Of a DNA stretch of 64,000 bases, positions 1-64,000 are shown one piece after another. A program made the translations under genes and the position numbers. The stretch's first letter is position 1, and every line of letters starts with the position of its first letter. Source of the stretch: Streptosporangium sp. NBC_01495 (GTDB taxonomy: Bacteria > Actinomycetota > Actinomycetes > Streptosporangiales > Streptosporangiaceae). The notes under the pieces were generated by a model. It was given only the letters and a program-made list of their open reading frames with translations, was not told where the DNA came from and did not search any database. The stretch is from positions 620,001 through 684,000 of the forward strand of contig NZ_CP109430.1 in NCBI RefSeq assembly GCF_036250735.1. The letters run 5' to 3'.

Positions 1-36
1 GGTCCCCGAGCCTAAGCCTCGGGGGGGATATGTCAT
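1..36 (+). mobile_element. IS200/IS605-type right-end hairpin (first copy)
   Basis: The first bases form a 7-bp stem (CCCCGAG at 4-10, CTCGGGG at 18-24) followed by GGATATGTCA. Actinobacterial IS605/IS1341-type elements end with a hairpin in the context GAATCC-stem-GGATGTCAA, which is also the 3' end of the TnpB omega RNA scaffold (from memory). The match suggests that an element lies mostly to the left of the window and ends here. It could also be an ordinary terminator, so confidence is limited. Confidence 0.4.
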
Positions 37-184
37 ATCGGCCGTTCGGCCGAACCGTTCCCGGGAGAACCGGTCCTTCAGCGGAGGCGGCGCCGGGAAC
101 CCGTCACCGATCCTTGAAAGGTCGAAGGGGGAAAGAGATGACCGTCATCGGGATCGTGCTACCGGATTCGTCCACAGTGCTCCG

Positions 185-403
185 ATGTTCACGCCGGAGG
201 TGAAGCGAATCCTCTCGCATGGCGGGACAGGCGCCGATTCGCCGCCACGGCGGATTGGTGCCTGGTACGTTGCTCGGGTCAGGTACCGCCGGGCGTGCGG
301 GAACGGAGTTCGTGAGGACTCGAAAGCCTGTGGAGACCCGATAAGACCATCTCGATGGCTCAGGTCGATGAAGCAGGAAGCCACAGAGGTGTCGCGCGAG
401 TGA
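185..403 (+). pseudogene. TnpB C-terminal remnant (IS200/IS605 family)
   Basis: A 72-codon frame ends in ACGDPIRPSR..., then SMKQEA and a short tail before a stop at 401-403. This matches the C-terminal signature of actinobacterial TnpB proteins as I remember it (an ACG-DVRP block followed by a KQEA block). The RuvC and zinc-finger parts are absent, and upstream of about residue 35 the frame has no TnpB character, so only the last 35 or so codons are a remnant. The downstream 411-446 hairpin is in the position expected for the element's right end. A nuclease is not expected to be made. Confidence 0.55.
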
Positions 404-407
404 CACG

Positions 408-446
408 GGCTGAATCCTCGGCATTTATGCCGAAGAGCACGTCAAG
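408..446 (+). mobile_element. IS200/IS605 right end / omega-RNA scaffold 3' end (second copy)
   Basis: GAATCC is followed by a perfect 7-bp stem (TCGGCAT 418-424, ATGCCGA 427-433) and then AGCACGTCAAG. This is the conserved layout of the right end of IS605-type elements and of the 3' end of the guide-RNA scaffold. It lies directly after the TnpB C-terminal remnant, the usual order. The element's end is only about 15 bp from the metB start codon, so any guide read-out would be the first bases of metB. Confidence 0.55.
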
Positions 447-461
447 AGTAGCGTTGGCCCC

Positions 462-1601
462 ATGAACCATGGATTCGAGACGTTGGCCATCCACGCAGGT
501 CAGGAGCCCGACCCCTACACCGGGGCCGTGGTGCCGCCGATCTACGCGGTGTCCACCTACAAGCAGGACGGCGTGGGCGGGTTGCGCGCCGGATACGAGT
601 ACAGCCGGTCGGCCAACCCGACCAGAAGAGCGCTGGAGGAGGCCATGGCCGCCGTCGAGGGCGGCAGCCGCGGCCTGGCCTTCGCCTCCGGCCTGGCGGC
701 CGAGGACACGGTGCTCCGCGCGATCTGCAAGCCGGGTGACCACGTGATCATCCCGAACGACGCCTACGGCGGCACCTACCGTCTGTTCGCGAAGGTCCAC
801 GAGCGCTGGGGGCTGCACTACGACCCGGTGCCGCTGGGCGACCTGACGGCGGTGCTGGCCGCCGTGACCCAGAAGACCAAGATGATCTGGGTGGAGACGC
901 CCACCAACCCGCTGCTCGGCATCGCGGACATCGCGGCCCTGGCCCAGATCGCGACCGAGTGCGGCGCGCTGCTGGTGGTGGACAACACCTTCGCCTCCCC
1001 GTACCTGCAGCAGCCGCTGGCACTGGGTGCGGACATCGTCGTGCACTCCACCACCAAGTACGTGGGCGGCCACTCCGACGTGGTCGGCGGCGCGCTCGTC
1101 GCGCGGGACGCCGGAGTGGGCGAGGAGCTCGCCTACCACCAGAACGCGATGGGCGCGGTGGCCGGGCCGTTCGACGCCTGGCTGACACTGCGCGGCCTCA
1201 AGACGCTCGGGGTGCGGATGGACCGCCACTGCGAGAACGCCGAGCGGGTGGTGGACCTGCTGCTCGCCCATCCGCGGGTGACCTCGGTGCTCTATCCGGG
1301 CCTGGCCGACCACCCGGGCCACGAGGTGGCGGCCAAGCAGATGAGGCGTTTCGGGGGGATGGTCTCCTTCCGGATGGCCGGAGGGGAGGCCGAGGCCGTC
1401 GAGCTGTGCAACAGGACCAAGCTGTTCACCCTGGGCGAGTCGCTCGGCGGCGTGGAGTCGCTGATCGAGCACCCCGGCCGGATGACCCACGCCTCCGTGG
1501 CGGGCTCGCCGCTGGAGGTTCCCGGCGACCTGGTACGCCTGTCGGTCGGCATCGAGTCGATCGACGACCTGCTGGCCGACCTCACCCAGGCGCTGGGGTA
1601 G
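462..1601 (+). CDS. metB: Cystathionine gamma-synthase/lyase family protein
   Basis: This 379-residue PLP enzyme of the Cys/Met metabolism family joins O-acyl-homoserine and cysteine to cystathionine, or cleaves cystathionine; the sequence alone does not separate the two. Visible marks are an N-terminal NHGFETLAIHAGQ, the substrate loop YSRSANPTR, the DNTFASPYLQ segment, and the PLP-binding lysine in STTKYVGGHSD at K199. The C-terminal SLGGVESLIEHP motif is typical of the family. Length is normal. There is no convincing ribosome-binding site. The start follows an IS605-type right end by 15 bp, so the native promoter may have been displaced. Synthase function (metB) is favoured because actinobacterial orthologues are usually so named. 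Confidence 0.93.
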   Translation: MNHGFETLAIHAGQEPDPYTGAVVPPIYAVSTYKQDGVGGLRAGYEYSRSANPTRRALEEAMAAVEGGSRGLAFASGLAAEDTVLRAICKPGDHVIIPNDAYGGTYRLFAKVHERWGLHYDPVPLGDLTAVLAAVTQKTKMIWVETPTNPLLGIADIAALAQIATECGALLVVDNTFASPYLQQPLALGADIVVHSTTKYVGGHSDVVGGALVARDAGVGEELAYHQNAMGAVAGPFDAWLTLRGLKTLGVRMDRHCENAERVVDLLLAHPRVTSVLYPGLADHPGHEVAAKQMRRFGGMVSFRMAGGEAEAVELCNRTKLFTLGESLGGVESLIEHPGRMTHASVAGSPLEVPGDLVRLSVGIESIDDLLADLTQALG

Positions 1602-1790
1602 GAGCGGGCACAGGGAGGCGCGGGGAGGCGCGGGGAGGGGAACGCGGGCTCCGGGCGGGCCGTCCGAGCGTGTCCGGGCCGTCATGGGCGTGTCCGGGCC
1701 GCCGTGGGTTCAGACGGGCCGCGTCGGGTTCGGCCGGGTGCGATGGGTTCACGCGGGGCACGACGGAGTCAGGCCGGGCCGCCGGGCGGC

Positions 1791-2216
1791 TCAGGTCGGG
1801 TTGCCCCAGACCATCAGCGCCAGGATGACCACCCAGATCAGCACGATCACGCCGGAGAGCGCGGCGATCCGGCCGACCTGCACCTTGGCGTCGTCGTCCG
1901 GGCTCTCGCTGGTGAGAACCCGGATGGCGGTGCTCTGGTCCCGGTCCACCATGACCAGCAGCACCGCCGCGACGATGAAAAGCGTCATGGATACCGACAG
2001 ATACGGCTTTCCGAGGAATTCGCGGCCCAGCAACAGCCCGAACAGGAAGACCCCGACGGACGCGAAACCATAGATGCGCGTGGTCTTGTGCAGATAGCGC
2101 AGGACGTCGACGTTCTTGGCGCGGATGAATCTGGGAGTGGACATCGTGGCGGCGGTGATCGGCCCCAGGGCGAAGATCGCAAAACCGATGTGCAGCCAGA
2201 GCAGCAGGTCTGTCAT
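1791..2216 (-). CDS. DUF2269-like integral membrane protein
   Basis: A 141-residue protein with four hydrophobic segments (about residues 3-25, 45-65, 72-92 and 115-137) and the loop TPRFIRAKN between helices 1 and 2. The size and four-helix layout resemble the DUF2269 family of predicted membrane proteins. No enzymatic motif is visible and function is unknown. It is convergent with metB; the gap of about 190 bp is GC-rich and partly repetitive (GCGTGTCCGGGCCG occurs twice). It starts at ATG 2216. Confidence 0.75.
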   Translation of the reverse strand: MTDLLLWLHIGFAIFALGPITAATMSTPRFIRAKNVDVLRYLHKTTRIYGFASVGVFLFGLLLGREFLGKPYLSVSMTLFIVAAVLLVMVDRDQSTAIRVLTSESPDDDAKVQVGRIAALSGVIVLIWVVILALMVWGNPT

Positions 2217-2267
2217 GCGCCAGACATTAGTATCCGATGATCTCGTCTGGGTACGGCTCGCGCGGTG

Positions 2268-2537
2268 TCACTCGCCGGCGGGGTCTTCCTTAATGATCGT
2301 TTGAAGGACATTCCGGCACAGCGGGCAGGCGTGCTCCGGATCCTTCGCTTTCCTGCAGGTGCTGTGGTCGACCTTCAGCCCGAGCAGCCTGCGCGTTCTC
2401 GCGGTGGCCCTGCCGGGCGCGTCACCGGTGATCGTGAAACGCCCGTCCTCGACGTGAATGCTGATCACGACGGCCACAAGGACGATCAGAAAGCCCGCGA
2501 CGACGATCGCGCCGACTGTCGTGGCCATTATCCACAT
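2268..2537 (-). CDS. Small membrane protein with Cys-rich tail
   Basis: An 89-residue protein with one N-terminal membrane helix (about residues 5-28) and a cytosolic or external tail. The tail carries CRKAKDPEHACPLC, three cysteines spaced like half of a zinc ribbon. I chose ATG 2537 because GGAGGG lies 6 bases upstream; a longer frame to a TTG at 2591 has no visible ribosome-binding site. It follows a 35-residue membrane peptide gene on the same strand. Function is unknown. Confidence 0.6.
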   Translation of the reverse strand: MWIMATTVGAIVVAGFLIVLVAVVISIHVEDGRFTITGDAPGRATARTRRLLGLKVDHSTCRKAKDPEHACPLCRNVLQTIIKEDPAGE

Positions 2538-2603
2538 GGGGCCCTCCGGGGCGTGGGGAACAAGCATTTCCCGGATGTCGCCGCCGTTCAAGACAGGGTC
2601 GGC

Positions 2604-2711
2604 TCACTCGCCTTCGACGGTGTCGTGCCTGTCGCGGGTGTGCGGCATCATGCACAACTCGAAACAGACGCAGACGATGAGCATCAGCGCCACGAGAATT
2701 CCCGCGAGCAT
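2604..2711 (-). CDS. 35-residue membrane peptide
   Basis: A short frame starts at ATG 2711 with AGAGGAAG about 7 bases upstream. It encodes one hydrophobic helix (LAGILVALMLIVCVCFEL), then a polar tail HTRDRHDTVEGE. It is read in the same direction as the 89-residue membrane protein that starts 66 bases downstream, so the two may be co-transcribed. The hydrophobic segment with four cysteines and the good ribosome-binding site support a real gene. Its shortness and lack of recognised relatives keep confidence moderate. Confidence 0.45.
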   Translation of the reverse strand: MLAGILVALMLIVCVCFELCMMPHTRDRHDTVEGE

Positions 2712-2991
2712 CGGGCTCACTTCCTCTCCCTCCGGGAACGTGTTTTTCCTTTACTGGGTAGACGGGTCTTGTTTCAACACGGTTGTTACGGAGGGGTCAC
2801 GGTTTGGGCAAGGGGTGATATCGACCGTACGAGATTGTCGATCTTCGCATTCCGCTCAGAGCACGCCCGGGAGGTTAGTAGGATCGTGGGCGAGCTCGTT
2901 CCCGTGTGATGAGACCGGCGGCGGTGAAGCCGTGGTCGTGCCGGGTGGGCGTTCCATCGAACAGAGTAAGACGGCACAAGGGAGTGCCCCC

Positions 2992-3414
2992 GTGGGTGTC
3001 AAACATGTTGAGCCGTATACCGAGGAGTGGCGGGACCAGCCGTGCCACTACGTCGGCCTCGTCGTCGGGGCGCTGGGTGACCAGGTCGAGAGCTGGTGGC
3101 AGGGCCCCTGCGACCCGCGCACCGTCACCATCCGCCTGACCGGCGGTGACGCGCTCGTCTGGGACGAGGAGAGCGGCTGGCGCCGTGGCCGCTACGCGAG
3201 CGGCGACCCCGCCACCCCCACGGTCCTCACCGACGACCGCTATCTGGGCGGCGGCCTCCTGCCCTCTCCGGAGCGGGTCCCCTCCGCGATCGCCGACGCC
3301 CGCGCGGGCGTCGGCAACAGCACGGCGTGGCGGCCCTGCTACCGCTCCTACCGCCACTATCGCGACGGCTTCGATCTGGCGCTCGACGGCTACGTCGCCT
3401 ACGCCGGCGCCTGA
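2992..3414 (+). CDS. Hypothetical protein, DUF6292-like
   Basis: A 140-residue soluble protein starting at GTG 2992, with GGGAG 8 bases upstream. It contains a YVGLVVGALGDQVESWW helix, a DPRTVTIRL strand and LVWDEESGWRRG, the pattern I associate with actinobacterial DUF6292 proteins (family name from memory, not searched). Such proteins often sit near regulatory genes, but no role is established. There are no signal peptide, membrane helix or catalytic motifs. It is convergent with the VWA gene downstream, ending 21 bp from that gene's stop. Confidence 0.7.
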   Translation: MGVKHVEPYTEEWRDQPCHYVGLVVGALGDQVESWWQGPCDPRTVTIRLTGGDALVWDEESGWRRGRYASGDPATPTVLTDDRYLGGGLLPSPERVPSAIADARAGVGNSTAWRPCYRSYRHYRDGFDLALDGYVAYAGA

Positions 3415-3435
3415 GGCCCGTACGGGGGCTCAGAC

Positions 3436-5382
3436 TCAGCGGGTGCGGCGGGCCCGCAGGAAGTCGCTCACGACGTACTCTCCCAGGCGGTCGGCGCCGG
3501 GAGAGAAGACCCGGCCGCCGTTGCGCCGCCCGACCTCGTTCACGAACTCCTTCAGGCGCTCATCGTCGGCCAGCATGAAGACGTTGAGCGTCGCCCTGCG
3601 CCGGGTCATCTTGTCGACCTCGGCGAGGGTCAGTTCCAGCGTCTCCTGGGTCGGCGGCCACTCGAAGGCCGCCGAGCCGTTGCGCCGCAGGTGGGCGGTG
3701 GGCTCACCGTCGGTGACCACGAGCACGACCGGCTCGAAGTCGGGGTGGCGGTCCAGGTGGCGTCCGGCGATCAGCAGGGCGTGGTGCAGGTTCGTCCCCT
3801 GGACCATGTCCCACTCCAGGCCCGCCAGCTCGTCGGGCTGCAGCACCCGGGCGTAGTTGGAGAAGCCGATGATCTGCACCGAGTCCTGGGGGAACTTCGA
3901 GGCCACCAGAGCCTGCAGCGCCATCGCCGTCTGCTTGGCGGCGGCCCAGGTGCCGCGCAGCGCCATCGAGTAGGAGAGGTCGACCAGCAGGCACACCGCG
4001 GCCGCCGTGCGCCGCTCGGTCTCGGCCACCTCGAAGTCGTCGACGGACAGGGTCACCGCGCCGCCGATCCCGGCGCGCCGGACCCCGTTGATCACCGTAC
4101 GGACCACGTCGATCGGCTGCTCGTCGCCGAACCGCCAGGGCCGTGAGGAGCCGGTGAGCTCACCGGCCGAGCCCGCGTCCACCTGGTCGTGGTCGCCGCG
4201 GCGCCCGCTCTCCAGGGAGGCGAAGACGCGGCGCAGCGCGGTCTCCCCCAGGCGCCGTACGGCCTTGGGGGTGAGCTCCAGCTTGCCGCGCCGGCGGAGG
4301 AGGTAGCCCTGCTGTTCCAGCTCGCGCTCGACCTGCTTGAGCGCCTCCAGGTCGTCGACGGCCGACCGGCCCAGGGCGCGCCGGATCGCCGCCTCGTCGA
4401 TGTCGTCCATCCGGGCGCCGGGGTAGTCCTGGCGGAGCGCGGCCTCCAGCTGGGTCAGGTCGGCGAGCTCGTCCAGGGCGCCCACGGCGTCGGACATCCC
4501 CATCGGCTCATCGCCGCTCAGTCGCTCCGGGGTGTTCCAGGCCAGGTCGGGGCGGCGGGCGTAGAGGGACTCGCCCAGGCGGCGCATCTGCTCGTCCAGC
4601 CCGGCCTGCCGGAGGGTCTGCTCGATCAGCTGGTCGAGCTCCTCACGCTGGGCCGGGGTCAGGGAGGCCAGCAGGCGCTGGGTGGCCGCGGCCCGCCGGG
4701 CCAGGGTGTCGACCAGCTCCTCCAGGTTCCGCGGCGACTCCGGGAACATGTCCCCATATTTCGACATGAACTGCTCGAAGTCGGCCTGGGTGTGCTCACC
4801 CCGGGAATCCCGGTCGAGCATGTCGTTCAGATCGGACATCATCTCCCTGACCCGCTCCATGGCGGCCGGGTCGGGGTTGGCCAGAGACTGCCGCATGCCG
4901 CGGAACTGGCTGTCGAGCACCTCCCTGCGCAGCAGGTCGCGCAGCTCCTCGAAGGTCCGCTGGGCGGCGGCCGAGCGCCACTGATAGGTGCCCAGCTCCC
5001 GGATGGCGCTCGCGGTGTCGTCGGGGAGGGCGGCCAGCTCCGCCTCGCGCAGCCTGGCCTCGTCTGAGGGGTCGGGGAACAGCTCGGCCCGCTCCTGGCC
5101 GATCGCCTTGTCCAGCAGCGCCCTGGCCCGCTCCAGCGTGCCGTCGAGACGGCCGCGCTCGCGCACCTCGCGGCGGCGCCGCCGCACCTCGCGGAGAAGA
5201 TCCTCAAGGCCACGACGGTCCCGCGCGCCCGGCAGGCCCTCCTTGAGCAGGTCGCGCAGGGCGTGCGCGGGATTGGAGCCGGACAGGATCGCGTCGCCCA
5301 TCCGGTCCAGCGCCGAACGGACGTCGTACGGCGGGGCGAGCGGGTCGGGCCCGTCCCGGTATTCGCCATAGCGATAGCTCAT
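3436..5382 (-). CDS. VWA-domain protein paired with MoxR ATPase
   Basis: A 648-residue protein with a long, charged, helical N-terminal two-thirds and a C-terminal von Willebrand A domain. The MIDAS motif DLSYS is near residue 466 and VTDGEPT near 556. In family knowledge, MoxR/VWA pairs act as metal-dependent chaperones or insertases that remodel partner proteins. The MoxR-type ATPase gene ends 9 bp upstream of this start on the same strand, so they form one operon. The layout resembles magnesium-chelatase ChlI/ChlD pairs, but no chlorophyll or cobalamin genes are nearby. The client is unknown. Confidence 0.85.
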   Translation of the reverse strand: MSYRYGEYRDGPDPLAPPYDVRSALDRMGDAILSGSNPAHALRDLLKEGLPGARDRRGLEDLLREVRRRRREVRERGRLDGTLERARALLDKAIGQERAELFPDPSDEARLREAELAALPDDTASAIRELGTYQWRSAAAQRTFEELRDLLRREVLDSQFRGMRQSLANPDPAAMERVREMMSDLNDMLDRDSRGEHTQADFEQFMSKYGDMFPESPRNLEELVDTLARRAAATQRLLASLTPAQREELDQLIEQTLRQAGLDEQMRRLGESLYARRPDLAWNTPERLSGDEPMGMSDAVGALDELADLTQLEAALRQDYPGARMDDIDEAAIRRALGRSAVDDLEALKQVERELEQQGYLLRRRGKLELTPKAVRRLGETALRRVFASLESGRRGDHDQVDAGSAGELTGSSRPWRFGDEQPIDVVRTVINGVRRAGIGGAVTLSVDDFEVAETERRTAAAVCLLVDLSYSMALRGTWAAAKQTAMALQALVASKFPQDSVQIIGFSNYARVLQPDELAGLEWDMVQGTNLHHALLIAGRHLDRHPDFEPVVLVVTDGEPTAHLRRNGSAAFEWPPTQETLELTLAEVDKMTRRRATLNVFMLADDERLKEFVNEVGRRNGGRVFSPGADRLGEYVVSDFLRARRTR

Positions 5383-5391
5383 GCAGACACC

Positions 5392-6789
5392 TCAGGTGCG
5401 GTAAACCGTCGTGCCGTCCACCTCGTCCTTGGACAGCCGGCGCAGGAGGTAAAGGCCCTCCATGGCGAATTCCAGCGCGGCGGCGGCGTGCCCGGGGGAC
5501 TCGTCGCCGATGCCGAGCTGGGACATGATCCTTGCCAGCCCCGGAACGGGGCCGATCCTGCGCAGCAGCTCGGCCGCGGGGACCGCCACCCCCGACTCGA
5601 CCTGGACGCCCTCGGAGAACCTCTCCAGCAGCGGGTTCAGGTCGGTGCCGCCGATCGTGCCGCGGAACGTCTCGGCCACCGCCCTGCGCAGCAGGTGCGA
5701 GAGTACCTCGGTCTCCCGGCCCTCCTCGCTGACCTCGAACTCCACCTTGCCGCGCAGCGTGTGCACGATTCCCGGCAGGTCGGCGACCCTGGCCACCGCG
5801 TGGTCCTCGCCGGTCAGCGCCGCCCGCCGTACGGCGGAGGCCGCCGCGGTCTCGGCGGCGGCGATGGAGAAGCGGGCCGAGACGCCCGAGCGCGCGTCCA
5901 CCGCGGTGGACTCGCGGACCAGCCGGGTGAAGCGGGCGATCACCTCGATCAGGTGGTCGGGCAGGTCGGCGCCCACCTGGTCGAGCGCGGCCTCCTGACG
6001 GATCAGGACCAGCTCGGTCTCGATCGACAGCGGGTAGTGGGTGCGGATCTCGGCGCCGAAGCGGTCCTTCAGCGGGGTGATGATCCGGCCGCGGTTGGTG
6101 TAGTCCTCGGGGTTGGCGCTGGCGATCAGCAGGATGTCCAGGGGCAGGCGCAGGTTGTAACCCCTGACCTGGATGTCGCGCTCCTCCAGCACGTTGAGCA
6201 GCGAGACCTGGATGCGCTCGGCCAGGTCGGGCAGCTCGTTGACGGAGAACACCCCGCGGTTGCTCCTGGGGACCAGGCCGTAGTGGACGGTCTCCGGGTC
6301 GCCGAGCGTGCGCCCCTCGGCGATCTTGATCGGGTCGATGTCGCCGATCAGGTCGCCGACGGAGGTGTCGGGGGTGGCGAGCTTCTCGCCGTACCGCTCG
6401 TCCCGGTGCTTCCAGGAGATCGGCAGCTCCTCGCCCGCCTCGCCGGCCAGGCGGCGGCAGCGGACGCACGAGGGTTCGTAGGGATGGTCGTTGATCTCAC
6501 AGCCCTCGACGACGGGGGTCCACTCGTCGAGGAGCCCGGTCACGGTGCGGATCAGCCGGGTCTTGCCCTGACCCCGCTCACCGAGCAGGACCAGGTCGTG
6601 CCCGGCGAGCAGCGCTCGCTCCAGGTATGGCAGGACGGTGTCGTCGAAGCCCACGATGCCGGGGAACCGCGGCTCCCCCGCCCGCAGGCGGGTCAGGAGA
6701 TTCTCACGGATCTCGGCCTTTACCGTACGGTGAATATGGCCGCTCGCGCGAAGCTCGCGCAGAGTACGTGGCTCTGGGATTTGAGGCAC
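5392..6789 (-). CDS. MoxR/ChlI-type AAA+ ATPase
   Basis: A 465-residue AAA+ protein. Walker A is GERGQGKTR near residue 72. A ChlI-like GVFSVNELPDLAERIQVSLL block follows near residue 185, with the sensor segment LLIASANPEDY. A Cys pair in CVRCRRL near residue 110 is unusual and could bind zinc or be redox sensitive. It probably works with the VWA protein encoded 9 bp downstream to remodel or load a client complex. The divergent FIST gene starts 340 bp away. The start at 6789 has no strong ribosome-binding site, so it may be slightly downstream. Confidence 0.88.
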   Translation of the reverse strand: MPQIPEPRTLRELRASGHIHRTVKAEIRENLLTRLRAGEPRFPGIVGFDDTVLPYLERALLAGHDLVLLGERGQGKTRLIRTVTGLLDEWTPVVEGCEINDHPYEPSCVRCRRLAGEAGEELPISWKHRDERYGEKLATPDTSVGDLIGDIDPIKIAEGRTLGDPETVHYGLVPRSNRGVFSVNELPDLAERIQVSLLNVLEERDIQVRGYNLRLPLDILLIASANPEDYTNRGRIITPLKDRFGAEIRTHYPLSIETELVLIRQEAALDQVGADLPDHLIEVIARFTRLVRESTAVDARSGVSARFSIAAAETAAASAVRRAALTGEDHAVARVADLPGIVHTLRGKVEFEVSEEGRETEVLSHLLRRAVAETFRGTIGGTDLNPLLERFSEGVQVESGVAVPAAELLRRIGPVPGLARIMSQLGIGDESPGHAAAALEFAMEGLYLLRRLSKDEVDGTTVYRT

Positions 6790-7129
6790 GGGGTCGAGCC
6801 TACGTCCACAACGCCCGATCCGGCACTCTCATCCCTCTTTCGGATCTTGACTATTGCGGGCGGTCAACACGAGTGCTTGTCTCGGCAGTGGGGAGAATCG
6901 CTCCAAGACAAGGCATCGGGCGGCTCCCGGATCGGGGAGCCGGGGCGATCTCGGAAGGGGCCGCCACGTGGGATCTCCGGCGCCCGCGGTTTCGCGGCGC
7001 TGACGGGCCTCACGGCCTCGGTTCACGGCAGTTCACGGCAGTTCACGACAGACTTCAGGGCTTCAGGGCGAGCTTCGGACGCTCCCCGGCGAGCCACCGG
7101 GCAAGGGACAAGAAGGAGAGGCGAGACGA
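6790..7129. other. Divergent intergenic region, 340 bp
   Basis: Lies between the MoxR ATPase (leftward) and the FIST protein (rightward) and should hold both promoters. TTGACT at about 6848 could be a -35 element. The ten-base unit GTTCACGGCA is repeated almost three times at about 7020-7049. A small hairpin, CGGGCGGCTCCCG-type, lies near 6921-6940. No gene of convincing composition was found here. Confidence 0.5.
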
Positions 7130-8320
7130 GTGGCGCTGATGACGAGCCGTTTCGCCGACGGCCTCGCGGTGGGGTCCGATCTGGTCTCCGCGGCCGAGGC
7201 CGCGGTGCGCCAAGCCCTGTCCGGCCTGTCCGGACCGGCCGACCTGCTCTGCTTCTTCATCTGCGGGGACGATCCCGACGACGTCTCCCGCGCCGGGCTG
7301 CGCGCGATGAGCATGGCCCCCGGCGCCGCCGTCGTCGGGTGCAGCGCCACCGGGGTCATCGGCGACGGGCAGGGGGTCGAGGTCACCCCCGCGGTGAGCG
7401 CCTGGGCCGCCTCCCTCGGCGGGGCCCGGCTGACGACCTTCGCGCTCGACACGCTGAGGACCGGCGACCGCTTCGTCGTGGTCGGCCTGCCCGACCGCGC
7501 CCCCGACGACCACGCGGCCATCCTGCTCGCCGACCCCTACAGCTTCCCCACCGACGGCTTCGTCGAGCGCTCCGAGGAGGTCATGGGGAACCTTCCCCTG
7601 ATCGGCGGCCTGGCCAACGCGATCCAGGGCCGCGGCGCGGTCCGGCTGTTCGTCAACGGGGAGATCCACACCGAGGGAGCCGTCGGGGTGCTGCTCAGCG
7701 GTGCCCTCAACGTCAGCACCGTGGTCAGCCAGGGCTGCCGCCCGATCGGCCCGACGATGGCCGTCACCTCCGTCGAGGACAACCTCCTGCTCGAACTCGC
7801 CGGGCAGCCCGCCCTGGCGCGGCTGGAGGAGATCGTCAGCGCCCTGGACGAGGACGACCGCGACCTGGTCGCCTCGGGCCTGCAGATCGGCATCGCCATG
7901 GACGAGTACGCCGAGAAGCACGAGCGCGGCGACTTCCTGATCCGGGGCGTACTCGGCATCGACCCAGAGCGGGAGGCCGTGGCCATCGGCGACGTCGTCG
8001 AGATCGGCCGCACCGTCCGCTTCCAGGTCCGCGACGCCGCCACCGCCGACGAGGACCTGTACGAACTGCTGGACGCGCACCGCGAGGAGTTCGGCCGGGT
8101 GGACGGCGCCCTGCTGTTCTCCTGCAACGGCCGGGGCTCGGCCATGTTCGGCAGCGCCGACCACGACGCCGTCGCCGTCCGCGAGACCCTGGGCCCCATC
8201 GGGGTGGCCGGGTTCTTCGCCGCCGGAGAGGTGGGCCCGGTGGGCGGCCACAACCACGTCCACGGCTTCACCGCCTCGGTCCTGGTCTTCTCCTCACGCG
8301 CTCCGGCCGACGGCTCGTGA
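7130..8320 (+). CDS. FIST signal-transduction domain protein
   Basis: A 396-residue cytosolic protein containing FIST N and FIST C domains, proposed small-ligand sensors, possibly for amino acids. The N half has the AVVGCSATGVIGDG glycine-rich strand-loop near residue 65 and LADPYSFPTDGF near residue 135. The C half has LFSCNGRGSAMFG near residue 330 and GFFAAGEVGPVGG near residue 365, hallmarks of FIST C. No kinase, cyclase or DNA-binding domain is fused, so it probably signals through a partner. The start is GTG 7130, with AAGGAGAGG 9 bases upstream. Confidence 0.9.
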   Translation: MALMTSRFADGLAVGSDLVSAAEAAVRQALSGLSGPADLLCFFICGDDPDDVSRAGLRAMSMAPGAAVVGCSATGVIGDGQGVEVTPAVSAWAASLGGARLTTFALDTLRTGDRFVVVGLPDRAPDDHAAILLADPYSFPTDGFVERSEEVMGNLPLIGGLANAIQGRGAVRLFVNGEIHTEGAVGVLLSGALNVSTVVSQGCRPIGPTMAVTSVEDNLLLELAGQPALARLEEIVSALDEDDRDLVASGLQIGIAMDEYAEKHERGDFLIRGVLGIDPEREAVAIGDVVEIGRTVRFQVRDAATADEDLYELLDAHREEFGRVDGALLFSCNGRGSAMFGSADHDAVAVRETLGPIGVAGFFAAGEVGPVGGHNHVHGFTASVLVFSSRAPADGS

Positions 8321-8342
8321 CGACTGCGGAGACCAGTGGCGT

Positions 8343-8924
8343 TCAGTCGCGAAGAGCTTGGGCGAGCGCGGTTCTCACTCGTCCCAGGCAGTCGTCCGGA
8401 TCGGGCAGGGCCGCGAGCTGGTGGGCGAGATCAACCTCCCACGAGCTCGCCGTGCCGGAAGGAACGGAGGAGAACATACGGAGTGACGGGGCCCATCCGA
8501 TGACACGCCGCGCCAGTGCGATCGCTTCAGCGTCGATCATTCCCCGGTCCGCCAGCTCCGCCAGCTCCGCCAGCTCCGCGAGATCGGCGAGGTCACGTGG
8601 CGCGAACCGACCTCCTTGGAGGGCTGTGAGTATCGGCCGGCGAGGTCACGCGGTCGGATGACTCTGATTCCCCGCTCGTAGAGCTCGGGAGGGATCGTCA
8701 CCGATTGCCTCACGACTATGCCAGTAATACCCTGGCAGGTAATTTTCATAATACTGATGGTTGAGCCGGCCCTCGATACGCGTCTCAGTGATCTCGGTGA
8801 GACGCCGAATCCGGTTCTCGTCCCCCAAGTGCCGGACCTCCGCCTCGAACCGCTCCGGCCCGCCCGCGGTTTCGATCGCCCGCTCCAGGTGGCCGCTTTC
8901 ACGCCACCCGCGATAACTGCTCAT
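8343..8924 (-). pseudogene. Frame-disrupted gene of unknown function
   Basis: ATG 8924 has AAGGAG 8 bases upstream and opens a coding-like frame for about 65 codons. That frame then meets an in-frame TGA at 8646-8648. Between about 8640 and 8730 another frame has the higher third-position GC and reads as plausible protein (VTIPPELYERGIRVIRPRDL). From about 8640 to the stop at 8343 the original frame is again protein-like (APRDLADLAELA, later SSWEVDLAHQLAALPDPDDCL). Two compensating indels would restore one protein of about 190 residues. It could be a decayed gene, a sequencing artefact, or two small genes. Confidence 0.5.
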
Positions 8925-9150
8925 CGGGTCGTCTCCTTCTATTGGATCTCGGTACGGCCGACTCCGTGGGACCGGGGCCGGACTAGGAGATCATCGCCCG
9001 GCCCATCGAAGGACTTCCACCGGTTCCGTACGGAACTCCAAGACGTGATCCGCGCCAGAGAGTGATCTCACACCCCGGCATGCCCGTCGGGTGGAATCGG
9101 GCGGGAAGCGGTGGACAGCTGACTTGTTCAGGTGCCGACCAGAAGACTTG

Positions 9151-10035
9151 TCACAGCAGCCCGTCCTTCACCCCGAACTCCTGGTCGACCTTCTCTCTGA
9201 TCTCCCGGGACCTGGGGTTGTAGCGGGCGTAGAAGTCCCGGCCACACTCCAGGTCCTCGATCGCCGCACTGATCTCCCGCTTCAGATACGGCTCGGCCTG
9301 GTCGGGTGTCAGCTGCGGGATAAAGGAGTCGGCGCCTCGGGTATCCGGGTTCTGCGCGGCCCCCAGTCTCGCCGACTCGGCCTCGAACCTGAGGCGGCCG
9401 TTCTGGGAGATCTGAGTCGGTTTGAGCGAGGTTATCTTGTGGCCTCTGGCGCTGAGGCATTCGCCGAAGGAGCGCGCGAGCTCGACGAGCTGGGCGTCCC
9501 CGTTGAGGGCATCGTCTTCGAGCTGCTCGGACCTTCTGTTGATCTGGGTGAAGGCGTCGGACAGCGAGGTCGCCTTTTTGCCGGTGAGTGTTGAGAAGGC
9601 GGTCCCGTAGCAGGCCGCGTCCGCCGCGTCCCACGCTGCTCGCTGGGTCTGCGACAGGGATCTGAGAACCGGCTGGTTGGGGTTGTCGAGCCCGTGCTCG
9701 TTGTAGAGCTGGGGGTAGAGGTGGCGCGCGAATACCCCGAAGCCATATTTGTGCCGATAAAGCTTTATCTTCTGGTACTCGCCGGTCTGCTCCTGAATTT
9801 TTTCCGGTACGGGCACCCTGGGTGCGGGCACGTCCGCCGTGTATTTGAAGCCTTTGCGCTTCATGCAGTCGACACGCGTCGCCTCCATCAGGCGGCGCTT
9901 GTCCTGCGGCTCGGAGGTCGAGGCCGCGGATCCGGCGGCGAGCGCGCCGCCGGTCGGAGCCTCGCCGCATCCGGTCAGTACGGCCAGGGTGAGAACGGCC
10001 ACGGACACGGACACGCTCGTGGTTGCTCGTGGCAT
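9151..10035 (-). CDS. Cysteine-containing lipoprotein, tandem paralogue A
   Basis: A 294-residue predicted lipoprotein. I start it at ATG 10035 so that a signal peptide with lipobox LTGC ends at residue 20-23; the open frame upstream is not protein-like. The mature part has four cysteines (DCMKRKGFKY, ACYGTA, GECLSARG, LECGRDFYA) also present at the same places in the next gene, probably forming two disulfides outside the cell. It ends in a charged C-terminus. Function is unknown. It lies 53 bp downstream of its paralogue, so one operon is likely. Confidence 0.8.
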   Translation of the reverse strand: MPRATTSVSVSVAVLTLAVLTGCGEAPTGGALAAGSAASTSEPQDKRRLMEATRVDCMKRKGFKYTADVPAPRVPVPEKIQEQTGEYQKIKLYRHKYGFGVFARHLYPQLYNEHGLDNPNQPVLRSLSQTQRAAWDAADAACYGTAFSTLTGKKATSLSDAFTQINRRSEQLEDDALNGDAQLVELARSFGECLSARGHKITSLKPTQISQNGRLRFEAESARLGAAQNPDTRGADSFIPQLTPDQAEPYLKREISAAIEDLECGRDFYARYNPRSREIREKVDQEFGVKDGLL

Positions 10036-10088
10036 GGTCGGGATCCTTTTCCGTGATCGGAAACGCGGCCGGGTAGTGGTTGAGGTCC

Positions 10089-10979
10089 TCACAGGAGTTC
10101 CTTGCTCACGCCCAGCTCTCGCAGCACCTTCTCCGAGACCTCGTCGTCCTTCGGGCGGTGGGCGGCGTAGAAGTCCCTGCCGCACTCAAGGTCCTCGATC
10201 GCGGCCTGCACCTCCCTCGCGAGATAGGGCGCGGCCTCCTCGGCGGAGAAGGCCGGGATGTAGACCCCGGCCCTGATGCTGTCGTCGCGTTGGGCGACGG
10301 CTTCGAGCCCGACCACGAAATGCGACTGGGCGCTCATCTCGATCTCGGTCGGCTTGAGGGAGAAGACCCGGACGCCCCTGTCCCGCAGGCAGGAGCCGTA
10401 GTCGCGGGCGAGCCGGACGAGCTCGGGGTCGCCGTCGATCTCGCTTGATCTGAGCCGTGTGGAGATCTCGTCCATCCGCAGCCGCAGGTCATGCTCGTCG
10501 GTGAACGTCCTGCCGGTTAGCTCCTTGATCGTTTCTGAGTAGCAGGTGTCGTTCGCGACCGCCCACTGCGCGCGCTGGGTCTCGGACATCGACCCCTGGA
10601 GCCTCATGTCCGCCTGCACGCGTGAGCTGGCCATCAGCTTTCTCATGCTTCCGGCACGTAGCTCGGGATCGTCGGGATAGATGTAGTCAGCGAACCTTCC
10701 GAAGCCGTACTTCTCGCGATATTTCATCATCGCCTGGTAGTCCCCTGCCGATCTCAGCTCCTCGTCGGCGGAGATCTTCCGGGGTTCGGGGATGTTCTGG
10801 ACGTACTTGAAGCCCTTCCGCTCCATGCAGTCGGTGCGCATCGTCTCCATCAGATGGCGCCTGTCCTGCGGGCCGCCGGTGGGTGCCGGCTGCGCGCTCT
10901 GCGCTCCCGCCGCGGCGCAGCCGGAGAGCAGCAGCAGGAGGAGACCGGCCGCGGGCATGGTCGTGAGAACTCGTGTCAT
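10089..10979 (-). CDS. Cysteine-containing lipoprotein, tandem paralogue B
   Basis: A 296-residue predicted lipoprotein with lipobox LSGC near residue 20. It shares the block QDRRHLMETMRTDCMERKGFKY with paralogue A (there QDKRRLMEATRVDC...), as well as CYSE, GSCLRDRG and LECGRDFYAAHRP. The gene pair is therefore a tandem duplication that has since diverged widely. The protein has no enzymatic motif I recognise. It is the upstream member of the pair. The start ATG 10979 is supported by the signal peptide (LLLLLLSGC). Confidence 0.8.
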   Translation of the reverse strand: MTRVLTTMPAAGLLLLLLSGCAAAGAQSAQPAPTGGPQDRRHLMETMRTDCMERKGFKYVQNIPEPRKISADEELRSAGDYQAMMKYREKYGFGRFADYIYPDDPELRAGSMRKLMASSRVQADMRLQGSMSETQRAQWAVANDTCYSETIKELTGRTFTDEHDLRLRMDEISTRLRSSEIDGDPELVRLARDYGSCLRDRGVRVFSLKPTEIEMSAQSHFVVGLEAVAQRDDSIRAGVYIPAFSAEEAAPYLAREVQAAIEDLECGRDFYAAHRPKDDEVSEKVLRELGVSKELL

Positions 10980-11110
10980 CGTTGGCCTCTTTCGGCGTGC
11001 GGGGATGGCCGCGGGGCGGTGGCGCCCGCGGAGGAGGGGAAGGTCCGGAGCCCTCTCGCGGGGGTGGCTCTGTCAAAGGTGATCAGCCTGATCCACGCCG
11101 GACGGCCCGG

Positions 11111-12034
11111 TCAGAGTGGGGCGTACCGCCTCGCGTGGTGGGGCGCGGCGGTGGCGAGGCCGGTCAGCAGGATGAGCAGCGCCAGGTGGGCCAGGTCCTT
11201 CTCCCCGTGCGCGCCCAGGTTCTCGGCGTAGACGGCGCACACCGGGATCAGATAGATCGCGGAGGCTACGGCCCACCGCGGGTCGCGGGCCACATGGCCC
11301 GCCCAGACGGCGAGCAGGAGGGCTCCGACCTCCAGCCCGATCCTGACCGCGATGTGCGGACCGGCGCCCTCGGAGAGGTCGAGGCCCGCCGGGTCCGCCC
11401 CGGCGAGCAGCGGGGCCGCCGGAAGCCAGAGCCAGGAGCGTCTGCCGACCCGGGGTGCGCGGGTGGCCAGCACCAGCAGGCCCAGCACGACCAGCGCGTA
11501 GCCCACCATCGGCGCCACCGGGCCGCCGCCCCCGTAGAGCGCCCCGCCGCCCCAGAACGGGTCCGGATCGACCGGCAACACTGTCAGGTCCAGCCAGGTG
11601 CGGCCCAGCGTGATCGAGCAGACCTTGACCGCGACCAGCGTCACCACCGGCAGGGCGGTCCGCACCCGGCCGAGCGTGATCAGGATCACGGCGAGTGCCG
11701 ACAGTCCCACCCACAGGGGGATGGTCGTCGTGTACGGCACCAGCATGGCCAGCTGGGCGACGGAGACCGCCAGGATCCCCAGATGGAGCCCGTCGGCCCA
11801 GCCGGGCCGTTCCGTGGTGCCGATCATCCGCGTCCGCAGCCCGCCGATGACCAGGGCGAGGGACTCGCGGGCCGAGGGCGCGGTCCGTTCCGGCTCGGCG
11901 GTGGCGAGCAGTATCGCGACGAGCTCGCCCCCATGCCCTTTCCGGTAGGCGCGGGGGTAGGCCCGCAGTAGCCACCGGTACCGCCGTTCCAGGATTTCCG
12001 CACGGGTGCGGTGGTCCGTGGCGGCGACGGTCAT
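11111..12034 (-). CDS. Multi-pass membrane protein of PadR operon
   Basis: A 307-residue protein. The N-terminal 70 residues carry RYRWLLRAYPRAYRKGHGGELVAILL, a motif typical of actinobacterial PadR-linked membrane proteins (the 'permease prefix' type). About seven hydrophobic helices follow. Its start overlaps the end of the PadR regulator gene by 4 bp, so it is translationally coupled and very likely under the same operator. Function is unknown; such proteins are often associated with antibiotic or envelope stress. No transporter or enzyme signature is visible. Confidence 0.8.
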   Translation of the reverse strand: MTVAATDHRTRAEILERRYRWLLRAYPRAYRKGHGGELVAILLATAEPERTAPSARESLALVIGGLRTRMIGTTERPGWADGLHLGILAVSVAQLAMLVPYTTTIPLWVGLSALAVILITLGRVRTALPVVTLVAVKVCSITLGRTWLDLTVLPVDPDPFWGGGALYGGGGPVAPMVGYALVVLGLLVLATRAPRVGRRSWLWLPAAPLLAGADPAGLDLSEGAGPHIAVRIGLEVGALLLAVWAGHVARDPRWAVASAIYLIPVCAVYAENLGAHGEKDLAHLALLILLTGLATAAPHHARRYAPL

Positions 12035-12372
12035 GAGAACGCCGATCCCGGACGGAGGATCCGCGCCGTCACCACCGAGGCGGCCTGCTGCATCCGCAGG
12101 GCCTCGGCGCCGACCAGGGTGCGGCCCTGGTCGGTGAGGACGAAGTATCTTCTCGGCCGCCCCTCGACGACCTCCTCCCGGTCGACCGCGATCAGTCCGT
12201 TGGCGGCGAGCCGGTCGAGCGCGCCGTAGAGCGTGCCGACCGGCAGCCTCACCCGGTTCTCCGACAGCTCCAGGGTCTGTTTGATGATGGCGTGCCCGTG
12301 CAGCGGGCCGTCGAGCAGCGAGGCGAGGATGAAATAGCTGGGCTCGCTGACTGTGGATGATCCTTTAGCCAT
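12031..12372 (-). CDS. PadR-family transcriptional regulator
   Basis: A 113-residue winged-helix regulator. It contains the SYFILASLLDGPLHGHAI helix, LPVGTLYGALDRLAANGLI recognition segment and the wing GRPRRYFVLTDQG, all hallmarks of PadR. The start is set at ATG 12372 (MAKGSSTV); GTG 12396 and ATG 12384 are also in frame and lie inside an operator palindrome, so the mRNA may be leaderless. It overlaps the downstream membrane-protein gene by 4 bp. It probably represses its own operon through the palindrome at 12380-12406. Confidence 0.9.
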   Translation of the reverse strand: MAKGSSTVSEPSYFILASLLDGPLHGHAIIKQTLELSENRVRLPVGTLYGALDRLAANGLIAVDREEVVEGRPRRYFVLTDQGRTLVGAEALRMQQAASVVTARILRPGSAFS

Positions 12373-12379
12373 GCGGAGG

Positions 12380-12406
12380 ACCATACTTCGTCTCACGAAG
12401 TATGGT
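12380..12406. promoter_or_regulatory. Perfect 12-bp inverted repeat, PadR operator candidate
   Basis: ACCATACTTCGT (12380-12391) and ACGAAGTATGGT (12395-12406) are perfect inverted arms separated by CTC. The repeat sits at the 5' end of the PadR gene, between it and the divergent ilvA, and is an ideal dimeric-repressor site. PadR operators in other species are dyads of similar size, which supports autoregulation. An effect on ilvA is possible because its start is about 90 bp away. Confidence 0.75.
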
Positions 12407-12494
12407 CAATGCGTGACGTACGGAAAGCCCGCTCCGCCGGGTGGTCGCGCACCCAGGGCGGGACCGCGAGTGCGCGCGCCGTACGATGATCCGC

Positions 12495-13703
12495 ATGTCG
12501 GACCCCCAGGTGACCTACGACGACGTGGTCGCCGCGCGTGAGCTGCTGGCGGACGTCGCGCTGCGCACCCCGCTGATCCACTCCCACGTGCTCTCCGAGA
12601 TCATCGGCGGGCCCGTCCACCTCAAGTGCGAACACCTGCAGCGCTCGGGCTCGTTCAAGATCCGGGGGGCGTATGTCAGGATCGCCGGGCTGAGCGAGGA
12701 GGAGCGGCGGCGCGGGGTGGTCGCGGCGAGCGCGGGCAACCACGCGCAGGGGGTCGCGCTCGCGTCGGGGCTGGTCGGGACCAGGGCGACGGTCTACATG
12801 CCGCGGGGGGCGCCGCTGCCCAAGGTGGCCGCGACCCGGTCGTACGGCGCCGAGGTGCTCTTCGCGGGCGACACCGTGGACGTCGCGCTGGAGCGGGCGA
12901 GGGAGCACGCGGACCGGACCGGGGCCGTGTTCATCCACCCCTTCGACCATCACGACGTCATCGCCGGGCAGGGCACGATCGGGCTGGAGATCGTGGACCA
13001 GCTGCCCGAGGTCGGCACGATCGTGATGTCGCTGGGCGGGGGTGGGCTGGCGGCCGGGGTGGCGCTCGCGGCCAAGTCGCTGAGGCCGGGCATGCGGATC
13101 GTCGGGGTCCAGGCCGAGCGGGCCGCCGCCTACCCGGCTTCGCTGTCCGCCGGGCATCCGGTGGAGGTCAGGCCCGCCTCGACGATGGCCGACGGCATCG
13201 CGGTGGGCCGTCCGGGCGAGCTGCCCTTCGAGCTGATCCACTATCTGGTCGACAGCGTCGTCACCGTCACCGAGAGCCAGATCTCCCAGGCATTGGTGCT
13301 CTGCCTCGAACGCGCCAAGCAGGTCGTCGAGCCCGCGGGCGTGGCCGGGGTGGCCGCGATCCTGGCCCACCCGCAGGTCTTCGAGCCGCCGGTGGTGGCC
13401 GTGCTCTCCGGGGGCAACATCGACCCGCTGCTGCTGGCCAAGGTCCTCCGGCACGGTCTGGCCGCCGCCGGGCGCTATCTCACCCTGCGGGTCCCGCTCT
13501 CCGACCGGCCGGGCGCGCTGGCGGCGCTGCTGTCGCGGCTGGCGGAACTCGGCGCGAACGTGCTCGACATCGTGCACGAGCGGCTGGGCATGCACCCGGG
13601 GGAGGTCGAGGTCCAGCTGCAGCTGGAGACCAAGGGGCCGGTGCACTCCGAGGAGGTGCTGGGCTCCCTGCGCGTCGAGGGATACAAGATCATCGTCGCG
13701 TGA
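12495..13703 (+). CDS. ilvA: Threonine ammonia-lyase (biosynthetic/catabolic type with ACT domain)
   Basis: A 402-residue PLP enzyme that deaminates threonine to 2-oxobutyrate, the first step to isoleucine. The PLP lysine lies in SGSFKIRGAY at K55. SAGNHAQG and the phosphate loop SLGGGGLAAG follow. A single C-terminal ACT-like domain spans about residues 320-402 (LSDRPGALAALLSRL), as in the short TdcB-like class. The start ATG 12495 lacks a clear ribosome-binding site, and an alternative ATG is 9 bp upstream. It is divergent from the PadR gene. Confidence 0.93.
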   Translation: MSDPQVTYDDVVAARELLADVALRTPLIHSHVLSEIIGGPVHLKCEHLQRSGSFKIRGAYVRIAGLSEEERRRGVVAASAGNHAQGVALASGLVGTRATVYMPRGAPLPKVAATRSYGAEVLFAGDTVDVALERAREHADRTGAVFIHPFDHHDVIAGQGTIGLEIVDQLPEVGTIVMSLGGGGLAAGVALAAKSLRPGMRIVGVQAERAAAYPASLSAGHPVEVRPASTMADGIAVGRPGELPFELIHYLVDSVVTVTESQISQALVLCLERAKQVVEPAGVAGVAAILAHPQVFEPPVVAVLSGGNIDPLLLAKVLRHGLAAAGRYLTLRVPLSDRPGALAALLSRLAELGANVLDIVHERLGMHPGEVEVQLQLETKGPVHSEEVLGSLRVEGYKIIVA

Positions 13704-13887
13704 GCCGACGGGGGAGTCGACCGGGTGAGCCGCCGAAGGAGTCGATGGGGGGAGTCGGCGGGGAGTGAGGAGCCGCCGGGGAAGCCGCCGCGGTGGCGGG
13801 GGGTCCGCCGCCGGGTCGTCGGGCCCGGTCACGGCGGTGGACGGACGGCTTTCCTGCCCGGATGGCCTTCCTACCCGGAGGGCCCTC

Positions 13888-15387
13888 CTACCAGGTGGTC
13901 GGCTTCTTCGCGGTGAACAGCCAGGCGTCGAAGAGGGCTCCGAGCTTCTTGCCGGAGATCTTCTCGGCCATCGCGACGAACTCCGGGGTTGTGACGCTTC
14001 CGTACCTGTGCGTGGCGTTCCACTCCTTCAGGAGCCTGAAGAACGCCGGGTCGCCGATCCGCTGCCTGAGCGCGTGGAGCGTCATGCCGCCCCGGGTGTA
14101 GACGGAGTTGTTGAACAGGTCGTCCGGCTTGGCCCGACCGGGAGGGTAGCTCCAGATGGGGTCGTCGGCCCCGGCGCCGTACTGCCTGCGGAAGAGCTGC
14201 TCGGCGGTGGCCTGACCCTCGTGCTCCGACCAGAGCCACTCGGCGTAGGTCGCGAAGCCCTCGTTGAGCCACAGGTCCTTCCACCGCGTGATGCTGAGGC
14301 TGTCACCGAACCACTGGTGGGCCAGCTCGTGGGCGATGATGTCGTCGCCGGGGGCGAACCCGCCGTACATGGGCTTGGTCTGGTTCTCCAGCGCGTAACC
14401 GGCGGGGAAGTCGTCGACCACGCCTCCGGTGGAGGAGAAGGGGTAGGGGCCGAAGATCGTGCTCCAGTAGTCGGTGACCCTTCCCGACACGTCGTACAGC
14501 TTCTGCAGCGAGCCGCGGAACCTCGGGTCGACGGCCGCCAGGTTCTTCAGGCCTCCGGGGGTCCTGCCCTGGAGCATCTCGAACTTGCCCAGCGTCATGG
14601 TGGCGAGGTAGCTGGCCATCGGGTGGCTCTCCCGCCACCGGAAGGTCGTCCTGCCCCCGGCCGTCTTCGGCGTGCCGACGAGCTCGCCGTTGGCCAGGGC
14701 GGTCAGCCCGGCGGGCACGGTGACCTCGAAGTCGTAGCTCGCCTTGTCCGAGGGGTGGTCGTTGCCGGGGAACCAGGTCTTGGCGCCGTTGGGCTGGCAG
14801 GTGACGAACGCGCCGTCCCGGGTCGGGATGAAGCCGTACGTGCCCAGGTTGGAGGAGCCCCGGACCGGTTTGGGCTCGCCGGCGTACGCGACCTCGACGC
14901 TGAACGCGGCGGCGTTCGGGATGGACGCGGCCGGGGTGACGTTGAGCTCGGTCCCGGCCCTGTCGAATTTCGCGGGCCTGCCGTCCACGGTGATCCGGCT
15001 GACGGTGAAGCCGGAGAGGTCGAGGTTGAAGCTCGCCAGGTCCTGGGTGGCCCGCGCCTCGATCCGGGTCACTCCCGACAGGTGCTTGGAGGGCGGGTCG
15101 TAGCTCAGCGTGAGCCCGTAGTGGCCGACGTCGTAGCCGCCGTTGCCGTCGGTGGGGAAGTCGGAGTCACCGATCCCCGGGGCGCCGGGTACGGCTCCGT
15201 GACCGGCGACGACGTCGGAGGCTGAGGCGACCGGCTTCAAGGGGCTCACGGTGGAGGTGTCCGGCTTCACGGAGCTCACCGCGGGGACGCTCTCCCCGCT
15301 CGACGTCGAGCAGGCGACCGTGCCGACGGTCCCGAGCGTGCTGAGAAGAGCGGCGGTCGCCGTGGTGGCCAGCCGTTTGGACGCCAT
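13888..15387 (-). CDS. M1-family metallopeptidase lipoprotein
   Basis: A 499-residue exported zinc peptidase related to aminopeptidase N. The N-terminus is a signal peptide ending in a lipobox-like VACS near residue 26, followed by a Ser/Val/Pro-rich linker. The catalytic motif HELAHQWFGD lies near residue 350, and the third zinc ligand is in WLNEGFATYAEW about 18 residues later. The protein is shorter than full aminopeptidase N and lacks the C-terminal helical domain, like many actinobacterial M1 lipoproteins. It probably trims peptides at the cell surface. AAAGGGG precedes ATG 15387. Confidence 0.9.
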   Translation of the reverse strand: MASKRLATTATAALLSTLGTVGTVACSTSSGESVPAVSSVKPDTSTVSPLKPVASASDVVAGHGAVPGAPGIGDSDFPTDGNGGYDVGHYGLTLSYDPPSKHLSGVTRIEARATQDLASFNLDLSGFTVSRITVDGRPAKFDRAGTELNVTPAASIPNAAAFSVEVAYAGEPKPVRGSSNLGTYGFIPTRDGAFVTCQPNGAKTWFPGNDHPSDKASYDFEVTVPAGLTALANGELVGTPKTAGGRTTFRWRESHPMASYLATMTLGKFEMLQGRTPGGLKNLAAVDPRFRGSLQKLYDVSGRVTDYWSTIFGPYPFSSTGGVVDDFPAGYALENQTKPMYGGFAPGDDIIAHELAHQWFGDSLSITRWKDLWLNEGFATYAEWLWSEHEGQATAEQLFRRQYGAGADDPIWSYPPGRAKPDDLFNNSVYTRGGMTLHALRQRIGDPAFFRLLKEWNATHRYGSVTTPEFVAMAEKISGKKLGALFDAWLFTAKKPTTW

Positions 15388-15459
15388 ACGTTAAAGCCCC
15401 TTTCCCGGCCGGACGGCCGAGCCCGTGAAATGGCACACTACGCGACTGACCTGCGCCGA

Positions 15460-16185
15460 TCAGGCGTCTATGACAAGCGTCCTGGCCGCGATGTCGTGTA
15501 CGGCCTGCTTGCGTGGATGGAAAAGGATGAAAGCCACATCTATCCAGCCCAGGCAGCAGGTGGAGTACATCAGCCACGTGACCAGTTCACGGAGCGCGAC
15601 CTGCCCGACACCGGCCTTCTTGCCGCTGATGTCCGCCACGCGCAACCGGAAGATCTTCTTGCCGAGCGTCTGACCGTTCCAGAAGGCGGTCAGCAGCCAG
15701 TAGTACAGGAAGCCGATGACCGCCACCAGGAGAGTCTCCGCGTAGGGTACCTGCACCGATAGACCACTCTCCGCGCCCGTGACGGTGGTGACGGTCCGGT
15801 AGGTGAAGGGCGAGGAGATGAGTCCGACGACGAGAAGGTCGAGGATTCCGGCGAAGAGGCGGCGCCAGCGCCCGCCCAGCCTTATGCCGCCCGGCCAGGG
15901 AAAACCGCCCGGCGGCTCCCCCGCGGGCGCGTGACCGAAGACGGGGCCGTGGCCCGGCCCATGACCTGGCCTGTGACCCGGCCAGTGGCCCGGCCCGTGA
16001 CCCGGGCCGGGGGCAGGCTCATGGCCGGGACCGGGGCTCGGTCCGTGGCCGGGCCGGGGATCGGGGCCGGGGTCAGGTGCGTGGCCGGGGCCGGGGCCCG
16101 GACCTTCGCAGCCCGGTCCGGGCGGTGCGGGATCGGACCACGGGTCCGATCCCCGGTCGTCCGGCGGTGGCGCTGCTGATCCCAT
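15460..16185 (-). CDS. RDD-family membrane protein with GPGH-repeat N-terminus
   Basis: A 241-residue protein. Residues 1-90 are a Pro/Gly/His low-complexity stretch built on GPGH/GPGP units. Residues 100-241 form an RDD domain: GGRWRRLFAGILDLLVVGLI, then a second helix near 150-170, then GQTLGKKIFRLRV and a final helix near 200-220. RDD proteins are widespread membrane proteins of uncertain, possibly transport, function. The His-rich region (about 11 His) could bind metal. It lies 74 bp downstream of hppD on the same strand. The start is uncertain because the low-complexity region weakens start signals. Confidence 0.8.
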   Translation of the reverse strand: MGSAAPPPDDRGSDPWSDPAPPGPGCEGPGPGPGHAPDPGPDPRPGHGPSPGPGHEPAPGPGHGPGHWPGHRPGHGPGHGPVFGHAPAGEPPGGFPWPGGIRLGGRWRRLFAGILDLLVVGLISSPFTYRTVTTVTGAESGLSVQVPYAETLLVAVIGFLYYWLLTAFWNGQTLGKKIFRLRVADISGKKAGVGQVALRELVTWLMYSTCCLGWIDVAFILFHPRKQAVHDIAARTLVIDA

Positions 16186-16259
16186 TCAAGGGTGATCACC
16201 ACAAGGCCGCCACCGCAAAGCCAAGGGCGGTTATGGGTTGCCCCCGAGCCGGTCCTCGG

Positions 16260-17441
<1,182 letters not shown>

Positions 17442-17471
17442 TCACCGATCATCGCGGAGTATCTGTACATC

Positions 17472-17951
17472 ATGACGATCGACCAGCTCGACGCCCGGCT
17501 CATCGCCCTGCTGGCGGCGGAGCCCCGGCTCGGGGTGCTGGAGTGCTCGCGGCGGCTCGGGGTGGCCAGGGGGACCGTGCAGGCGCGCCTCGACCGGCTG
17601 ACCTCCCGGGGGGTGGTCACCGGGTTCGGCCCCGACGTCGACCCGGCGGCGCTCGGCTACGACGTGACCGCGTTCGTGACCCTGCAGATCCGCCAGGTCA
17701 GCGGGTACGATCCGGTCGCCGACCAGCTCGCCGCCATCCCCGAGGTGCTGGAGGTGCACACCATCACCGGCGGCGACGACATGCACTGCCGGGTGGTGGC
17801 GCGCAGCAATGCCGACCTGCAGCGGGTAATTGACCTGATCGTTGACGTCCGGGGCGTGGTCAGAACCTCGTCGGTGATCGCCTTGGACACCCCTGTGCCA
17901 TACCGTGTTCTGCCTTTGGTGGCCGATGTCCCGCGCAAGGGGAAGGGCTAG
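17472..17951 (+). CDS. Lrp/AsnC-family regulator, probable hppD regulator
   Basis: A 159-residue protein with an N-terminal helix-turn-helix (LDARLIALLAAEPRLGVLECSRRLGVARGTVQARLDRL, residues 5-42) and a C-terminal RAM ligand-binding domain with VHTITGGDDMHCRVVARS near residue 97. The divergent position to hppD, with a palindrome between, suggests it responds to tyrosine or a breakdown product and controls tyrosine catabolism (inference). ATG 17472 is chosen over ATG 17430, which would add a non-conserved leader. Confidence 0.9.
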   Translation: MTIDQLDARLIALLAAEPRLGVLECSRRLGVARGTVQARLDRLTSRGVVTGFGPDVDPAALGYDVTAFVTLQIRQVSGYDPVADQLAAIPEVLEVHTITGGDDMHCRVVARSNADLQRVIDLIVDVRGVVRTSSVIALDTPVPYRVLPLVADVPRKGKG

Positions 17952-18053
17952 CCGTACCATGCCAAGCAGGGGCCAGACACCGTTATCCATCGTTTACCCT
18001 TAACGGTCCGCAACCGTCGGGGGTCAGCGGCGGGTCCTATCGGGGGGTCACGC

Positions 18054-20237
18054 GTGTTAAAGGGCGGGACGAGCAGTCTCAGGAGGAAGTTCCTGAGGAT
18101 CACACTCATCGTCTTCGGCGTCGGGATCATCTCGGCGATCGGCCTGCTCGGGGTGGTGTGGGCGATCACCCCCATTCCCGACAGCACGCAGCCGAGGGCC
18201 ACCGCGCAGGGTTCGGTGATCTACTACCGTGACGGCAAGACCGTGCTGGCCAGACAGGGTGTCAACCGCAAGAGCGTGGCCCTCGACAAGGTGCCGCTGA
18301 GCCTGCGCAACGCGGTCATCGCGGCGGAGAACCGCTCCTTCTACGAGGACCAGGGCGTCTCCCTCTCCGGCACCTTCCGCGCCATGTGGTCCACGGTCAG
18401 CGGCCAGCAGCTGCAGGGCGGCTCCACGATCACCCAGCAGATGGTCCGCAACTACTACAGCGGCCTCAGCCAGGAACGTTCCATAATCCGGAAACTCAAG
18501 GAGGTCATGATCTCCTTGAAGGTGGACCAGTCGAAGTCGAAGGACTGGGTGCTGGAGCAGTATCTCAACACGATCTACTTCGGCCGGGGCGCCGACGGGG
18601 TCCAGGCGGCGGCCGGAGCCTACTTCGGCAAGGACGTGAGCAAGCTGAGCCTCGCCGAGGGCGCCTACCTCGCCGCGGTGATCCAGCAGCCCTCCAGGTT
18701 CGCCGACCCGCGAGGCCCCGACCTCTCCGCGGCCAGGGACCGCTGGCGGTCGGTGATCGACGGGATGGTGGACACCGGGGCCATCACCTCCCAGCAGGCC
18801 GCCACGGTGACCTTCCCCAGCCTCCGCAAGCCCAAGGCGATCTTCGCCCTCACGGGGCAGGAGGGCTACATGCTCGACCAGGTGACGGCCGAGCTCAAGA
18901 GCAGGGGCTACACCGACGAGGTCATCAACCAGGGCGGACTGAAGATCGTCTCAACCTTCGACAAGAACCTGATGGCCGCCGCCGAGCGCGCCGTCACCTC
19001 GGTCCTGCCGGACGACACCCCCAAGAAGGTCCGCACCGGGCTCGCCGCCGTCGACCCCGCCACCGGTGAGGTGGTGGCCTTCTACGGCGGCCGCAGCTAC
19101 ACCGCCAACAAGTTCGACAACTCCTTCTCGGCCAAGGTGCAGGCCGGATCGACGTTCAAGGCCTACACGCTGGCCGCGGCCCTGGACAACGGCTTCGGCC
19201 TCGATACCAGGGTCGACGGCAACTCCCCGCTGCGGATCGCCTCCGCCGACATCCCCAACTCGGGCGACTACTCCTACGGCGAGGTCAACCTCGTCAAGGC
19301 CACCCAGAGCTCGGTGAACACCGCGTTCGTCGACCTCGGCCAGAAGGTCGGCCTGAACAAGGTCGTCAAGGTCGCCGAGGAGGTCGGGATCCCCGGCAAG
19401 CAGCTCGACCCGCACCGGGGCGCCGCCACGCTCCCGCTCGGCGTGGCCTCGGTGAGCGCCGTCCAGAACGCCTCCGGCTTCGCCGCCTTCGCCGCCGAGG
19501 GCGTCCACCGCGAGGCCCACGTGATCCGCTTGGTCACCGACGCCGAGGGCGAGGTCGTCAAGAGCTCCACCAAGGGGAGGCGCGCCTTCGGCGAGCAGGC
19601 CGCCATCGACGCCACCTATGCGCTGAGCCAGGTCGTCGAGGCGGGCACCGGCTCCGGTGCCCGCCTCTACGACCGTCCCGTGGCGGGCAAGACGGGCACC
19701 ACCGACGAGTCCGCAGCCGTGTGGTTCGCCGGGTTCACCCCGCAGCTGGCCGTGGCGGTCGACATGTTCCGCGACGACAACAAGCCGGTGACGGTGAACG
19801 GCAGCGCCCTGTACGGCGGTTCCTACCCCGCGCAGATCTGGCGGGCCTTCATGGTCGAGGCGATGGAGGGCAAGCCGGTCAAGGAGTTCAAGGAGCCGTC
19901 CAACTACGGCTACTCCCCGTACGACTACAGCTCCGGCGACGAGCAGGGCGACGGCCAGGAAACGGCCACGCCCGGCCCCGACGAGCCGGCCACCCCCGGT
20001 CCCGACCAGAGCGCCACCCCCGGCCAGGAGACCCCGGGTCCCGACCAGACCGCGGCCCCCGAGGACGCCGACGGGGGACCGGGCGGTCCCGACGACACCC
20101 CCGGGCCACCCCAGGAGGAGGATCCCGGCGGGCGCGGTGGTGATGGCGGCGCGGGCGACAGGAGCGACAGGGGCGGTGGCGACCTCGGTGTCGACGGCCT
20201 GGGCCACCGGCTTGGCGACCCCGTTCAGGGCAACTGA
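18054..20237 (+). CDS. Class A penicillin-binding protein
   Basis: A 727-residue bifunctional peptidoglycan synthase. It has one N-terminal membrane helix (residues 15-37), then a GT51 glycosyltransferase domain with catalytic Glu in AENRSFYEDQG near residue 93 and GGSTITQQMVRN. The transpeptidase domain follows: SxxK serine in AGSTFKAY near S366, SSVNTAF, and KTGTT near residue 545. The extracellular tail from about residue 630 is rich in Pro, Gly, Asp and Glu with PGPDEPATPGPDQ-like repeats. GTG 18054 follows a GGGGGG tract by 6 bases. It polymerises and crosslinks cell-wall glycan strands. Confidence 0.93.
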   Translation: MLKGGTSSLRRKFLRITLIVFGVGIISAIGLLGVVWAITPIPDSTQPRATAQGSVIYYRDGKTVLARQGVNRKSVALDKVPLSLRNAVIAAENRSFYEDQGVSLSGTFRAMWSTVSGQQLQGGSTITQQMVRNYYSGLSQERSIIRKLKEVMISLKVDQSKSKDWVLEQYLNTIYFGRGADGVQAAAGAYFGKDVSKLSLAEGAYLAAVIQQPSRFADPRGPDLSAARDRWRSVIDGMVDTGAITSQQAATVTFPSLRKPKAIFALTGQEGYMLDQVTAELKSRGYTDEVINQGGLKIVSTFDKNLMAAAERAVTSVLPDDTPKKVRTGLAAVDPATGEVVAFYGGRSYTANKFDNSFSAKVQAGSTFKAYTLAAALDNGFGLDTRVDGNSPLRIASADIPNSGDYSYGEVNLVKATQSSVNTAFVDLGQKVGLNKVVKVAEEVGIPGKQLDPHRGAATLPLGVASVSAVQNASGFAAFAAEGVHREAHVIRLVTDAEGEVVKSSTKGRRAFGEQAAIDATYALSQVVEAGTGSGARLYDRPVAGKTGTTDESAAVWFAGFTPQLAVAVDMFRDDNKPVTVNGSALYGGSYPAQIWRAFMVEAMEGKPVKEFKEPSNYGYSPYDYSSGDEQGDGQETATPGPDEPATPGPDQSATPGQETPGPDQTAAPEDADGGPGGPDDTPGPPQEEDPGGRGGDGGAGDRSDRGGGDLGVDGLGHRLGDPVQGN

Positions 20238-20293
20238 CGGGGGGACGGGCGCGGTCACGCGGGCGGCGGTGACCGGCTCGGCGACCCCGTCCG

Positions 20294-22363
20294 TTACGCC
20301 TCGCCCGCCAGTTCGGCGCGCAGGGCCGCGGGGGTGGTGACGGGCATCCTGCAGGTGAAGCCGCGGCACACGTAGGCCGCGGGCTCGCCGCCCACCAGAC
20401 CCCGGCCGGCCAGGAGCGGAACCTCCCCGGAGCCGGAGCCGGAGCCGGAGCCGGAACCTGGGCCGGAGCCCGCATCGGAGCCGGTGGCGGGGCCGGGCTC
20501 GCCGAGCGCCAGGACCAGGCCCGGCAGGGGTGACAGCAGGGCGGTCCTGTGCAGGGCGGCCGTCGCCGGATCGCCCGCCGGGCCCACGACCGCGACCTCG
20601 ATCGGACCGGACACCGCCGCCTGGGCCGCGGCCAGCCCCCACCCGGCGAACCGCGCGTGCCTGTCGGCCAGCACGGTGACCGTGCCCAGGGCCGCCTCGG
20701 CCGCCTCGCGGTGCCGGGCCGAGCCGGTCAGCGCGGCGTACGAGAGCAGCGCGCCCGCGGCGGCGAACTGGCCGGACGGGGTGGCGTTGTCGGTCGCGTC
20801 CCGTGGGCGCTGGAAGAGCGGCTCGGCGTCGTCGGCGGTGTCGTAGAACCCGCCGGAGCCGTCGGAGAACCGCTCCAGGACGGCGTCGAGCAGCACCTCG
20901 GCCCGCCGGAACCAGCGGACCTCCCCGGTCACCCCGTACAGGGCGAGCAGGCCTTCGGCGAGGTCGCCGTAGTCCTCCAGGACCCCGGCGTTGGTGCCGG
21001 GCCTGCCGTCGCGGGAGGTGCGCAGCAGCCGGTCGCCGTCCAGGTGGAGCTCGTCGACCAGCACGGCCGCCTCGCGCGCCGCCTCGACGAGGTCCGGCCG
21101 CTCGAACAGGGCGCCGGTCTCCGCGAGGGCGGCGACGGCCAGGCCGTTCCAGGCGGCCACCACCTTGTCGTCCCGTCCCGGCCGCACCCGGCGGGCCCGC
21201 GCGGCCAGCAGCGCGGAGCGCACCCGGGCGAACCGCTCGGCCTCGCCGGGATCGGGGTCGGCGAGGAGCTGCAGCACCGAGGTGCCGTGCTCGAACGTCC
21301 CGGTCACCTCGAACAGCTCGATCGCCCAGAGCCCGTCCTCCTCGCCGAGGACCTCGCGGAGCTCCTCGCGGGTCCAGGCGTAGAACTTGCCCTCCACGCC
21401 CTCGCTGTCGGCGTCCAGGGCGGAGGCGAAGCCCCCCTCCGGGGTGCGCATCTCGGCCAGCAGCCAGTCGGCCGTCTCCAGCGCCACCCGCCTGCCCAGG
21501 GCGGAGCCGGTGGAGCGCCACCAGTGCGCGTAGACCCGCAGGAGCAGGGCGTTGTCGTAGAGCATCTTCTCGAAGTGCGGGACCACCCAGTCGGCGTCCA
21601 CGCTGTAGCGGGCGAACCCTCCGGCGAGCTGGTCGTAGATGCCGCCCCGGGCCATGGCCTCCAGCGTCCGCCCGGCCATGGACGTCGCCGCGGCGGCGGT
21701 CGCCCGCCGCTCCGCACCCTCCGTGGCCGCCGCGCCGTAGCGCAGCAGGAACTCCAGGGCCATCGACGGCGGGAACTTGGGCGCCCCGCCGAAGCCGCCG
21801 CGGACCGGGTCGAAGGACTCGGCCAGGCTGTGCACGGCCCGCGTGAGCGTGTCCGGGGTGGGCAGCGGCCCGGACGGCAGCGCCGACCGCTCGTTCAGCG
21901 CCTCCACGATCTTCGAGCCCTGCTCCAGCACGGCCTCCCGTTCGCCGGCCCAGGTGTTCGACACCCCGGCGAGCAGCCGCTGGAACTGCTGCCTGGGGAA
22001 GTAGGTGCCGGTGTAGAAGGGGTGGCCCTCCGGGGTGGCGAAGACCGTCATCGGCCACCCGCCCTGACCGGTCATGGCCTGGGTGGCCGCCATGTACACC
22101 GCGTCGACGTCCGGCCGCTCCTCACGGTCGACCTTCACGTTGACGAAGTGCTCGTTCATCAGCGCGGCCGTGGCCCGGTCCTCGAAGGACTCGTGGGCCA
22201 TCACGTGGCACCAGTGGCACGCGGAGTAGCCGACGCTGATCAGCAGCGGAACGTTCCGCCGGGCGGCCTCGGCGAACGCCTCCTCGCCCCATTCGAACCA
22301 GTCGACGGGATTGTCCGCGTGCTGCAGCAGATAGGGGCTCGTCGCGTCCTTCAAGCGGTTCAT
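20294..22363 (-). CDS. Thioredoxin-domain protein (DUF255, YyaL/spermatogenesis-associated 20 type)
   Basis: A 689-residue protein. Residues 1-165 form the DUF255 thioredoxin-like domain, with [13 protein letters not shown] and [14 protein letters not shown], where a CHWC motif replaces CxxC of thioredoxins. The rest is an alpha/alpha barrel of the six-hairpin type. A Gly/Ser/Pro stretch (GSGSGSGSG) interrupts the C-terminal part near residue 640 and is an oddity. The family is widespread and its reaction is not settled. ATG 22363 has AAAGG 5 bases upstream. It is convergent with the PBP gene. Confidence 0.9.
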
Positions 22364-22653
22364 CAAGGCCTTTCCTGCGTACGCGGTGCGTGCGTTCTCC
22401 TCGTGAGGTGCGCGGAGGTCGCGCGTCGCGGTTCTTCCCACACGATCCCTCTCACACTAAACCGGGTGAGGGGCGAGGCCGCGAGCGCGGGCGGCGCCCG
22501 CCCCGGCGACCGCGTCCACTCTCTCCCGTTCCCTTCCCTGAGCGCCGGCGGCGGGCGGTGCCGGTTTCGGACGACCCCCGTTGTCTCAGGTGCGGGAGGT
22601 GACACCGGGCGGGAAGGTGTGTTCGCCGCGCTTCGGGCGTAGGCTCACTGGGC

Positions 22654-23814
22654 GTGGATCTCGACTTCGTCTGTGTGCACGCCGGAAGGGCGGCCTCCGA
22701 GCTGACCCGGCGTGATGTTGCCCGCGCGTTGCTCGCCGTGCCGTCCGGGGTGGCCCTGGTGGCGCTGCCCGATCTGAGGCGGGCGATGCTGGCGGCGGGC
22801 AACCCGCTGTCGGCGCCCTTCTGGGACTCCGCCAAGGCGACGCTCGGCGCGATCGAGTCCGGCGCCGCGACCGTGGGGGACGTGCAGCGCTGGATGGAGT
22901 CCACGGGCACCGAGCCGCTCCTGCTCACCCCGAGCTTCTTCGTCTGGCCGGAGGAGGACGAGCGGGGGCCGGTCGGCGAGGAGATGTTCCGAGGGCTGGT
23001 CGCCTACCTGGAGGAGCGGGTCGCCGCGGGGGAGGTCGACCCGGACGCGCTCGCCCGGGGTGACGAGGGGGCCAGGGAGGCGTACGCGGACCTCCAGGAG
23101 CGCTGGCTCACCGGCCCGCTGCCCGACGGGCGGGTGCCGGGGACCGCGGTCTCCGACGAGCAGGACGAGGAGCTGTTCGCCGCCTGGGACGAGGAGGAGG
23201 CGTTCGCCCTGGGCGAGCTGCGGCGCATCCTGGCCGAGCTGCCCGCCCCCGAGCGGCCCGTCAGGGAGCTGCGGGCCGCGGCCACCCGGCTGCGCGAGGT
23301 GCTGGGCAGGCCCGGCTATCCCGGCAACGTGCTGCGGGCCTGCGCCGGGTACGAGGGGGAGCCGCTGCCGGCCGACGACGAGGAGCTCTGGCTGACCGTC
23401 ACGGCGGGCATCGCGGGACCGATCTCCGACCTGCCCGACGAGGAGGACCGGCTGGAGCTCTTCTCCGACCTGGACGGGGAGCTCAGCCACGAGGACTCGG
23501 TGCTGGCCGCCCTGTGCGCGATCCACCACGCCGACTGGCTGGCCGTGGTCGCCGCCCTGGCCAGGCGCGGCCCCGGGGTGCTGGCGTCGCCCGAGCGGAT
23601 CGCCAGGCTCATCGCCGAGTCGGAGGACATCGACGTCGATCTGGACGAGCCGGAGGACCTGGAGGCGGCCGAGACGCTCTTCAGCTCGGTCACCCCGCTC
23701 TGGGCGTGCCTCGGGATCGTCGACAGGACCGAGGTGCTCACCTCGCTGGGCCGATGGGGGCTGCCCAAGGCGCTGGAGCGGGCCTGGTCCTCGACCGACA
23801 CCCTCGGCGACTGA
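22654..23814 (+). CDS. Hypothetical acidic protein
   Basis: A 386-residue soluble, acidic protein rich in Glu, Asp, Ala and Leu. No signal peptide, membrane helix or catalytic motif is visible. The N-terminal 60 residues contain a MDLDFVCVHAG strand and helices; the remainder is helical with strong acidic patches (DEQDEELFAAWDEEEAF near residue 170, DIDVDLDEPEDLE near 325). I do not recognise a family. GTG 22654 has no ribosome-binding site, so the mRNA may be leaderless. It ends 79 bp before a convergent acetyltransferase gene. Confidence 0.75.
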   Translation: MDLDFVCVHAGRAASELTRRDVARALLAVPSGVALVALPDLRRAMLAAGNPLSAPFWDSAKATLGAIESGAATVGDVQRWMESTGTEPLLLTPSFFVWPEEDERGPVGEEMFRGLVAYLEERVAAGEVDPDALARGDEGAREAYADLQERWLTGPLPDGRVPGTAVSDEQDEELFAAWDEEEAFALGELRRILAELPAPERPVRELRAAATRLREVLGRPGYPGNVLRACAGYEGEPLPADDEELWLTVTAGIAGPISDLPDEEDRLELFSDLDGELSHEDSVLAALCAIHHADWLAVVAALARRGPGVLASPERIARLIAESEDIDVDLDEPEDLEAAETLFSSVTPLWACLGIVDRTEVLTSLGRWGLPKALERAWSSTDTLGD

Positions 23815-23893
23815 CGGGCGCTCCGGTACGGCTCAGGGGAGCCTTCAGGCCCTCCTGCGGGCCTCCCTCGCGGCTCCGGCGGGAGCCGCGGGG

Positions 23894-24211
23894 TCAGGCC
23901 TCCTCGTCGAGGAGGTCGAGGTAGCCCTCGGGCACCAGATCCTTGTATTCGGGGTGGCGCCGGATGTAGCGGGCGACGAACGGGCAGAGCGGCACGACCG
24001 AGCGGCCGGACGAGCGGCTCGCGTCGAGGGCCGCGGAGGCCAGCCTGCCGCCCAGGCCCTTGCCCTCGTGCTCGGGGAGGATCTCGGTGTGGGTGAAAAT
24101 GATCTTCCCGGCGCGCAGGCGGTACGCGGCGAACCCGGCGACCTCGCCGTTCAGCAGGATCTCGAAGCGGGAGGCCCCGGGGTTGTCGGAGACCTCGATG
24201 TCGTCGGCCAT
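23894..24211 (-). CDS. Small GNAT-like acetyltransferase (YidJ/Gcn5-related, COG2388 type)
   Basis: A 105-residue protein with the compact GNAT fold. It has strand pairs FEILLNGEVAGFAAYRL, then KIIFTHTEILPEHEGKGLGGRLASAALDASR carrying the acetyl-CoA loop (EGKGLGG), then VVPLCPFVARYIRRHPEYKDLV. This matches the COG2388 class of small acetyltransferases. The substrate is unknown. The start ATG 24211 is preceded by a weak purine-rich stretch (GAGCGAGGACGAGC). Gene length is normal for the class. Confidence 0.85.
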   Translation of the reverse strand: MADDIEVSDNPGASRFEILLNGEVAGFAAYRLRAGKIIFTHTEILPEHEGKGLGGRLASAALDASRSSGRSVVPLCPFVARYIRRHPEYKDLVPEGYLDLLDEEA

Positions 24212-24355
24212 GCTCGTCCTCGCTCGTTCTCGGGGTTTCGGCCCGGCCGGTTCCGTCTCCCGCGCGTGTCGCGCGATAGCCGGTCGGGCCGTGGGTCCGG
24301 CGACATGGGCAGACCACCCCGGGCGGGCCGGGGGGAGTGCGCGAGGCCGGTGGGG

Positions 24356-24556
24356 TCAGGGAGCGGTCGGCGTCGTGGTGGTGTTGGTACCGTTCCGCTC
24401 CCTCAGCTCGGCCTCCGAGGGGACCTCGATCCTGGAGATCTGCTTCCTCATCGACTTGACCAGGATGTAGAGGGCGAACCCCATGGCGGCCACGACGAGG
24501 AAACCCAGGAGGCCCGGGCTGACGTCACCCTTGGTGACGGGGTCAAATGCAATCAC
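24356..24556 (-). CDS. Small single-pass membrane protein
   Basis: A 66-residue protein with one membrane helix (about residues 15-34, LLGFLVVAAMGFALYILV), then a positively charged cytosolic segment KSMRKQISRI and a Thr/Pro tail. Such small proteins commonly accompany mca in actinobacteria; here it lies 34 bp downstream of mca on the same strand, so it is probably co-transcribed. The start is GTG 24556 without a ribosome-binding site. Function is unknown. Confidence 0.65.
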   Translation of the reverse strand: MIAFDPVTKGDVSPGLLGFLVVAAMGFALYILVKSMRKQISRIEVPSEAELRERNGTNTTTTPTAP

Positions 24557-24590
24557 ATGTCAAGTTTGCCACCGCCACCCCACGGTCGCG

Positions 24591-25487
24591 TCAGTGGCAG
24601 GCGTGCGAGACCGTGTCCGCGGGGACCTCCGTGTGGACGCCCGTGAACAGGTCGTCCTCGGGAAGCTCGACGTCCACGAGCGATCGGGCCAGGTGGTAGT
24701 CCTCGGTCGGCCAGACCTCGCGCTGCAGGTCGCGCGGGCAGACGAACCAGAAGCCGTCCGGGTCGACCTGCGTGGCGTGCGCGAGCAGCGCCTCGTCGCG
24801 GAGCTCGAAGTAGTCGCCGCAGGGGATCCGGGTGGTCACCGGCCACTTCTGCGGGCGGTCCTCCCAGCGGGAGATCCACTCGGCGTACGGGGAGCCGATG
24901 CCGCGGGCGTTCATCGCCTCGTGCAGCGCCTCGAACCGGTCCTTGGTGAAGCCCATCTGGTAGTAGAGCTTCAGGGGCTGCCAGGGCTCGCCGGTGCCCG
25001 GGTAGCGGTCGGGGTCGCCGGCCGCCTCGAAGGCCTCGACCGAGACGCGGTTGGTCATGATGTGGTCGGGGTGCGGGTAGCCGCCGTCGTCGTCGTAGGT
25101 CAGGATCACGTGCGGCCTGAACTCGCGGACGGCCGCCACCAGCGGCTCCGAGGCGATCTCCAGCGGCTGCAGGGCGAAGCAGCCCTCGGGCAGCGGCTCG
25201 CTCTCGTCCTCGGGCAGGCCGGAGTCGACGAACCCCATGAAGCGCTGCCGCACGCCGAGGATCTCGCGGGCGCGCTCCATCTCCAGGCGCCGGACCTCGC
25301 CGATGTTCTCGAGAATCTCCGGGCGATCCATCTTGGGGTTCAGGATCGACCCGCGCTCGCCTCCGGTGAGCGTACAGACCAGTACGTCCACACCCTCCGC
25401 CACGTAGCGCGCCATGGTGGCGGCGCCCTTGCTCGACTCGTCGTCGGGATGAGCGTGAACGGCCATCAGCCTGAGCGGTGCACTCAC
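24591..25487 (-). CDS. mca: Mycothiol S-conjugate amidase
   Basis: A 298-residue zinc amidase of the LmbE/PIG-L family that cleaves mycothiol conjugates of electrophiles and drugs into a mercapturic acid and GlcN-inositol. Zinc ligands are visible in AVHAHPDDE near residue 11-14 and in PHPDHIMTNR near residue 140. TLTGGERGSILNP near residue 40 is typical of Mca/MshB. Length and the following gene order (divergent DUF4307 then greA) match Mca rather than MshB. The start is GTG 25487, with GGAGA about 12 bases upstream. Confidence 0.92.
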   Translation of the reverse strand: MSAPLRLMAVHAHPDDESSKGAATMARYVAEGVDVLVCTLTGGERGSILNPKMDRPEILENIGEVRRLEMERAREILGVRQRFMGFVDSGLPEDESEPLPEGCFALQPLEIASEPLVAAVREFRPHVILTYDDDGGYPHPDHIMTNRVSVEAFEAAGDPDRYPGTGEPWQPLKLYYQMGFTKDRFEALHEAMNARGIGSPYAEWISRWEDRPQKWPVTTRIPCGDYFELRDEALLAHATQVDPDGFWFVCPRDLQREVWPTEDYHLARSLVDVELPEDDLFTGVHTEVPADTVSHACH

Positions 25488-25710
25488 GGGCTCGGTGTCT
25501 CCTTATGTCGGTCGCGCTTCGGATCGTCGGTCGCCTCGCGGACGGCCTGCCTGGCCGGATGTTCCGCTCCGCTCGACGGGGTGTCCCGCGCGCCCTCGGC
25601 TTACGTCACTCTAGGGAGAGGTTAGTTTCTCTTGGGCGGTCGCGAGGGCGAGGCCCCCGCAGGGGACAATTGTCTCGGATAACACCGAGGTAGTGCAGGG
25701 AGATTCCGTC

Positions 25711-26139
25711 ATGGCCACCAGCGAAGCCGAGAAGGGCCGTCAGGACGGTCCCGTCCTCGGCACCCCGGGCGACTTTCCCGACCGCCCGGAGCGCAGGGGG
25801 CGCTTCGTCGTGCACGCCGTGATCGCGATCCTCTGCGCCGTGTGCGCGGGGGGATGGGGTTACGTGATGTGGGCGGCGAAGGGCGACACGGAAGTGATCG
25901 ACCAGGTCATCGCGTTCGACGCCACTCGCGGCGATTCTCTGCAGATCACCTTCGAGGTGTACAAACCATCCGATCGCGCGGCGCTCTGCCGGGTGCGGGC
26001 CACCGACGTCAGCCACGTCGAGGTCGGCAGCAAGGAGGTCAATATTCCGGCTGGTGAGGGGTATGTTCGGCTTACCGAACGGCTAGAGACCAGTGCTCCG
26101 GCCACTTCGGGCCATGTCCAGTACTGCTATCTCGTATAG
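25711..26139 (+). CDS. DUF4307 membrane protein
   Basis: A 142-residue protein with a cytosolic N-terminus (about 35 residues), one helix near residues 37-57 (VVHAVIAILCAVCAGGWGYVMW) and an external domain of about 80 residues containing DSLQITFEVYKPSDRAALCRVRA. The layout and its place between mca and greA are characteristic of DUF4307 in actinobacteria. Function is unknown. ATG 25711 has GGAG about 9 bases upstream. The conserved Cys pair (C about 93 and near the C-terminus YCYLV) may form a disulfide. Confidence 0.85.
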   Translation: MATSEAEKGRQDGPVLGTPGDFPDRPERRGRFVVHAVIAILCAVCAGGWGYVMWAAKGDTEVIDQVIAFDATRGDSLQITFEVYKPSDRAALCRVRATDVSHVEVGSKEVNIPAGEGYVRLTERLETSAPATSGHVQYCYLV

Positions 26140-26246
26140 TGAGACATTTGGGGAGGCGGTTGAGGGGTTAACTTGTTAGCCTTTCGAAATTCGACCGACC
26201 GCAACCCCCGAAGCACGAAGCCCCCTAGAGGAAGCAAGGAGATCCC

Positions 26247-26747
26247 GTGGCCGACTCCCGCATCGAGAGCGTCACCTGGCTCACTCAGGAGGCGTACGAC
26301 CGCCTGAAGGCTGAGTACGAGCATCTCTCGGGGCCCGGACGCGTCGACATCGCCAAGAAGATCGAGGACGCGCGCGAAGAGGGTGACCTGAAGGAGAACG
26401 GCGGCTACCACGCCGCCAAGGACGAGCAGGGCAAGATGGAGGCCCGTATCTTCCACCTCCACCAGATCCTGGACACCGCCAAGGTCGGTGAGGCGCCCCG
26501 CACCGAAGGCGTGGTCGGTCCTGGAATGACCGTCACCGTCCGCTTCGAGGGGGATGACGAGGAGGTCGCCTTCCTGCTGGCCTCCCGCGAGGAGAGCGGC
26601 GCTCCGATCGACGTCTACTCGCCCAAGTCGCCGCTCGGCGCGGCGATCAACGGCAAGAAGATCGGCGAGAAGGCGACCTACACGATGCCGAACGGCCGTT
26701 CCAACACGGTCGAGATCCTTGAGGCCGTGCCGTACGTCGGCAACTGA
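26247..26747 (+). CDS. greA: Transcription elongation factor GreA
   Basis: A 166-residue factor that enters the RNA polymerase secondary channel and rescues backtracked complexes by stimulating transcript cleavage. The N-terminal coiled coil (residues 10-80) carries the tip acidic pair in AREEGDLKENGGYHAAK, a GreA signature. The C-terminal FKBP-like domain has SPLGAAINGKKIGEKATYTMPNG. GTG 26247 has AAGGAG 7 bases upstream. It is the last gene of the DUF4307-greA pair; a strong hairpin follows. Confidence 0.96.
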   Translation: MADSRIESVTWLTQEAYDRLKAEYEHLSGPGRVDIAKKIEDAREEGDLKENGGYHAAKDEQGKMEARIFHLHQILDTAKVGEAPRTEGVVGPGMTVTVRFEGDDEEVAFLLASREESGAPIDVYSPKSPLGAAINGKKIGEKATYTMPNGRSNTVEILEAVPYVGN

Positions 26748-26774
26748 TCTCCCCATACTCCGATCGATTCGCTG

Positions 26775-26802
26775 ATCCGCCGGGACGGGCGTCCCGGCGG
26801 AT
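26775..26802 (+). terminator. Hairpin terminator after greA
   Basis: ATCCGCCGGGACG (26775-26787) and CGTCCCGGCGGAT (26790-26802) are perfect 13-bp inverted arms 28 bp after the greA stop. There is no U tract, which is usual for actinobacterial terminators. It probably ends the greA transcript before the NlpC/P60 gene. Confidence 0.75.
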
Positions 26803-26945
26803 TGCCGTGTGTCAGAGGATTTGGCAGGATTTCGCAAGTCTTGCGCCGCATTGCAGATAGGGCGCTTTTCAGTGGGTTCGCGTGCATCGGGGAGCGGTCT
26901 ACGGCACCCTCGTAGGACTGGAGTCCGTGGGGAAGGGGAGATGTC

Positions 26946-28244
26946 GTGTTCAAGCGGCGGCCACGTGTCTCCGACCTGATCCGGGAGGCACGGCAGGACC
27001 TCGCCTACCGCCCCCGGCTCCGCTACAGCTACCGCACCGCCCGCCTGATGAGGCGGGCCGTGCCGATCGTGGCCGTTCTGCTCGTCTGCGCGCTGGCCAC
27101 CGGCCTGGTGATCTTCACCCAGATGCCGGAGGCCGATCCGGAGACGGTCACGATGCGCAAGTCCGTCGCCACCGTGCCGACCCAGGTGGCGAAGCCCGCC
27201 CAGGGCGAGGCGGGCGGGAGCGCGCCCGAACCGGTGGCGCCGCTCACCTCGATGCGGCAGCCACACCTGTTCGTCGTCGCGAACAGGCCGCTCAGCGCGA
27301 CCGTGGTCGCCAAGGTCGCCCAGCTCTCCGGGGTACGGGCGGTGGAGCGCGCCGACGCCGCCGAGGTGGTCCTGGACGGCAAGCCGGTGCAGACGCTCGG
27401 GGTGAACCCCTCGACGTTCCGCGCGTACACCCCCAAGCCGACCGCGCGATCCGACAGGCTCTGGCGGAACGTCTCGGCGGGGGAGGTCGCCGTCTCCTTC
27501 GTCCTGGGCAACGACGGAGGCATGCCGCTGGGCAAGACCTTCACCACCGCCGGGCGCAACCTGCGCGTCGGCGCCTACGCCACGATGGGCATGGGCGCCA
27601 TCGACGCGGTGGTCTCCCGGCCGACCGCCCGCGCGCTGGGCATCCCGGAGAACAACGCGCTCGTGGTGAGCGCGCCGAAGACCGACTCCGCGAAGCTGCG
27701 CCTCACCCTCCTGCGCGCCCTGCCCAAGGGGGCTCAGGTCGCGGTGATCAACCCGGTGCTGACGGCCCCCACCAAGACCGCCGGCGGGACCGGCGGGACC
27801 GGCGGGACCACTGACGGGACCACGACCTGGTCCGCGAGCTCCTTCATGAGCGCCTCCCAGGTCACGACCGCCCTCACCGCCGCGATCGGCAAGCTCGGCC
27901 GCCCGTACGTGTGGGGCGCCGAGGGCCCGAACAGCTTCGACTGCTCCGGCCTGGTCCAGTGGGCGTACCAGCAGGCGGGGATCAAGGTGCCCCGGGTGAC
28001 GCACCAGCAGTTCGTCTCCGGCCCCCAGATCCCGCTCGCCCAGGCGCAGCCCGGCGACCTGCTGTTCTGGCGGCACGACCCCACCAACCCCGGCTACGTC
28101 TCGCACGTGGCCATTTACTGGGGGGACGGCAAGATGCTGCACGCCCCCAGAACCGGCGACGTGGTCAAGCTCGTCCCCGTCACCACCCGCAACTTCGCCG
28201 GGGCCGTGCGGATCAGCCCGGAGGTCGCCGCCAGGGTCCGCTAG
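26946..28244 (+). CDS. NlpC/P60 peptidoglycan endopeptidase with N-terminal membrane anchor
   Basis: A 432-residue protein. Residues 37-60 form a membrane helix (or uncleaved signal). The middle has an SAF-like region of the CpaB/flagellar type (residues 115-275). The C-terminal NlpC/P60 domain (residues 305-432) has catalytic C333 in FDCSGLVQWAY, H387 in SHVAIYWG, and a third residue after HAPRTGD. The GTGGTGGTT linker joins the two parts. It cleaves peptide stems of peptidoglycan outside the membrane. The start is GTG 26946, with GGGGAG 7 bases upstream. Confidence 0.9.
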   Translation: MFKRRPRVSDLIREARQDLAYRPRLRYSYRTARLMRRAVPIVAVLLVCALATGLVIFTQMPEADPETVTMRKSVATVPTQVAKPAQGEAGGSAPEPVAPLTSMRQPHLFVVANRPLSATVVAKVAQLSGVRAVERADAAEVVLDGKPVQTLGVNPSTFRAYTPKPTARSDRLWRNVSAGEVAVSFVLGNDGGMPLGKTFTTAGRNLRVGAYATMGMGAIDAVVSRPTARALGIPENNALVVSAPKTDSAKLRLTLLRALPKGAQVAVINPVLTAPTKTAGGTGGTGGTTDGTTTWSASSFMSASQVTTALTAAIGKLGRPYVWGAEGPNSFDCSGLVQWAYQQAGIKVPRVTHQQFVSGPQIPLAQAQPGDLLFWRHDPTNPGYVSHVAIYWGDGKMLHAPRTGDVVKLVPVTTRNFAGAVRISPEVAARVR

Positions 28245-28261
28245 CCCGCGTCCGTTCTCAC

Positions 28262-28440
28262 GGGTTCCGCCGGGCTTTTCGCGGTGCTCGGCCGGGTAGT
28301 CCGCGCTCCGCCGGGCTTTTCGCGGTGCTTGCCGGTTTGGCCGTGTTCCAGCGGGCGCCATGGCGCCCGGCCGGGGTCGTCCGCGCTCCGCAGGGCTTCG
28401 CGGTGCTCGCCGGGTCGTCCGCGTTCCAGCGGGCTACGGT
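28262..28440. repeat. Degenerate direct repeats between NlpC and TetR genes
   Basis: The block CCGGGCTTTTCGCGGTGCT occurs twice (about 28270 and 28312), and related blocks (GTCCGCGCTCCGC..., GTCCGCGTTCCAGCGGGC, TTCGCGGTGCTCGCCGG) fill the rest to about 28440. The units are 40-60 bp and irregular. The region separates two convergent genes and has no convincing coding content. Confidence 0.6.
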
Positions 28441-29102
28441 GTCCCGGTGAGCGGGAGGCCCGCGGCGAGCTGGGTGAGGGCGGCGTCCAGGAGGTCGGGC
28501 AGGTTCTCCGAGGGGTTCGCGGCCCAGCGGCCGACGGCGGGGATCATGACGCCGATCACCGCGGCGGCGAAGGTCTCCACGTCGAGGTCGCGGGGGTCGC
28601 GGCCGGTGCGGGAGGCGATCTCCGCGCACATCACCGCGTGCGTCCCGGCGGCGGCCTGGAGCTGCCTGGCCCGCAGCGCGGGCACGGAGAGGATGAGCCG
28701 GGCCCTGGCGGAGGCCCACGCGAGGTCCCCGGGGCCGAAGTCCTCGAACGCGGCCCGTACGGCCTGCCGGAACGCGTCGACGGGCGCCGCGCCCGGGGCG
28801 ATCCCGCGGAGGGCGGAGACGATCAGCGCGTCGTACTCGTTCCGCACGACCACGTCCTCCTTGGCGGGGAAGTAGCGGAAGAACGTGCTCGGTGACACCT
28901 CCGCGGCCTCGGCGATCTGCTCGACGGTCGTCGCCTCGTAGCCCTGTTCGGCGAACAGGCGCAGCGCGTGCTCCTGGATCGCCCAGCGGGTCTTCGCCTT
29001 CTTGCGCTCGCGCAGTCCTTCAGGGCGCGGCCCCTCTGGGGGCGGTCCTTCGGGGGGCTGTTCTTCAGAGGGCGGTCCTTCGGGTCGCGGAGGTGAGCTC
29101 AT
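28434..29102 (-). CDS. TetR-family regulator
   Basis: A 222-residue regulator. After a Pro/Glu/Gly-rich N-terminal extension (residues 1-30, PEGPP-like repeats), the TetR helix-turn-helix is clear: KTRWAIQEHALRLFAEQGYEATTVEQIAEAAEVSPSTFFRYFPAKEDVV (about residues 37-85). The C-terminal half is the ligand-binding, dimerising part and resembles the MftR/TetR_17-type class. It is divergent from the 175-residue protein gene starting at 29326; a TGTAAT dyad overlaps that start and could be its target. Confidence 0.88.
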   Translation of the reverse strand: MSSPPRPEGPPSEEQPPEGPPPEGPRPEGLRERKKAKTRWAIQEHALRLFAEQGYEATTVEQIAEAAEVSPSTFFRYFPAKEDVVVRNEYDALIVSALRGIAPGAAPVDAFRQAVRAAFEDFGPGDLAWASARARLILSVPALRARQLQAAAGTHAVMCAEIASRTGRDPRDLDVETFAAAVIGVMIPAVGRWAANPSENLPDLLDAALTQLAAGLPLTGTP

Positions 29103-29310
29103 GCGCCGATTCTCCCGTCTGGCAGGCCCCGCGGGCGCCGTCGCGAACGCGGACGCCTCTCTTCGGCGGCGCCCGGCCGAGTCCGCCTCCGGCGGTGAGA
29201 CGCGGGACGGTCGAATCCGTCCTCGTCGCCGGCGCGGACACGTTCCCGGCCCGTCGCCCCCGGGTTCCCGGTCGGTTTGTGCGCGACGCTGGCTTCGCTC
29301 GGCGAAGCGT

Positions 29311-29326
29311 TGTAATCTAAATTACA
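29311..29326. promoter_or_regulatory. TGTAAT-N4-ATTACA dyad at start of 29326 gene
   Basis: TGTAAT (29311-29316) and ATTACA (29321-29326) are perfect 6-bp arms with spacer CTAA. The dyad ends on the A of the ATG at 29326. A divergent TetR gene starts 209 bp away. A small regulator dyad covering a start codon fits a leaderless or tightly repressed promoter. Confidence 0.5.
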
Positions 29327-29853
29327 TGGAAAACGATGAAGCAGTGGAAAAGCTGCGCGGCTGGTTCGCGGGGAGGCTGCCCGGGGAGTGGTTCGAGGGC
29401 GGGGTGGAGATCGTGCTCGACCGCGAGGAGATCGCGGTGGTCGGCAGGCTCCGGGCTCCAGCCCTCGGCGACGACGTCTCGGAGGTGGAGCGCTCCGCCG
29501 CCGTGGAGGGGGGCATCCTGCGTTTCCGCGAGGAGACGAGGGAGCGGCGCGTCGAGATCGCGCTGGAGGCCGAGCACCGCTTCCGCAGGAAGGTCTCCTG
29601 GGGGGTCGCCGTCGGCGACGAGACAGTGATGTTCACCACACTCTCGGTGCCCGTCATGACCCGGCTCAAGCAGTCGGAGCGTCAGGTTCTCGACACCCTC
29701 GTGGCCGCCGGGGTGGCCCGCAGTCGCAGCGACGCGCTCGCCTGGTGCGTGCGTCTGGTGGGCAACCACACCGACACCTGGCTGGCGGATCTGCGGGACG
29801 CGCTCCAGCACGTCGACCGCGTCCGGTCGGCGGGTCCGGACGTGAATTCCTGA
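29326..29853 (+). CDS. Hypothetical protein with possible ribbon-helix-helix C-terminus
   Basis: A 175-residue soluble protein. The N-terminal 100 residues form mixed strands (EIVLDREEIAVVGRLRAP). The C-terminal part, RLKQSERQVLDTLVAAGVARSRSDALAWCVRLVG, looks like a ribbon-helix-helix module (strand, helix, turn, helix), followed by NHTDTWLADLRDALQHVDRVR. I do not recognise the family with certainty. ATG 29326 has no ribosome-binding site and overlaps an operator-like dyad. It is divergent from a TetR gene. Confidence 0.75.
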   Translation: MENDEAVEKLRGWFAGRLPGEWFEGGVEIVLDREEIAVVGRLRAPALGDDVSEVERSAAVEGGILRFREETRERRVEIALEAEHRFRRKVSWGVAVGDETVMFTTLSVPVMTRLKQSERQVLDTLVAAGVARSRSDALAWCVRLVGNHTDTWLADLRDALQHVDRVRSAGPDVNS

Positions 29854-29879
29854 TCCTGGGCAGCGGAAATGGTCAGGAA

Positions 29880-29936
29880 ATTGGTCTGAACCTGTCAGCC
29901 GATTGGTTTAGACCTTTCTGATTGGCCTATACCACT
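29880..29936. promoter_or_regulatory. Three tandem DasR-box-like sites upstream of pckG
   Basis: ATTGGTCTGAACCTGT (29880), ATTGGTTTAGACCTTT (29902) and ATTGGCCTATACCACT (29921) match the GntR/HutC-family DasR consensus ACTGGTCTAGACCACT at 11, 12 and 13 of 16 positions. The starts are 22 and 19 bp apart, near two helical turns, so the dimers would lie on similar faces. They are 209-265 bp upstream of the pckG start. Confidence 0.6.
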
Positions 29937-29976
29937 GCTGGAACGGCTCTTTTTAGAGTCACTTCTTCTGGGTAGG

Positions 29977-29988
29977 GGTTTTAAAACC
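29977..29988. promoter_or_regulatory. GGTTTTAAAACC palindrome in pckG leader region
   Basis: A perfect 12-bp palindrome in a locally AT-rich stretch between the DasR-box-like sites and the pckG start. It is about 155 bp upstream of the start codon and could be a promoter element or a regulator site. No family is assigned. Confidence 0.35.
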
Positions 29989-30063
29989 TCGCGTCTTCTG
30001 CCAGGGCATACGTGGCCGGAGGCGTCGGGCGTGGAGCGTCATGACGCGCGATCGTGTGAATTC

Positions 30064-30079
30064 ACTGGTCTATGCCAAT
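30064..30079. promoter_or_regulatory. Fourth DasR-box-like site close to pckG
   Basis: ACTGGTCTATGCCAAT matches ACTGGTCTAGACCACT at 13 of 16 positions. It lies 66-81 bp upstream of the pckG start, where binding would be expected to block transcription. With the three upstream sites it forms a four-site array. Confidence 0.6.
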
Positions 30080-30144
30080 TGGATTGGGCGCGGTCCGGTC
30101 GTCAATGATGCTTTGGCCCCGAGAAGTGTAAAGGAGCCCCAGTA

Positions 30145-31944
30145 GTGTCCGTTACCGTAGATGTCACCGCCGTCAGCCCGACCAGCCACGAGGAGCTCGC
30201 CGGGTGGGTCAACGAGATCGCCGAACTGACTCAGCCGGACCGGATCGAATGGTGCGACGGCTCCGAGGCCGAATGGACCCGCCTGACGAACCTGCTGGTC
30301 GAGCAGGGCACGTTCACGCGCCTGGCCAAGCGGCAGAACAGCTTCCACGCCGCCTCCGACCCCGGCGACGTCGCCAGGGTCGAGGACCGGACCTACATCT
30401 GTTCCGAGCGCGAGGAGGACGCGGGGCCGACCAACAACTGGGTCGCCCCCGCCGAGATGCGCCGTACCTTCGGCGAGATCTTCAAGGGCAGCATGCGCGG
30501 CCGGACGATGTACGTGGTGCCGTTCTGCATGGGCCCCCTGGGCGGTGAGATCTCCCAGCTCGGCGTGGAGATCACCGACTCGCCGTACGTGGTCGTGTCC
30601 ATGCGCGTGATGACCCGGATGGGCGACGACGCCCTGCGGCTCATCGAGGAGCGCGGCGGCTACGTCAAGGCCGTCCACTCGGTCGGCGCCCCGCTGGAGC
30701 CGGGCCAGGACGACGTGCCCTGGCCGTGCAACCCCACCAAGTACATCAGCCACTTCCCCGAGACCCGCGAGATCTGGTCCTACGGCTCCGGGTACGGCGG
30801 CAACGCCCTGCTCGGCAAGAAGTGCTACGCCCTGCGCATCGCCGGCACGATGGCCCGCGACGAGGGCTGGCTGGCCGAGCACATGCTCATTCTCAAGATC
30901 ACCCCGCCCTCGGGGGAAACGCGCTACGTCGCGGCGGCCTTCCCGAGCGCCTGCGGGAAGACGAACCTCGCCATGCTCCAGCCGACCCTCCCCGGATGGA
31001 AGGTCGAGACGATCGGCGACGACATCGCCTGGATGCGCTTCGGCGACGACGGGCGGCTGCGCGCGATCAACCCCGAGGCGGGTTTCTTCGGCGTCGCCCC
31101 CGGAACCGGTGAGTCCACCAACGCCAACGCGATCAGGACGCTCTGGGGCAACAGCATCTTCACCAACGTCGCCCTCACCGACGACGGCGACGTGTGGTGG
31201 GAGGGCCTCACCGACCGGCCCCCGGCGCACCTGACCGACTGGAAGGGCCGCGACTGGACGCCGGACTCCGGCGAGCCCGCCGCGCACCCCAACGCCCGCT
31301 TCACGGTCCCGGCCGCGCAGTGCCCGACGATCGCCCCCGAGTGGCAGGACCCCCAGGGCGTGCCGATCTCCGCGATCCTGTTCGGCGGGCGCCGCGCCAG
31401 CGCGGTTCCCCTGGTGACGGAGTCGTTCAGCTGGCGGCACGGCGTCTTCTTGGGGGCCAACATCGCCTCGGAGAAGACCGCCGCCGCCGAGGGCAAGGTC
31501 GGCGAGCTGCGCCGCGACCCGTTCGCGATGCTGCCCTTCTGCGGTTACAACATGGGCGACTACTTCGCCCACTGGCTCAAGATCGGCCGGCGGGAGAACG
31601 CCCGGCTGCCGCGCGTCTACTACGTGAACTGGTTCCGCAAGGACGACGAGGGCAGGTTCATCTGGCCCGGCTTCGGAGAGAACACCCGCGTGCTCAAGTG
31701 GATCGTCGACCGCCTCAACGGCCAGGCGGAGGCGGTACGGACCCCCATCGGTCTGCTCCCCGCCAAGCTCGACACCGAGGGCCTCGACGTCTCCGGCGAG
31801 GACATGCGGACGCTGCTGAGCGTCGACAAGGAGGTCTGGAGGCAGGAGGCGTCGCTCATGCCCGCCTTCTTCAAGACCTTCGGCGACCACCTGCCCGGAG
31901 AGCTCTGGGAGGAGCACGAGGCCCTCGTCGCCCGCCTGGGCTGA
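30145..31944 (+). CDS. pckG: Phosphoenolpyruvate carboxykinase (GTP)
   Basis: A 599-residue enzyme converting oxaloacetate and GTP to phosphoenolpyruvate, the entry to gluconeogenesis. The GTP P-loop with catalytic cysteine is [12 protein letters not shown] (C270, K272). The metal site is in [15 protein letters not shown] and the [10 protein letters not shown] segment near residue 460. Length is normal for the GTP class. GTG 30145 has AAGGAG 9 bases upstream. Four DasR-box-like sites in the upstream region suggest control by N-acetylglucosamine status (inference). Confidence 0.96.
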
Positions 31945-32318
31945 AGTGGGGTCTGGGCTGAGCGGGTCGGGGGGCTGAAGGGGCTCCGAGGCGCCCGTAC
32001 GCGCTGAGCGCTTGGGCGGGCGCCCGCCCGGCCGAGTCCGGGCTGGGCGCCTCGGGCTGATCGGACGCCGCTGCCCGGTCGGACGACCGCTGCCGTCCAG
32101 AATCCGTGTCTCCCCGGGCCGTCCAGGGGGCGGGAACGACACGGCCGGGGTCGTCGCCCCCGGCCGCGCCTGGGACACTGACCCACGTTTCACCTGGTGA
32201 CCGACATCTCACCGAGTCGCCGTCGAAGTCGGGCGAAACTTCTGCCAGGCTGTGCGCGTCTACCTGGGTACACGGGACGCCGCTCCTGTGGCCCACCTTT
32301 CCCCCCGAGGAGGCGGAC
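31945..32318. other. Intergenic region, 374 bp
   Basis: GC-rich stretch after pckG. It contains short inverted repeats (GGGCGGGCGCCCGCCC near 32012-32030, and CCGGGGTCGTCGCCCCCGG near 32145-32163) that could act as terminators. The promoter of the following membrane-protein gene should lie in the last 120 bp. No coding content was found. Confidence 0.45.
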
Positions 32319-33272
32319 ATGGAGTTCTCGCTGTTCGTCATCGCCTGTGTCGTCGCCCTGGTCATCCTCTCCACGGCCCTCGCGGTGCGCCGCGAGCACC
32401 GCCGGGTCCGCTCGGCCATGGTCGGCCACTACGGCGGGCCACCAAATCCGTACGAGCTCGCCTATCTCTCCGGAGGGCCGCGCCGCGTGATCAACACCGC
32501 GCTCGGCCTGCTGGCCAGGGCCGGGGCGATCCGGGTCTCGCGAGGCGGCCAGGCCAGCCTGGTCGCCGGGGCCAAGCCGTCTCCCGATCCGATCGAGTAC
32601 GCCGTCATGGAGGCGCTTCACCTGCGCGGAGGCTCGGCCCCCGTGGGCGAGGTCCGCCGCGCGGTGGCCGATGGGCAGAGCGTCGACGGTCTGCGCTACC
32701 GGCTGCTGGGGCTCGGTCTGCTCGTGCCCGAGGGCGCGCTCGACCACGCGCAGGCGCTGCTGAGCCGGCTCCAGATCGCCTCGATCGTCGAGGTGGTCGT
32801 CGTGGCGGGCATCCTGCTCGCCGGGGCGACCGGGGGATTGGGCACCTTCGCGCTGCTGGTGGGCATGTTCTCGGTGATCGGCGGTTTCTCCACCTACGCG
32901 CGGCAGAGGCGGGCCCTGCGCGACGTCCTGAGCAACGCCGGCCACCAGGTGCTCGCCTCCGCCCGCGGGACCTACGCTCGGGGCGCCCGGCCCCTCACAC
33001 CCGACCTGGCCTTCGCCGTCGGCATTCCCGTCGCCCTGTACGGCCTGAGCGAGCTCAACGAGCCCGGCCTGGAGGAGGAGCTCCAGCGCCAGACCGCGGG
33101 CGGTTCGAGCAGCTGCGCCACGGGCGCCTGCGGTGGCGGCTCGAGCTCGGGTGACGGCTCCTCCTTCGGTGGTGGCGGCGACTTCGGCGGATCGGGTGAC
33201 GGCGGTGGATCGAGTGACGGCGGTGGGTCCAGCTGCGGTGGCGGGTGCGGCGGTGGCGGTTGCGGTGGGTGA
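32319..33272 (+). CDS. TIGR04222-type membrane protein with Cys/Gly/Ser-rich tail (first)
   Basis: A 317-residue membrane protein. Helix 1 spans residues 4-22 and is followed by RREHRRVR. The soluble TIGR04222-like domain (GPPNPYELAYLSGG, residues 40-155) has two winged-helix-like repeats. Helices 2 and 3 lie near 165-198, followed by YARQRRALRD. By the positive-inside rule the tail is cytosolic. The tail (about 260-317) is almost only Gly, Ser, Cys and Asp, with five cysteines and the end CGGGCGGGGCGG. It is the kind of substrate that a DUF692 enzyme could modify, and that enzyme's gene lies 128 bp downstream. ATG 32319 has GAGGAGG 5 bases upstream. Confidence 0.88.
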   Translation: MEFSLFVIACVVALVILSTALAVRREHRRVRSAMVGHYGGPPNPYELAYLSGGPRRVINTALGLLARAGAIRVSRGGQASLVAGAKPSPDPIEYAVMEALHLRGGSAPVGEVRRAVADGQSVDGLRYRLLGLGLLVPEGALDHAQALLSRLQIASIVEVVVVAGILLAGATGGLGTFALLVGMFSVIGGFSTYARQRRALRDVLSNAGHQVLASARGTYARGARPLTPDLAFAVGIPVALYGLSELNEPGLEEELQRQTAGGSSSCATGACGGGSSSGDGSSFGGGGDFGGSGDGGGSSDGGGSSCGGGCGGGGCGG

Positions 33273-33340
33273 GCGGCACCCGGCCACGGCGGTGACGGTC
33301 GCCCCAACCGCCGCAGTCGCCTCAACCGCCCCAGCCACCG

Positions 33341-33368
33341 GAGACGCCGGAGACGCCGGAGACGCAGT
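33341..33368 (+). repeat. Nine-base triplicate GGAGACGCC
   Basis: Three near-perfect copies of GGAGACGCC lie in the 128-bp gap between the first TIGR04222-type gene and the DUF692 gene. It is a short tandem repeat with no visible role; it could also be slippage-prone DNA. Confidence 0.7.
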
Positions 33369-33400
33369 GGTGGCCGGGCTGCCTGCGGGCCGGAGCGGGG

Positions 33401-34225
33401 GTGTTTCCGATGGCGGCTGAGCCTCCGGCACTGGGCGTGGGCATCGGCTGGCGCCCTGAGATCGACCTGACCGTGGAACGGCTGCCCGGGGTCGACTTCG
33501 TCGAGGTCATCGCCGAGAACGTCAACCCCGCCCGGCTCCCCGAGTCGCTGCGGGTGCTCCGCGCCCGCGGGGTGCCGGTGATCCCGCACGGTGTCGGGCT
33601 GGGCATCGGCGGCGCCGAGTCTCCCGACCCGCGGCGGCTGGCGCACCTGGCGGCCTGCGCTCACGCCCTGGACGCGCCGCTGGTCAGCGAGCATCTCGCC
33701 TTCGTACGGGCGGGCGGGATGGAGGCCGGGCACCTGCTCCCCGTCCCGCGTACCCGGGCCGCGCTCTCCGTCGTCGCCGAGAACGTGCGGCGGGCACAGG
33801 AGGCGCTTCCCGTGCCGCTGGCCCTGGAGAACGTCGCGGCCCTGTTCGGCTGGCCTGAGGACGAGATGACCGAGGCCGCCTTCCTCGGCGAGTTGGTGGA
33901 GATGACCGGCGTCGGGCTCCTGATCGACGTGGCGAACCTCTATACGAACCAGGTCAACCTGGGCCTGTCGGCCACCGCCGCGCTGGACGGCCTCCCGCTG
34001 TCCGAGCTGGCCTACGTCCACGTCGCCGGGGGCCACTCCCACCAGGGGCTGTGGCACGACACCCACACCGCCCACGTCCCGCAGGACGTGCTGGACATCC
34101 TCTCCGAGCTGTGCGCCCGGGTCGACCCGCCCGGTGTGCTGCTCGAATGGGACGACGACTATCCCAGCGACGGCGCCCTGGAAGGGGAGCTCGACCGGAT
34201 CCGCGGCGCGATGGCCCGTGTCTGA
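33401..34225 (+). CDS. DUF692-family multinuclear iron oxygenase (MNIO)
   Basis: A 274-residue TIM-barrel protein. Metal-ligand blocks are visible in order: [63 protein letters not shown] and [10 protein letters not shown]. The family (MbnB, TglH, ChrH, BufB) oxidises cysteine or neighbouring residues in ribosomal peptides, using two or three irons. The neighbouring TIGR04222-type proteins with Cys-rich tails are plausible substrates. Start GTG 33401 has GGAG 6 bases upstream; ATG 33410 is the alternative. The stop overlaps the next gene by 8 bp. Confidence 0.9.
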
Positions 34226-34601
34226 CGACGCGGCGCGCGAGGCGCTGGCCAGGGCTCAGACGGCCCTGGTGGCGGCCCTGGTGGCCGGGGAGGAGGCGCC
34301 GCGGGGGTTCGACCGGGAGCGGCTGCGGATCCAGGAGGCCGGCCTGATCTCCAAGCGGCGCAGGACGGTGGCCAGGCTGCGGCCCGACCTGGCCGCGCTG
34401 CTCGGTGACGGCTTCGCCGGCGAGTTCGACGCGTACGCGCGAGGCCGCCCCAAGCCGCAGGGCGGCTCGCACGCCGACGCCCGTGACTTCGCCGAGCGCC
34501 TTCGCGCGGCGGGACGGCTGCCGGAGGAGCCCGGCCCCGCGCCCGCCTCCGAGCCCGGCCCCGCCCCCCGCCGATGGTCGCTCTTCGGCAGGCGCCGCTG
34601 A
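34218..34601 (+). CDS. Small coupled partner of the MNIO protein, possibly DUF2063-like
   Basis: A 127-residue soluble protein starting at GTG 34218, 8 bp inside the MNIO gene's end, so it is translationally coupled. It is helical, with [59 protein letters not shown] and [15 protein letters not shown]. This ordering (short helix, positively charged helix, LLG-F-FYARG-like helix, closing helix) resembles the N-terminal part of DUF2063 proteins that pair with MNIO enzymes (BufC, inference). The Pro/Arg-rich tail has no motif. Confidence 0.7.
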
Positions 34602-34760
34602 ATCGGCACGTCGAACCGGGCGCCGTCGAACCGGGCGCCGTCGAACTGGGCCCTGCCGAACCGGGCCCCGCCGAACCGGGCCCCGCCGAATCGGCACGCT
34701 GAACCAGGCGCCGCCAAATCGGACGCCGCCGAAGCGGCTGGCCGGACCGGGCGCCGCCGA
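34596..34760. repeat. 15-bp tandem repeat tract
   Basis: About ten copies of a unit related to CGCCGAACCGGGCCC (for example CGTCGAACCGGGCGC twice, CGCCGAACCGGGCCC twice) run head to tail with degeneration towards the end. On the minus strand the unit encodes a five-residue repeat ARFGG/ARFDG, the shape of pentapeptide-repeat proteins. The minus-strand frame overlaps the 34218 gene and has no clear start, so no gene is called. Confidence 0.75.
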
Positions 34761-34887
34761 ATCGAGCGTGCCGGACCGGGGGCGCTGAATCGAGCGTGCC
34801 GGATCGGGCGTTGCTGAAACTTCCGGTCCTCCCCGTTCGTCCACTGGGTAGTGAACCTCACGCAGGGACGTCATCCCGGAGGCCGTC

Positions 34888-35664
34888 ATGCAGACCGTAC
34901 AGATCGTCATCGTGGTGGGTTTCGCGCTTCTGGTGGTGGCGGTGCTGATCGCGCTGCGTCTGGCCGCGCACCACTCGCGTGTCTACGAGGGGCCCGAGCT
35001 GACGCCGTACGAGCTGGCGCTGCTCGCGGGTGGCCGGTTCCGGGTGGTCGACACCGCGCTGGCCTCGCTGACGGCGGGCGGGGCGGTCCGGGCACGGCGT
35101 GGCGGGCGGCTGACCCAGGTGTCCGGCCAGGTCGGGGTGCTCACCCAGCCGGTGCAGACCGAGATCCTCGACCGGCTCAGGGGGAAGGGAGGCGGCGTGC
35201 CGGTCTGGGAGATCAGGAACGTGGTGTCCCGGGGGCCCGCGGTGACCATGCTGATCGCGCGGCTGAGGGACCTGGCACTGATCGACGCGCCCGGTTCCGG
35301 CCGGGCCGACCCCACCCACCCCAACCGCGCCGGGAAGACCGCCCTGGCCCACTACCGCCTGCGCCACCGCGAGGACAGGGCCCTGCCACCCCGCGCCGGT
35401 GGCCGCGTCGACGGTGACGAGCTGAACATCCTGGGCGTTGCCCTGCACGGCCTGAAGCAGCTGGAGGACGGGCGGCTGGCGGCCACCCTGTCGATGAGCG
35501 GCCCGCCGCCGTCTCGCGCGCCACGCCGCCGCGTCTCCCGTTCCGGCGCCTCCGGTGCCTCGGCGGGCGGTTTCTACGGGGGCGGGGGCGGTTGCGGCTC
35601 CGGCTCCGACTCAGGCTCCGGTTCCAGCTGCGGGGGTGGGGGCGGCTGCGGCGGCAGTTCCTGA
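34888..35664 (+). CDS. TIGR04222-type membrane protein with Cys/Gly/Ser-rich tail (second)
   Basis: A 258-residue protein. The N-terminal helix spans about residues 4-25. It is followed by the domain shared with the first copy (GPELTPYELALLAGG, then a RGGRLTQVSG block), a soluble middle and a tail from about residue 215. The tail is Gly/Ser-rich with three cysteines (GGGGGCGSGS, SSCGGGGGCGGSS). It lacks helices 2 and 3 of the first copy. The topology by charge places the tail in the cytosol. ATG 34888 has CGGAGG 8 bases upstream. It is the second likely substrate of the MNIO enzyme. Confidence 0.85.
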   Translation: MQTVQIVIVVGFALLVVAVLIALRLAAHHSRVYEGPELTPYELALLAGGRFRVVDTALASLTAGGAVRARRGGRLTQVSGQVGVLTQPVQTEILDRLRGKGGGVPVWEIRNVVSRGPAVTMLIARLRDLALIDAPGSGRADPTHPNRAGKTALAHYRLRHREDRALPPRAGGRVDGDELNILGVALHGLKQLEDGRLAATLSMSGPPPSRAPRRRVSRSGASGASAGGFYGGGGGCGSGSDSGSGSSCGGGGGCGGSS

Positions 35665-35736
35665 GGCTCCCGCCCGGCCGGGCGGCATCGCCTCGCGGAC
35701 GTGCGCGACGCGCGATCCCGCCCGGCTGGCGGGGAC

Positions 35737-36315
35737 ATGGATGGCGTTGATCATGTTTTGGCGGACTGGGGCGGGGATACCCTCTCTGAGGTGGGGGGAC
35801 TGCGTTGTCTTGATGGTTCTTATCTGACCGTTACGCCGGTGGCGTGCCGTGACAGTGTCGGCACGCCGTACGAGATCACCCTGCAGCTCCATCGCGACGG
35901 CGCGCTGTACGGCACGGTGGGCGAGCGGTGCGGCTGGTTCCTCACCCGGCTGGCACGGGGGGTCGCCGAGGCGCGTGCGGGCCACGAGGCCCGGTGGCCC
36001 GACCCCGACGACCGCTTTCCCGACGACGCGGAACTGTTCGCCTTTCGTTACCGAGCCAGGAACGGGATCGTCGGCGGGGGCGAACTCCGCTGCCAGCTGC
36101 GGACCATCCCGGTCTGGGTCCCCGGGCGGCGAGGGCCCGGCGGAGAGTGGCGGCTCACCAGAAGGGCGTTCCTGGAGGCCTGGGGTGGCGGCGGGGTGGG
36201 TATGCGCGCCGTTCTGACATCCTCTGAGCTGGGCGTTTTCGTGGAGGCACTCGTCACGGAGGCCGAGGACTGCCTGGGGTCCCACAAGCCGGGCAAGCCC
36301 GCCAGATCCCTGTAG
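35737..36315 (+). CDS. Hypothetical protein
   Basis: A 192-residue soluble protein starting at ATG 35737, after GGCGGGGAC. A WGGDTLSEVGGL N-terminus is followed by strands (ITLQLHRDGALYGTV) and a long mixed C-terminal half. The C-terminus has ELGVFVEALVTEAEDCLG. No motif I recognise is present. It lies 73 bp after the second TIGR04222 gene and 80 bp before the cis-prenyl transferase gene and may be co-transcribed with either. Confidence 0.65.
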   Translation: MDGVDHVLADWGGDTLSEVGGLRCLDGSYLTVTPVACRDSVGTPYEITLQLHRDGALYGTVGERCGWFLTRLARGVAEARAGHEARWPDPDDRFPDDAELFAFRYRARNGIVGGGELRCQLRTIPVWVPGRRGPGGEWRLTRRAFLEAWGGGGVGMRAVLTSSELGVFVEALVTEAEDCLGSHKPGKPARSL

Positions 36316-36394
36316 AGGGGGCCGAGGGGTCCGCGGGGCGGCGATAATTGCCTGTCAGTGCCCATTCGTGGCAGGTGCTGAGGGAGGGGCTTCA

Positions 36395-37162
36395 ATGGGC
36401 GTGCGCGATCTCGTCTACCGGTTGTACGAACGCCGGCTTGAGGCGAAGCTGTCCCGTCAGAAGGAGATGGCTCCCCGGCACGTCGGCGTGATCGTCGACG
36501 GCAACCGGCGCTGGGCGCGCTCGATGGGCATCGACGACGTGAGCCGCGGGCACCGCAAGGGCGCGGACAAGATCTCGGAGCTGCTCGGCTGGTGCCGCGA
36601 GGCCGGTGTCGAGGTCGTCACCGTGTGGCTGCTGTCGAGCGACAACATCAACCGCTCCAAGGACGAGCTGGATCTCCTGATGAAGATCATCGAGGACGTG
36701 GTCCAGGAGCTCGTGGCCGACGGATGGCACATCAAGCCCATGGGGGCGCTCGATCTGCTGCCCGATCACACGGCCCGTGTCCTCAAAAACGCAAAAGAAG
36801 CGACATCACATCGTCCCGGTTTGATTGTGAACGTTGCAGTTGGGTATGGAGGAAGGCGTGAGATCGCTGATGCGGTGCGCTCCCTTCTCCAGGAGCACGC
36901 GAGCAAGGGCGCGAGTATCGAGGACCTTGTCGAGGTCCTCGATGTCGAGCACATCGCGGAGCATCTCTACACGCGCGGCCAGCCCGACCCGGATCTGGTC
37001 ATCCGGACATCGGGAGAGCAGCGGCTCTCCGGCTTCCTGCTCTGGCAGAGCGCTCACTCCGAATTCTACTTCTGCGAGGCCTACTGGCCTGACTTCCGCA
37101 GGGTCGACTTCTTGCGGGCTCTCCGCTCCTACGCCGCGCGACACCGCAGGTACGGTTCCTGA
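36395..37162 (+). CDS. uppS: Isoprenyl transferase (cis-prenyltransferase, UppS family)
   Basis: A 255-residue enzyme that adds isopentenyl units with cis geometry to make polyprenyl diphosphate, the lipid carrier for cell-wall synthesis or a shorter Z,E-farnesyl diphosphate. The catalytic aspartate is D35 in VIVDGNRRWARSMG. The family blocks SDNINRSKDEL near residue 90, NVAVGYGGRREI near 150 and DLVIRTSGEQRLSGFLLWQSAHSEFYF follow. The start ATG 36395 has AGGGAGGGG 5 bases upstream. Chain length of the product cannot be told from the sequence. Confidence 0.93.
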   Translation: MGVRDLVYRLYERRLEAKLSRQKEMAPRHVGVIVDGNRRWARSMGIDDVSRGHRKGADKISELLGWCREAGVEVVTVWLLSSDNINRSKDELDLLMKIIEDVVQELVADGWHIKPMGALDLLPDHTARVLKNAKEATSHRPGLIVNVAVGYGGRREIADAVRSLLQEHASKGASIEDLVEVLDVEHIAEHLYTRGQPDPDLVIRTSGEQRLSGFLLWQSAHSEFYFCEAYWPDFRRVDFLRALRSYAARHRRYGS

Positions 37163-37372
37163 AACTCCACATGAACGACCCCTTTCGGTCAGTCTTAAGC
37201 AGTTGGAACTCGGGCATTCAGGACGTACCGTAAGAAGTAGGAGAGCACAGCTCGCCTACGCCGGAGAGGGTCCGCCTTTGCGTCACGACCTGCTGAGGAG
37301 GGCCGGTCAACGGTTCCTGCTCGACGTTCTCGTGAGCGGGCCCGGGGCCGGTCCGCATCCCAGCTCATGGCA

Positions 37373-37392
37373 GGGCGCCGTCCATGGCGCCC
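37373..37392 (+). promoter_or_regulatory. Hairpin just before the phoH ribosome-binding site
   Basis: GGGCGCC (37373-37379) and GGCGCCC (37386-37392) form a perfect 7-bp stem with a 6-base loop. The stem ends directly before the GGGGGAG ribosome-binding site of phoH. It could hinder or guide initiation, or be an incidental GC stem. Confidence 0.4.
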
Positions 37393-37404
37393 GGGGGAGA
37401 ACGC

Positions 37405-38727
37405 GTGGCAAACCCTTCGTCCTCACCCACGTCGCCGGCAGTTCAGCGGCGCACGTACGTCCTGGACACCTCGGTGCTCCTGGCGGATCCAACGGCGATG
37501 AGCCGTTTCGCCGAGCATGAGGTCGTCCTCCCGATCGTCGTCATCACCGAGTTGGAGGGCAAACGCCATCATCCAGAGCTCGGATACTTCGCGCGAAAGG
37601 CGCTAAGGTCCCTCGACGAACTCCGGGTGACACACGGACGTCTGGACGAGCCCATGCCGATCGGCGAGGGCACCATCCGGGTCGAGCTCAACCACAGTGA
37701 CCCGTCCATCCTGCCCGTCGGGTTCCGGCTCGGCGACAACGACACCCGCATCCTGACCGTGGCGAAGACCCTAGCCGCGGAGGGCAAGGACGTGGTGCTG
37801 GTCTCCAAGGATCTGCCGATGCGGGTGAAGGCCGCCTCCATCGGGCTCGCCGCGGACGAGTACCGCGCCGAACTCGTGGTGGAGTCCGGCTGGACCGGCA
37901 TGGACGAACTCCAGGTGACCTCGGAGGACGTCGAGGCCCTCTTCGACCACGGTACGACCGACCTGTTCGACGCCCGTGACCTGCCCACCCACACGGGCCT
38001 GCGCCTGCTGTCCAGCAAGGGTTCCGCGCTGGGCCGGGTGCTGCCCGACAAGTCGGTGCGCCTGGTGCGCGGCGACCGGGAGGTGTTCGGCCTGCACGGC
38101 CGCTCGGCCGAGCAGCGGATCGCGCTCGACCTCCTGATGGACCCCGAGGTCGGCATCGTCTCGCTGGGCGGACGGGCGGGCACCGGCAAGTCCGCGCTCG
38201 CCCTCTGCGCGGGCCTGGAGGCGGTCCTGGAGCGCCGCCAGCACCGCAAGGTCATCGTCTTCCGTCCCCTGTACGCCGTGGGCGGCCAGGAGCTGGGCTA
38301 TCTGCCCGGTTCCGAGAACGAGAAGATGGGCCCGTGGGCGCAGGCGGTCTACGACACCCTGGGCGCGGTCACCACGCCCGAGGTGATCGAGGAGGTCATG
38401 GACCGGGGCATGCTGGAGGTGCTCCCGCTCACCCACATCCGCGGCCGGTCGCTCCACGACGCCTTCGTCATCGTGGACGAGGCGCAGTCGCTGGAGCGCG
38501 GGGTGCTGCTCACCGTGCTGAGCCGGATCGGCGCCAACTCCCGGGTGGTCCTCACCCACGACATCGCCCAGCGCGACAACCTGCGGGTGGGCCGCCATGA
38601 CGGTGTCGTGGCGGTGGTGGAGAAGCTCAAGGGGCATCCGCTGTTCGCGCACGTCACCCTGACCCGCTCGGAGCGCTCGCCGATCGCGGCGCTGGTCACC
38701 GAGATGCTGGAGGACATCACGATGTGA
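37405..38727 (+). CDS. PhoH-family protein with N-terminal PIN domain
   Basis: A 440-residue fusion. Residues 15-140 form a PIN endoribonuclease domain ([12 protein letters not shown], then [12 protein letters not shown] and an acidic GDNDTRIL near residue 112). Residues 230-440 form a PhoH P-loop ATPase with [10 protein letters not shown] (K262), [12 protein letters not shown] and a [14 protein letters not shown]-terminus. PIN-PhoH proteins are RNA helicase/ribonuclease machines, described as PhoH2 in mycobacteria. GTG 37405 has GGGGGAG 5 bases upstream; it is preferred over an earlier ATG. Transcription ends at a strong hairpin. Confidence 0.92.
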
Positions 38728-38749
38728 CGGGCGTCTCGACGCCACCGCC

Positions 38750-38792
38750 GGAGCGCGGTCGCGGGTGCCGTACGGGCCCGCGACCGCGCTCC
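38750..38792 (+). terminator. Terminator after phoH
   Basis: GGAGCGCGGTCGCGGG (38750-38765) and CCCGCGACCGCGCTCC (38777-38792) are perfect 16-bp arms around an 11-base loop, starting 22 bp after the phoH stop. No U tract follows. This is the strongest hairpin seen in the window. Confidence 0.8.
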
Positions 38793-38840
38793 GCGCGTTC
38801 CGGCTCCGGGTCCCACGCGGCGGCCGGCGCGTCGGATGCC

Positions 38841-39032
38841 GACGGCTTACGGCCCGGGGGCCCTCACGTCTCTCAGGGCGGTCACGCGCCGGACGTCCGC
38901 GATTGACGGCGTACGGCCCGGGGCCTCTCACGTCTCTCAGGGCGGTCACGCGCCGGACGTCCGCGATTGACGGCGTACGGCCCGGGGCCTCTCACGTCTC
39001 TCACGACGGTCACGCGCCGGACGTCCGCGATT
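38841..39032. repeat. Three tandem 64-bp repeats
   Basis: Three head-to-tail units of 64 bp (38841-38904, 38905-38968, 38969-39032) start with GACGGC and end with GTCCGCGATT, differing at only a few bases. The period is not a multiple of three, so the array is not coding. It fills most of the gap between the phoH terminator and the end of the GerMN lipoprotein gene. This looks like a minisatellite, prone to copy-number variation. Confidence 0.85.
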
Positions 39033-39061
39033 CCGGCCGTGCGCCCGCGGCGCGGGGTCCC

Positions 39062-39742
39062 TCAGGGCGGTAGCCGCACGCCGGGTGCCGCGAGATTGCG
39101 GTACTCGAAGCAGCCCCGGTCGCCCATCGTCTCCGGGGTGCCCGGGAAGAGCCGGGTGACCTCGACGCTCCAGATGCTCTCCTGCTTGTTCTGCCGGATA
39201 GTGCAGGTGATCTGGGCGAGGGCCTCCTTGGAGACCTTGCCCTCGCCGGTGATGATCACGTTCAGCCGGTAGCCCAGGTTGTCGTCCGGCTCGTTGCGCT
39301 GGTCGGTGTTGTCGGAGTAGCGGGTCGTCTTGGTGTCGTAGTGGCTGAAGTCGTTGAGCGCGCTGGTCAGCCCCGCCTTCGGCGGCTGCTTGCCGGCCCG
39401 GAACAGGGTGTCGATGATGTTCTTGGCCGAGTCGGAGACCACCGGGATCTTGACGGGCTCCAGCCGGTTGTCGCGGAGCAGATAGACCGTCACCCACGTG
39501 GGGCTGTAGCTGATCACCGGCGGGCGGCCGTAGTCCTGGACGTCGGTGGGGGAGATACCGCATCCGCAGAGCGCCAGGGCGGCGGCGAGCAGGCAGGCGA
39601 ACCACCTCGCGCGGGCGAGCCGTCCCGTGCCGAGGACGCTCGGGGAGCGGGCGGGCCGTCCCGTGCCGAGGACGCTCGGGGAGCGGGTGGGCCGTTCCGT
39701 GCCGAGGGCGGTCAGGGCGTACGGGCGGGTGGGCCGTCTCAT
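39062..39742 (-). CDS. GerMN-type lipoprotein in AfsQ operon
   Basis: A 226-residue lipoprotein with lipobox LCGC near residue 60, preceded by an unusually long N-terminal leader. That leader contains a 12-residue motif PTRSPSVLGTGR / PARSPSVLGTGR repeated twice, encoded by a 36-bp repeat. The mature part has a GerMN-like fold: WVTVYLLRDNRLEPVKIPV, then NIIDTLFRAGKQPPKAGLTSALN. The start ATG overlaps the histidine-kinase stop (ATGA), so it is coupled to it. It probably works as an accessory of the AfsQ signal system (inference). The true start could be after the repeats. Confidence 0.82.
   Translation of the reverse strand: MRRPTRPYALTALGTERPTRSPSVLGTGRPARSPSVLGTGRLARARWFACLLAAALALCGCGISPTDVQDYGRPPVISYSPTWVTVYLLRDNRLEPVKIPVVSDSAKNIIDTLFRAGKQPPKAGLTSALNDFSHYDTKTTRYSDNTDQRNEPDDNLGYRLNVIITGEGKVSKEALAQITCTIRQNKQESIWSVEVTRLFPGTPETMGDRGCFEYRNLAAPGVRLPP
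39621..39710. repeat. 36-bp direct repeats within lipoprotein gene
   Basis: Copies at 39621-39656 and 39657-39692 are nearly identical, and a third partial copy continues to about 39710. The period is 12 codons and in frame with the lipoprotein leader, so it encodes repeats ahead of the signal sequence. Confidence 0.8.
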
Positions 39743-41169
39743 GCTGGGGGGAGCCAGACCGTGAAGAGGGTTCCGGGCCGCTGCGCGCGGACCGAGATCG
39801 TGCCCCCGTGCAGCTGGGCGTTGGCCCGCGCGATGGACAGGCCGAGCCCGCTGCCGTCGCCCCGGGCGCCGGCCTTGTAGAAACGGTTGAACACGAAGGG
39901 CAGATCCTTCGCCGGGATGCCCTTGCCGTGGTCGCGCACCTTCACCTCCAGGCCGTTCGGGGTGCTGCGGGCGGTCACCATCACCGGGAGCTCACCGTGG
40001 CGCAGGGCGTTGCCCACCAGGTTGGCCACGATGACGTCGAAGCGCCTGGGGTCGACGGAGAAGGCCAGTCCCTCAGGAACGTTCACCCGTACCCGGTCCG
40101 ACCAGCCGCGCATCTCCAGGCAGTCGCAGACCACGTCCACGATGTTCACGGTGTCCACGTTCAGCGTCGCCGTGCCCGAGTCGAACCGGCTCGCCTCGAT
40201 GAGCTGCTCGATCAGGGTCCGCAGCCGCGCGATCTCGCGCAGTACCAGCCGTACGGCCGCCGCGGGCTCGGGGGGGAGCCGATCGGCCTCCTCGGAGAGC
40301 ATGTCGGTGACCGCGGTCATCGCGGTCAGGGGGGTCCTCAGTTCGTGCGAGACGTCGGCCACGAAGCGGCGGGACATCGCCTCCAGCGCGCGCAGCTCGG
40401 TGACGCTCCGCTCCAGGGCGGCGGCGGTGTCGTTGAACGTGGCGGTGAGCTCGGCGAGCTCGTCCTGGCCGTGTACGGGCAGGCGGGTGTCCAGGTGGCC
40501 GGCGCCGAGCGCGCGGGCCGCCGAGCCGAGCCGCCTGACCGGCAGCAGGAGCTGCCGGGCCGACACCAGGCCCAGGGACAGTGCGATGATCAGCATGGCG
40601 ACCCCGGCGACGGCGAGCGGCTGCCGCAGGCCGCTCAGCAGCCGCTCCTCCTCGATGAGGGGGGCGAACACGAAGACGGTCATCCCGGTGGGCTGGGCGG
40701 TGTGTATGGGCTCGATCCGCCAGACGGGGGTGCCGATGAGCAGCCACATGTCGCCGCCGATGGTCATGCGCTTGGCGACCATCCGCTGGGTGGCCCTGGC
40801 GGCGAGGTCGCCTGGGACGTCCTTGGTGTCGAAGTCGCCGTCGGGGTAGGGGTAGTCCTCGTAGCGGACCACCACCTTGCCGCCCTGGGGGCGCAGGCTT
40901 TTCTGCAGCGCGCTGATCTCCTCGTCGGTCGGCGGGCCGTCTCCGGGCCAGAGCGCGCCGACGGGCACCCTGCTGCCCTCCAGGATGTCGCGGACGTTGC
41001 TCACGGCCACCTGCTCGGCGCGCCCGATCATGCGGCTCTTGACGAACTCGTAGCCGATTCCCGCGACGACCGCGGAGGCGGTGACGGCGATCAGGGTGAA
41101 AGTGATCACCAGGCGCCCGCGCAGTCCGGTGTACATCCGCTTCGTCGAGGGAGGGAACGTTCGTTTCAC
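39739..41169 (-). CDS. afsQ2: Sensor histidine kinase, AfsQ2-like
   Basis: A 476-residue membrane kinase. Two helices (near residues 22-42 and 186-206) enclose an external domain of about 140 residues. A HAMP domain follows, then the H-box with phosphorylated H275 in VADVSHELRTPLTAM, and an ATPase domain with NLVGNALRHG, GKGIPAKDLPFVF and GSGLGLSIARANAQ. GTG 41169 overlaps the response-regulator stop by 3 bases, so expression is coupled; ATG 41136 is an alternative. AfsQ2 identity rests on the partner and operon. Confidence 0.88.
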   Translation of the reverse strand: MKRTFPPSTKRMYTGLRGRLVITFTLIAVTASAVVAGIGYEFVKSRMIGRAEQVAVSNVRDILEGSRVPVGALWPGDGPPTDEEISALQKSLRPQGGKVVVRYEDYPYPDGDFDTKDVPGDLAARATQRMVAKRMTIGGDMWLLIGTPVWRIEPIHTAQPTGMTVFVFAPLIEEERLLSGLRQPLAVAGVAMLIIALSLGLVSARQLLLPVRRLGSAARALGAGHLDTRLPVHGQDELAELTATFNDTAAALERSVTELRALEAMSRRFVADVSHELRTPLTAMTAVTDMLSEEADRLPPEPAAAVRLVLREIARLRTLIEQLIEASRFDSGTATLNVDTVNIVDVVCDCLEMRGWSDRVRVNVPEGLAFSVDPRRFDVIVANLVGNALRHGELPVMVTARSTPNGLEVKVRDHGKGIPAKDLPFVFNRFYKAGARGDGSGLGLSIARANAQLHGGTISVRAQRPGTLFTVWLPPA

Positions 41170-41897
41170 GGTGGGCTGAACCGGTAGCCGAATCCCCGCA
41201 CCGTGTGGATGAACTCGGGCTCGGCGGGGACCGCCTCGATCTTGGCGCGGACCCGCTGGACGCAGGCGTCGACCAGCCGGGAGTCGGCGACGTGGGTGTG
41301 GTCCCAGACGGCCCGCAGCAGGTATCTGCGGTTGAGCACCTGGCCGGGGTGGCGGACGAGTTCGAGCAGGAGCCGCAGCTCGGTGGGGGTGAGGTGGACC
41401 TCGCGGCCCCCCAGCGCCACCTTGAGCGCGCCCCGGTCGATGACCAGGTCGCCGAAGGTGATGCGGTCGGAGGCGACCGACTCCACCCGGCGCAGGACGG
41501 CGCGGATGCGGGCGTCCAGCACGCGGGGCTCGACCGGTTTGACCACGTAGTCGTCGGCCCCGGCCTCCAGTCCCACGACCACGTCGAGGTCGTCGCCCCT
41601 GGCGGTGAGGAGGATCACCGGCAGCTGGTCGAGCCTGCGGATGCGGCGGCACACCTCCACGCCGTCGATGCCGGGCAGCATGACGTCCAGGATGGCGATC
41701 TCGGGGCGGCGGGACTTGATGTGCTCAAGGGCCTCCTCGCCGCTGGCGTACGCGGTGACGGAGTGGCCCTGCCGGGTGAGCGCTAGCTCCAGCCCGGTCC
41801 GGACCGAGGGGTCGTCTTCGACGAGGAGGATGCCTGCCACCGGGTAATCATTCTCCCAAGGCTCGGATGGATCTGCCGGGTCACGAAACCCAGACAT
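41166..41897 (-). CDS. afsQ1: Response regulator, AfsQ1-like (OmpR family)
   Basis: A 243-residue regulator with an N-terminal receiver domain (phosphoacceptor D71 in IAILDVMLPGIDG, LLTARGD, and KPVEPRVLDARI) and a C-terminal OmpR winged helix (TELRLLLELVRHPGQVL, then RLVDACVQRVRAKIE). The segment DVVVGLEAGADDYVVKPV and the C-terminus closely follow AfsQ1 of Streptomyces as I remember it. AfsQ1 activates antibiotic and sporulation genes under nitrogen imbalance. The start ATG 41897 has no ribosome-binding site and is likely leaderless or further downstream. Confidence 0.88.
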   Translation of the reverse strand: MSGFRDPADPSEPWENDYPVAGILLVEDDPSVRTGLELALTRQGHSVTAYASGEEALEHIKSRRPEIAILDVMLPGIDGVEVCRRIRRLDQLPVILLTARGDDLDVVVGLEAGADDYVVKPVEPRVLDARIRAVLRRVESVASDRITFGDLVIDRGALKVALGGREVHLTPTELRLLLELVRHPGQVLNRRYLLRAVWDHTHVADSRLVDACVQRVRAKIEAVPAEPEFIHTVRGFGYRFSPP

Positions 41898-41920
41898 AAG
41901 GCAAACAGTACCTGAACGAG

Positions 41921-41933
41921 GTGGTCAGACCAC
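41921..41933. promoter_or_regulatory. GTGGTC-A-GACCAC dyad upstream of afsQ1
   Basis: A perfect 6-bp inverted repeat with one central base, 23 bp upstream of the afsQ1 start. It resembles a GntR-family half-sites pair (TGGTC/GACCA), though one base short of the DasR consensus spacing. It could control the afsQ operon. Confidence 0.45.
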
Positions 41934-42143
41934 GATTCGGGCAGTTTCATGATCATCAAGATGGTCGAAGTGGTCCCGTATGGCAAAATGTGAGCAAAAT
42001 CACTCCCAATTTTTTGTTGCCCGGAAAGTGCTCGTGGCCTGGCGGTTAGGTCGTGAGAAACCCCTGTGGTTCCGGTCGAGCGCAGACCAACTCTCCCGTT
42101 CCGGTTGCGGACCACCCCCCTCCCCACGGCAAGCTCATAGGTC

Positions 42144-42887
42144 GTGAGTCCAGGATCACAGCAACTGAAGGAGCGCTCGGCGCCCCGCGGCCGCCGTACG
42201 AACCGCAGAGCGGCCAAGGGGAAGGCCCTCGACGGTCCCAGTTCGAAACGCGGCATGACCTCCAAGCGCGCACTGATCCTGGGTGCCGCGCTCGTGGTCC
42301 TGGTGGGTGGAGGCGCCTTCACCGCCTACACCGCCGTCCAGAACGCCTCGGCGCCGAAGCGGGAGCCGCTCACCCTGGACGAGATGGCGCAGATGCTCGG
42401 CTCCGACCCGTTCGGCTCCGACCTCAAGTCCGACATGCTGAAGGCCCAGGCCGCCCAGGCGCTCAAGGCCGACAAGATCGCCGCCGAGCGCGACAACCGC
42501 AAGGCCCTCAATCAGGTCAAGATCGTTGACGAGGCGCCGGGCGGTGGCGGCTTCAACCCGCAGCAACTCCCCCCGGGCACCTCCAACCCGACCGGCAACA
42601 GGGCGCTGGGCAAGGAGATGCTGGAGTCCAGGGGCCAGGGCGGCGAGTGGGGCTGCCTGGAGAAGCTCTGGATGAAGGAGAGCGGCTGGAACGAGCGCGC
42701 CATGAACACCTCCAGCGGCGCCTACGGCATCCCCCAGTCCCTCCCCGGCCACAAGATGGCCAGCGCGGGAGGCGACTGGCAGACCAACGCGGCCACCCAG
42801 ATCGAGTGGGGGCTCAGCTACATCAAGGGCCGCTACGGCTCGCCCTGCGGTGCCTGGGCCCATTCCCAGGCCAAAGGCTGGTACTGA
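42144..42887 (+). CDS. Secreted lytic-transglycosylase-like protein
   Basis: A 247-residue protein with a basic N-terminus, one helix near residues 41-60 (LILGAALVVLVGGGAF) acting as an anchor or signal, and a charged coiled region to about 125. A C-terminal transglycosylase-like domain follows: CLEKLWMKESGWNERAMNTSSGAYGIPQSLPG, where the glutamate of KESGWN is the likely catalytic acid, and a CGAW terminus. Cys pair positions are near residues 173 and 234. It hydrolyses peptidoglycan. The start GTG 42144 is poorly supported; an 11-bp direct repeat overlaps it. Confidence 0.85.
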   Translation: MSPGSQQLKERSAPRGRRTNRRAAKGKALDGPSSKRGMTSKRALILGAALVVLVGGGAFTAYTAVQNASAPKREPLTLDEMAQMLGSDPFGSDLKSDMLKAQAAQALKADKIAAERDNRKALNQVKIVDEAPGGGGFNPQQLPPGTSNPTGNRALGKEMLESRGQGGEWGCLEKLWMKESGWNERAMNTSSGAYGIPQSLPGHKMASAGGDWQTNAATQIEWGLSYIKGRYGSPCGAWAHSQAKGWY

Positions 42888-42947
42888 GAGACCAGGAGTC
42901 GGCAAGTCTGACCGTCTCCCGGCGCCGCGCGCCGCACCCTTGGCCGC

Positions 42948-44924
42948 ATGGACGTGAAGGTCAGCGTGGTGGTGCCGGTGCACAACCCCGGTGATGGCGC
43001 CGACGCCTGCATCCGGTCGGTGCTGGAACAGTCGATGGCCTCCGAGGACTACGAGGTCATCTTCGCCGACGACGGCTCCGACGATGGAATCCAGCAGCGC
43101 CTCGACACCCTCTCGGCGGTGCGGTCGAACGTCAGGGTGCTCCATCTCGAGCGGACCGGCTCGCCGATGCGCGGCCGCAACGTCGCCCTCATGGTCGCCA
43201 GGGGCGAGTACGTCTACCTGCTGGACCAGGCCGACCGCCTGGAAAGGGACGCTCTGGAGCGGATGTACCTGCGGGCCGTGGAGACCAAGGCCGACGTCCT
43301 CCTCGGGCGGCTGGCCGGCGACCAGAGGCCGCCCGCCGCGGTCTTCGACGCCGACCGCGAGAACGCCGACATCGTCAGGGACCGGCTGCTCACGCAGCTC
43401 ACACCGCACAAGCTCTTCCGCAGGGCCTTCCTCGACGCCGAGGCGCTGAACTTCCCCGATCCCGGCGGGTGCCTGGCCGAGCAGACCTTCGTGCTCCGCG
43501 CCTACCTGCGGGCCGGGAACATCGTCGTGATGGCCGACGAGGTCTGCTGCCACGTCACCGAGCGGCCCGACCCGCCGGAGGACCCCTACGTCTGGGCCGC
43601 GGAGCTGCGCGAGCTGCTCGACATCATCGACGACGAGGTCCCCGAGGGCCGCCGGCGCGACCGGATGTACGCCCAGTGGTTCCGCACCGCGGTGCTGCGA
43701 CGGCTCGGCGGGAGCAGGTTCGCCACCTCCTCCACGGACCGGGCGGCCACCTTCACGACCCTGCGCGAGCTGGTCGTCCAGCGCTTCCCCCCGCGCCTCG
43801 ACCTCCTGCTGCCCGTCCCGCTGCGGGCCCGCGCCGCGCTGCTCCGCGCGGGCAGGCTCGACCAGCTCGTCGTACTGGCCGGAGCCATGCGCGGCGTCCG
43901 CCTCCAGGCCGACCTCGACGACCTCAGCTGGGACGACGGCGCGCTCATCCTGGGGCTCACCGCGGAGATCATGCAGGCCGACGGCACCCCGATGCGCTTC
44001 GTCCCCTACGGGGACGACGGCCTGCTCTGGGATCCCCCGGTACTCCTCGACGGGTTCCGCCTGCCGCCCGAGATGGCCGACGTCAGCCAGGCCGCCGCCA
44101 GGGCGCGGTTCGAGGTCTACGTCAGGCACGAGGAGACCGGGGCCATCCACTTCCTGCCCTCGAAGTGCTCGACGGTCCGCTGCCGTCACCGCAACGGGGT
44201 CAGGCTCCAGGTCACGGGCACGGCCCGGCTGGACGTCGACTCGGCGGCCATGGACGGACCGCTGCCGCCCGGACTGTGGGAGATACACGTGCGCATGTAC
44301 GGAGGGGCGCAGCAGGCACGTACCCGGGTGACCGGGTCGCCGCTGAACTGCACCGGGATGGTCGCCGACTGCTCCAGGCGGCTCACCGTCCCCTGGTGGT
44401 CCGACAGGGGCGAGCTGGGGATCTGCGTGGAACCGCGCTCGTTCCCCGAGTCGATCGTCCTGGTCTCACCGGGTACGACGGTCATCAGGCAGCGCAAGCA
44501 CGTCTTCGTCGTCGTGCCGGTGCCGTACGTGCCGCCGAGCGGGGGGCCGCCCGCGGAGCTGGTGTTCCGCCAGACCACGGGCAGGGAACGCGAGGTCGCC
44601 GCCCCCGCGCTGGTCGAGCCCGGTGTCCCCGGGGAACTGGCCGGGCGGCTGATCGCCAAGATCCCGACCCGGCTGGTGTACCGGGAGGGGTTCCTCGCGC
44701 CGGGCGTCTGGGCGCCGTTCCTGCGGGTGGAGGGCAAGGAGACCGGGCTGCGCTTCAAGGTGGAGATGAACCGCGGTGGCCGGGTGGAGATCCACAGGGC
44801 CGCCGCCGTCCAGCCCCCCGAGCCCTGGTACCCGCTGCTGAAGCGAATCGCGCTGCGGATACCGCTGGTCAGGAACGCGGTCCGGGTGACCAGGACCGTC
44901 CAGCGGCGCTACATGCTCAACTGA
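42948..44924 (+). CDS. Family 2 glycosyltransferase
   Basis: A 658-residue protein. Residues 5-220 form a GT-A domain: VSVVVPVHNPGDGADACIRSVLEQ, then VIFADDGSDDG, RGRNVALMVARGEYVYLLDQAD with a DQAD in place of the usual DxD, and HKLFRRAFLD. The long C-terminal part (about residues 240-658) has strand-rich segments and no recognised domain. It may add sugars to a cell-surface polymer. It lies 60 bp after the transglycosylase-like gene. The start ATG 42948 lacks a ribosome-binding site. Confidence 0.85.
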   Translation: MDVKVSVVVPVHNPGDGADACIRSVLEQSMASEDYEVIFADDGSDDGIQQRLDTLSAVRSNVRVLHLERTGSPMRGRNVALMVARGEYVYLLDQADRLERDALERMYLRAVETKADVLLGRLAGDQRPPAAVFDADRENADIVRDRLLTQLTPHKLFRRAFLDAEALNFPDPGGCLAEQTFVLRAYLRAGNIVVMADEVCCHVTERPDPPEDPYVWAAELRELLDIIDDEVPEGRRRDRMYAQWFRTAVLRRLGGSRFATSSTDRAATFTTLRELVVQRFPPRLDLLLPVPLRARAALLRAGRLDQLVVLAGAMRGVRLQADLDDLSWDDGALILGLTAEIMQADGTPMRFVPYGDDGLLWDPPVLLDGFRLPPEMADVSQAAARARFEVYVRHEETGAIHFLPSKCSTVRCRHRNGVRLQVTGTARLDVDSAAMDGPLPPGLWEIHVRMYGGAQQARTRVTGSPLNCTGMVADCSRRLTVPWWSDRGELGICVEPRSFPESIVLVSPGTTVIRQRKHVFVVVPVPYVPPSGGPPAELVFRQTTGREREVAAPALVEPGVPGELAGRLIAKIPTRLVYREGFLAPGVWAPFLRVEGKETGLRFKVEMNRGGRVEIHRAAAVQPPEPWYPLLKRIALRIPLVRNAVRVTRTVQRRYMLN

Positions 44925-45023
44925 CAGCCACCCGGCCTCGACCGGACACCCCGCCCGGCGTCAACCGACATCCGCCCGGCGCCGCACGGCCCTTCGGGGC
45001 GGTGTGGCGCCGGGCGGCGGTCG

Positions 45024-46391
45024 TCACACGCCCAGCCGGCACTCGTTGGGCAGGTCGCCGGTCGAGGGCCTGGGCAGGGTCGCGCTCGGCGGCGGGCTCT
45101 GCCTGCGCTCCACCCAGCCCTCCAGGGTCTCGAACGCGCTGCGGAAGCACGGCAGCAACGGGCGAAGTTTGTCGGGGTAGGAGGCGTAGAGGCTGTCCAC
45201 GTGGGTGCCGTCGGTGATCCGGTAGTAGCGGAACGGCCGGTGCTCGCCGACCATGTCCGCGTAGACGTCGCCGGAGCGGGAGATCGGCAGCAGCGTGTCC
45301 AGGGTGCCGTGGATCGTGATCAGCGGCTTGCCGATCCGGCCGGTGAGCCCGATCTTCTTCACCGCCGCGTACGGCTCGCGCGCGTCGTAGTCGTAGTCGG
45401 CGTCGCAGGCCGGGGTGCCCGAGGAGCAGAAGGGGGTGCCCGCCTCGGTGTCGCCGTCGAAGGAGGGGTCGAGTTCCTCACGGTAGAGGCGCTGGGTCAG
45501 GTCCCAGTAGTACTGGTAGTGGAACGGCCACAGGAACTCCGAGCCGCGGGCGAATCCCGCGTCGTACATCGCCTGGGTGTCACCCGCCGGGTAGGCCCGC
45601 AGCGCCGGGGGCAGGTAGTTGACCAGGTTGTCGCCCTTGACCCGCCAGAGCGTGCCCTCCCAGTCGATCCCGCCGTCGTAGAGCCAGGCCCGGTTCTCCA
45701 GCTGCCAGCGGACCAGGTACCCGCCGTTGGAGATGCCCGCGGCGTAGGTCCGCTTGGGAAGCCTGCCGTAGCGCTGGGCGACGACGGCCTTGGCCGCGAT
45801 CGCGACCTGCGTGACCCGGTCGTTCCACTCGGCGACCGCGTCACCGGGCTTGCGGCCGTCCTTGTAGAAGGTGACGCCGACGTTGCCCTTGTCCGTCACC
45901 GCGTAGGCGTAGCCCTTGGCCAGCGCCCAGTCGGAGATGGTGAAGTCGTTGGCGTACTGCTCCCGGTTGCCCGGGGTGCCGGTGACGACCAGCCCGCCGT
46001 TCCAGTTGTCGGGCAGCCGCAGGACGAACTGCGAGTCGTGGTTCCAGCCGTGCGTCGTGTTGGAGGTCGAGGTGTCGGGGAAGTAGCCGTCGACCTGGAT
46101 GCCTGGCACGTCCTTCGGGTTGACCGCCCCCGCGGGGTGCAGGCCCGCCCAGTCGGCCGGGTCGGTGTGCCCGGAGACGGTCGTGCCCGCCGTCGTGAGG
46201 TCGTCCAGACAGGCTTTCACCTGGCGCTCGGCCCCCGGCACCGCCACCCGGTCCAGCCGGGCGCAGTGCGCCGGCGCGGTCCCCGCGCTCGCCGCGGGCG
46301 CCCCGGCCAGGACCACCAGGGCGGCGAGACCGACGGCGGCGAACCCCGCGGCCGAACCGCGACGCGAAGCGTCGCCATCAATACTGCGCAT
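45024..46391 (-). CDS. Secreted alpha/beta hydrolase (tannase or 3-hydroxybutyrate-oligomer hydrolase type)
   Basis: A 455-residue exported protein with a signal peptide (residues 1-36, VVLAGAPAASA). The nucleophile motif AGISNGGYLVRWQ lies near residue 215, and the acid-His end near ITDGTHVDSLYASYP. Cys pairs (CARL/ACLDDL and CSSGTPACDAD) suggest extracellular disulfides. The family is of the tannase/feruloyl-esterase or PHB-oligomer hydrolase type; which one cannot be settled. The latter fits the 3-hydroxybutyrate-dehydrogenase-like gene in the same cluster. ATG 46391 has GGAG 6 bases upstream. Confidence 0.78.
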   Translation of the reverse strand: MRSIDGDASRRGSAAGFAAVGLAALVVLAGAPAASAGTAPAHCARLDRVAVPGAERQVKACLDDLTTAGTTVSGHTDPADWAGLHPAGAVNPKDVPGIQVDGYFPDTSTSNTTHGWNHDSQFVLRLPDNWNGGLVVTGTPGNREQYANDFTISDWALAKGYAYAVTDKGNVGVTFYKDGRKPGDAVAEWNDRVTQVAIAAKAVVAQRYGRLPKRTYAAGISNGGYLVRWQLENRAWLYDGGIDWEGTLWRVKGDNLVNYLPPALRAYPAGDTQAMYDAGFARGSEFLWPFHYQYYWDLTQRLYREELDPSFDGDTEAGTPFCSSGTPACDADYDYDAREPYAAVKKIGLTGRIGKPLITIHGTLDTLLPISRSGDVYADMVGEHRPFRYYRITDGTHVDSLYASYPDKLRPLLPCFRSAFETLEGWVERRQSPPPSATLPRPSTGDLPNECRLGV

Positions 46392-46393
46392 CT

Positions 46394-47419
46394 TCAGCTC
46401 CGCTTCAGGTGGTCGGAGAGGGCGGTGCGGAACTCGGCGGGCCGCTCGATGTGCGGGCTGTGCCCGCAGTCCAGGACGACCTCGGTGTACGGGCCGTACC
46501 GCTCCAGGACGGCGCGGGTCTGGGTGACCATCGGCTGCGCCGGGGTGCCCGGCGAGCCGGGGACGACCCCCAAAGCGCCCAGGTGGGCCAGGTCGAACAG
46601 CGAGGTGTCGGAGACGATCACGTCGGCCTCGCCCCTGATCCACAGGACCGGCGGCTTCGGGTCGATCGCGTGCAGGTCGTCGAGCCGGAAGTGCGTCGGG
46701 GCGAACGAGTTGAGCACGCCCCGCGTACCGGGACGGACCCCCGGCCACTCCTCCGACGTCGCCGCGTCACCCGGGTAGTGGTCCTCGCCGACTCTCGTGG
46801 ACAGCATCGACGCGACCAGGGCGTCCTCGTCCTCGATCACCGTGCCGGGCTTCACGTACGTGGTCCGCATCACGTTTCTCGGCGAGAGCGGGGAGTCGTC
46901 GGAGGTGTCCCCGGCCGCGAGCAGCTTCACGAAGTCGGGGTTGGCGCCCCCCGCCCCGCCGCCCGTGCCGTCGGGGTGGTTCAGCACGCCGTCGGCGCCG
47001 TGCGTGCCGCCGAAGCCGTACGGGGAGATCGGGTTGACCAGGGTCACGCTCCGCACGGCGGACGGCCGGTCGCGCAGCGCCTGCAGCACGACCCCGCCGC
47101 CCATGCTCCAGCCGACCAGGTGCACGCCGTCCAGCCCGAGGGCGTCGAGGAGGGCGAGCACGTCGTCGGAGTAGTCCCGCAGGCCGCGGGTGGCGTCGAC
47201 CGGGGCGGGCTCGGTGTCGCCGAAACCCCGCAGGTCCACGGCGAGCGGCCGGTGGCCCGCCTCCGCCAGGGCGAGCAGCGTGTCCCGCCAGAAGGCGGAG
47301 CTCGACACGTTCCCGTGGACGAACAGCACCGCCTCGCCGCTCTCCGTGTCGTTCCCCGCGACCGACAGGACGTTCTGGGTGATCCGGCCGGTGGGCACCG
47401 GCCGGTTCTCGATGCGCAT
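46394..47419 (-). CDS. Alpha/beta-fold hydrolase
   Basis: A 341-residue cytosolic hydrolase. The oxyanion region is VLFVHGNVSSSAFW near residue 30, the nucleophile GWSMGGGVVLQ near residue 105, and the acid/His segment VVLDCGHSPHIERP near residue 315. A lid region of about 90 residues lies between residues 130 and 240. The gene ends 2 bp upstream of the secreted hydrolase start, so the two are co-transcribed. The substrate is probably an ester released by, or imported with, the exported hydrolase (inference). ATG 47419 has GGAG 9 bases upstream. Confidence 0.85.
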   Translation of the reverse strand: MRIENRPVPTGRITQNVLSVAGNDTESGEAVLFVHGNVSSSAFWRDTLLALAEAGHRPLAVDLRGFGDTEPAPVDATRGLRDYSDDVLALLDALGLDGVHLVGWSMGGGVVLQALRDRPSAVRSVTLVNPISPYGFGGTHGADGVLNHPDGTGGGAGGANPDFVKLLAAGDTSDDSPLSPRNVMRTTYVKPGTVIEDEDALVASMLSTRVGEDHYPGDAATSEEWPGVRPGTRGVLNSFAPTHFRLDDLHAIDPKPPVLWIRGEADVIVSDTSLFDLAHLGALGVVPGSPGTPAQPMVTQTRAVLERYGPYTEVVLDCGHSPHIERPAEFRTALSDHLKRS

Positions 47420-47439
47420 CAGATGTTTCTCCGTACCGT

Positions 47440-48768
47440 TCAGCGGGTGGTCGGGGCCTCGTCGCGGGTGCCGATGGTGACGAGGTCGCGTCCCCTGGTC
47501 TCGCGCGAGAGATACACGGTGATCAGGGTGAGCACGGCGGCTCCGGCCACGTACAGCATGATCGGGAACGACGACTTGTAGGTGTCCAGCAGGGCGACCG
47601 CGATCAGCGGGGCCAGGGCGCCCGCCACGATCGAGGCGAGCTGCGAGCCGATCGAGACACCCGAGTACCGCATCCTCGTGGCGAACAGCTCGGAGAAGAA
47701 CGCGGCCTGCGGGCCGTACATCGCGCCGTGCAGGATCAGCCCGACGGTCACCGCCAGGGTGACGGCGGCGAAGTTCTTGGTGTCGATCAGCGGGAAGAAC
47801 GCGAAGGACCACAGGCCCACCCCGGCGGCGCCGAGCAGGTAGACGGGGCGGCGGCCGAGCCGGTCGGAGAGCGCCCCCCACATCGGGATCGAGACGAAGT
47901 GGATGGCCGACCCGATCAGCACCGCGTTGAGCACGACGGGCTTCGCCAGCCCCGCCTGCGCCGTCGCGTAGACCAGCACGAACGCGGTGATCACGTAGTA
48001 GGAGACGTTCTCCGCGAAGCGGGCGCCGATCGCGATGAGGACGTCGCGCCAGTGGTACCTGAAGACCTCCACGATCGGCAGGGACGTCGAGGGCTTGGCG
48101 TTGGCGACCGCCTGCTGGAAGACCGGCGACTCGCTGATGGAGAGCCGGATCCACATGCCGACCAGCACCAGTACGCCGGACAGCAGGAACGGGATCCGCC
48201 AGCCCCAGCTCACGAACGCCTCCTCCGTCTGGACCGCGGCCAGCACGGCCAGCACGGCGGTGGCCAGCAGGTTGCCGCCGGGGGCGCCCGCCTGCGGCCA
48301 GGAGGCCCAGAAGCCGCGGCGCGCGGCGTCGCCGTGCTCGGAGACGATCAGCACCGCGCCGCCCCACTCGCCGCCGAGGGCGAAGCCCTGGACGAGCCGG
48401 AGCAGGGTCAGCAGCAGCGGTGCCGCCATCCCGATCGCCGCGTGGGTCGGCAGGCAGCCGATCAGGAAGGTAGCCCCGCCCATCAGCAGCAGACTGACCA
48501 CCAGCAGCTTCTTGCGGCCGATCCGGTCGCCGAAGTGCCCGAAGACCAGCGCGCCCAGCGGGCGGGCCACGAAGCCCACCGCGTAGGTCAGGAACGCCAG
48601 CAGGGTGCCCGTCAGCGGCTCCGACTCGGGGAAGAACAGCTGCGGGAAGACCAGTGCGGCGGCGGAACCGTACAGGAAGAAGTCATACCACTCGATCGTG
48701 GTGCCGATCAGACTGGCACCGACGATCTTTCCGATGGGGGTACGGGTTTTCTCTGCCATCTCACTCAC
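47440..48768 (-). CDS. MFS transporter, MHS (metabolite:H+ symporter) type
   Basis: A 442-residue transporter with 12 hydrophobic helices. MHS signatures are GTTIEWYDFFLYGSAAALVFPQLFFP at the N-terminus, GHFGDRIGRKKLL between helices 2 and 3, and GEWGGAVLIVSEHG near residue 140. MHS proteins import organic acids with protons (shikimate, 2-oxoglutarate, proline betaine). In this cluster it could import hydroxy acids. GTG 48768 is given; ATG 48759 has a better purine-rich GGTGAGTGAG in front and may be the true start. It lies 20 bp from the hydrolase gene. Confidence 0.9.
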   Translation of the reverse strand: MSEMAEKTRTPIGKIVGASLIGTTIEWYDFFLYGSAAALVFPQLFFPESEPLTGTLLAFLTYAVGFVARPLGALVFGHFGDRIGRKKLLVVSLLLMGGATFLIGCLPTHAAIGMAAPLLLTLLRLVQGFALGGEWGGAVLIVSEHGDAARRGFWASWPQAGAPGGNLLATAVLAVLAAVQTEEAFVSWGWRIPFLLSGVLVLVGMWIRLSISESPVFQQAVANAKPSTSLPIVEVFRYHWRDVLIAIGARFAENVSYYVITAFVLVYATAQAGLAKPVVLNAVLIGSAIHFVSIPMWGALSDRLGRRPVYLLGAAGVGLWSFAFFPLIDTKNFAAVTLAVTVGLILHGAMYGPQAAFFSELFATRMRYSGVSIGSQLASIVAGALAPLIAVALLDTYKSSFPIMLYVAGAAVLTLITVYLSRETRGRDLVTIGTRDEAPTTR

Positions 48769-48910
48769 CAGGGGGAGTCGCTGTTGGGGGGATTTCGGCT
48801 ACCGTACGTAGTGACCGGCGTCACTCCTATGGGTACGACCGCCATAGCCGACAGGCGCCCTATGTGGACGCGTGAGGCCGCTCCTCACGAGGCCGATCGG
48901 CGCGGCGGGG

Positions 48911-50938
48911 TCAGCCGCTGAGGCGGTGCAGGCGCAGGGCGAGCTGGATCTCCAGGGCCCGGTCGGGGGCCTGCCAGTCGTCGCCGAGGAGCTGGCCGAT
49001 CCGGTCCAGGCGCTGGGTGACCGTGTTGACGTGGATGTGCAGGGCCTCGCTCGTCCGCGACAGCGAGCCGCCCATGCCGAAGTACGCGGTGAGCGTCTGC
49101 ACCAGCGCGGTGCCCCTGCGGGCGTCGTAGTCGATCACCGGGCCGAGCGCCGAGGCGAGGAACGCCCCGATGTCGCGTCCCTCGCCGACCAGCAGCCCGA
49201 CGAAGCCCAGCTCCCTGGCGCCGGCGCCCTCACCGGCCCTCCCCAGGGCCACCAGGGCGTCGGCGCAGCGCTGTGCCTCCCGGTGCGCGGCGGCCACCTC
49301 CGCGGTGCCGCGTACGGGCCCTCCGGCGCCCGCCGTGGCCGGGTGGCCGAGCGAGGCGCTCAGCTCCGCCGCCACCCGCTTGGCCAGGGGGCCCGGCCGG
49401 TCCCCGGGGAGCAGCAGGACCACCTCGTCGCCGCGCTGCGCGGCGAGCCCGCGGTGCAACGTCGCCTGGGAGGACGCCCAGAACGCGGCCCGGTCCCGGC
49501 CGCCGCCGTGGCGGACCACGACCACCACGTGGTCGTGGTCCAGGTTCACCCCGACCCGCCGGGCGCGGTCGGCCAGGCCGTCGAGGGCGGGCCGCGAGAT
49601 CAGGTCGTCGAGCAGCTCGCCCCTGACCCGGCCCTCCGCCTCGGCCACCGTACGCCTGAACAGCAGCAGCAACGCGGTGACCAGCGCGGCCCGCTCCAGG
49701 ATGCGCTGGTCGGCGTCAGACACCTGGCCGCCGTTGCGCAGCACCAGCGTGCACAGCGGCTCCGCGCCCACGTCCACCGACGCGACCAGCAAGTCTCCCT
49801 GCCGTACGGTGCGCCCCAGCGCCCTCGACGACCGCGCGGCGTCCGCGATCACGTCCGCGGCCGTCCGCGTCCCTCGCCTGGCGCCCGGCTTCGAGCCCGA
49901 TCTTGGGCCTGCCCCCGGATCTCTTCCCGGGCCTCTTCCCGAGCCGGTCACCGGGCCGGTGACCGAACCTGTCCCCGCGCCGGTTCCCGAGGCCGTCCCG
50001 GATCCGGACGTCGCCTGGTCGAACGCGGCCTCCTCCAGCACGCGCGCGTCCCCGGCGATCGGACGTCCGGCGTCGTCGAGCACCGTGAGCGAGCCGCCGA
50101 GCACCTCCGTCACCACCGCGGCCACGTCCTCGACCCCGCCGCCGCGCAGCACCAGGCCGGTCATCCGGTCGTGCGCGAGCGCGGCGCGCTCCACGGCCTG
50201 GCTGTGCGCGTTCACCTGCCGGTTGGCCTCGCTGAGCTCCTCGAGCGCGTTCCTGGTCTCCTGTAGCAGCCGGGCGTTGTCGATCGCCACCGCCGCGTGC
50301 GCGGCCAGCGAGCCCAGCAGCACGACCTCGTCCTGGGTGAAGGGCCGCACGCTCCGGTTGGCCGCGAACAGCACCCCGATCACCCGCGCGCCCAGCTTGA
50401 GCGGTACGCCGAGGATGGCGACCAGCCCCTCCTCGAGCACCGCGTCGTCGATGTCGGTCTTGTGCCGGAAGCGCTCGTCGGCGAAATAGTCGGCGGTCGA
50501 GTACGGGGTGGCGGTCTGGGCCACCAGCCCGCCGAGCCCCGCGCCCATGGCCAGCCGCAGCGCGCGGAACTTCGCCGACACCGAGCCGTCGGTCACCCGC
50601 ATCCAGGTGTCGCCCCGCTCGGGGTCGTGCAGCGTCATGTAGGCGGCGTCGGTGCCGAGCAGCTGCCTGGCCCGGTGCACGATGGCCTCCAGGACGGCGT
50701 CCAGATCCCGGAGCCCGGCCAGGTCGCCGGCCGTGTCGAACAGCGCCGACAGCTCCGCCTCACGCTTCGCCCTGCGCCGCAGCAACGCCCGCACCTTCAA
50801 CGCGGCGAGCTTGGCCTCCTCCAGCTCCGCCAGCGTCTCCGCGTCGGTCCCACCGCTCCTCGCCGCGAGAACGGGCCCCTCGAACTCGACCGCCGAAGCC
50901 TCCCTGGCCAGCAGTTCGAGAAAGACCCGTGCGCTCAT
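48911..50938 (-). CDS. GAF-PucR/CdaR-type transcriptional regulator
   Basis: A 675-residue regulator. Residues 60-220 form a GAF domain (VLEAIVHRARQLLGTDAAYMTLHDPERG... and LGVPLKLGARVIGVLFAANR). A Gly/Ser/Thr/Arg-rich linker of about 50 residues follows near 310. The C-terminus is a PucR-like helix-turn-helix: LVQTLTAYFGMGGSLSRTSEALHIHVNTVTQRLDRIGQLLG. It is read in the same direction as the transporter and lies 142 bp upstream of it. It probably activates this cluster in response to a metabolite (inference). ATG 50938 has GGAG 10 bases upstream. Confidence 0.9.
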   Translation of the reverse strand: MSARVFLELLAREASAVEFEGPVLAARSGGTDAETLAELEEAKLAALKVRALLRRRAKREAELSALFDTAGDLAGLRDLDAVLEAIVHRARQLLGTDAAYMTLHDPERGDTWMRVTDGSVSAKFRALRLAMGAGLGGLVAQTATPYSTADYFADERFRHKTDIDDAVLEEGLVAILGVPLKLGARVIGVLFAANRSVRPFTQDEVVLLGSLAAHAAVAIDNARLLQETRNALEELSEANRQVNAHSQAVERAALAHDRMTGLVLRGGGVEDVAAVVTEVLGGSLTVLDDAGRPIAGDARVLEEAAFDQATSGSGTASGTGAGTGSVTGPVTGSGRGPGRDPGAGPRSGSKPGARRGTRTAADVIADAARSSRALGRTVRQGDLLVASVDVGAEPLCTLVLRNGGQVSDADQRILERAALVTALLLLFRRTVAEAEGRVRGELLDDLISRPALDGLADRARRVGVNLDHDHVVVVVRHGGGRDRAAFWASSQATLHRGLAAQRGDEVVLLLPGDRPGPLAKRVAAELSASLGHPATAGAGGPVRGTAEVAAAHREAQRCADALVALGRAGEGAGARELGFVGLLVGEGRDIGAFLASALGPVIDYDARRGTALVQTLTAYFGMGGSLSRTSEALHIHVNTVTQRLDRIGQLLGDDWQAPDRALEIQLALRLHRLSG

Positions 50939-51070
50939 ACCAACCATTCTCCGTTCATGGCGACGCTGCGCGTCGCGGTGAGGCCGCTCAAACCCGGCTC
51001 CTTCCCTCCTCAGTCCAGTCCCCGGCGCGACCTCACGGGTTCATGGCGACGCCACGTGTCCCCACCGGGT

Positions 51071-51817
51071 TCAGCGGGCGGTCCAGCCGCCGTCTATGGG
51101 GAGGGAGGTGCCGGTGATGAAGGAGCCGTGCGGGCCGCAGAGGTAGGCGACGAGTTCGGCGACCTCCTCGGGCTCGATCAGCCGTTTGACGGCGGCGGGG
51201 GCGAGCATGATCTGCTCGACCACCTCGTCCCTGCCGATGCCGTGAGTTCCGGCCTGGGCGCCGATCTGGTTCTCCACCAGGGGGGTGCGGACGTAGGCGG
51301 GGCTCACGCAGTTGGAGGTGACGCCGTGCGGGGCGCCCTCCAGGGCGATCGTCTTGGACAGCCCTTCGAGGGCGTGCTTGGCGGTGACGTACGCCGCCTT
51401 GTAGGGCGAGGCGCGGAGCCCGTGAACCGAGGAGATGTTGACGATCCGGCCCCAACCGCGTTCGTACATCCCCGGCAGGACCTCCCTGACCAGCAGGAAG
51501 GGCGCCTCGACCATCACTTTGAGGATCTTGGAGAACACCTCGGGGGGGAACTCCTCGATCGGGGCGACGTGCTGGAACCCGGCGTTGTTCACCACGATGT
51601 CCGTGCCGGGCGGGATCGCCCGTACGAAGTCGGGTTCCGACAGGTCCGCGACGACGGGTGTTCCCGAGATCTCCGCGGCGACCTTCGCCGCCGCCTCGGC
51701 GTCGATGTCGACCACCAGCACGTGTGCCCCGGCCGCGGCCAGCCGGTGCGCGCAGGCGCGCCCGATCCCGCTGCCCGCCCCGGTCACCACGGCTCGCCGA
51801 CCCGCTAGGTCAATCAT
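51071..51817 (-). CDS. 3-Hydroxybutyrate dehydrogenase-like short-chain dehydrogenase
   Basis: A 248-residue NAD-dependent SDR. Visible marks are the nucleotide loop GAGSGIG near residue 13, VNNAG near residue 80, the catalytic YVTAKH near residue 145, and CVSPAYVRTPLVENQI, the last typical of bacterial D-3-hydroxybutyrate dehydrogenases. The reaction oxidises 3-hydroxybutyrate to acetoacetate. It lies 132 bp upstream of the GAF/PucR regulator on the same strand. ATG 51817 has only a weak GGCAGC upstream. Confidence 0.85.
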   Translation of the reverse strand: MIDLAGRRAVVTGAGSGIGRACAHRLAAAGAHVLVVDIDAEAAAKVAAEISGTPVVADLSEPDFVRAIPPGTDIVVNNAGFQHVAPIEEFPPEVFSKILKVMVEAPFLLVREVLPGMYERGWGRIVNISSVHGLRASPYKAAYVTAKHALEGLSKTIALEGAPHGVTSNCVSPAYVRTPLVENQIGAQAGTHGIGRDEVVEQIMLAPAAVKRLIEPEEVAELVAYLCGPHGSFITGTSLPIDGGWTAR

Positions 51818-52037
51818 GCTGCCGAATCTAGGCAATGACCCGAATCCCGGCCCATGTCGCCCGCCCCCACACTCCGTTCCATGCTTATGTGGCGAGCCTC
51901 CGCTCCGGCGGGGCGCGGCCGTGCCTTCTCGCCCCTTCCCGGAAGCGCCTTCGCGCGTTCCGGCGTACGGACGCCCGCAGCCGGTCGTCACCGGGAGCGC
52001 GGCGACGGGGGCCGCGTTGCTCTCAGCCGCGTGGCTC

Positions 52038-52424
52038 TCAGATGGTGACCGGGTACATGAGCGTGAGCTCGTCGCCGGGGAGGCCGCGGATGCCCCAGTT
52101 GACCTTGGGGGACTCCATGATCACGATTTCCAGGTCCTCGGCGGGAAGGCCGAGCGCGTCCCCGGTCCTGGTGAACAGGGCACGGATCAGCGAGCGCTTG
52201 GCCTCGTCCGACCGGCCGCTGAAACAGGCGATCTCCACGATGAGATACCGCTCGCTCCGCTGCGGGCAGACCATGTCCTCGGCGTCCAGCAGCAGGAACC
52301 GGTGGAACCGCTTGTCCTCGGGAAGCCGCCAGACGTCCACCAGGCAGCCGTGAACGGTGTCGGAGATCTCCTGACGCCGGTCGGACCACACGTCCCTGCG
52401 GCCGTAGAACTTGATCTGGGTCAT
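52038..52424 (-). CDS. Tautomerase-family protein lacking the N-terminal proline
   Basis: A 128-residue protein of the 4-oxalocrotonate-tautomerase superfamily, second-type long form. The body has RRQEISDTVHGCLVDVWRLPEDKRFHRFLLLD and VEIACFSGRSDEAKRSLIRALFTRTGDALGLPAEDLEIVI. In catalytic members residue 2 is proline, the general base; here it is threonine (MTQIKFYG). The protein may therefore be a decarboxylase-less relative, a binding protein, or start differently. The start ATG 52424 has GGGG 4 bases upstream. It is isolated between the SDR and fumC. Confidence 0.8.
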   Translation of the reverse strand: MTQIKFYGRRDVWSDRRQEISDTVHGCLVDVWRLPEDKRFHRFLLLDAEDMVCPQRSERYLIVEIACFSGRSDEAKRSLIRALFTRTGDALGLPAEDLEIVIMESPKVNWGIRGLPGDELTLMYPVTI

Positions 52425-52548
52425 GCCCCGAGTCTCCCAGGCAACCGATCTATGACGCCGACCGGGGCGCCGGTCCACGAGCGGCGGCCGGGTCCGCCGA
52501 CCAGGTCACCGGTCCACGGGGCGGCCGGGGCGAGGTCCCCGGCCGGCG

Positions 52549-53940
52549 TTATGAGGGCGGCCGGGTCATGGACAGGACGTCGAGCAACTCGTCGAGCCGT
52601 TCCTCGGTGAGGGTTCCGTTGGCGACGTGGCCGCGCTCGATGACGACCTCGCGGATGGTCTTGCGCTCCGCCAGGGCCTGCTTCGCTATCTTCGCGGCCT
52701 CCTCGTACCCGATGTACGGGTTGAGCGGCGTGACGATCGACGGCGACGACTCCGCGTACTCGCGCATGCGGTCGGCGTTGGCGGTGATGCCGTGCACGCA
52801 CCGGTCGGCCAGCAGCCGGGAGGCGTTGGCGAGCAGCCGTACGGACTCCAGGATGTTGCGCGCGATGACCGGGAGCATCACGTTGAGCTCGAACGTGCCG
52901 GAGGCGCCCGAGAAGGCGATGGCCGCGTCGTTCCCGATGACCTGGGCGGCGACCATGGTCACCGCCTCGGGGACGACCGGATTGACCTTGCCCGGCATGA
53001 TCGACGACCCGGGCTGCAGGTCGGGCAGGTTGATCTCGCCCAGTCCCGCCCGGGGACCCGACCCCATCCAGCGCAGATCGTTGGCGATCTTGTTGAGCGA
53101 GATCGCGACCGTGCGGAGCTGCCCGGAGAGCTCGACGACGGCATCCCGGGCGCCCTGGGCCTCGAAGTGGTCGGGAGCCTCGGAGAACGGCAGTCCGGTG
53201 GCCTCGCGCAGCCTCTCGATGACCTTGGCCGCGAAGCCGGGAGGGGTGTTGACGCCGGTGCCGACCGCCGTACCGCCCAGGGGCAGCTGGGCGAGGCGCG
53301 GGAGCGTGCTCCGCACCCGCCCGATGGCGTTGTCGATCTGCGTGGCGTACCCGCCGAACTCCTGTCCCAGCGTGACCGGGGTGGCGTCCATCAGGTGGGT
53401 GCGCCCGGCCTTGACCACGCCGTCGAACTCCAGCGACTTGTCCCGCAGCGCGGTGGCCAGGTGCCGCAGCGAGGGGATCAGGTGGTACGAGACCTCGGTC
53501 GTGGCGGCGACGTGGATGGAGGTGGGGAACACGTCGTTGGACGACTGCGAGGCGTTCACGTGGTCGTTCGGGTGGACGGGGCGGCCGAGCCGCTCCTCGG
53601 CGAGGGTGGCGATCACCTCGTTGGCGTTCATGTTGGAGGAGGTGCCGGAGCCGGTCTGGAAGACGTCGACGGGGAACTCGCCGTCCCACTCGTTCTCCGC
53701 GACGTCGGTGGCGGCCTCGGCGATCGCCTCGGCCAGCTCCTTGTCGAGCACCCCCAGCTCCGCGTTGACCTCGGCGGCGAGTGCCTTGATCAGGCCGAGT
53801 GCCGCGATGTGCGGGACCTCCAGCCCGCGCCCGGAGACGGGGAAGTTCTCCACCGCCCGCTGGGTCTGCGCCCGCCACTTCGCCCCCGCGGGAACCCGTA
53901 CCTCGCCCATCGAGTCATGCTCGATCCGATACTCGCTCAT
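52549..53940 (-). CDS. fumC: Fumarate hydratase, class II
   Basis: A 463-residue oxygen-stable fumarase interconverting fumarate and malate. The signature [11 protein letters not shown] lies near residue 318. [14 protein letters not shown] near residue 97, [14 protein letters not shown] near residue 128 and the catalytic [16 protein letters not shown] segment near 180 are all present. Length is normal. Start ATG 53940 has only a weak GGG upstream. A class I fumarase lies 5 kb away, with kinases and a superoxide dismutase in between. Confidence 0.94.
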
Positions 53941-54005
53941 GAACCCAGTCTGCGTCCTGAGGAGGGAATCAAACGGCGGGTACGGGTTCTCCTCGCGGGT
54001 CGTCC

Positions 54006-55757
54006 TCAGAAGAAGGCGGCCACCGACAGGATCATGATCACCACGAGGGCGAGCGCCGCCACGCTCATGAGGATGAGGACACCGATCCGGGTCTTCTGCG
54101 ACGGCGGCTTCCTCGGCCCGGGACGACCGGGGTCGGGCTGGGCGTTCTGGCCCGCGATCGCGAACAGGTCGGTGCCCAGGCCGGGGGAGCGGTAGGCGCC
54201 GTCGGACGCCTCGGGACCCGGCGGACGCCAGGGCTGCGGGGACACCGGCCCCGCCTGGCCGGACGGGCCGCCGACGCCGGGAGACCGGTTACCGGCGACG
54301 GGCCGGCTGCCGGGGAGGAGCCTCAGCGGAGGGGGTGCCTCGGACCCCGGGCGTCCCGGGCCGGGCGTTCCGAACTCCGGATCGACCGGCGGGAAGCCGT
54401 GGGGCGGGGTGGCGGAGAGATCGGGTCTGCCGCTCACCGGGAACCCGTGGGGCGGCGTGGCCGCCGACGCGTTTCCCGGCTCTCCGAAGGCCGTCGGCTC
54501 GTCGTCCGGCTCCTCGGAGGCGCCGGGCCCGAACGCCCCCGGCCTTCCGAAGGCGCCGGGGGTCGCGGGTCCCCGCGCGACGGGGGTTCCGAGACCGGGA
54601 GGGTTCTGCCGTCCCGCGACCGGCCTGCCGGGCTCCGCGAAGGGCGGGCGGTCCGGGTAGGGCGAGGTCGTCGGGCGGCCGGGGGCGGAGGGCTCGGCGG
54701 CCGGCGTACCGCCGGGGATGCGCAGGCCGTCCTTGGGACGGATGACCACCATGGTGCGGTCGGCGTCGAAACCACCGGCGCCGTCCTCGGGGGCGTCGGG
54801 CTCCTCGGGCTCGGGTTCCCTGTCGGTGTCCTCCCCGGTGTTCTCCGTGAAGGGCGTCTCGGAGGCCGAGGGGGACGGTACGGGAGGGGCCGCTGCGGGC
54901 GCCGGAGCCGGGGGGAGGGACTCCGCGAGGTGCGAGGGGGTGTCGGCCACCGCCCGGAGCAGCGCGCCCGCCTGGGCGGCCGTCAGCCGCGTCGTGTGGT
55001 CCTTCTCCAGCAACTGTTCGAGCACCGGGCGGAGCGGTCCCGCCTGGGTCGGCGGGTCGACCTGCTCGCTCATCAGCGCGGCCAGGGTCTCCGCCACCGA
55101 GGCCCGCTCGTAGGCAGGGCGGCCCTCGACCGCGAAGTACAGCGTGGCGCCGAGGGACCACAGGTCCGACTCGGGCCCGGTGTGCTCGCCGCGGGCCCGC
55201 TCGGGCGCGGTGTATCCGGGGGAGCCGATCACCATGCCGGTCTTGGTGAGGCTCGTGTCGCCCTCCGCCTTGGCGATGCCGAAGTCGGTGAGGACCACCC
55301 GGCCGCTCTCGGTGATCAGCACGTTGCCGGGTTTGACGTCGCGGTGCAGGACCCCCTGGGCGTGGGCCGCGCGGAGCGCCCCCAGCAGATCGGCCCCGAT
55401 CTCGGCGACGAGGCGGGGTGGAAGGGGACCCTCCTCCTCGATCACCTGCTCCAGGGAACGCGCCTGCACGAGCTCCATGATGATCCAGGGGCTGCCGTCC
55501 TCGACGATGGCGTCGTGGACGGTGGCCACCGAGGGGTGGCTGATGCGGGCGGCCGTACGACCCTCGCGGATCATCCGTTCCCGAAGTTCGGCGCGCTGCG
55601 CCTCGCTGAGGCCGGGTTCCTGACGGATCTCCTTGATCGCGACCTCACGGCCGAGGGAACGGTCGTGGGCTTTCCAAACGGTGCCCATCGTGCCTCGGCC
55701 GAGCGGCGCGATCAGCTCGTAACGGTCCGCGAGCACACGCGTCTGCTGTTCCGGCAT
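54006..55757 (-). CDS. Membrane Ser/Thr protein kinase (first)
   Basis: A 583-residue kinase. The catalytic domain spans residues 10-270: [11 protein letters not shown], invariant lysine in EVAIKEI near residue 41, [11 protein letters not shown] with catalytic aspartate near 135, DFGIAKA and [11 protein letters not shown]. Residues 290-540 are a Pro/Gly/Ala-rich linker. One membrane helix (near residues 555-578, [17 protein letters not shown]) ends the protein, so there is almost no external domain; the kinase may sense cytosolic partners. The gene is 35 bp downstream of a second kinase. No ribosome-binding site is visible. Confidence 0.92.
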
Positions 55758-55792
55758 GAGAAGAAGATAGCCATTCCACCTTGAGAAGCGCT

Positions 55793-56977
55793 TTACCCGC
55801 GCTTACGGAGTTCCCTCGGCCAGAGAAGACGCGGGAGGACCAACCTTATGAAGGGTGTCATAAAACGGACAATTGGGCGATAGGTAGGCGAAATGTCTGC
55901 AGGTTTCCGGTGGACGCCCTCGCCGGGACGCCGGTGCGCGCGAAGCTGGGGTGTCGGCCCCGAAGCGGGCCCCGACGGCGGCGGGGGTGTCCCCGGCGAC
56001 GAGGGCCGCGGTGCCGGCGGCGGCGCGGAGCCGACCCGGTGCGTCCCGCGGTGCTGCGAGCGGCGGCTGAACGGCGGAGCCGACGCCCCGTCGGACCCGC
56101 TCGCGGTCGGCCTGCCGTCGGGTCGCCCGGGGGGCCTGGAGAAGGACTCCTCGACCATCCCGCCGGCCGCCACCCGGGCGAGCATCATCGAGGCCCGTCC
56201 CGCGTCGAGCCGGGAGTTCGGGGCGATCGTGAGGAGGCCGCGCAGCACCGGCGTCAGCGGTCCGGCCCGCTCCATGGGGATCGGCTCGCCACTGGTCAGC
56301 GCGGCGAGCGCGGCCGCGGCCGTACGGCGCCCGTGCAGGCCCCGGCCCTCGACGGCGGTGTAGAGGGTCGCGCCGAGCGACCACAGGTCGCCGGCCGGGC
56401 TGGCCTTGGCCCCCAGCACGCGCTCGGGGGCGATGTACCCGGCGGAACCCAGCACGATGCCCGCCTGGGTGATCGACACGTCGCCTTCGAGCGCGGCCAG
56501 GCCGAAGTCGGTGAGCACGGCCCGGTCGTCGGTCACCAGGACGTTGCTCGGCTTCACGTCGCGGTGCAGGATCCCCTTGGCGTGCACGGCGCGCAGCGCC
56601 CCCAGGACCTGCCGGCCGATCTCCGCCACCTGGCGCGGCGGCAGCGGGCCGTGGTCCTGGAGGAGCTGCTCCAGCGATCTGGCGCGGAGCAGCTCCATCA
56701 CGATCCAGGGGCGCTCGTCCTCGGTGACGACGTCGAAGACGGTGATGACGGAGGGGTGGGCGACCATCGCGGTCGCGCGCCCCTCGCGCTCGGTCCTGGC
56801 GCACAGCTCGGCGCGGAGCTCCTCGTCGAGGACCAGGGGGAGGCGGACCTCCTTGACGGCCACCTCACGGTTGAGCAACTCGTCGTGTGCCCGCCAGACA
56901 GTGCCCATGCCACCGCGCCCAACCGGTTCTGACAGCCGGTAGCGCGCTGCGAGAAGGTATCCGGGCGGCGCACGCAT
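55793..56977 (-). CDS. Ser/Thr protein kinase without membrane helix (second)
   Basis: A 394-residue kinase. The kinase domain spans residues 12-270: GRGGMGTVWRA, REVAVKEV, HRDVKPSNVLV, DFGLAAL and GSAGYIAPERV. The tail is Pro/Arg/Ser-rich (about residues 285-350) and ends FMTPFIRLVLPRLLWPREL, an amphipathic helix that could attach to the membrane edge. It lacks the terminal helix of its neighbour. Start ATG 56977 has no ribosome-binding site. The two kinases are paralogues in tandem; a shared substrate is possible. Confidence 0.9.
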   Translation of the reverse strand: MRAPPGYLLAARYRLSEPVGRGGMGTVWRAHDELLNREVAVKEVRLPLVLDEELRAELCARTEREGRATAMVAHPSVITVFDVVTEDERPWIVMELLRARSLEQLLQDHGPLPPRQVAEIGRQVLGALRAVHAKGILHRDVKPSNVLVTDDRAVLTDFGLAALEGDVSITQAGIVLGSAGYIAPERVLGAKASPAGDLWSLGATLYTAVEGRGLHGRRTAAAALAALTSGEPIPMERAGPLTPVLRGLLTIAPNSRLDAGRASMMLARVAAGGMVEESFSRPPGRPDGRPTASGSDGASAPPFSRRSQHRGTHRVGSAPPPAPRPSSPGTPPPPSGPASGPTPQLRAHRRPGEGVHRKPADISPTYRPIVRFMTPFIRLVLPRLLWPRELRKRG

Positions 56978-57046
56978 GTGGTGCAGCTTACCGATTTGCG
57001 TAATGCGACCAGTAGAGACCGGGCCGAATCTTCTTGCCAACTTGGG

Positions 57047-57655
57047 TCAGATTTTCGCGCTCGTAACTGTTGAGAAACGATGCGTGACATCCGCCCAGTT
57101 GACCAAGGTCCACAGCTTCTCCACGTAGTCGGGTCGTACGTTGCGATATTGGAGGTAATAAGCGTGTTCCCAGGCGTCGAATACCAGCAGCGGGGTGGAG
57201 TTCATCCCGACATTGCCGTGATGGTCGTAGACCTGCTCGACGACCAGGCGGCGGCCCAGCGGCTCCCAGGCCAGGATGCCCCAGCCGGAGCCCTGCACTC
57301 CGGCGGTGGCGGTGGTGAGCTGCCTCTGGAACGCCTCGAAGGAGCCGAAGTGCTCGTCGATGGCCGCGGCCAGTTCGCCGTCGGGGCGGTCGCCGCCGTC
57401 CGGGGAGAGGTTCTCCCAGAAGATCGAGTGCAGCACGTGCCCGGACAGGTTGAAGGCGAAGGTCTTCTCCAGCCCGACCAGCCCGCCGAACTCGCCCTTG
57501 TCGCGCGCCTCGGCCAGCCGTTCCAGGGTGTCGTTGGCGCCCTTGACGTAGGCGGCGTGGTGCTTGGAGTGGTGCAGTTCCAGGATCTCCCCGGTGATCG
57601 CGGGCTCCAGGGCCGCGTAGTCGTAGGGCATGTCAGGAAGGGTGTACTCACCCAT
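57047..57655 (-). CDS. sodA: Fe/Mn superoxide dismutase
   Basis: A 202-residue enzyme dismutating superoxide. The metal ligands are histidine in [12 protein letters not shown] near residue 28, histidine in [12 protein letters not shown] near 75-80, aspartate in [13 protein letters not shown] near 160 and the histidine four residues later. Which metal is used is not certain. ATG 57655 has AAGGAGG 7 bases upstream. It is divergent from a GNAT gene. The promoter carries two Nur-box-like sites (57697-57713 and 57747-57763), so nickel may repress it. Confidence 0.94.
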
Positions 57656-57696
57656 GCGGGCTACCTCCTTGTTGATCACCTTTTCTCTGGACACTA

Positions 57697-57713
57697 TTGC
57701 AAGTCTCTCGCAC
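57697..57713. promoter_or_regulatory. Nur-box-like site 1, sodA promoter
   Basis: TTGCAA-GTCTC-TCGCAC matches the published Nur consensus tTGCaa-N5-ttGCAA (from memory) in 10 of 12 fixed positions. It lies 42-58 bp upstream of the sodA start, where repression would be expected. Confidence 0.6.
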
Positions 57714-57746
57714 CTGCATCAGTCTTGCGACCTAGGTCTTCAGCTA

Positions 57747-57763
57747 TTGCGAATGGGTTGCAG
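57747..57763. promoter_or_regulatory. Nur-box-like site 2, sodA/GNAT intergenic region
   Basis: TTGCGA-ATGGG-TTGCAG matches tTGCaa-N5-ttGCAA at 10 of 12 positions. Its start is 50 bp from that of site 1, near five helical turns. It also lies 43-59 bp upstream of the GNAT gene, so both genes could be controlled. Confidence 0.6.
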
Positions 57764-57805
57764 CTGCAGCATGATGGCGTACGTCAGTTTGGTCCAGGAG
57801 GTCTC

Positions 57806-58339
57806 GTGCCACCGGTGTTCGACGACGCGGAGCCAAATGCCGCGGTGTTGGGATCGATCTACGCGGCGGCGTTCACGCCGCCGCCGTGGCACGAGACCCC
57901 CGACCGGGTCGACGCGTTCGTCGGGCGCCTGCCGTCGCAGGCGGGCAGTCCGGGCTTCCGCTGCCTGACCGCCCGCGTCGACGGCGAGCCCGCCGGTTTC
58001 ACCTGCGGATTCACGACCCCCGATCCGTGGCCCTCCGACCGCCTCTACCGCCCCATCGCGGACGCCCTCGGTGGCGACACGTCGGTGCTGGGGACCCGCT
58101 TCGAGGTCCACGAGCTCGCGGTCGCCCCGCGCTTCACCGGCCGGGGGCTCGGCGAGGCGCTCGTCCGCCGGATCGTCGCGGACGCGGGCCCCTCCTGGCT
58201 GGTCACCTCACCCGCGGCCGCCTCCGCCGTGCGCCTCTACGAGCGCCTCGGCTGGTCCAGGCTGTGCGAGTTCGACGTACCGCGCGAATCCTTCCGCGCC
58301 TTCCGTGTCTATCTCTCGCCGGAGGACTTCGCGGCCTGA
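57806..58339 (+). CDS. GNAT-family N-acetyltransferase
   Basis: A 177-residue acetyltransferase. The core is FEVHELAVAPRFTGRGLGEALVRRIVADAG, where RGLGEA is the acetyl-CoA loop near residue 120, followed by ASAVRLYERLGWSRLCEF. The N-terminal half carries GFTCGF strands. The substrate is unknown. GTG 57806 has AGGAGG 5 bases upstream. It is divergent from sodA and shares the region with two Nur-box-like sites, which may mean co-regulation with the SOD (inference). Confidence 0.88.
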   Translation: MPPVFDDAEPNAAVLGSIYAAAFTPPPWHETPDRVDAFVGRLPSQAGSPGFRCLTARVDGEPAGFTCGFTTPDPWPSDRLYRPIADALGGDTSVLGTRFEVHELAVAPRFTGRGLGEALVRRIVADAGPSWLVTSPAAASAVRLYERLGWSRLCEFDVPRESFRAFRVYLSPEDFAA

Positions 58340-58511
58340 GTCCCCGCGTCGGCGCCGGGCGACGCCGCGGCGCCCGCCGCAGGTGTCTCCCCGCTGTCCG
58401 AACGTGTAAAGACGTGCGTCGGGAAGATGGCATTTCCGGAAAGTCTTATTTTCCACCCCGCGTCATGGTAGTAAATGATCTTGTTGGTGATGCATCGACC
58501 GATGGAGGATC

Positions 58512-58748
58512 ATGTCTTCGCTTAAGAGGGGTATCGGGGCTTTCGCCGTCGCCGCGGCGGTGGTTGTCGGGGGCGGAGCTTTTGCCGCTCCGGCGAGTGC
58601 GGCCACGAACGCCGCGGAGTGGACGTACGTCAGGAGCTACCCGGGCACGACCGCCGGTGCGAAGCAGTGCCATGCCAGCGGCAAGCTGTGGGGCACCTAT
58701 CACTGCACGTTGTACTGGGGGAAGTACGAGCTCTGGATTCTGCAGTAG
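58512..58748 (+). CDS. Small secreted protein
   Basis: A 78-residue protein with a clear signal peptide (residues 1-30, VVVGGGAFAAPASAAT, probable cleavage after ASA). The mature part of about 48 residues is rich in Trp and Tyr (WTYVRSYPG, YHCTLYWGKYELWILQ) and has two cysteines that may form a disulfide. GGAGGATC precedes ATG 58512. It has no recognised family. It is convergent with the class I fumarase gene, with a strong two-way hairpin between. Confidence 0.75.
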   Translation: MSSLKRGIGAFAVAAAVVVGGGAFAAPASAATNAAEWTYVRSYPGTTAGAKQCHASGKLWGTYHCTLYWGKYELWILQ

Positions 58749-58887
58749 CGATCGGCTGACCCGGTCTCCCCGGCGGTGTCCGTGGACCGGGACGCGCCTC
58801 GACACTCCTGACGCCGGGCTCATTCGCGATGTGGTCGTGAAACCCGCTGCGAGTCCGGCACAACCGGAGATGTCGTGCGCCGAACGC

Positions 58888-58934
58888 GACGGTGCCCCTT
58901 GTCCCGAGGTGTCCTCGGGGCAAGGGGCACCGTC
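58888..58934. terminator. Bidirectional terminator hairpin
   Basis: GACGGTGCCCCTTG (58888-58901) and CAAGGGGCACCGTC (58921-58934) are perfect 14-bp arms; inner TCCCGAGG/CCTCGGGG extends the stem with a few mismatches. It lies between the convergent small secreted-protein gene and the class I fumarase gene and likely stops both transcripts. Confidence 0.8.
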
Positions 58935-58978
58935 ATGTCACCGTCATGTCCAGGGCCGGTGTGAGATCCCGTGGAGGG

Positions 58979-60652
58979 CTACCTGGCGGGGCGGGTCGGG
59001 ATGCCCACGAAGGTGGCCCCGCCGTCCGACCGCCGCTGGTCGAAGAAGTCCTCGCCCTTGTCGTCCACCACGATGAACGCGGGGAAGTCCTCGACCTCGA
59101 TCTTCCAGACGGCCTCCATGCCCAGCTCGGGGTATTCGAGGACCTCGACCTTCCTGATGCAGTCCTGGGCGAGGCGGGCGGCGGGGCCGCCGATGGAGCC
59201 GAGGTAGAAGCCGCCGTGGGCCTTGCACGCGTCGGTGACCTGCTTGGAGCGGTTGCCCTTGGCGAGCATGACCTTGGAGCCTCCGGCCGCCTGGAAGCGT
59301 TCGACGTAGGAGTCCATCCGCCCGGCGGTGGTGGGGCCGAAGGAGCCCGAGGCGTAGCCCTCGGGGGTCTTGGCGGGTCCGGCGTAGTAGACCGCGTGGT
59401 TCTTGAGGTACTCCGGCATCTCGCCGCCCGCGTCCAGGAGCTCGCCGATCTTGGCGTGGGCGATGTCGCGGGCGACCACGAGCGGCCCGGTCAGCGACAG
59501 GCGGGTCTTGACCGGGTATCTGGTCAGCTCGGCGAGGATCTCCGGCATCGGGCGGTTGAGGTCGATCTTGACGACGTCGTCCGAGAGGTGGTCGTCCGTG
59601 GTCTCCGGCAGGAACCTCGCGGGGTCGGTCTCCAGCCGCTCCAGGAAGACGCCCTCAGGGGTGATCTTCGCCAGTGCCTGGCGGTCGGCGCTGCAGGAGA
59701 CCGCGATGGCGACGGGGCAGGAGGCGCCGTGGCGGGGGAGGCGGATGACGCGGACGTCGTGGCAGAAGTACTTGCCGCCGAACTGGGCGCCGATGCCGAG
59801 CTTCTGGGTGAGCTCGAAGACCTTGGCCTCCAGCTCGGTGTCGCGGAAGCCGTGGCCGGAGGGGGAGCCGGAGGTGGGGACGGAGTCCAGGTAGCGGGCG
59901 CTGGCGTACTTGGCGGTCTTCAGGGCGAACTCGGCGGATGTGCCGCCGACGACGATCGCCAGGTGGTACGGCGGGCAGGCGGCGGTGCCGAGCGAGCGGA
60001 TCTTCTCCTCCAGGAACTGGAGCATCCGCTTCTCGTTGAGCACCGCCTTCGTCTCCTGGTAGAGGAACGACTTGTTGGCGCTGCCGCCGCCCTTGGCCAT
60101 GAACAGCAGCTTGTACTCGTCGGGGTGGCCGCCCGGGTCCTCGGCGTAGAGCTCGATCTGCGCGGGGAGGTTGGAGCCGGTGTTCTTCTCCTCCCACATG
60201 GTGATCGGGGCCATCTGGGAGTAGCGCAGGTTCAGCCGGGTGTAGGCGTCGTAGACCCCGCGGGAGATGTGCTCGGCGTCGGCTCCGTCGGTGAGCACGT
60301 GGCGCCCGCGCTTGCCCATCACGATCGCGGTGCCGGTGTCCTGGCACATCGGGAGCACGCCGCCCGCCGAGATCGAGGCGTTCTTCAGCAGGTCGAGGGC
60401 GACGAAGCGGTCGTTCCCGCTCGACTCCGGATCGTCGATGATCTTGCGAAGCTGGGCGAGGTGGGAGGACCGCAGGTAGTGGGAGATGTCGTGGATCGCG
60501 TTCTCGGTGAGAAGTCGCAGCGCCTCGGGCTCGACCTCCAGGAATCTGCGTCCCGCGGCCTCGACGACCCGTACCCCCTCGGCGGTGATCAGACGGTACT
60601 CCGTCTCGTCCGGTCCCATGGGAAGCAGGTCGGTGTAGTCGAACTCGGGCAT
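58979..60652 (-). CDS. Fumarate hydratase, class I (iron-sulfur type)
   Basis: A 557-residue fumarase of the [4Fe-4S] class with N- and C-terminal halves fused. A likely cluster cysteine is in [12 protein letters not shown] near residue 102; other family marks are [32 protein letters not shown] and [16 protein letters not shown]. Length is typical of FumA-like enzymes. Class I enzymes are inactivated by superoxide, and a SOD gene lies 1.3 kb from this gene's end. ATG 60652 has GGAGG about 10 bases upstream. Confidence 0.93.
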
Positions 60653-60881
60653 CGTCGTCGATCCTCCGTGCGGGCGCTGTTTTCCCTAGAGGGTACGGCC
60701 TCGCGTTCACGCTCGATCCTCGCGGTCGGGCCGCACGCGTGGAGACGGATATATGAGATGAAAGTCACAAATTTGGGACAACTATTGGTGTCTTATGCGT
60801 CTTTTATGCATATCTGTCCGAAGAGACGGGGGGAAGCTGGAGGAAGCCGGGCCGAGCGTCGGGCGGAAGCTGGGAGACAGC

Positions 60882-61247
60882 ATGAACATCGGAAGCGCCG
60901 TCATGGCCGGAAACGTCGTCCTGCTGGTGATCGTGGCCGTCTTCGTGGTGGCCGGCCTCACCGTGTCACTGATAGCCATCACGCTGACGAGCATCAAGGA
61001 GGCCGGTGGGCGTACCCCGGAGTGGCCGGTGAGCTGGCCGGAGCCCCCGCTCACCGTCCCCCGGCAGCGCGTCGGCGTCGCCTCCGGGCGGGCGAGCCTG
61101 CCCTCGCAGGTGCCCCTGCCCCCGCGGCGGCCCGGTGAGCCCGTGCGGTGGGTCAGCCTGCCCCAGCGGATCGAGATCCCCCGGCCGCGGGTCGTCCCGC
61201 CCCAGCCGGCCGACCTGCCCCCGCAGCGGGTGAGCCCGCGGAGCTGA
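60882..61247 (+). CDS. Small membrane protein with Pro/Arg-rich tail
   Basis: A 121-residue protein with one helix near residues 10-35 (VVLLVIVAVFVVAGLTVSLIAI). A Pro-rich tail follows (SWPEPPLTVPRQR, PLPPRRPGEPVRW, LPPQRVSPRS). ATG 60882 has GGGAG 7 bases upstream. A promoter-like AT-rich stretch lies at about 60755-60810. Its last 95 bp overlap the convergent EamA gene's Pro/Ala/Gly-rich end, so one of the two C-termini may be non-functional. The class I fumarase is divergent. Confidence 0.55.
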   Translation: MNIGSAVMAGNVVLLVIVAVFVVAGLTVSLIAITLTSIKEAGGRTPEWPVSWPEPPLTVPRQRVGVASGRASLPSQVPLPPRRPGEPVRWVSLPQRIEIPRPRVVPPQPADLPPQRVSPRS

Positions 61248-62127
61248 GGCCGATGACGATGCCGCCGACCACGAGCGCGGCGCCGAGCAGGTCGGGCACC
61301 GAGGGCGCGCCGAGACCGAGGACCGCGCCGGTGGCGATGGCGCCGACCGGGATCAGCCCGGCGAACAGCCCCGCGGTTCCCGGGCCGAGCCGGGGCAGGG
61401 CGTCGTACCAGAGGAAGAACGCCACGGTCGTCACGATCAGCGACTGGTAGCCCAGGCCCGCGAGCTCGGGGACCGTCGGCACGCGGACCATCGCGGCGCC
61501 GTCCGCGAACAGCCCGGCGACCGCCAGCATCGGCACGGCCAGCGTCACCGAGTACGCCGAGACGCGCACCGCGCCCAGCTTCGGCAGCAGCGGGATGGCC
61601 AGCATGGAGAAGCAGACCTCGCAGCCCAGCGCGCCCAGCGACCAGAGCAGCCCGGTCAGGTCGCCGCTGCCCAGCCCGGTGGCCACCGTCGCCCCGGCGA
61701 CGACCACCGCCGCCGCCCCGAGCAGCCGGGGCGAGGGGCGCCCGCCGAACAGGGCCAGCGCCAGCGGCACGGTGCCGAGGACGGTCCCGACCAGGGCCGG
61801 GCCGCCGTGCCGGGTGGCCTCGATCACGCACACGTTGAAGATCACCAGCCCCGTCAGAGACAGCGTCGCCAGCAGTGCCGTCTCGCGGAGGGTCAGCCGG
61901 ACGAACCGCAGCCCCGCGAGCCGGGCGACGGCGAGCAGGATCATGGCCGCCGACAGGTAGCGCAGGGCCTGGCCGCCGTAGACCGGGTAGTCGCCGATCA
62001 CCCCGGAGACCCCCGCCAGGGTGCCCACCAGGAACATCGCCGTCGCGGCCTCGACCAGGCCGCGCGACTCCGGCCGGGCGGAGGGGCGTGCCGCGGGGTG
62101 GGGGGTGGTGCTGACGTCCACGTTCAT
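61153..62127 (-). CDS. EamA/DMT-family exporter
   Basis: A 324-residue transporter with ten hydrophobic helices and two EamA repeats. Helix-1 and helix-6 blocks such as GVIGDYPVYGGQALRYLSAAMILLAVARL and GLGYQSLIVTTVAFFLWYDALPRLGPGTAGLFAGLIPV are typical. The C-terminal 30 residues are Ala/Gly/Arg-rich and overlap a convergent gene. EamA proteins export amino acids and metabolites. It is divergent by 67 bp from a MocR-type regulator, which commonly controls such exporters. ATG 62127 has no strong ribosome-binding site. Confidence 0.88.
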   Translation of the reverse strand: MNVDVSTTPHPAARPSARPESRGLVEAATAMFLVGTLAGVSGVIGDYPVYGGQALRYLSAAMILLAVARLAGLRFVRLTLRETALLATLSLTGLVIFNVCVIEATRHGGPALVGTVLGTVPLALALFGGRPSPRLLGAAAVVVAGATVATGLGSGDLTGLLWSLGALGCEVCFSMLAIPLLPKLGAVRVSAYSVTLAVPMLAVAGLFADGAAMVRVPTVPELAGLGYQSLIVTTVAFFLWYDALPRLGPGTAGLFAGLIPVGAIATGAVLGLGAPSVPDLLGAALVVGGIVIGLSSAGSPAAGAGRPAGAGRPAAGGSRSAGAG

Positions 62128-62194
62128 GTGCGGAATGCTAGGAAGCCAATGGCACCCCTGTCGGGTCCAATGTGGCAGCGGAACAGAGGACCAA
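62128..62194. promoter_or_regulatory. EamA/MocR divergent promoter with CCAAT-type repeats
   Basis: The 67-bp region contains CCAATGG (about 62147), TCCAATGTGG (about 62166) and ACCAATTGG (about 62191), spaced about 20 and 24 bp. Such direct repeats in a divergent gap are the usual target of MocR/PdxR-type regulators. A part of the third repeat overlaps the TTG start of the MocR gene. Confidence 0.5.
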
Positions 62195-63712
62195 TTGGCC
62201 GATCTGCACCTCGTCGTCGACCGAGCGGCGGGCGGCGTCGCCGCCCAGATCGCCCGCGAGCTCCGCGAGGCGGTACGGCGCGGGCGGCTGGCGGCCGGGG
62301 CCAGGCTGCCCGCCAGCCGCGAGCTGGCCAAAGATCTCGGGCTCTCCCGCGGCGTGGTGGTCGAGGCGTACGAGCAGCTCGTCGCCGAGGGCTTCCTGCT
62401 CTCCCGGATCGGGGCGGGAACCACCGTGGCCCCGGCGGCGAGCCGCACCGCCGCCCTGCCCGCTCTCCCCGACGGTCCCTCCCCGGCGCCGGAAGGGCCG
62501 TCGCGCGCCGCACCTGCCGGGAAAGGAGATCGCGCCGCACCTGCCGCGAAAGGAGACCGCGAGCCGTACCACGGGCGCCGATCCACCGCGCCCGACCTGG
62601 GGGCGTTCCCCAGGGAGCGATGGCTGGCCTCGATGAGGAGGACGCTCGCCGCGCTGCCCGCGGAGGCCCTGGACTACGGCGATCCCGGCGGGGTCCCGGT
62701 GCTGCGCGAGGAACTGGCCGCCTATCTCGGGAGGGTGAGGGCGGCCGATGTGAGCCCGGACAACCTGGTGATCGTGGGCGGGGTGGCCCAGGGGATCAGC
62801 CTCACGATCCAGGCGCTCGCGGGAAGGCTTCCCCGGACCCGGTCGCCCCACGACCTCGGCTGGTTCCTCCGGGGGGCCGCGCGCCCGGCGCCGCCCCCCG
62901 GCCGGATCCGGCTGGCGGTGGAGGATCCGGCGGGGGGACGCCAGCTCCCGCTGCTGCACGCCGCGGGCGCCGACCTGGTCGCCGTCCCCGTGGACGGCGA
63001 GGGCGTCGACGTCGGGGCCCTGGCCGCGACCGGGGTGCGCGCGGTGCTGCTCACCCCCGCGCACCAGTACCCGACGGGGGTCGTGCTCTCGCCCCGCCGC
63101 CGCGCCGAGCTGATCGAGTGGGCCGCCGCGACCGGCGCGGCGATCCTGGAGGACGACTACGACGCGGAGTTCCGCTTCGACCGCGACCCGGTGGGCTGCC
63201 TGCAGGGGCTCGCCGCCGACCGGGTGATCCTGATCGGGAGTGTCAGCAAGTCCCTGGCCCCCGGGCTCCGCCTGGGCTGGGTGGCCGCCCCGCCCGAGAT
63301 CGCCGAGTCGCTGCGGCTGGCCCGCGGCGAGCTGGACCTGGGGTCGCCCGTCCTGGAGCAGTACGTCCTGGCCGACTTCGTCGCGACCGGCGGCTACGAC
63401 CGGCACCTGAGGAGGATGCGCCGGGAGTACCGCGCCCGCCGCGACGCCTTCGCGCTCGCCCTCGGCGAGCACCTTCCCGAGATCACCGTGCGGGGCGTTT
63501 CCGCCGGGCTCCACCTGCTCGCCGAGCTGCCGTACGGCTGGGACGAGGCGGCGGTGGCGGAGACGGCCCAGGACTGCGGGCTGGCGGTCGAGCCGGTGGG
63601 CCCGATGCGGCACGCCCCGGGGCCGCCCGCGCTGGTGATGGGCTTCGCCCGCCTGCCCGTTCGCCGCGCCGACGCGACGATCCGCGCCCTCGCCGACGCC
63701 CTGCGCCGCTGA
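62195..63712 (+). CDS. MocR/PdxR-type regulator (GntR HTH fused to class I aminotransferase)
   Basis: A 505-residue protein. The N-terminal GntR winged helix (IARELREAVRRGRLAAGARLPASRELAKDLGLSRGVVVEAYEQL) spans residues 12-65. A Pro/Ala/Gly linker follows, then an aminotransferase domain with YGDPGGVPVLREELAAYL, ILEDDYDAEFRF near residue 320 and the PLP lysine in GSVSKSLAPGLRLGW near residue 352. MocR proteins bind PLP and regulate divergent genes. TTG 62195 is chosen because AGAGGA lies 6 bases upstream; ATG 62126 would overlap the EamA start. Confidence 0.85.
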   Translation: MADLHLVVDRAAGGVAAQIARELREAVRRGRLAAGARLPASRELAKDLGLSRGVVVEAYEQLVAEGFLLSRIGAGTTVAPAASRTAALPALPDGPSPAPEGPSRAAPAGKGDRAAPAAKGDREPYHGRRSTAPDLGAFPRERWLASMRRTLAALPAEALDYGDPGGVPVLREELAAYLGRVRAADVSPDNLVIVGGVAQGISLTIQALAGRLPRTRSPHDLGWFLRGAARPAPPPGRIRLAVEDPAGGRQLPLLHAAGADLVAVPVDGEGVDVGALAATGVRAVLLTPAHQYPTGVVLSPRRRAELIEWAAATGAAILEDDYDAEFRFDRDPVGCLQGLAADRVILIGSVSKSLAPGLRLGWVAAPPEIAESLRLARGELDLGSPVLEQYVLADFVATGGYDRHLRRMRREYRARRDAFALALGEHLPEITVRGVSAGLHLLAELPYGWDEAAVAETAQDCGLAVEPVGPMRHAPGPPALVMGFARLPVRRADATIRALADALRR

Positions 63713-63867
63713 CGCGCCCCACGAGACCCCCTCCCACCTGCGGATACGCCCTCCATGGGATGTGCTGTCCGGACGGGAGGATCGTCCATATGTCCTGACA
63801 AATTCTTGACGGCTTCTGACTCGTCGCCTAGAACTGGAGATCGACCGCTTTCTTCTCCGGAGGCACG

Positions 63868-64000
63868 ATGCGTGTTGGGCTACTGGGACTCGGCAGGATC
63901 GGGGCGTTCCACGCCGCGACCCTGGCGGCGCATCCCGGGGTCGACGAGCTGGTGGTGAGCGACGCGGACGGCGGGCGGGCGGCGGAGGTGGCAGCCAGGC
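63868..64000 (+). CDS. Gfo/Idh/MocA-family oxidoreductase, N-terminal fragment
   Basis: The first 44 codons are present; the window ends inside the gene. The N-terminus MRVGLLGLGRIGAFHAATLAAHPGV contains the dinucleotide-binding GLGRIG loop of the family, and the following VVSDADGGRAAEVAA matches the acidic end of beta strand 2. Family members act on inositols, sugars and other polyols with NAD(P). ATG 63868 has GGAGG about 6 bases upstream. Confidence 0.8.
   Translation, partial: MRVGLLGLGRIGAFHAATLAAHPGVDELVVSDADGGRAAEVAAR

Follow-up and report, generated by a model that had tools for sequence, protein, structure and literature searches.

Does the MNIO (DUF692) enzyme that is encoded between two cysteine-tailed membrane proteins in the soil actinobacterium Streptosporangium sp. 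NBC_01495 modify these tails, and on which side of the membrane would it meet them? The locus lies within a stretch of 64,000 nucleotides (contig NZ_CP109430.1, positions 620,001 to 684,000), here called the window. An earlier note had described it as two TIGR04222 proteins, an MNIO and a coupled partner, and all four open reading frames were verified at their coordinates and on the forward strand, together with the profile matches. The idea of the tails as enzyme substrates had been described before: Antoine et al. 2025 (PMC12452194) already suggested that MNIO enzymes act on TIGR04222 proteins, and also described short PME-type 2 partners. The kind of system is thus already proposed in print, while an experimental test was not found in the literature as far as we could trace it, and the locus is a real member of this known, uncharacterised kind. 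We consider it reasonably probable that it encodes a three-part membrane-protein modification system, in which an MNIO-partner oxidase would act on the cytosolic tail of a TIGR04222 protein.

The 11.1-Mb genome contains only two TIGR04222 matches, with one of its two MNIO genes lying between them, so that the grouping goes beyond chance. The first match, protein 1 (32319..33272, forward strand, 317 residues), scores 130 bits against a cut-off of 43. A simple hydropathy scan places transmembrane helices at residues 5-23, 153-171 and 174-192. Its AlphaFold2 model has a pLDDT of 83.5, with residues 263-317 below 50, pointing to a probably disordered tail (33105..33269, forward strand). This tail carries the five cysteines counted previously, at residues 266, 271, 306, 310 and 315; one further cysteine, residue 10, lies in TM1. 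Foldseek gave no significant structural match for the TIGR04222 protein. Its relatives produce weak matches to winged-helix or HTH-type domains, and 15 of 56 TIGR04222 proteins scanned match the DUF2207 C-terminal domain (PF20990) weakly (best E 1.8e-4). The window protein itself had no match in the PF20990 search, and membership in that family is not claimed.

The enzyme gene (33401..34225, forward strand) probably starts at ATG 33410 rather than at GTG 33401, because homologues begin near that point. PF05114 scores 268.6 bits against a curated cut-off of 25. The iron ligands of TglH are given in PMC10880893 as His71, His107, Glu151, Asp184, Asn187, His216, Asp229, His231 and Glu258. On an alignment to the TglH structure 8hci_D, read by eye, their equivalents are H59, H94, E139, D172, N175, H203, D216, H218 and E245 (numbering from 33413), and all nine positions are conserved without exception in the 12 sequences aligned, bearing out the metal-ligand blocks seen earlier. 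By profile and ligands, the predicted protein is a member of the MNIO family. Its best NCBIfam match is the BufB equivalog NF050167, at 193.9 bits; since this is under the 310-bit cut-off, the enzyme is related to BufB and not a bufferin maturase. Its closest named relatives come from Streptosporangium species (family Streptosporangiaceae).

Directly downstream, the gene for a 127-residue partner (34218..34601, forward strand) shares 8 bp with the MNIO stop (34218-34225), as reported before. The partner model (pLDDT 87.2) has four predicted helices, and nothing comparable to an RRE-like domain was seen in it. The protein is PME-type 2-like, being encoded directly 3' of the MNIO without a DUF2063 Pfam match: the window partner has no Pfam match, and none of 20 aligned partners matches DUF2063. 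A comparison with six DUF2063 proteins by hhalign gave E 0.0055 over 89 columns at a probability of 6.6% (controls, E 0.39 and 0.31). Searches of PDB sequences returned nothing at E 5 for the partner and nothing at E 0.1 for the six DUF2063 proteins. Foldseek found no significant match for the partner, the top of eight non-significant ones being MbnC (7dz9_C, E 6.4). An identity as actinodefensin-associated protein B was dismissed (NCBIfam 12.5 bits, cut-off 45).

The partner gene is present in all 54 MNIO-linked loci of the family versus none of 53 unlinked ones; 32 of the 54 were used to build the partner HMM and match it by construction, and the remaining 22 are independent. In the class, it was found in 35 of 35 loci, and 49 of 52 partner profile matches lie within 1.5 kb of an MNIO. 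Partner and MNIO occupy a single open frame in 25 of these 35 class loci, and likewise in Bailinhaonella. Of 80 named loci, many come from species already present in the family set and were not taken as independent evidence; in two of the 80, no partner is seen because the contig stops about 100 and 170 bases beyond the MNIO. The partner was thus found in every linked locus examined that had sufficient contig, which is new: PMC12452194 reports such PME-type 2 proteins, with models of 115 and 158 residues, for no less than 10% of TIGR04222 clusters, and many clusters there have none. In L218, the partner frame starts within an unusually long MNIO frame.

Co-occurrence of TIGR04222 and DUF692 across genomes, which the earlier note had put forward as a check, was found at both taxonomic levels. 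In the family (150 genomes), 57 genomes carry MNIO and TIGR04222, 7 MNIO alone, 28 TIGR04222 alone and 58 neither (p = 1.6e-12, relatedness ignored). In the class (246 genomes), both are present in 45, out of 51 genomes with MNIO and 64 with TIGR04222 (p = 1.9e-27, relatedness again ignored). TIGR04222 rows below the curated cut-off were removed before all counts, one underlying match list itself ending among weak matches. The linked TIGR04222 gene of G009 fell outside the examined stretch, two of the 73 MNIO rows of the family set are pieces of a single gene (G120), and the class MNIO list leaves out two weak fragments of G332.

Within the family, the tails follow this linkage. At least three tail cysteines are present in all 69 complete MNIO-linked TIGR04222 proteins, this locus included, versus 20 of 52 unlinked ones. 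Tails combining Cys with Gly/Ser were scored in 64 of 70 linked proteins, in 4 of 22 unlinked proteins from MNIO genomes and in 0 of 33 from MNIO-free genomes; counted by genus, the figures are 22/22 linked versus 3/21, the three scoring rules differing slightly in the stretch counted. Twelve genomes hold linked as well as unlinked copies: in 7 of them all unlinked copies have zero tail cysteines, and the remaining 5 each hold one or more unlinked copies with at least three. Gly follows the tail cysteine at 289 of 345 sites, and Gly or Ser precedes it at 301. Protein 1 is, judged by its sequence, a likely MNIO substrate.

Outside the family, the class sample comprised all 33 linked loci beyond the family genomes already covered and 20 of 25 unlinked ones. 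Here, tail cysteines are absent from 14 of the 37 linked TIGR04222 proteins, and 11 of the 33 TIGR04222-linked loci (ten in one genus) have no Cys-tailed TIGR04222 protein, though MNIO and partner are present. In MNIO-free class genomes, 4 of 9 TIGR04222 proteins have at least three tail cysteines by plain count, and the MNIO-free genome G224 (L310) carries a Cys plus Gly/Ser tail. The proposal that the tails are substrates therefore fits the family, where tail cysteines track the MNIO, and is not a universal rule, given the 11 class loci.

These exceptions bear on an alternative that we regard as unlikely, in which the TIGR04222 protein would be a membrane scaffold or presenting factor, the MNIO-partner pair would modify another, unrecognised peptide, and the Cys tail would serve in plain metal binding or redox. 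The ten loci of one genus in which MNIO, partner and TIGR04222 are all retained but the tail has no cysteines are in line with it, as are a DUF4142 protein encoded after the enzyme in L280 of that genus and eleven MNIO-partner pairs with no TIGR04222 above the cut-off within 6 kb. However, tail cysteines in the family track the MNIO across genomes (three or more in 69/69 linked proteins; Cys plus Gly/Ser tails in 0/33 proteins from MNIO-free genomes) and also inside single ones (7/12), and an unsystematic look at the window's cluster noticed no other small Cys-rich gene. In 13 of the class loci that lack a Cys tail, the MNIO strand was searched within 4.5 kb for another open reading frame with a Cys/Gly/Ser C-terminus, and no alternative substrate was found. 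A single stop-to-stop frame with a fitting C-terminus, in L280, was discarded as spurious; it overlaps the DUF4142 gene in a different reading frame. Lineages without tail cysteines would be the place to seek a second substrate.

A modified TIGR04222 tail could face either side of the membrane. PMC12452194 puts the low-complexity regions in the periplasm, on the basis of predicted transmembrane topology; the tails would then be bufferin-like and modified before or during export. We hold this quite improbable, as the charge distribution runs against it. The C-flank of TM1 is more positive than the N-flank in 119 of 120 TIGR04222 proteins, with no K/R in the N-flank and a mean of 3.7 in the 15 residues after TM1, and the C-flank of TM3 is more positive than the nearly K/R-free TM2-TM3 loop in 89 of 92. 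These counts use starts nearest to the profile match and helices from the simple hydropathy scan; with the farthest plausible start, the TM1 bias is seen in 61 of 67 proteins and reversed in 3. The weak HTH-type matches also fit a cytosolic location. The charge bias thus supports cytosolic tails, as the earlier note had assigned them, and a predicted layout for protein 1 of an N-out TM1, a cytosolic domain, a TM2-TM3 hairpin and a cytosolic Cys/Gly/Ser tail. It is on the cytosolic side that modified tails should be sought.

A chance neighbourhood of genes with unrelated roles, held together by synteny, is highly improbable and already disfavoured: a PEPCK gene upstream (38/54 linked family loci) and an undecaprenyl diphosphate synthase gene downstream (35/54) are conserved alongside, so that synteny alone accounts for part of the family conservation, but the MNIO-TIGR04222 association extends over the class, most class loci join partner and MNIO in one frame, and family tail composition follows the MNIO. 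Both genes were set aside as system members, likewise as syntenic neighbours. The gene at 35737-36315 adjoins the cluster in 26 of 54 linked family loci and was rejected as a further member, since it is often present without MNIO (20 of 60 genomes carrying it) and often absent from MNIO genomes (24 of 64). A scan of the window's open reading frames around the locus turned up no recognisable metal-homeostasis gene.

From the gene set, its linkage, the coupling and fusion of enzyme and partner, the ligands and the charge-based topology, we infer how tail, docking, chemistry, metal and role may fit together in the favoured modification system. The MNIO and the small helical partner would form one cytosolic oxidase, with the partner serving for docking through its four helices. 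The oxidase would target the Cys-Gly sites of a disordered C-terminal tail that belongs to a membrane-anchored TIGR04222 protein, whose folded domain and tail both lie on the cytosolic side. As the partner has no recognisable RRE, the substrate probably supplies its own docking surface, the winged-helix-like TIGR04222 domain, which would stand in for a leader peptide. Modification would leave a protein anchored in the membrane that carries several heterocycles derived from Cys (5-thiooxazole or oxazolone/thioamide) and could bind a soft metal, e.g., copper, at the inner membrane face. According to PMC13419390, HvfA has AEGKCGEGKCG motifs and its six cysteines become 5-thiooxazoles, and fusing HvfB to HvfC by engineering gives a highly active enzyme. 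A bolder version remains tentative and, in our view, rather doubtful: a class of self-presenting MNIO substrates, whose membrane-tethered winged-helix domain replaces leader and RRE while a coupled or fused enzyme installs rows of Cys-derived metal-binding heterocycles at the cytosolic face of the membrane. If so, the permanent multi-copy modification of such proteins would let them act as a buffer or sensor of metal at the membrane, in contrast to a secreted peptide.

The locus shares its families and the proposed C-terminal Cys/Gly/Ser substrate with the TIGR04222-MNIO clusters of PMC12452194. It differs from the description there in the cytosolic assignment of the tails, versus periplasmic in that paper, and in the frequent single-frame arrangement of partner and MNIO. 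Bufferin and oxazolin systems (BufB/BufC, HvfB/HvfC) likewise pair an MNIO with a downstream partner, and HvfA has Cys-Gly sites; their precursors, however, have Sec signal peptides and their partners combine DUF2063 with an RRE, whereas this locus combines a membrane protein as candidate substrate with a short helical partner. With TglHI and MbnBC the locus has the MNIO family in common, and with TglH the ligands; TglI, the partner there, has a helical N-terminal domain and binds its substrate through a C-terminal RRE, to which the 127-residue partner model shows no counterpart. The reading adopted here is a modified membrane protein, not a released peptide. If true, MNIO enzymes would modify full-length integral membrane proteins besides short secreted peptides, in many actinobacteria, and a test would need the partner alongside the MNIO or a natural single-chain MNIO-partner protein.

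Protein 2 (34888..35664, forward strand, 258 residues) stands apart. It was said to share the N-terminal helix and domain of protein 1, and both do match TIGR04222, but protein 2 reaches 72 bits (cut-off 43), and of the 229 profile positions its best stretch spans no more than 4-133. The hydropathy scan predicts a single, N-out helix (residues 4-22) before a short domain, against three helices in protein 1. The three cysteines described for its low-complexity tail (35518..35661, forward strand) are present at residues 236, 248 and 254; the sole complete relative found does not share this Cys tail. A clear orthologue 3' of the MNIO occurs in just 2 of the 80 named loci: that of L170 is cut by the contig end, and that of L171 (Streptosporangium subroseum) is complete and has no cysteine in its last 80 residues. 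By sequence, protein 2 looks like a lineage-specific addition.

All four open reading frames that the earlier note had placed in the window were recovered on the forward strand, namely TIGR04222 protein 1 (32319-33272), an MNIO gene (33401-34225), a small partner gene (34218-34601) and TIGR04222 protein 2 (34888-35664). Family membership of both membrane proteins was confirmed at 130 and 72 bits against the NCBIfam cut-off of 43, with five and three tail cysteines, respectively, as counted before, and the middle enzyme indeed belongs to DUF692 (PF05114, 268.6 bits in Pfam). The partner had no Pfam match and nothing above cut-off in NCBIfam. The 11.1-Mb genome carries only these two TIGR04222 matches and two MNIO genes.

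The closest named relatives of the window MNIO come from Streptosporangium. In an alignment to 8hci, matched by eye, the enzyme contains all nine TglH iron ligands listed in the accessible text of PMC10880893, in keeping with the ligand blocks noted earlier, and these are invariant across 12 aligned MNIO sequences. Among NCBIfam models, that of the bufferin maturase BufB comes nearest; since the score of 193.9 bits lies under the cut-off of 310, the enzyme is a relative and not a bufferin maturase.

The earlier note had proposed a search for co-occurrence of the two families, and such an association was found. Counting TIGR04222 only over cut-off, the 150 genomes of the family Streptosporangiaceae divided into 57 with both, 7 with MNIO only, 28 with TIGR04222 only and 58 with neither (Fisher p 1.6e-12, a value that ignores relatedness), and 55 of 73 MNIO entries had a TIGR04222 gene no more than 6 kb away. 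Across the wider class set of 246 genomes, MNIO was present in 51, TIGR04222 in 64 and both in 45 (p 1.9e-27, likewise ignoring relatedness).

Judged by sequence, cysteine tails track the MNIO within the family. There, 126 TIGR04222 matches exceeded the cut-off, 125 of them within the DNA examined. At least three tail cysteines were present in 69/69 complete proteins linked to (encoded near) an MNIO gene versus 20/52 unlinked ones. Under a stricter rule, requiring at least three cysteines near a Gly/Ser-rich end and also counting incomplete proteins, the tail was found in 64/70 linked proteins, 4/22 unlinked proteins of MNIO-bearing genomes and 0/33 proteins of MNIO-free genomes. By genus, 22/22 with linked copies had cysteine tails versus 3/21 with unlinked copies, and the unlinked cysteine-tailed copies listed there (G003, G100, G141, G050 and G021) all reside in MNIO-bearing genomes. 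Twelve genomes hold both linked and unlinked copies: in seven, the unlinked copies all lack tail cysteines, and in the remaining five at least one has three or more. Glycine directly follows 289 of the 345 tail cysteines of linked proteins; in the oxazolin precursor HvfA, according to the portion of PMC13419390 available, the modified cysteines sit in AEGKCGEGKCG motifs.

Outside the family, this pattern does not hold everywhere. Among 37 linked proteins, at least three tail cysteines occur in 23 and none in 14. The 11 unlinked proteins in MNIO genomes include four with at least three and three with a Cys plus Gly/Ser tail; for nine proteins of MNIO-free genomes the numbers are four and one. 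The latter protein (L310, on G224:C226) belongs to a 270-contig genome in which no MNIO was found. A scripted rule detected a cysteine-tailed TIGR04222 protein in 21/35 class MNIO loci and overlooked that of L298 (five tail cysteines) because the profile match ran into the tail. Adding L298 and excluding L299 and L300, which had been picked for being without TIGR04222, 11 of 33 TIGR04222-linked class loci therefore lack such a protein. Ten of these belong to one genus (g85); a further six linked loci of this genus possess the tail. In the g85 locus L280, a DUF4142 protein (6433-7272) stands between a one-frame MNIO-partner gene and a TIGR04222 gene without tail cysteines (7375-8172). The product of the latter carries a CTRLC cysteine pair near the end of TM1, as do the tail-cysteine-free proteins of L270, L282 and L284; this pair is a possible alternative site.

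Wherever the contig extends far enough, each linked locus examined carries the partner. A profile trained on 32 of the 54 linked family loci detected it in 54/54 of them versus 0/53 unlinked TIGR04222 loci. It was present in 78/80 named loci, the other two contigs stopping just past the MNIO, and in 35/35 class loci examined. The class search gave 52 partner matches: 49 lay within 1.5 kb of an MNIO, and the remaining three were weak. In this search, 9 of 58 MNIO entries had no nearby partner. One of the nine, G316, yielded a partner with the family-trained profile, and the partner is thus present at all 39 TIGR04222-linked class MNIO entries. In 36/54 family loci, the partner gene begins before the MNIO gene has ended, with an overlap of 4 or 8 bp. 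Both proteins share a single open frame in Bailinhaonella thermotolerans (L112/L243, 586 aa), in an uncultured Corynebacteriales (L245) and in 25/35 class loci; no mention of such natural fusions was found in the accessible text of PMC12452194 or the literature listings searched. The window partner was modelled as four helices without strands (pLDDT 87.2), with no significant Foldseek match. A relationship to DUF2063 is suggested at the sequence level (hhalign E 0.0055 over 89 columns, at a probability of only 6.6%; controls 0.39 and 0.31).

When 136 distinct linked proteins were scanned for hydropathy, TM1 fell close to the N-terminus in 120, and in 119 of those its C-flank was the richer in K/R. 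The TM2-TM3 loop averaged 0.37 K/R versus 3.7 after TM3, with more after TM3 in 89/92. The TM1 bias persisted in 61/67 (3 reversed) when the farthest plausible start was taken, and 57 linked and unlinked class proteins gave 39/41 for TM1 and 39/45 for the hairpin. From this charge bias, domain and tail are predicted to be cytosolic, in agreement with the orientation claimed in the earlier note. Among 56 TIGR04222 proteins scanned, weak matches were obtained to DUF2207_C (15), HTH_Crp_2 (12) and HTH_20 (5); the window TIGR04222 protein had no DUF2207_C or HTH-type match. These weak matches fit a winged-helix-like intracellular domain. PMC12452194, in the portion available, instead assigns the tails to the periplasm, and the two topologies disagree.

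The locus is best read as encoding an MNIO-partner oxidase of the cytosol that would act on the tail of a membrane-tethered TIGR04222 protein; the chemistry of the product and a possible copper role are carried over by analogy from known MNIOs. This kind of system has already been described in PMC12452194, and the window locus is another member; the other topology, the natural one-chain forms and the partner throughout the linked loci examined are added here. Protein 2 is a weaker substrate candidate: a clear orthologue was found after the MNIO in only 2/80 named loci, and cysteine is absent from the last 80 residues of the complete one (L171).

Around the second MNIO gene of the genome (L327:5822-6691, approximately 2980821-2981690 of G000:C1; also L003), no TIGR04222 match exceeds the cut-off up to a distance of 6 kb, nor does a partner match occur within 1.5 kb; immediately upstream of it in L003 is a gene for an Lgt-like protein (prolipoprotein diacylglyceryl transferase). 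Downstream of the window cluster, a gene for a 192-aa protein (35737-36315; unmatched in Pfam, and with nothing above cut-off in NCBIfam) is kept beside the cluster in many relatives, yet also occurs in 20 genomes without MNIO. Between the partner and second TIGR04222 genes, a tandem repeat array spans 34591-34811, with a 15-bp unit, CGAACCGGGCGCCGC, in approximately 11.6 copies at 34612-34780 and overlapping longer periods.
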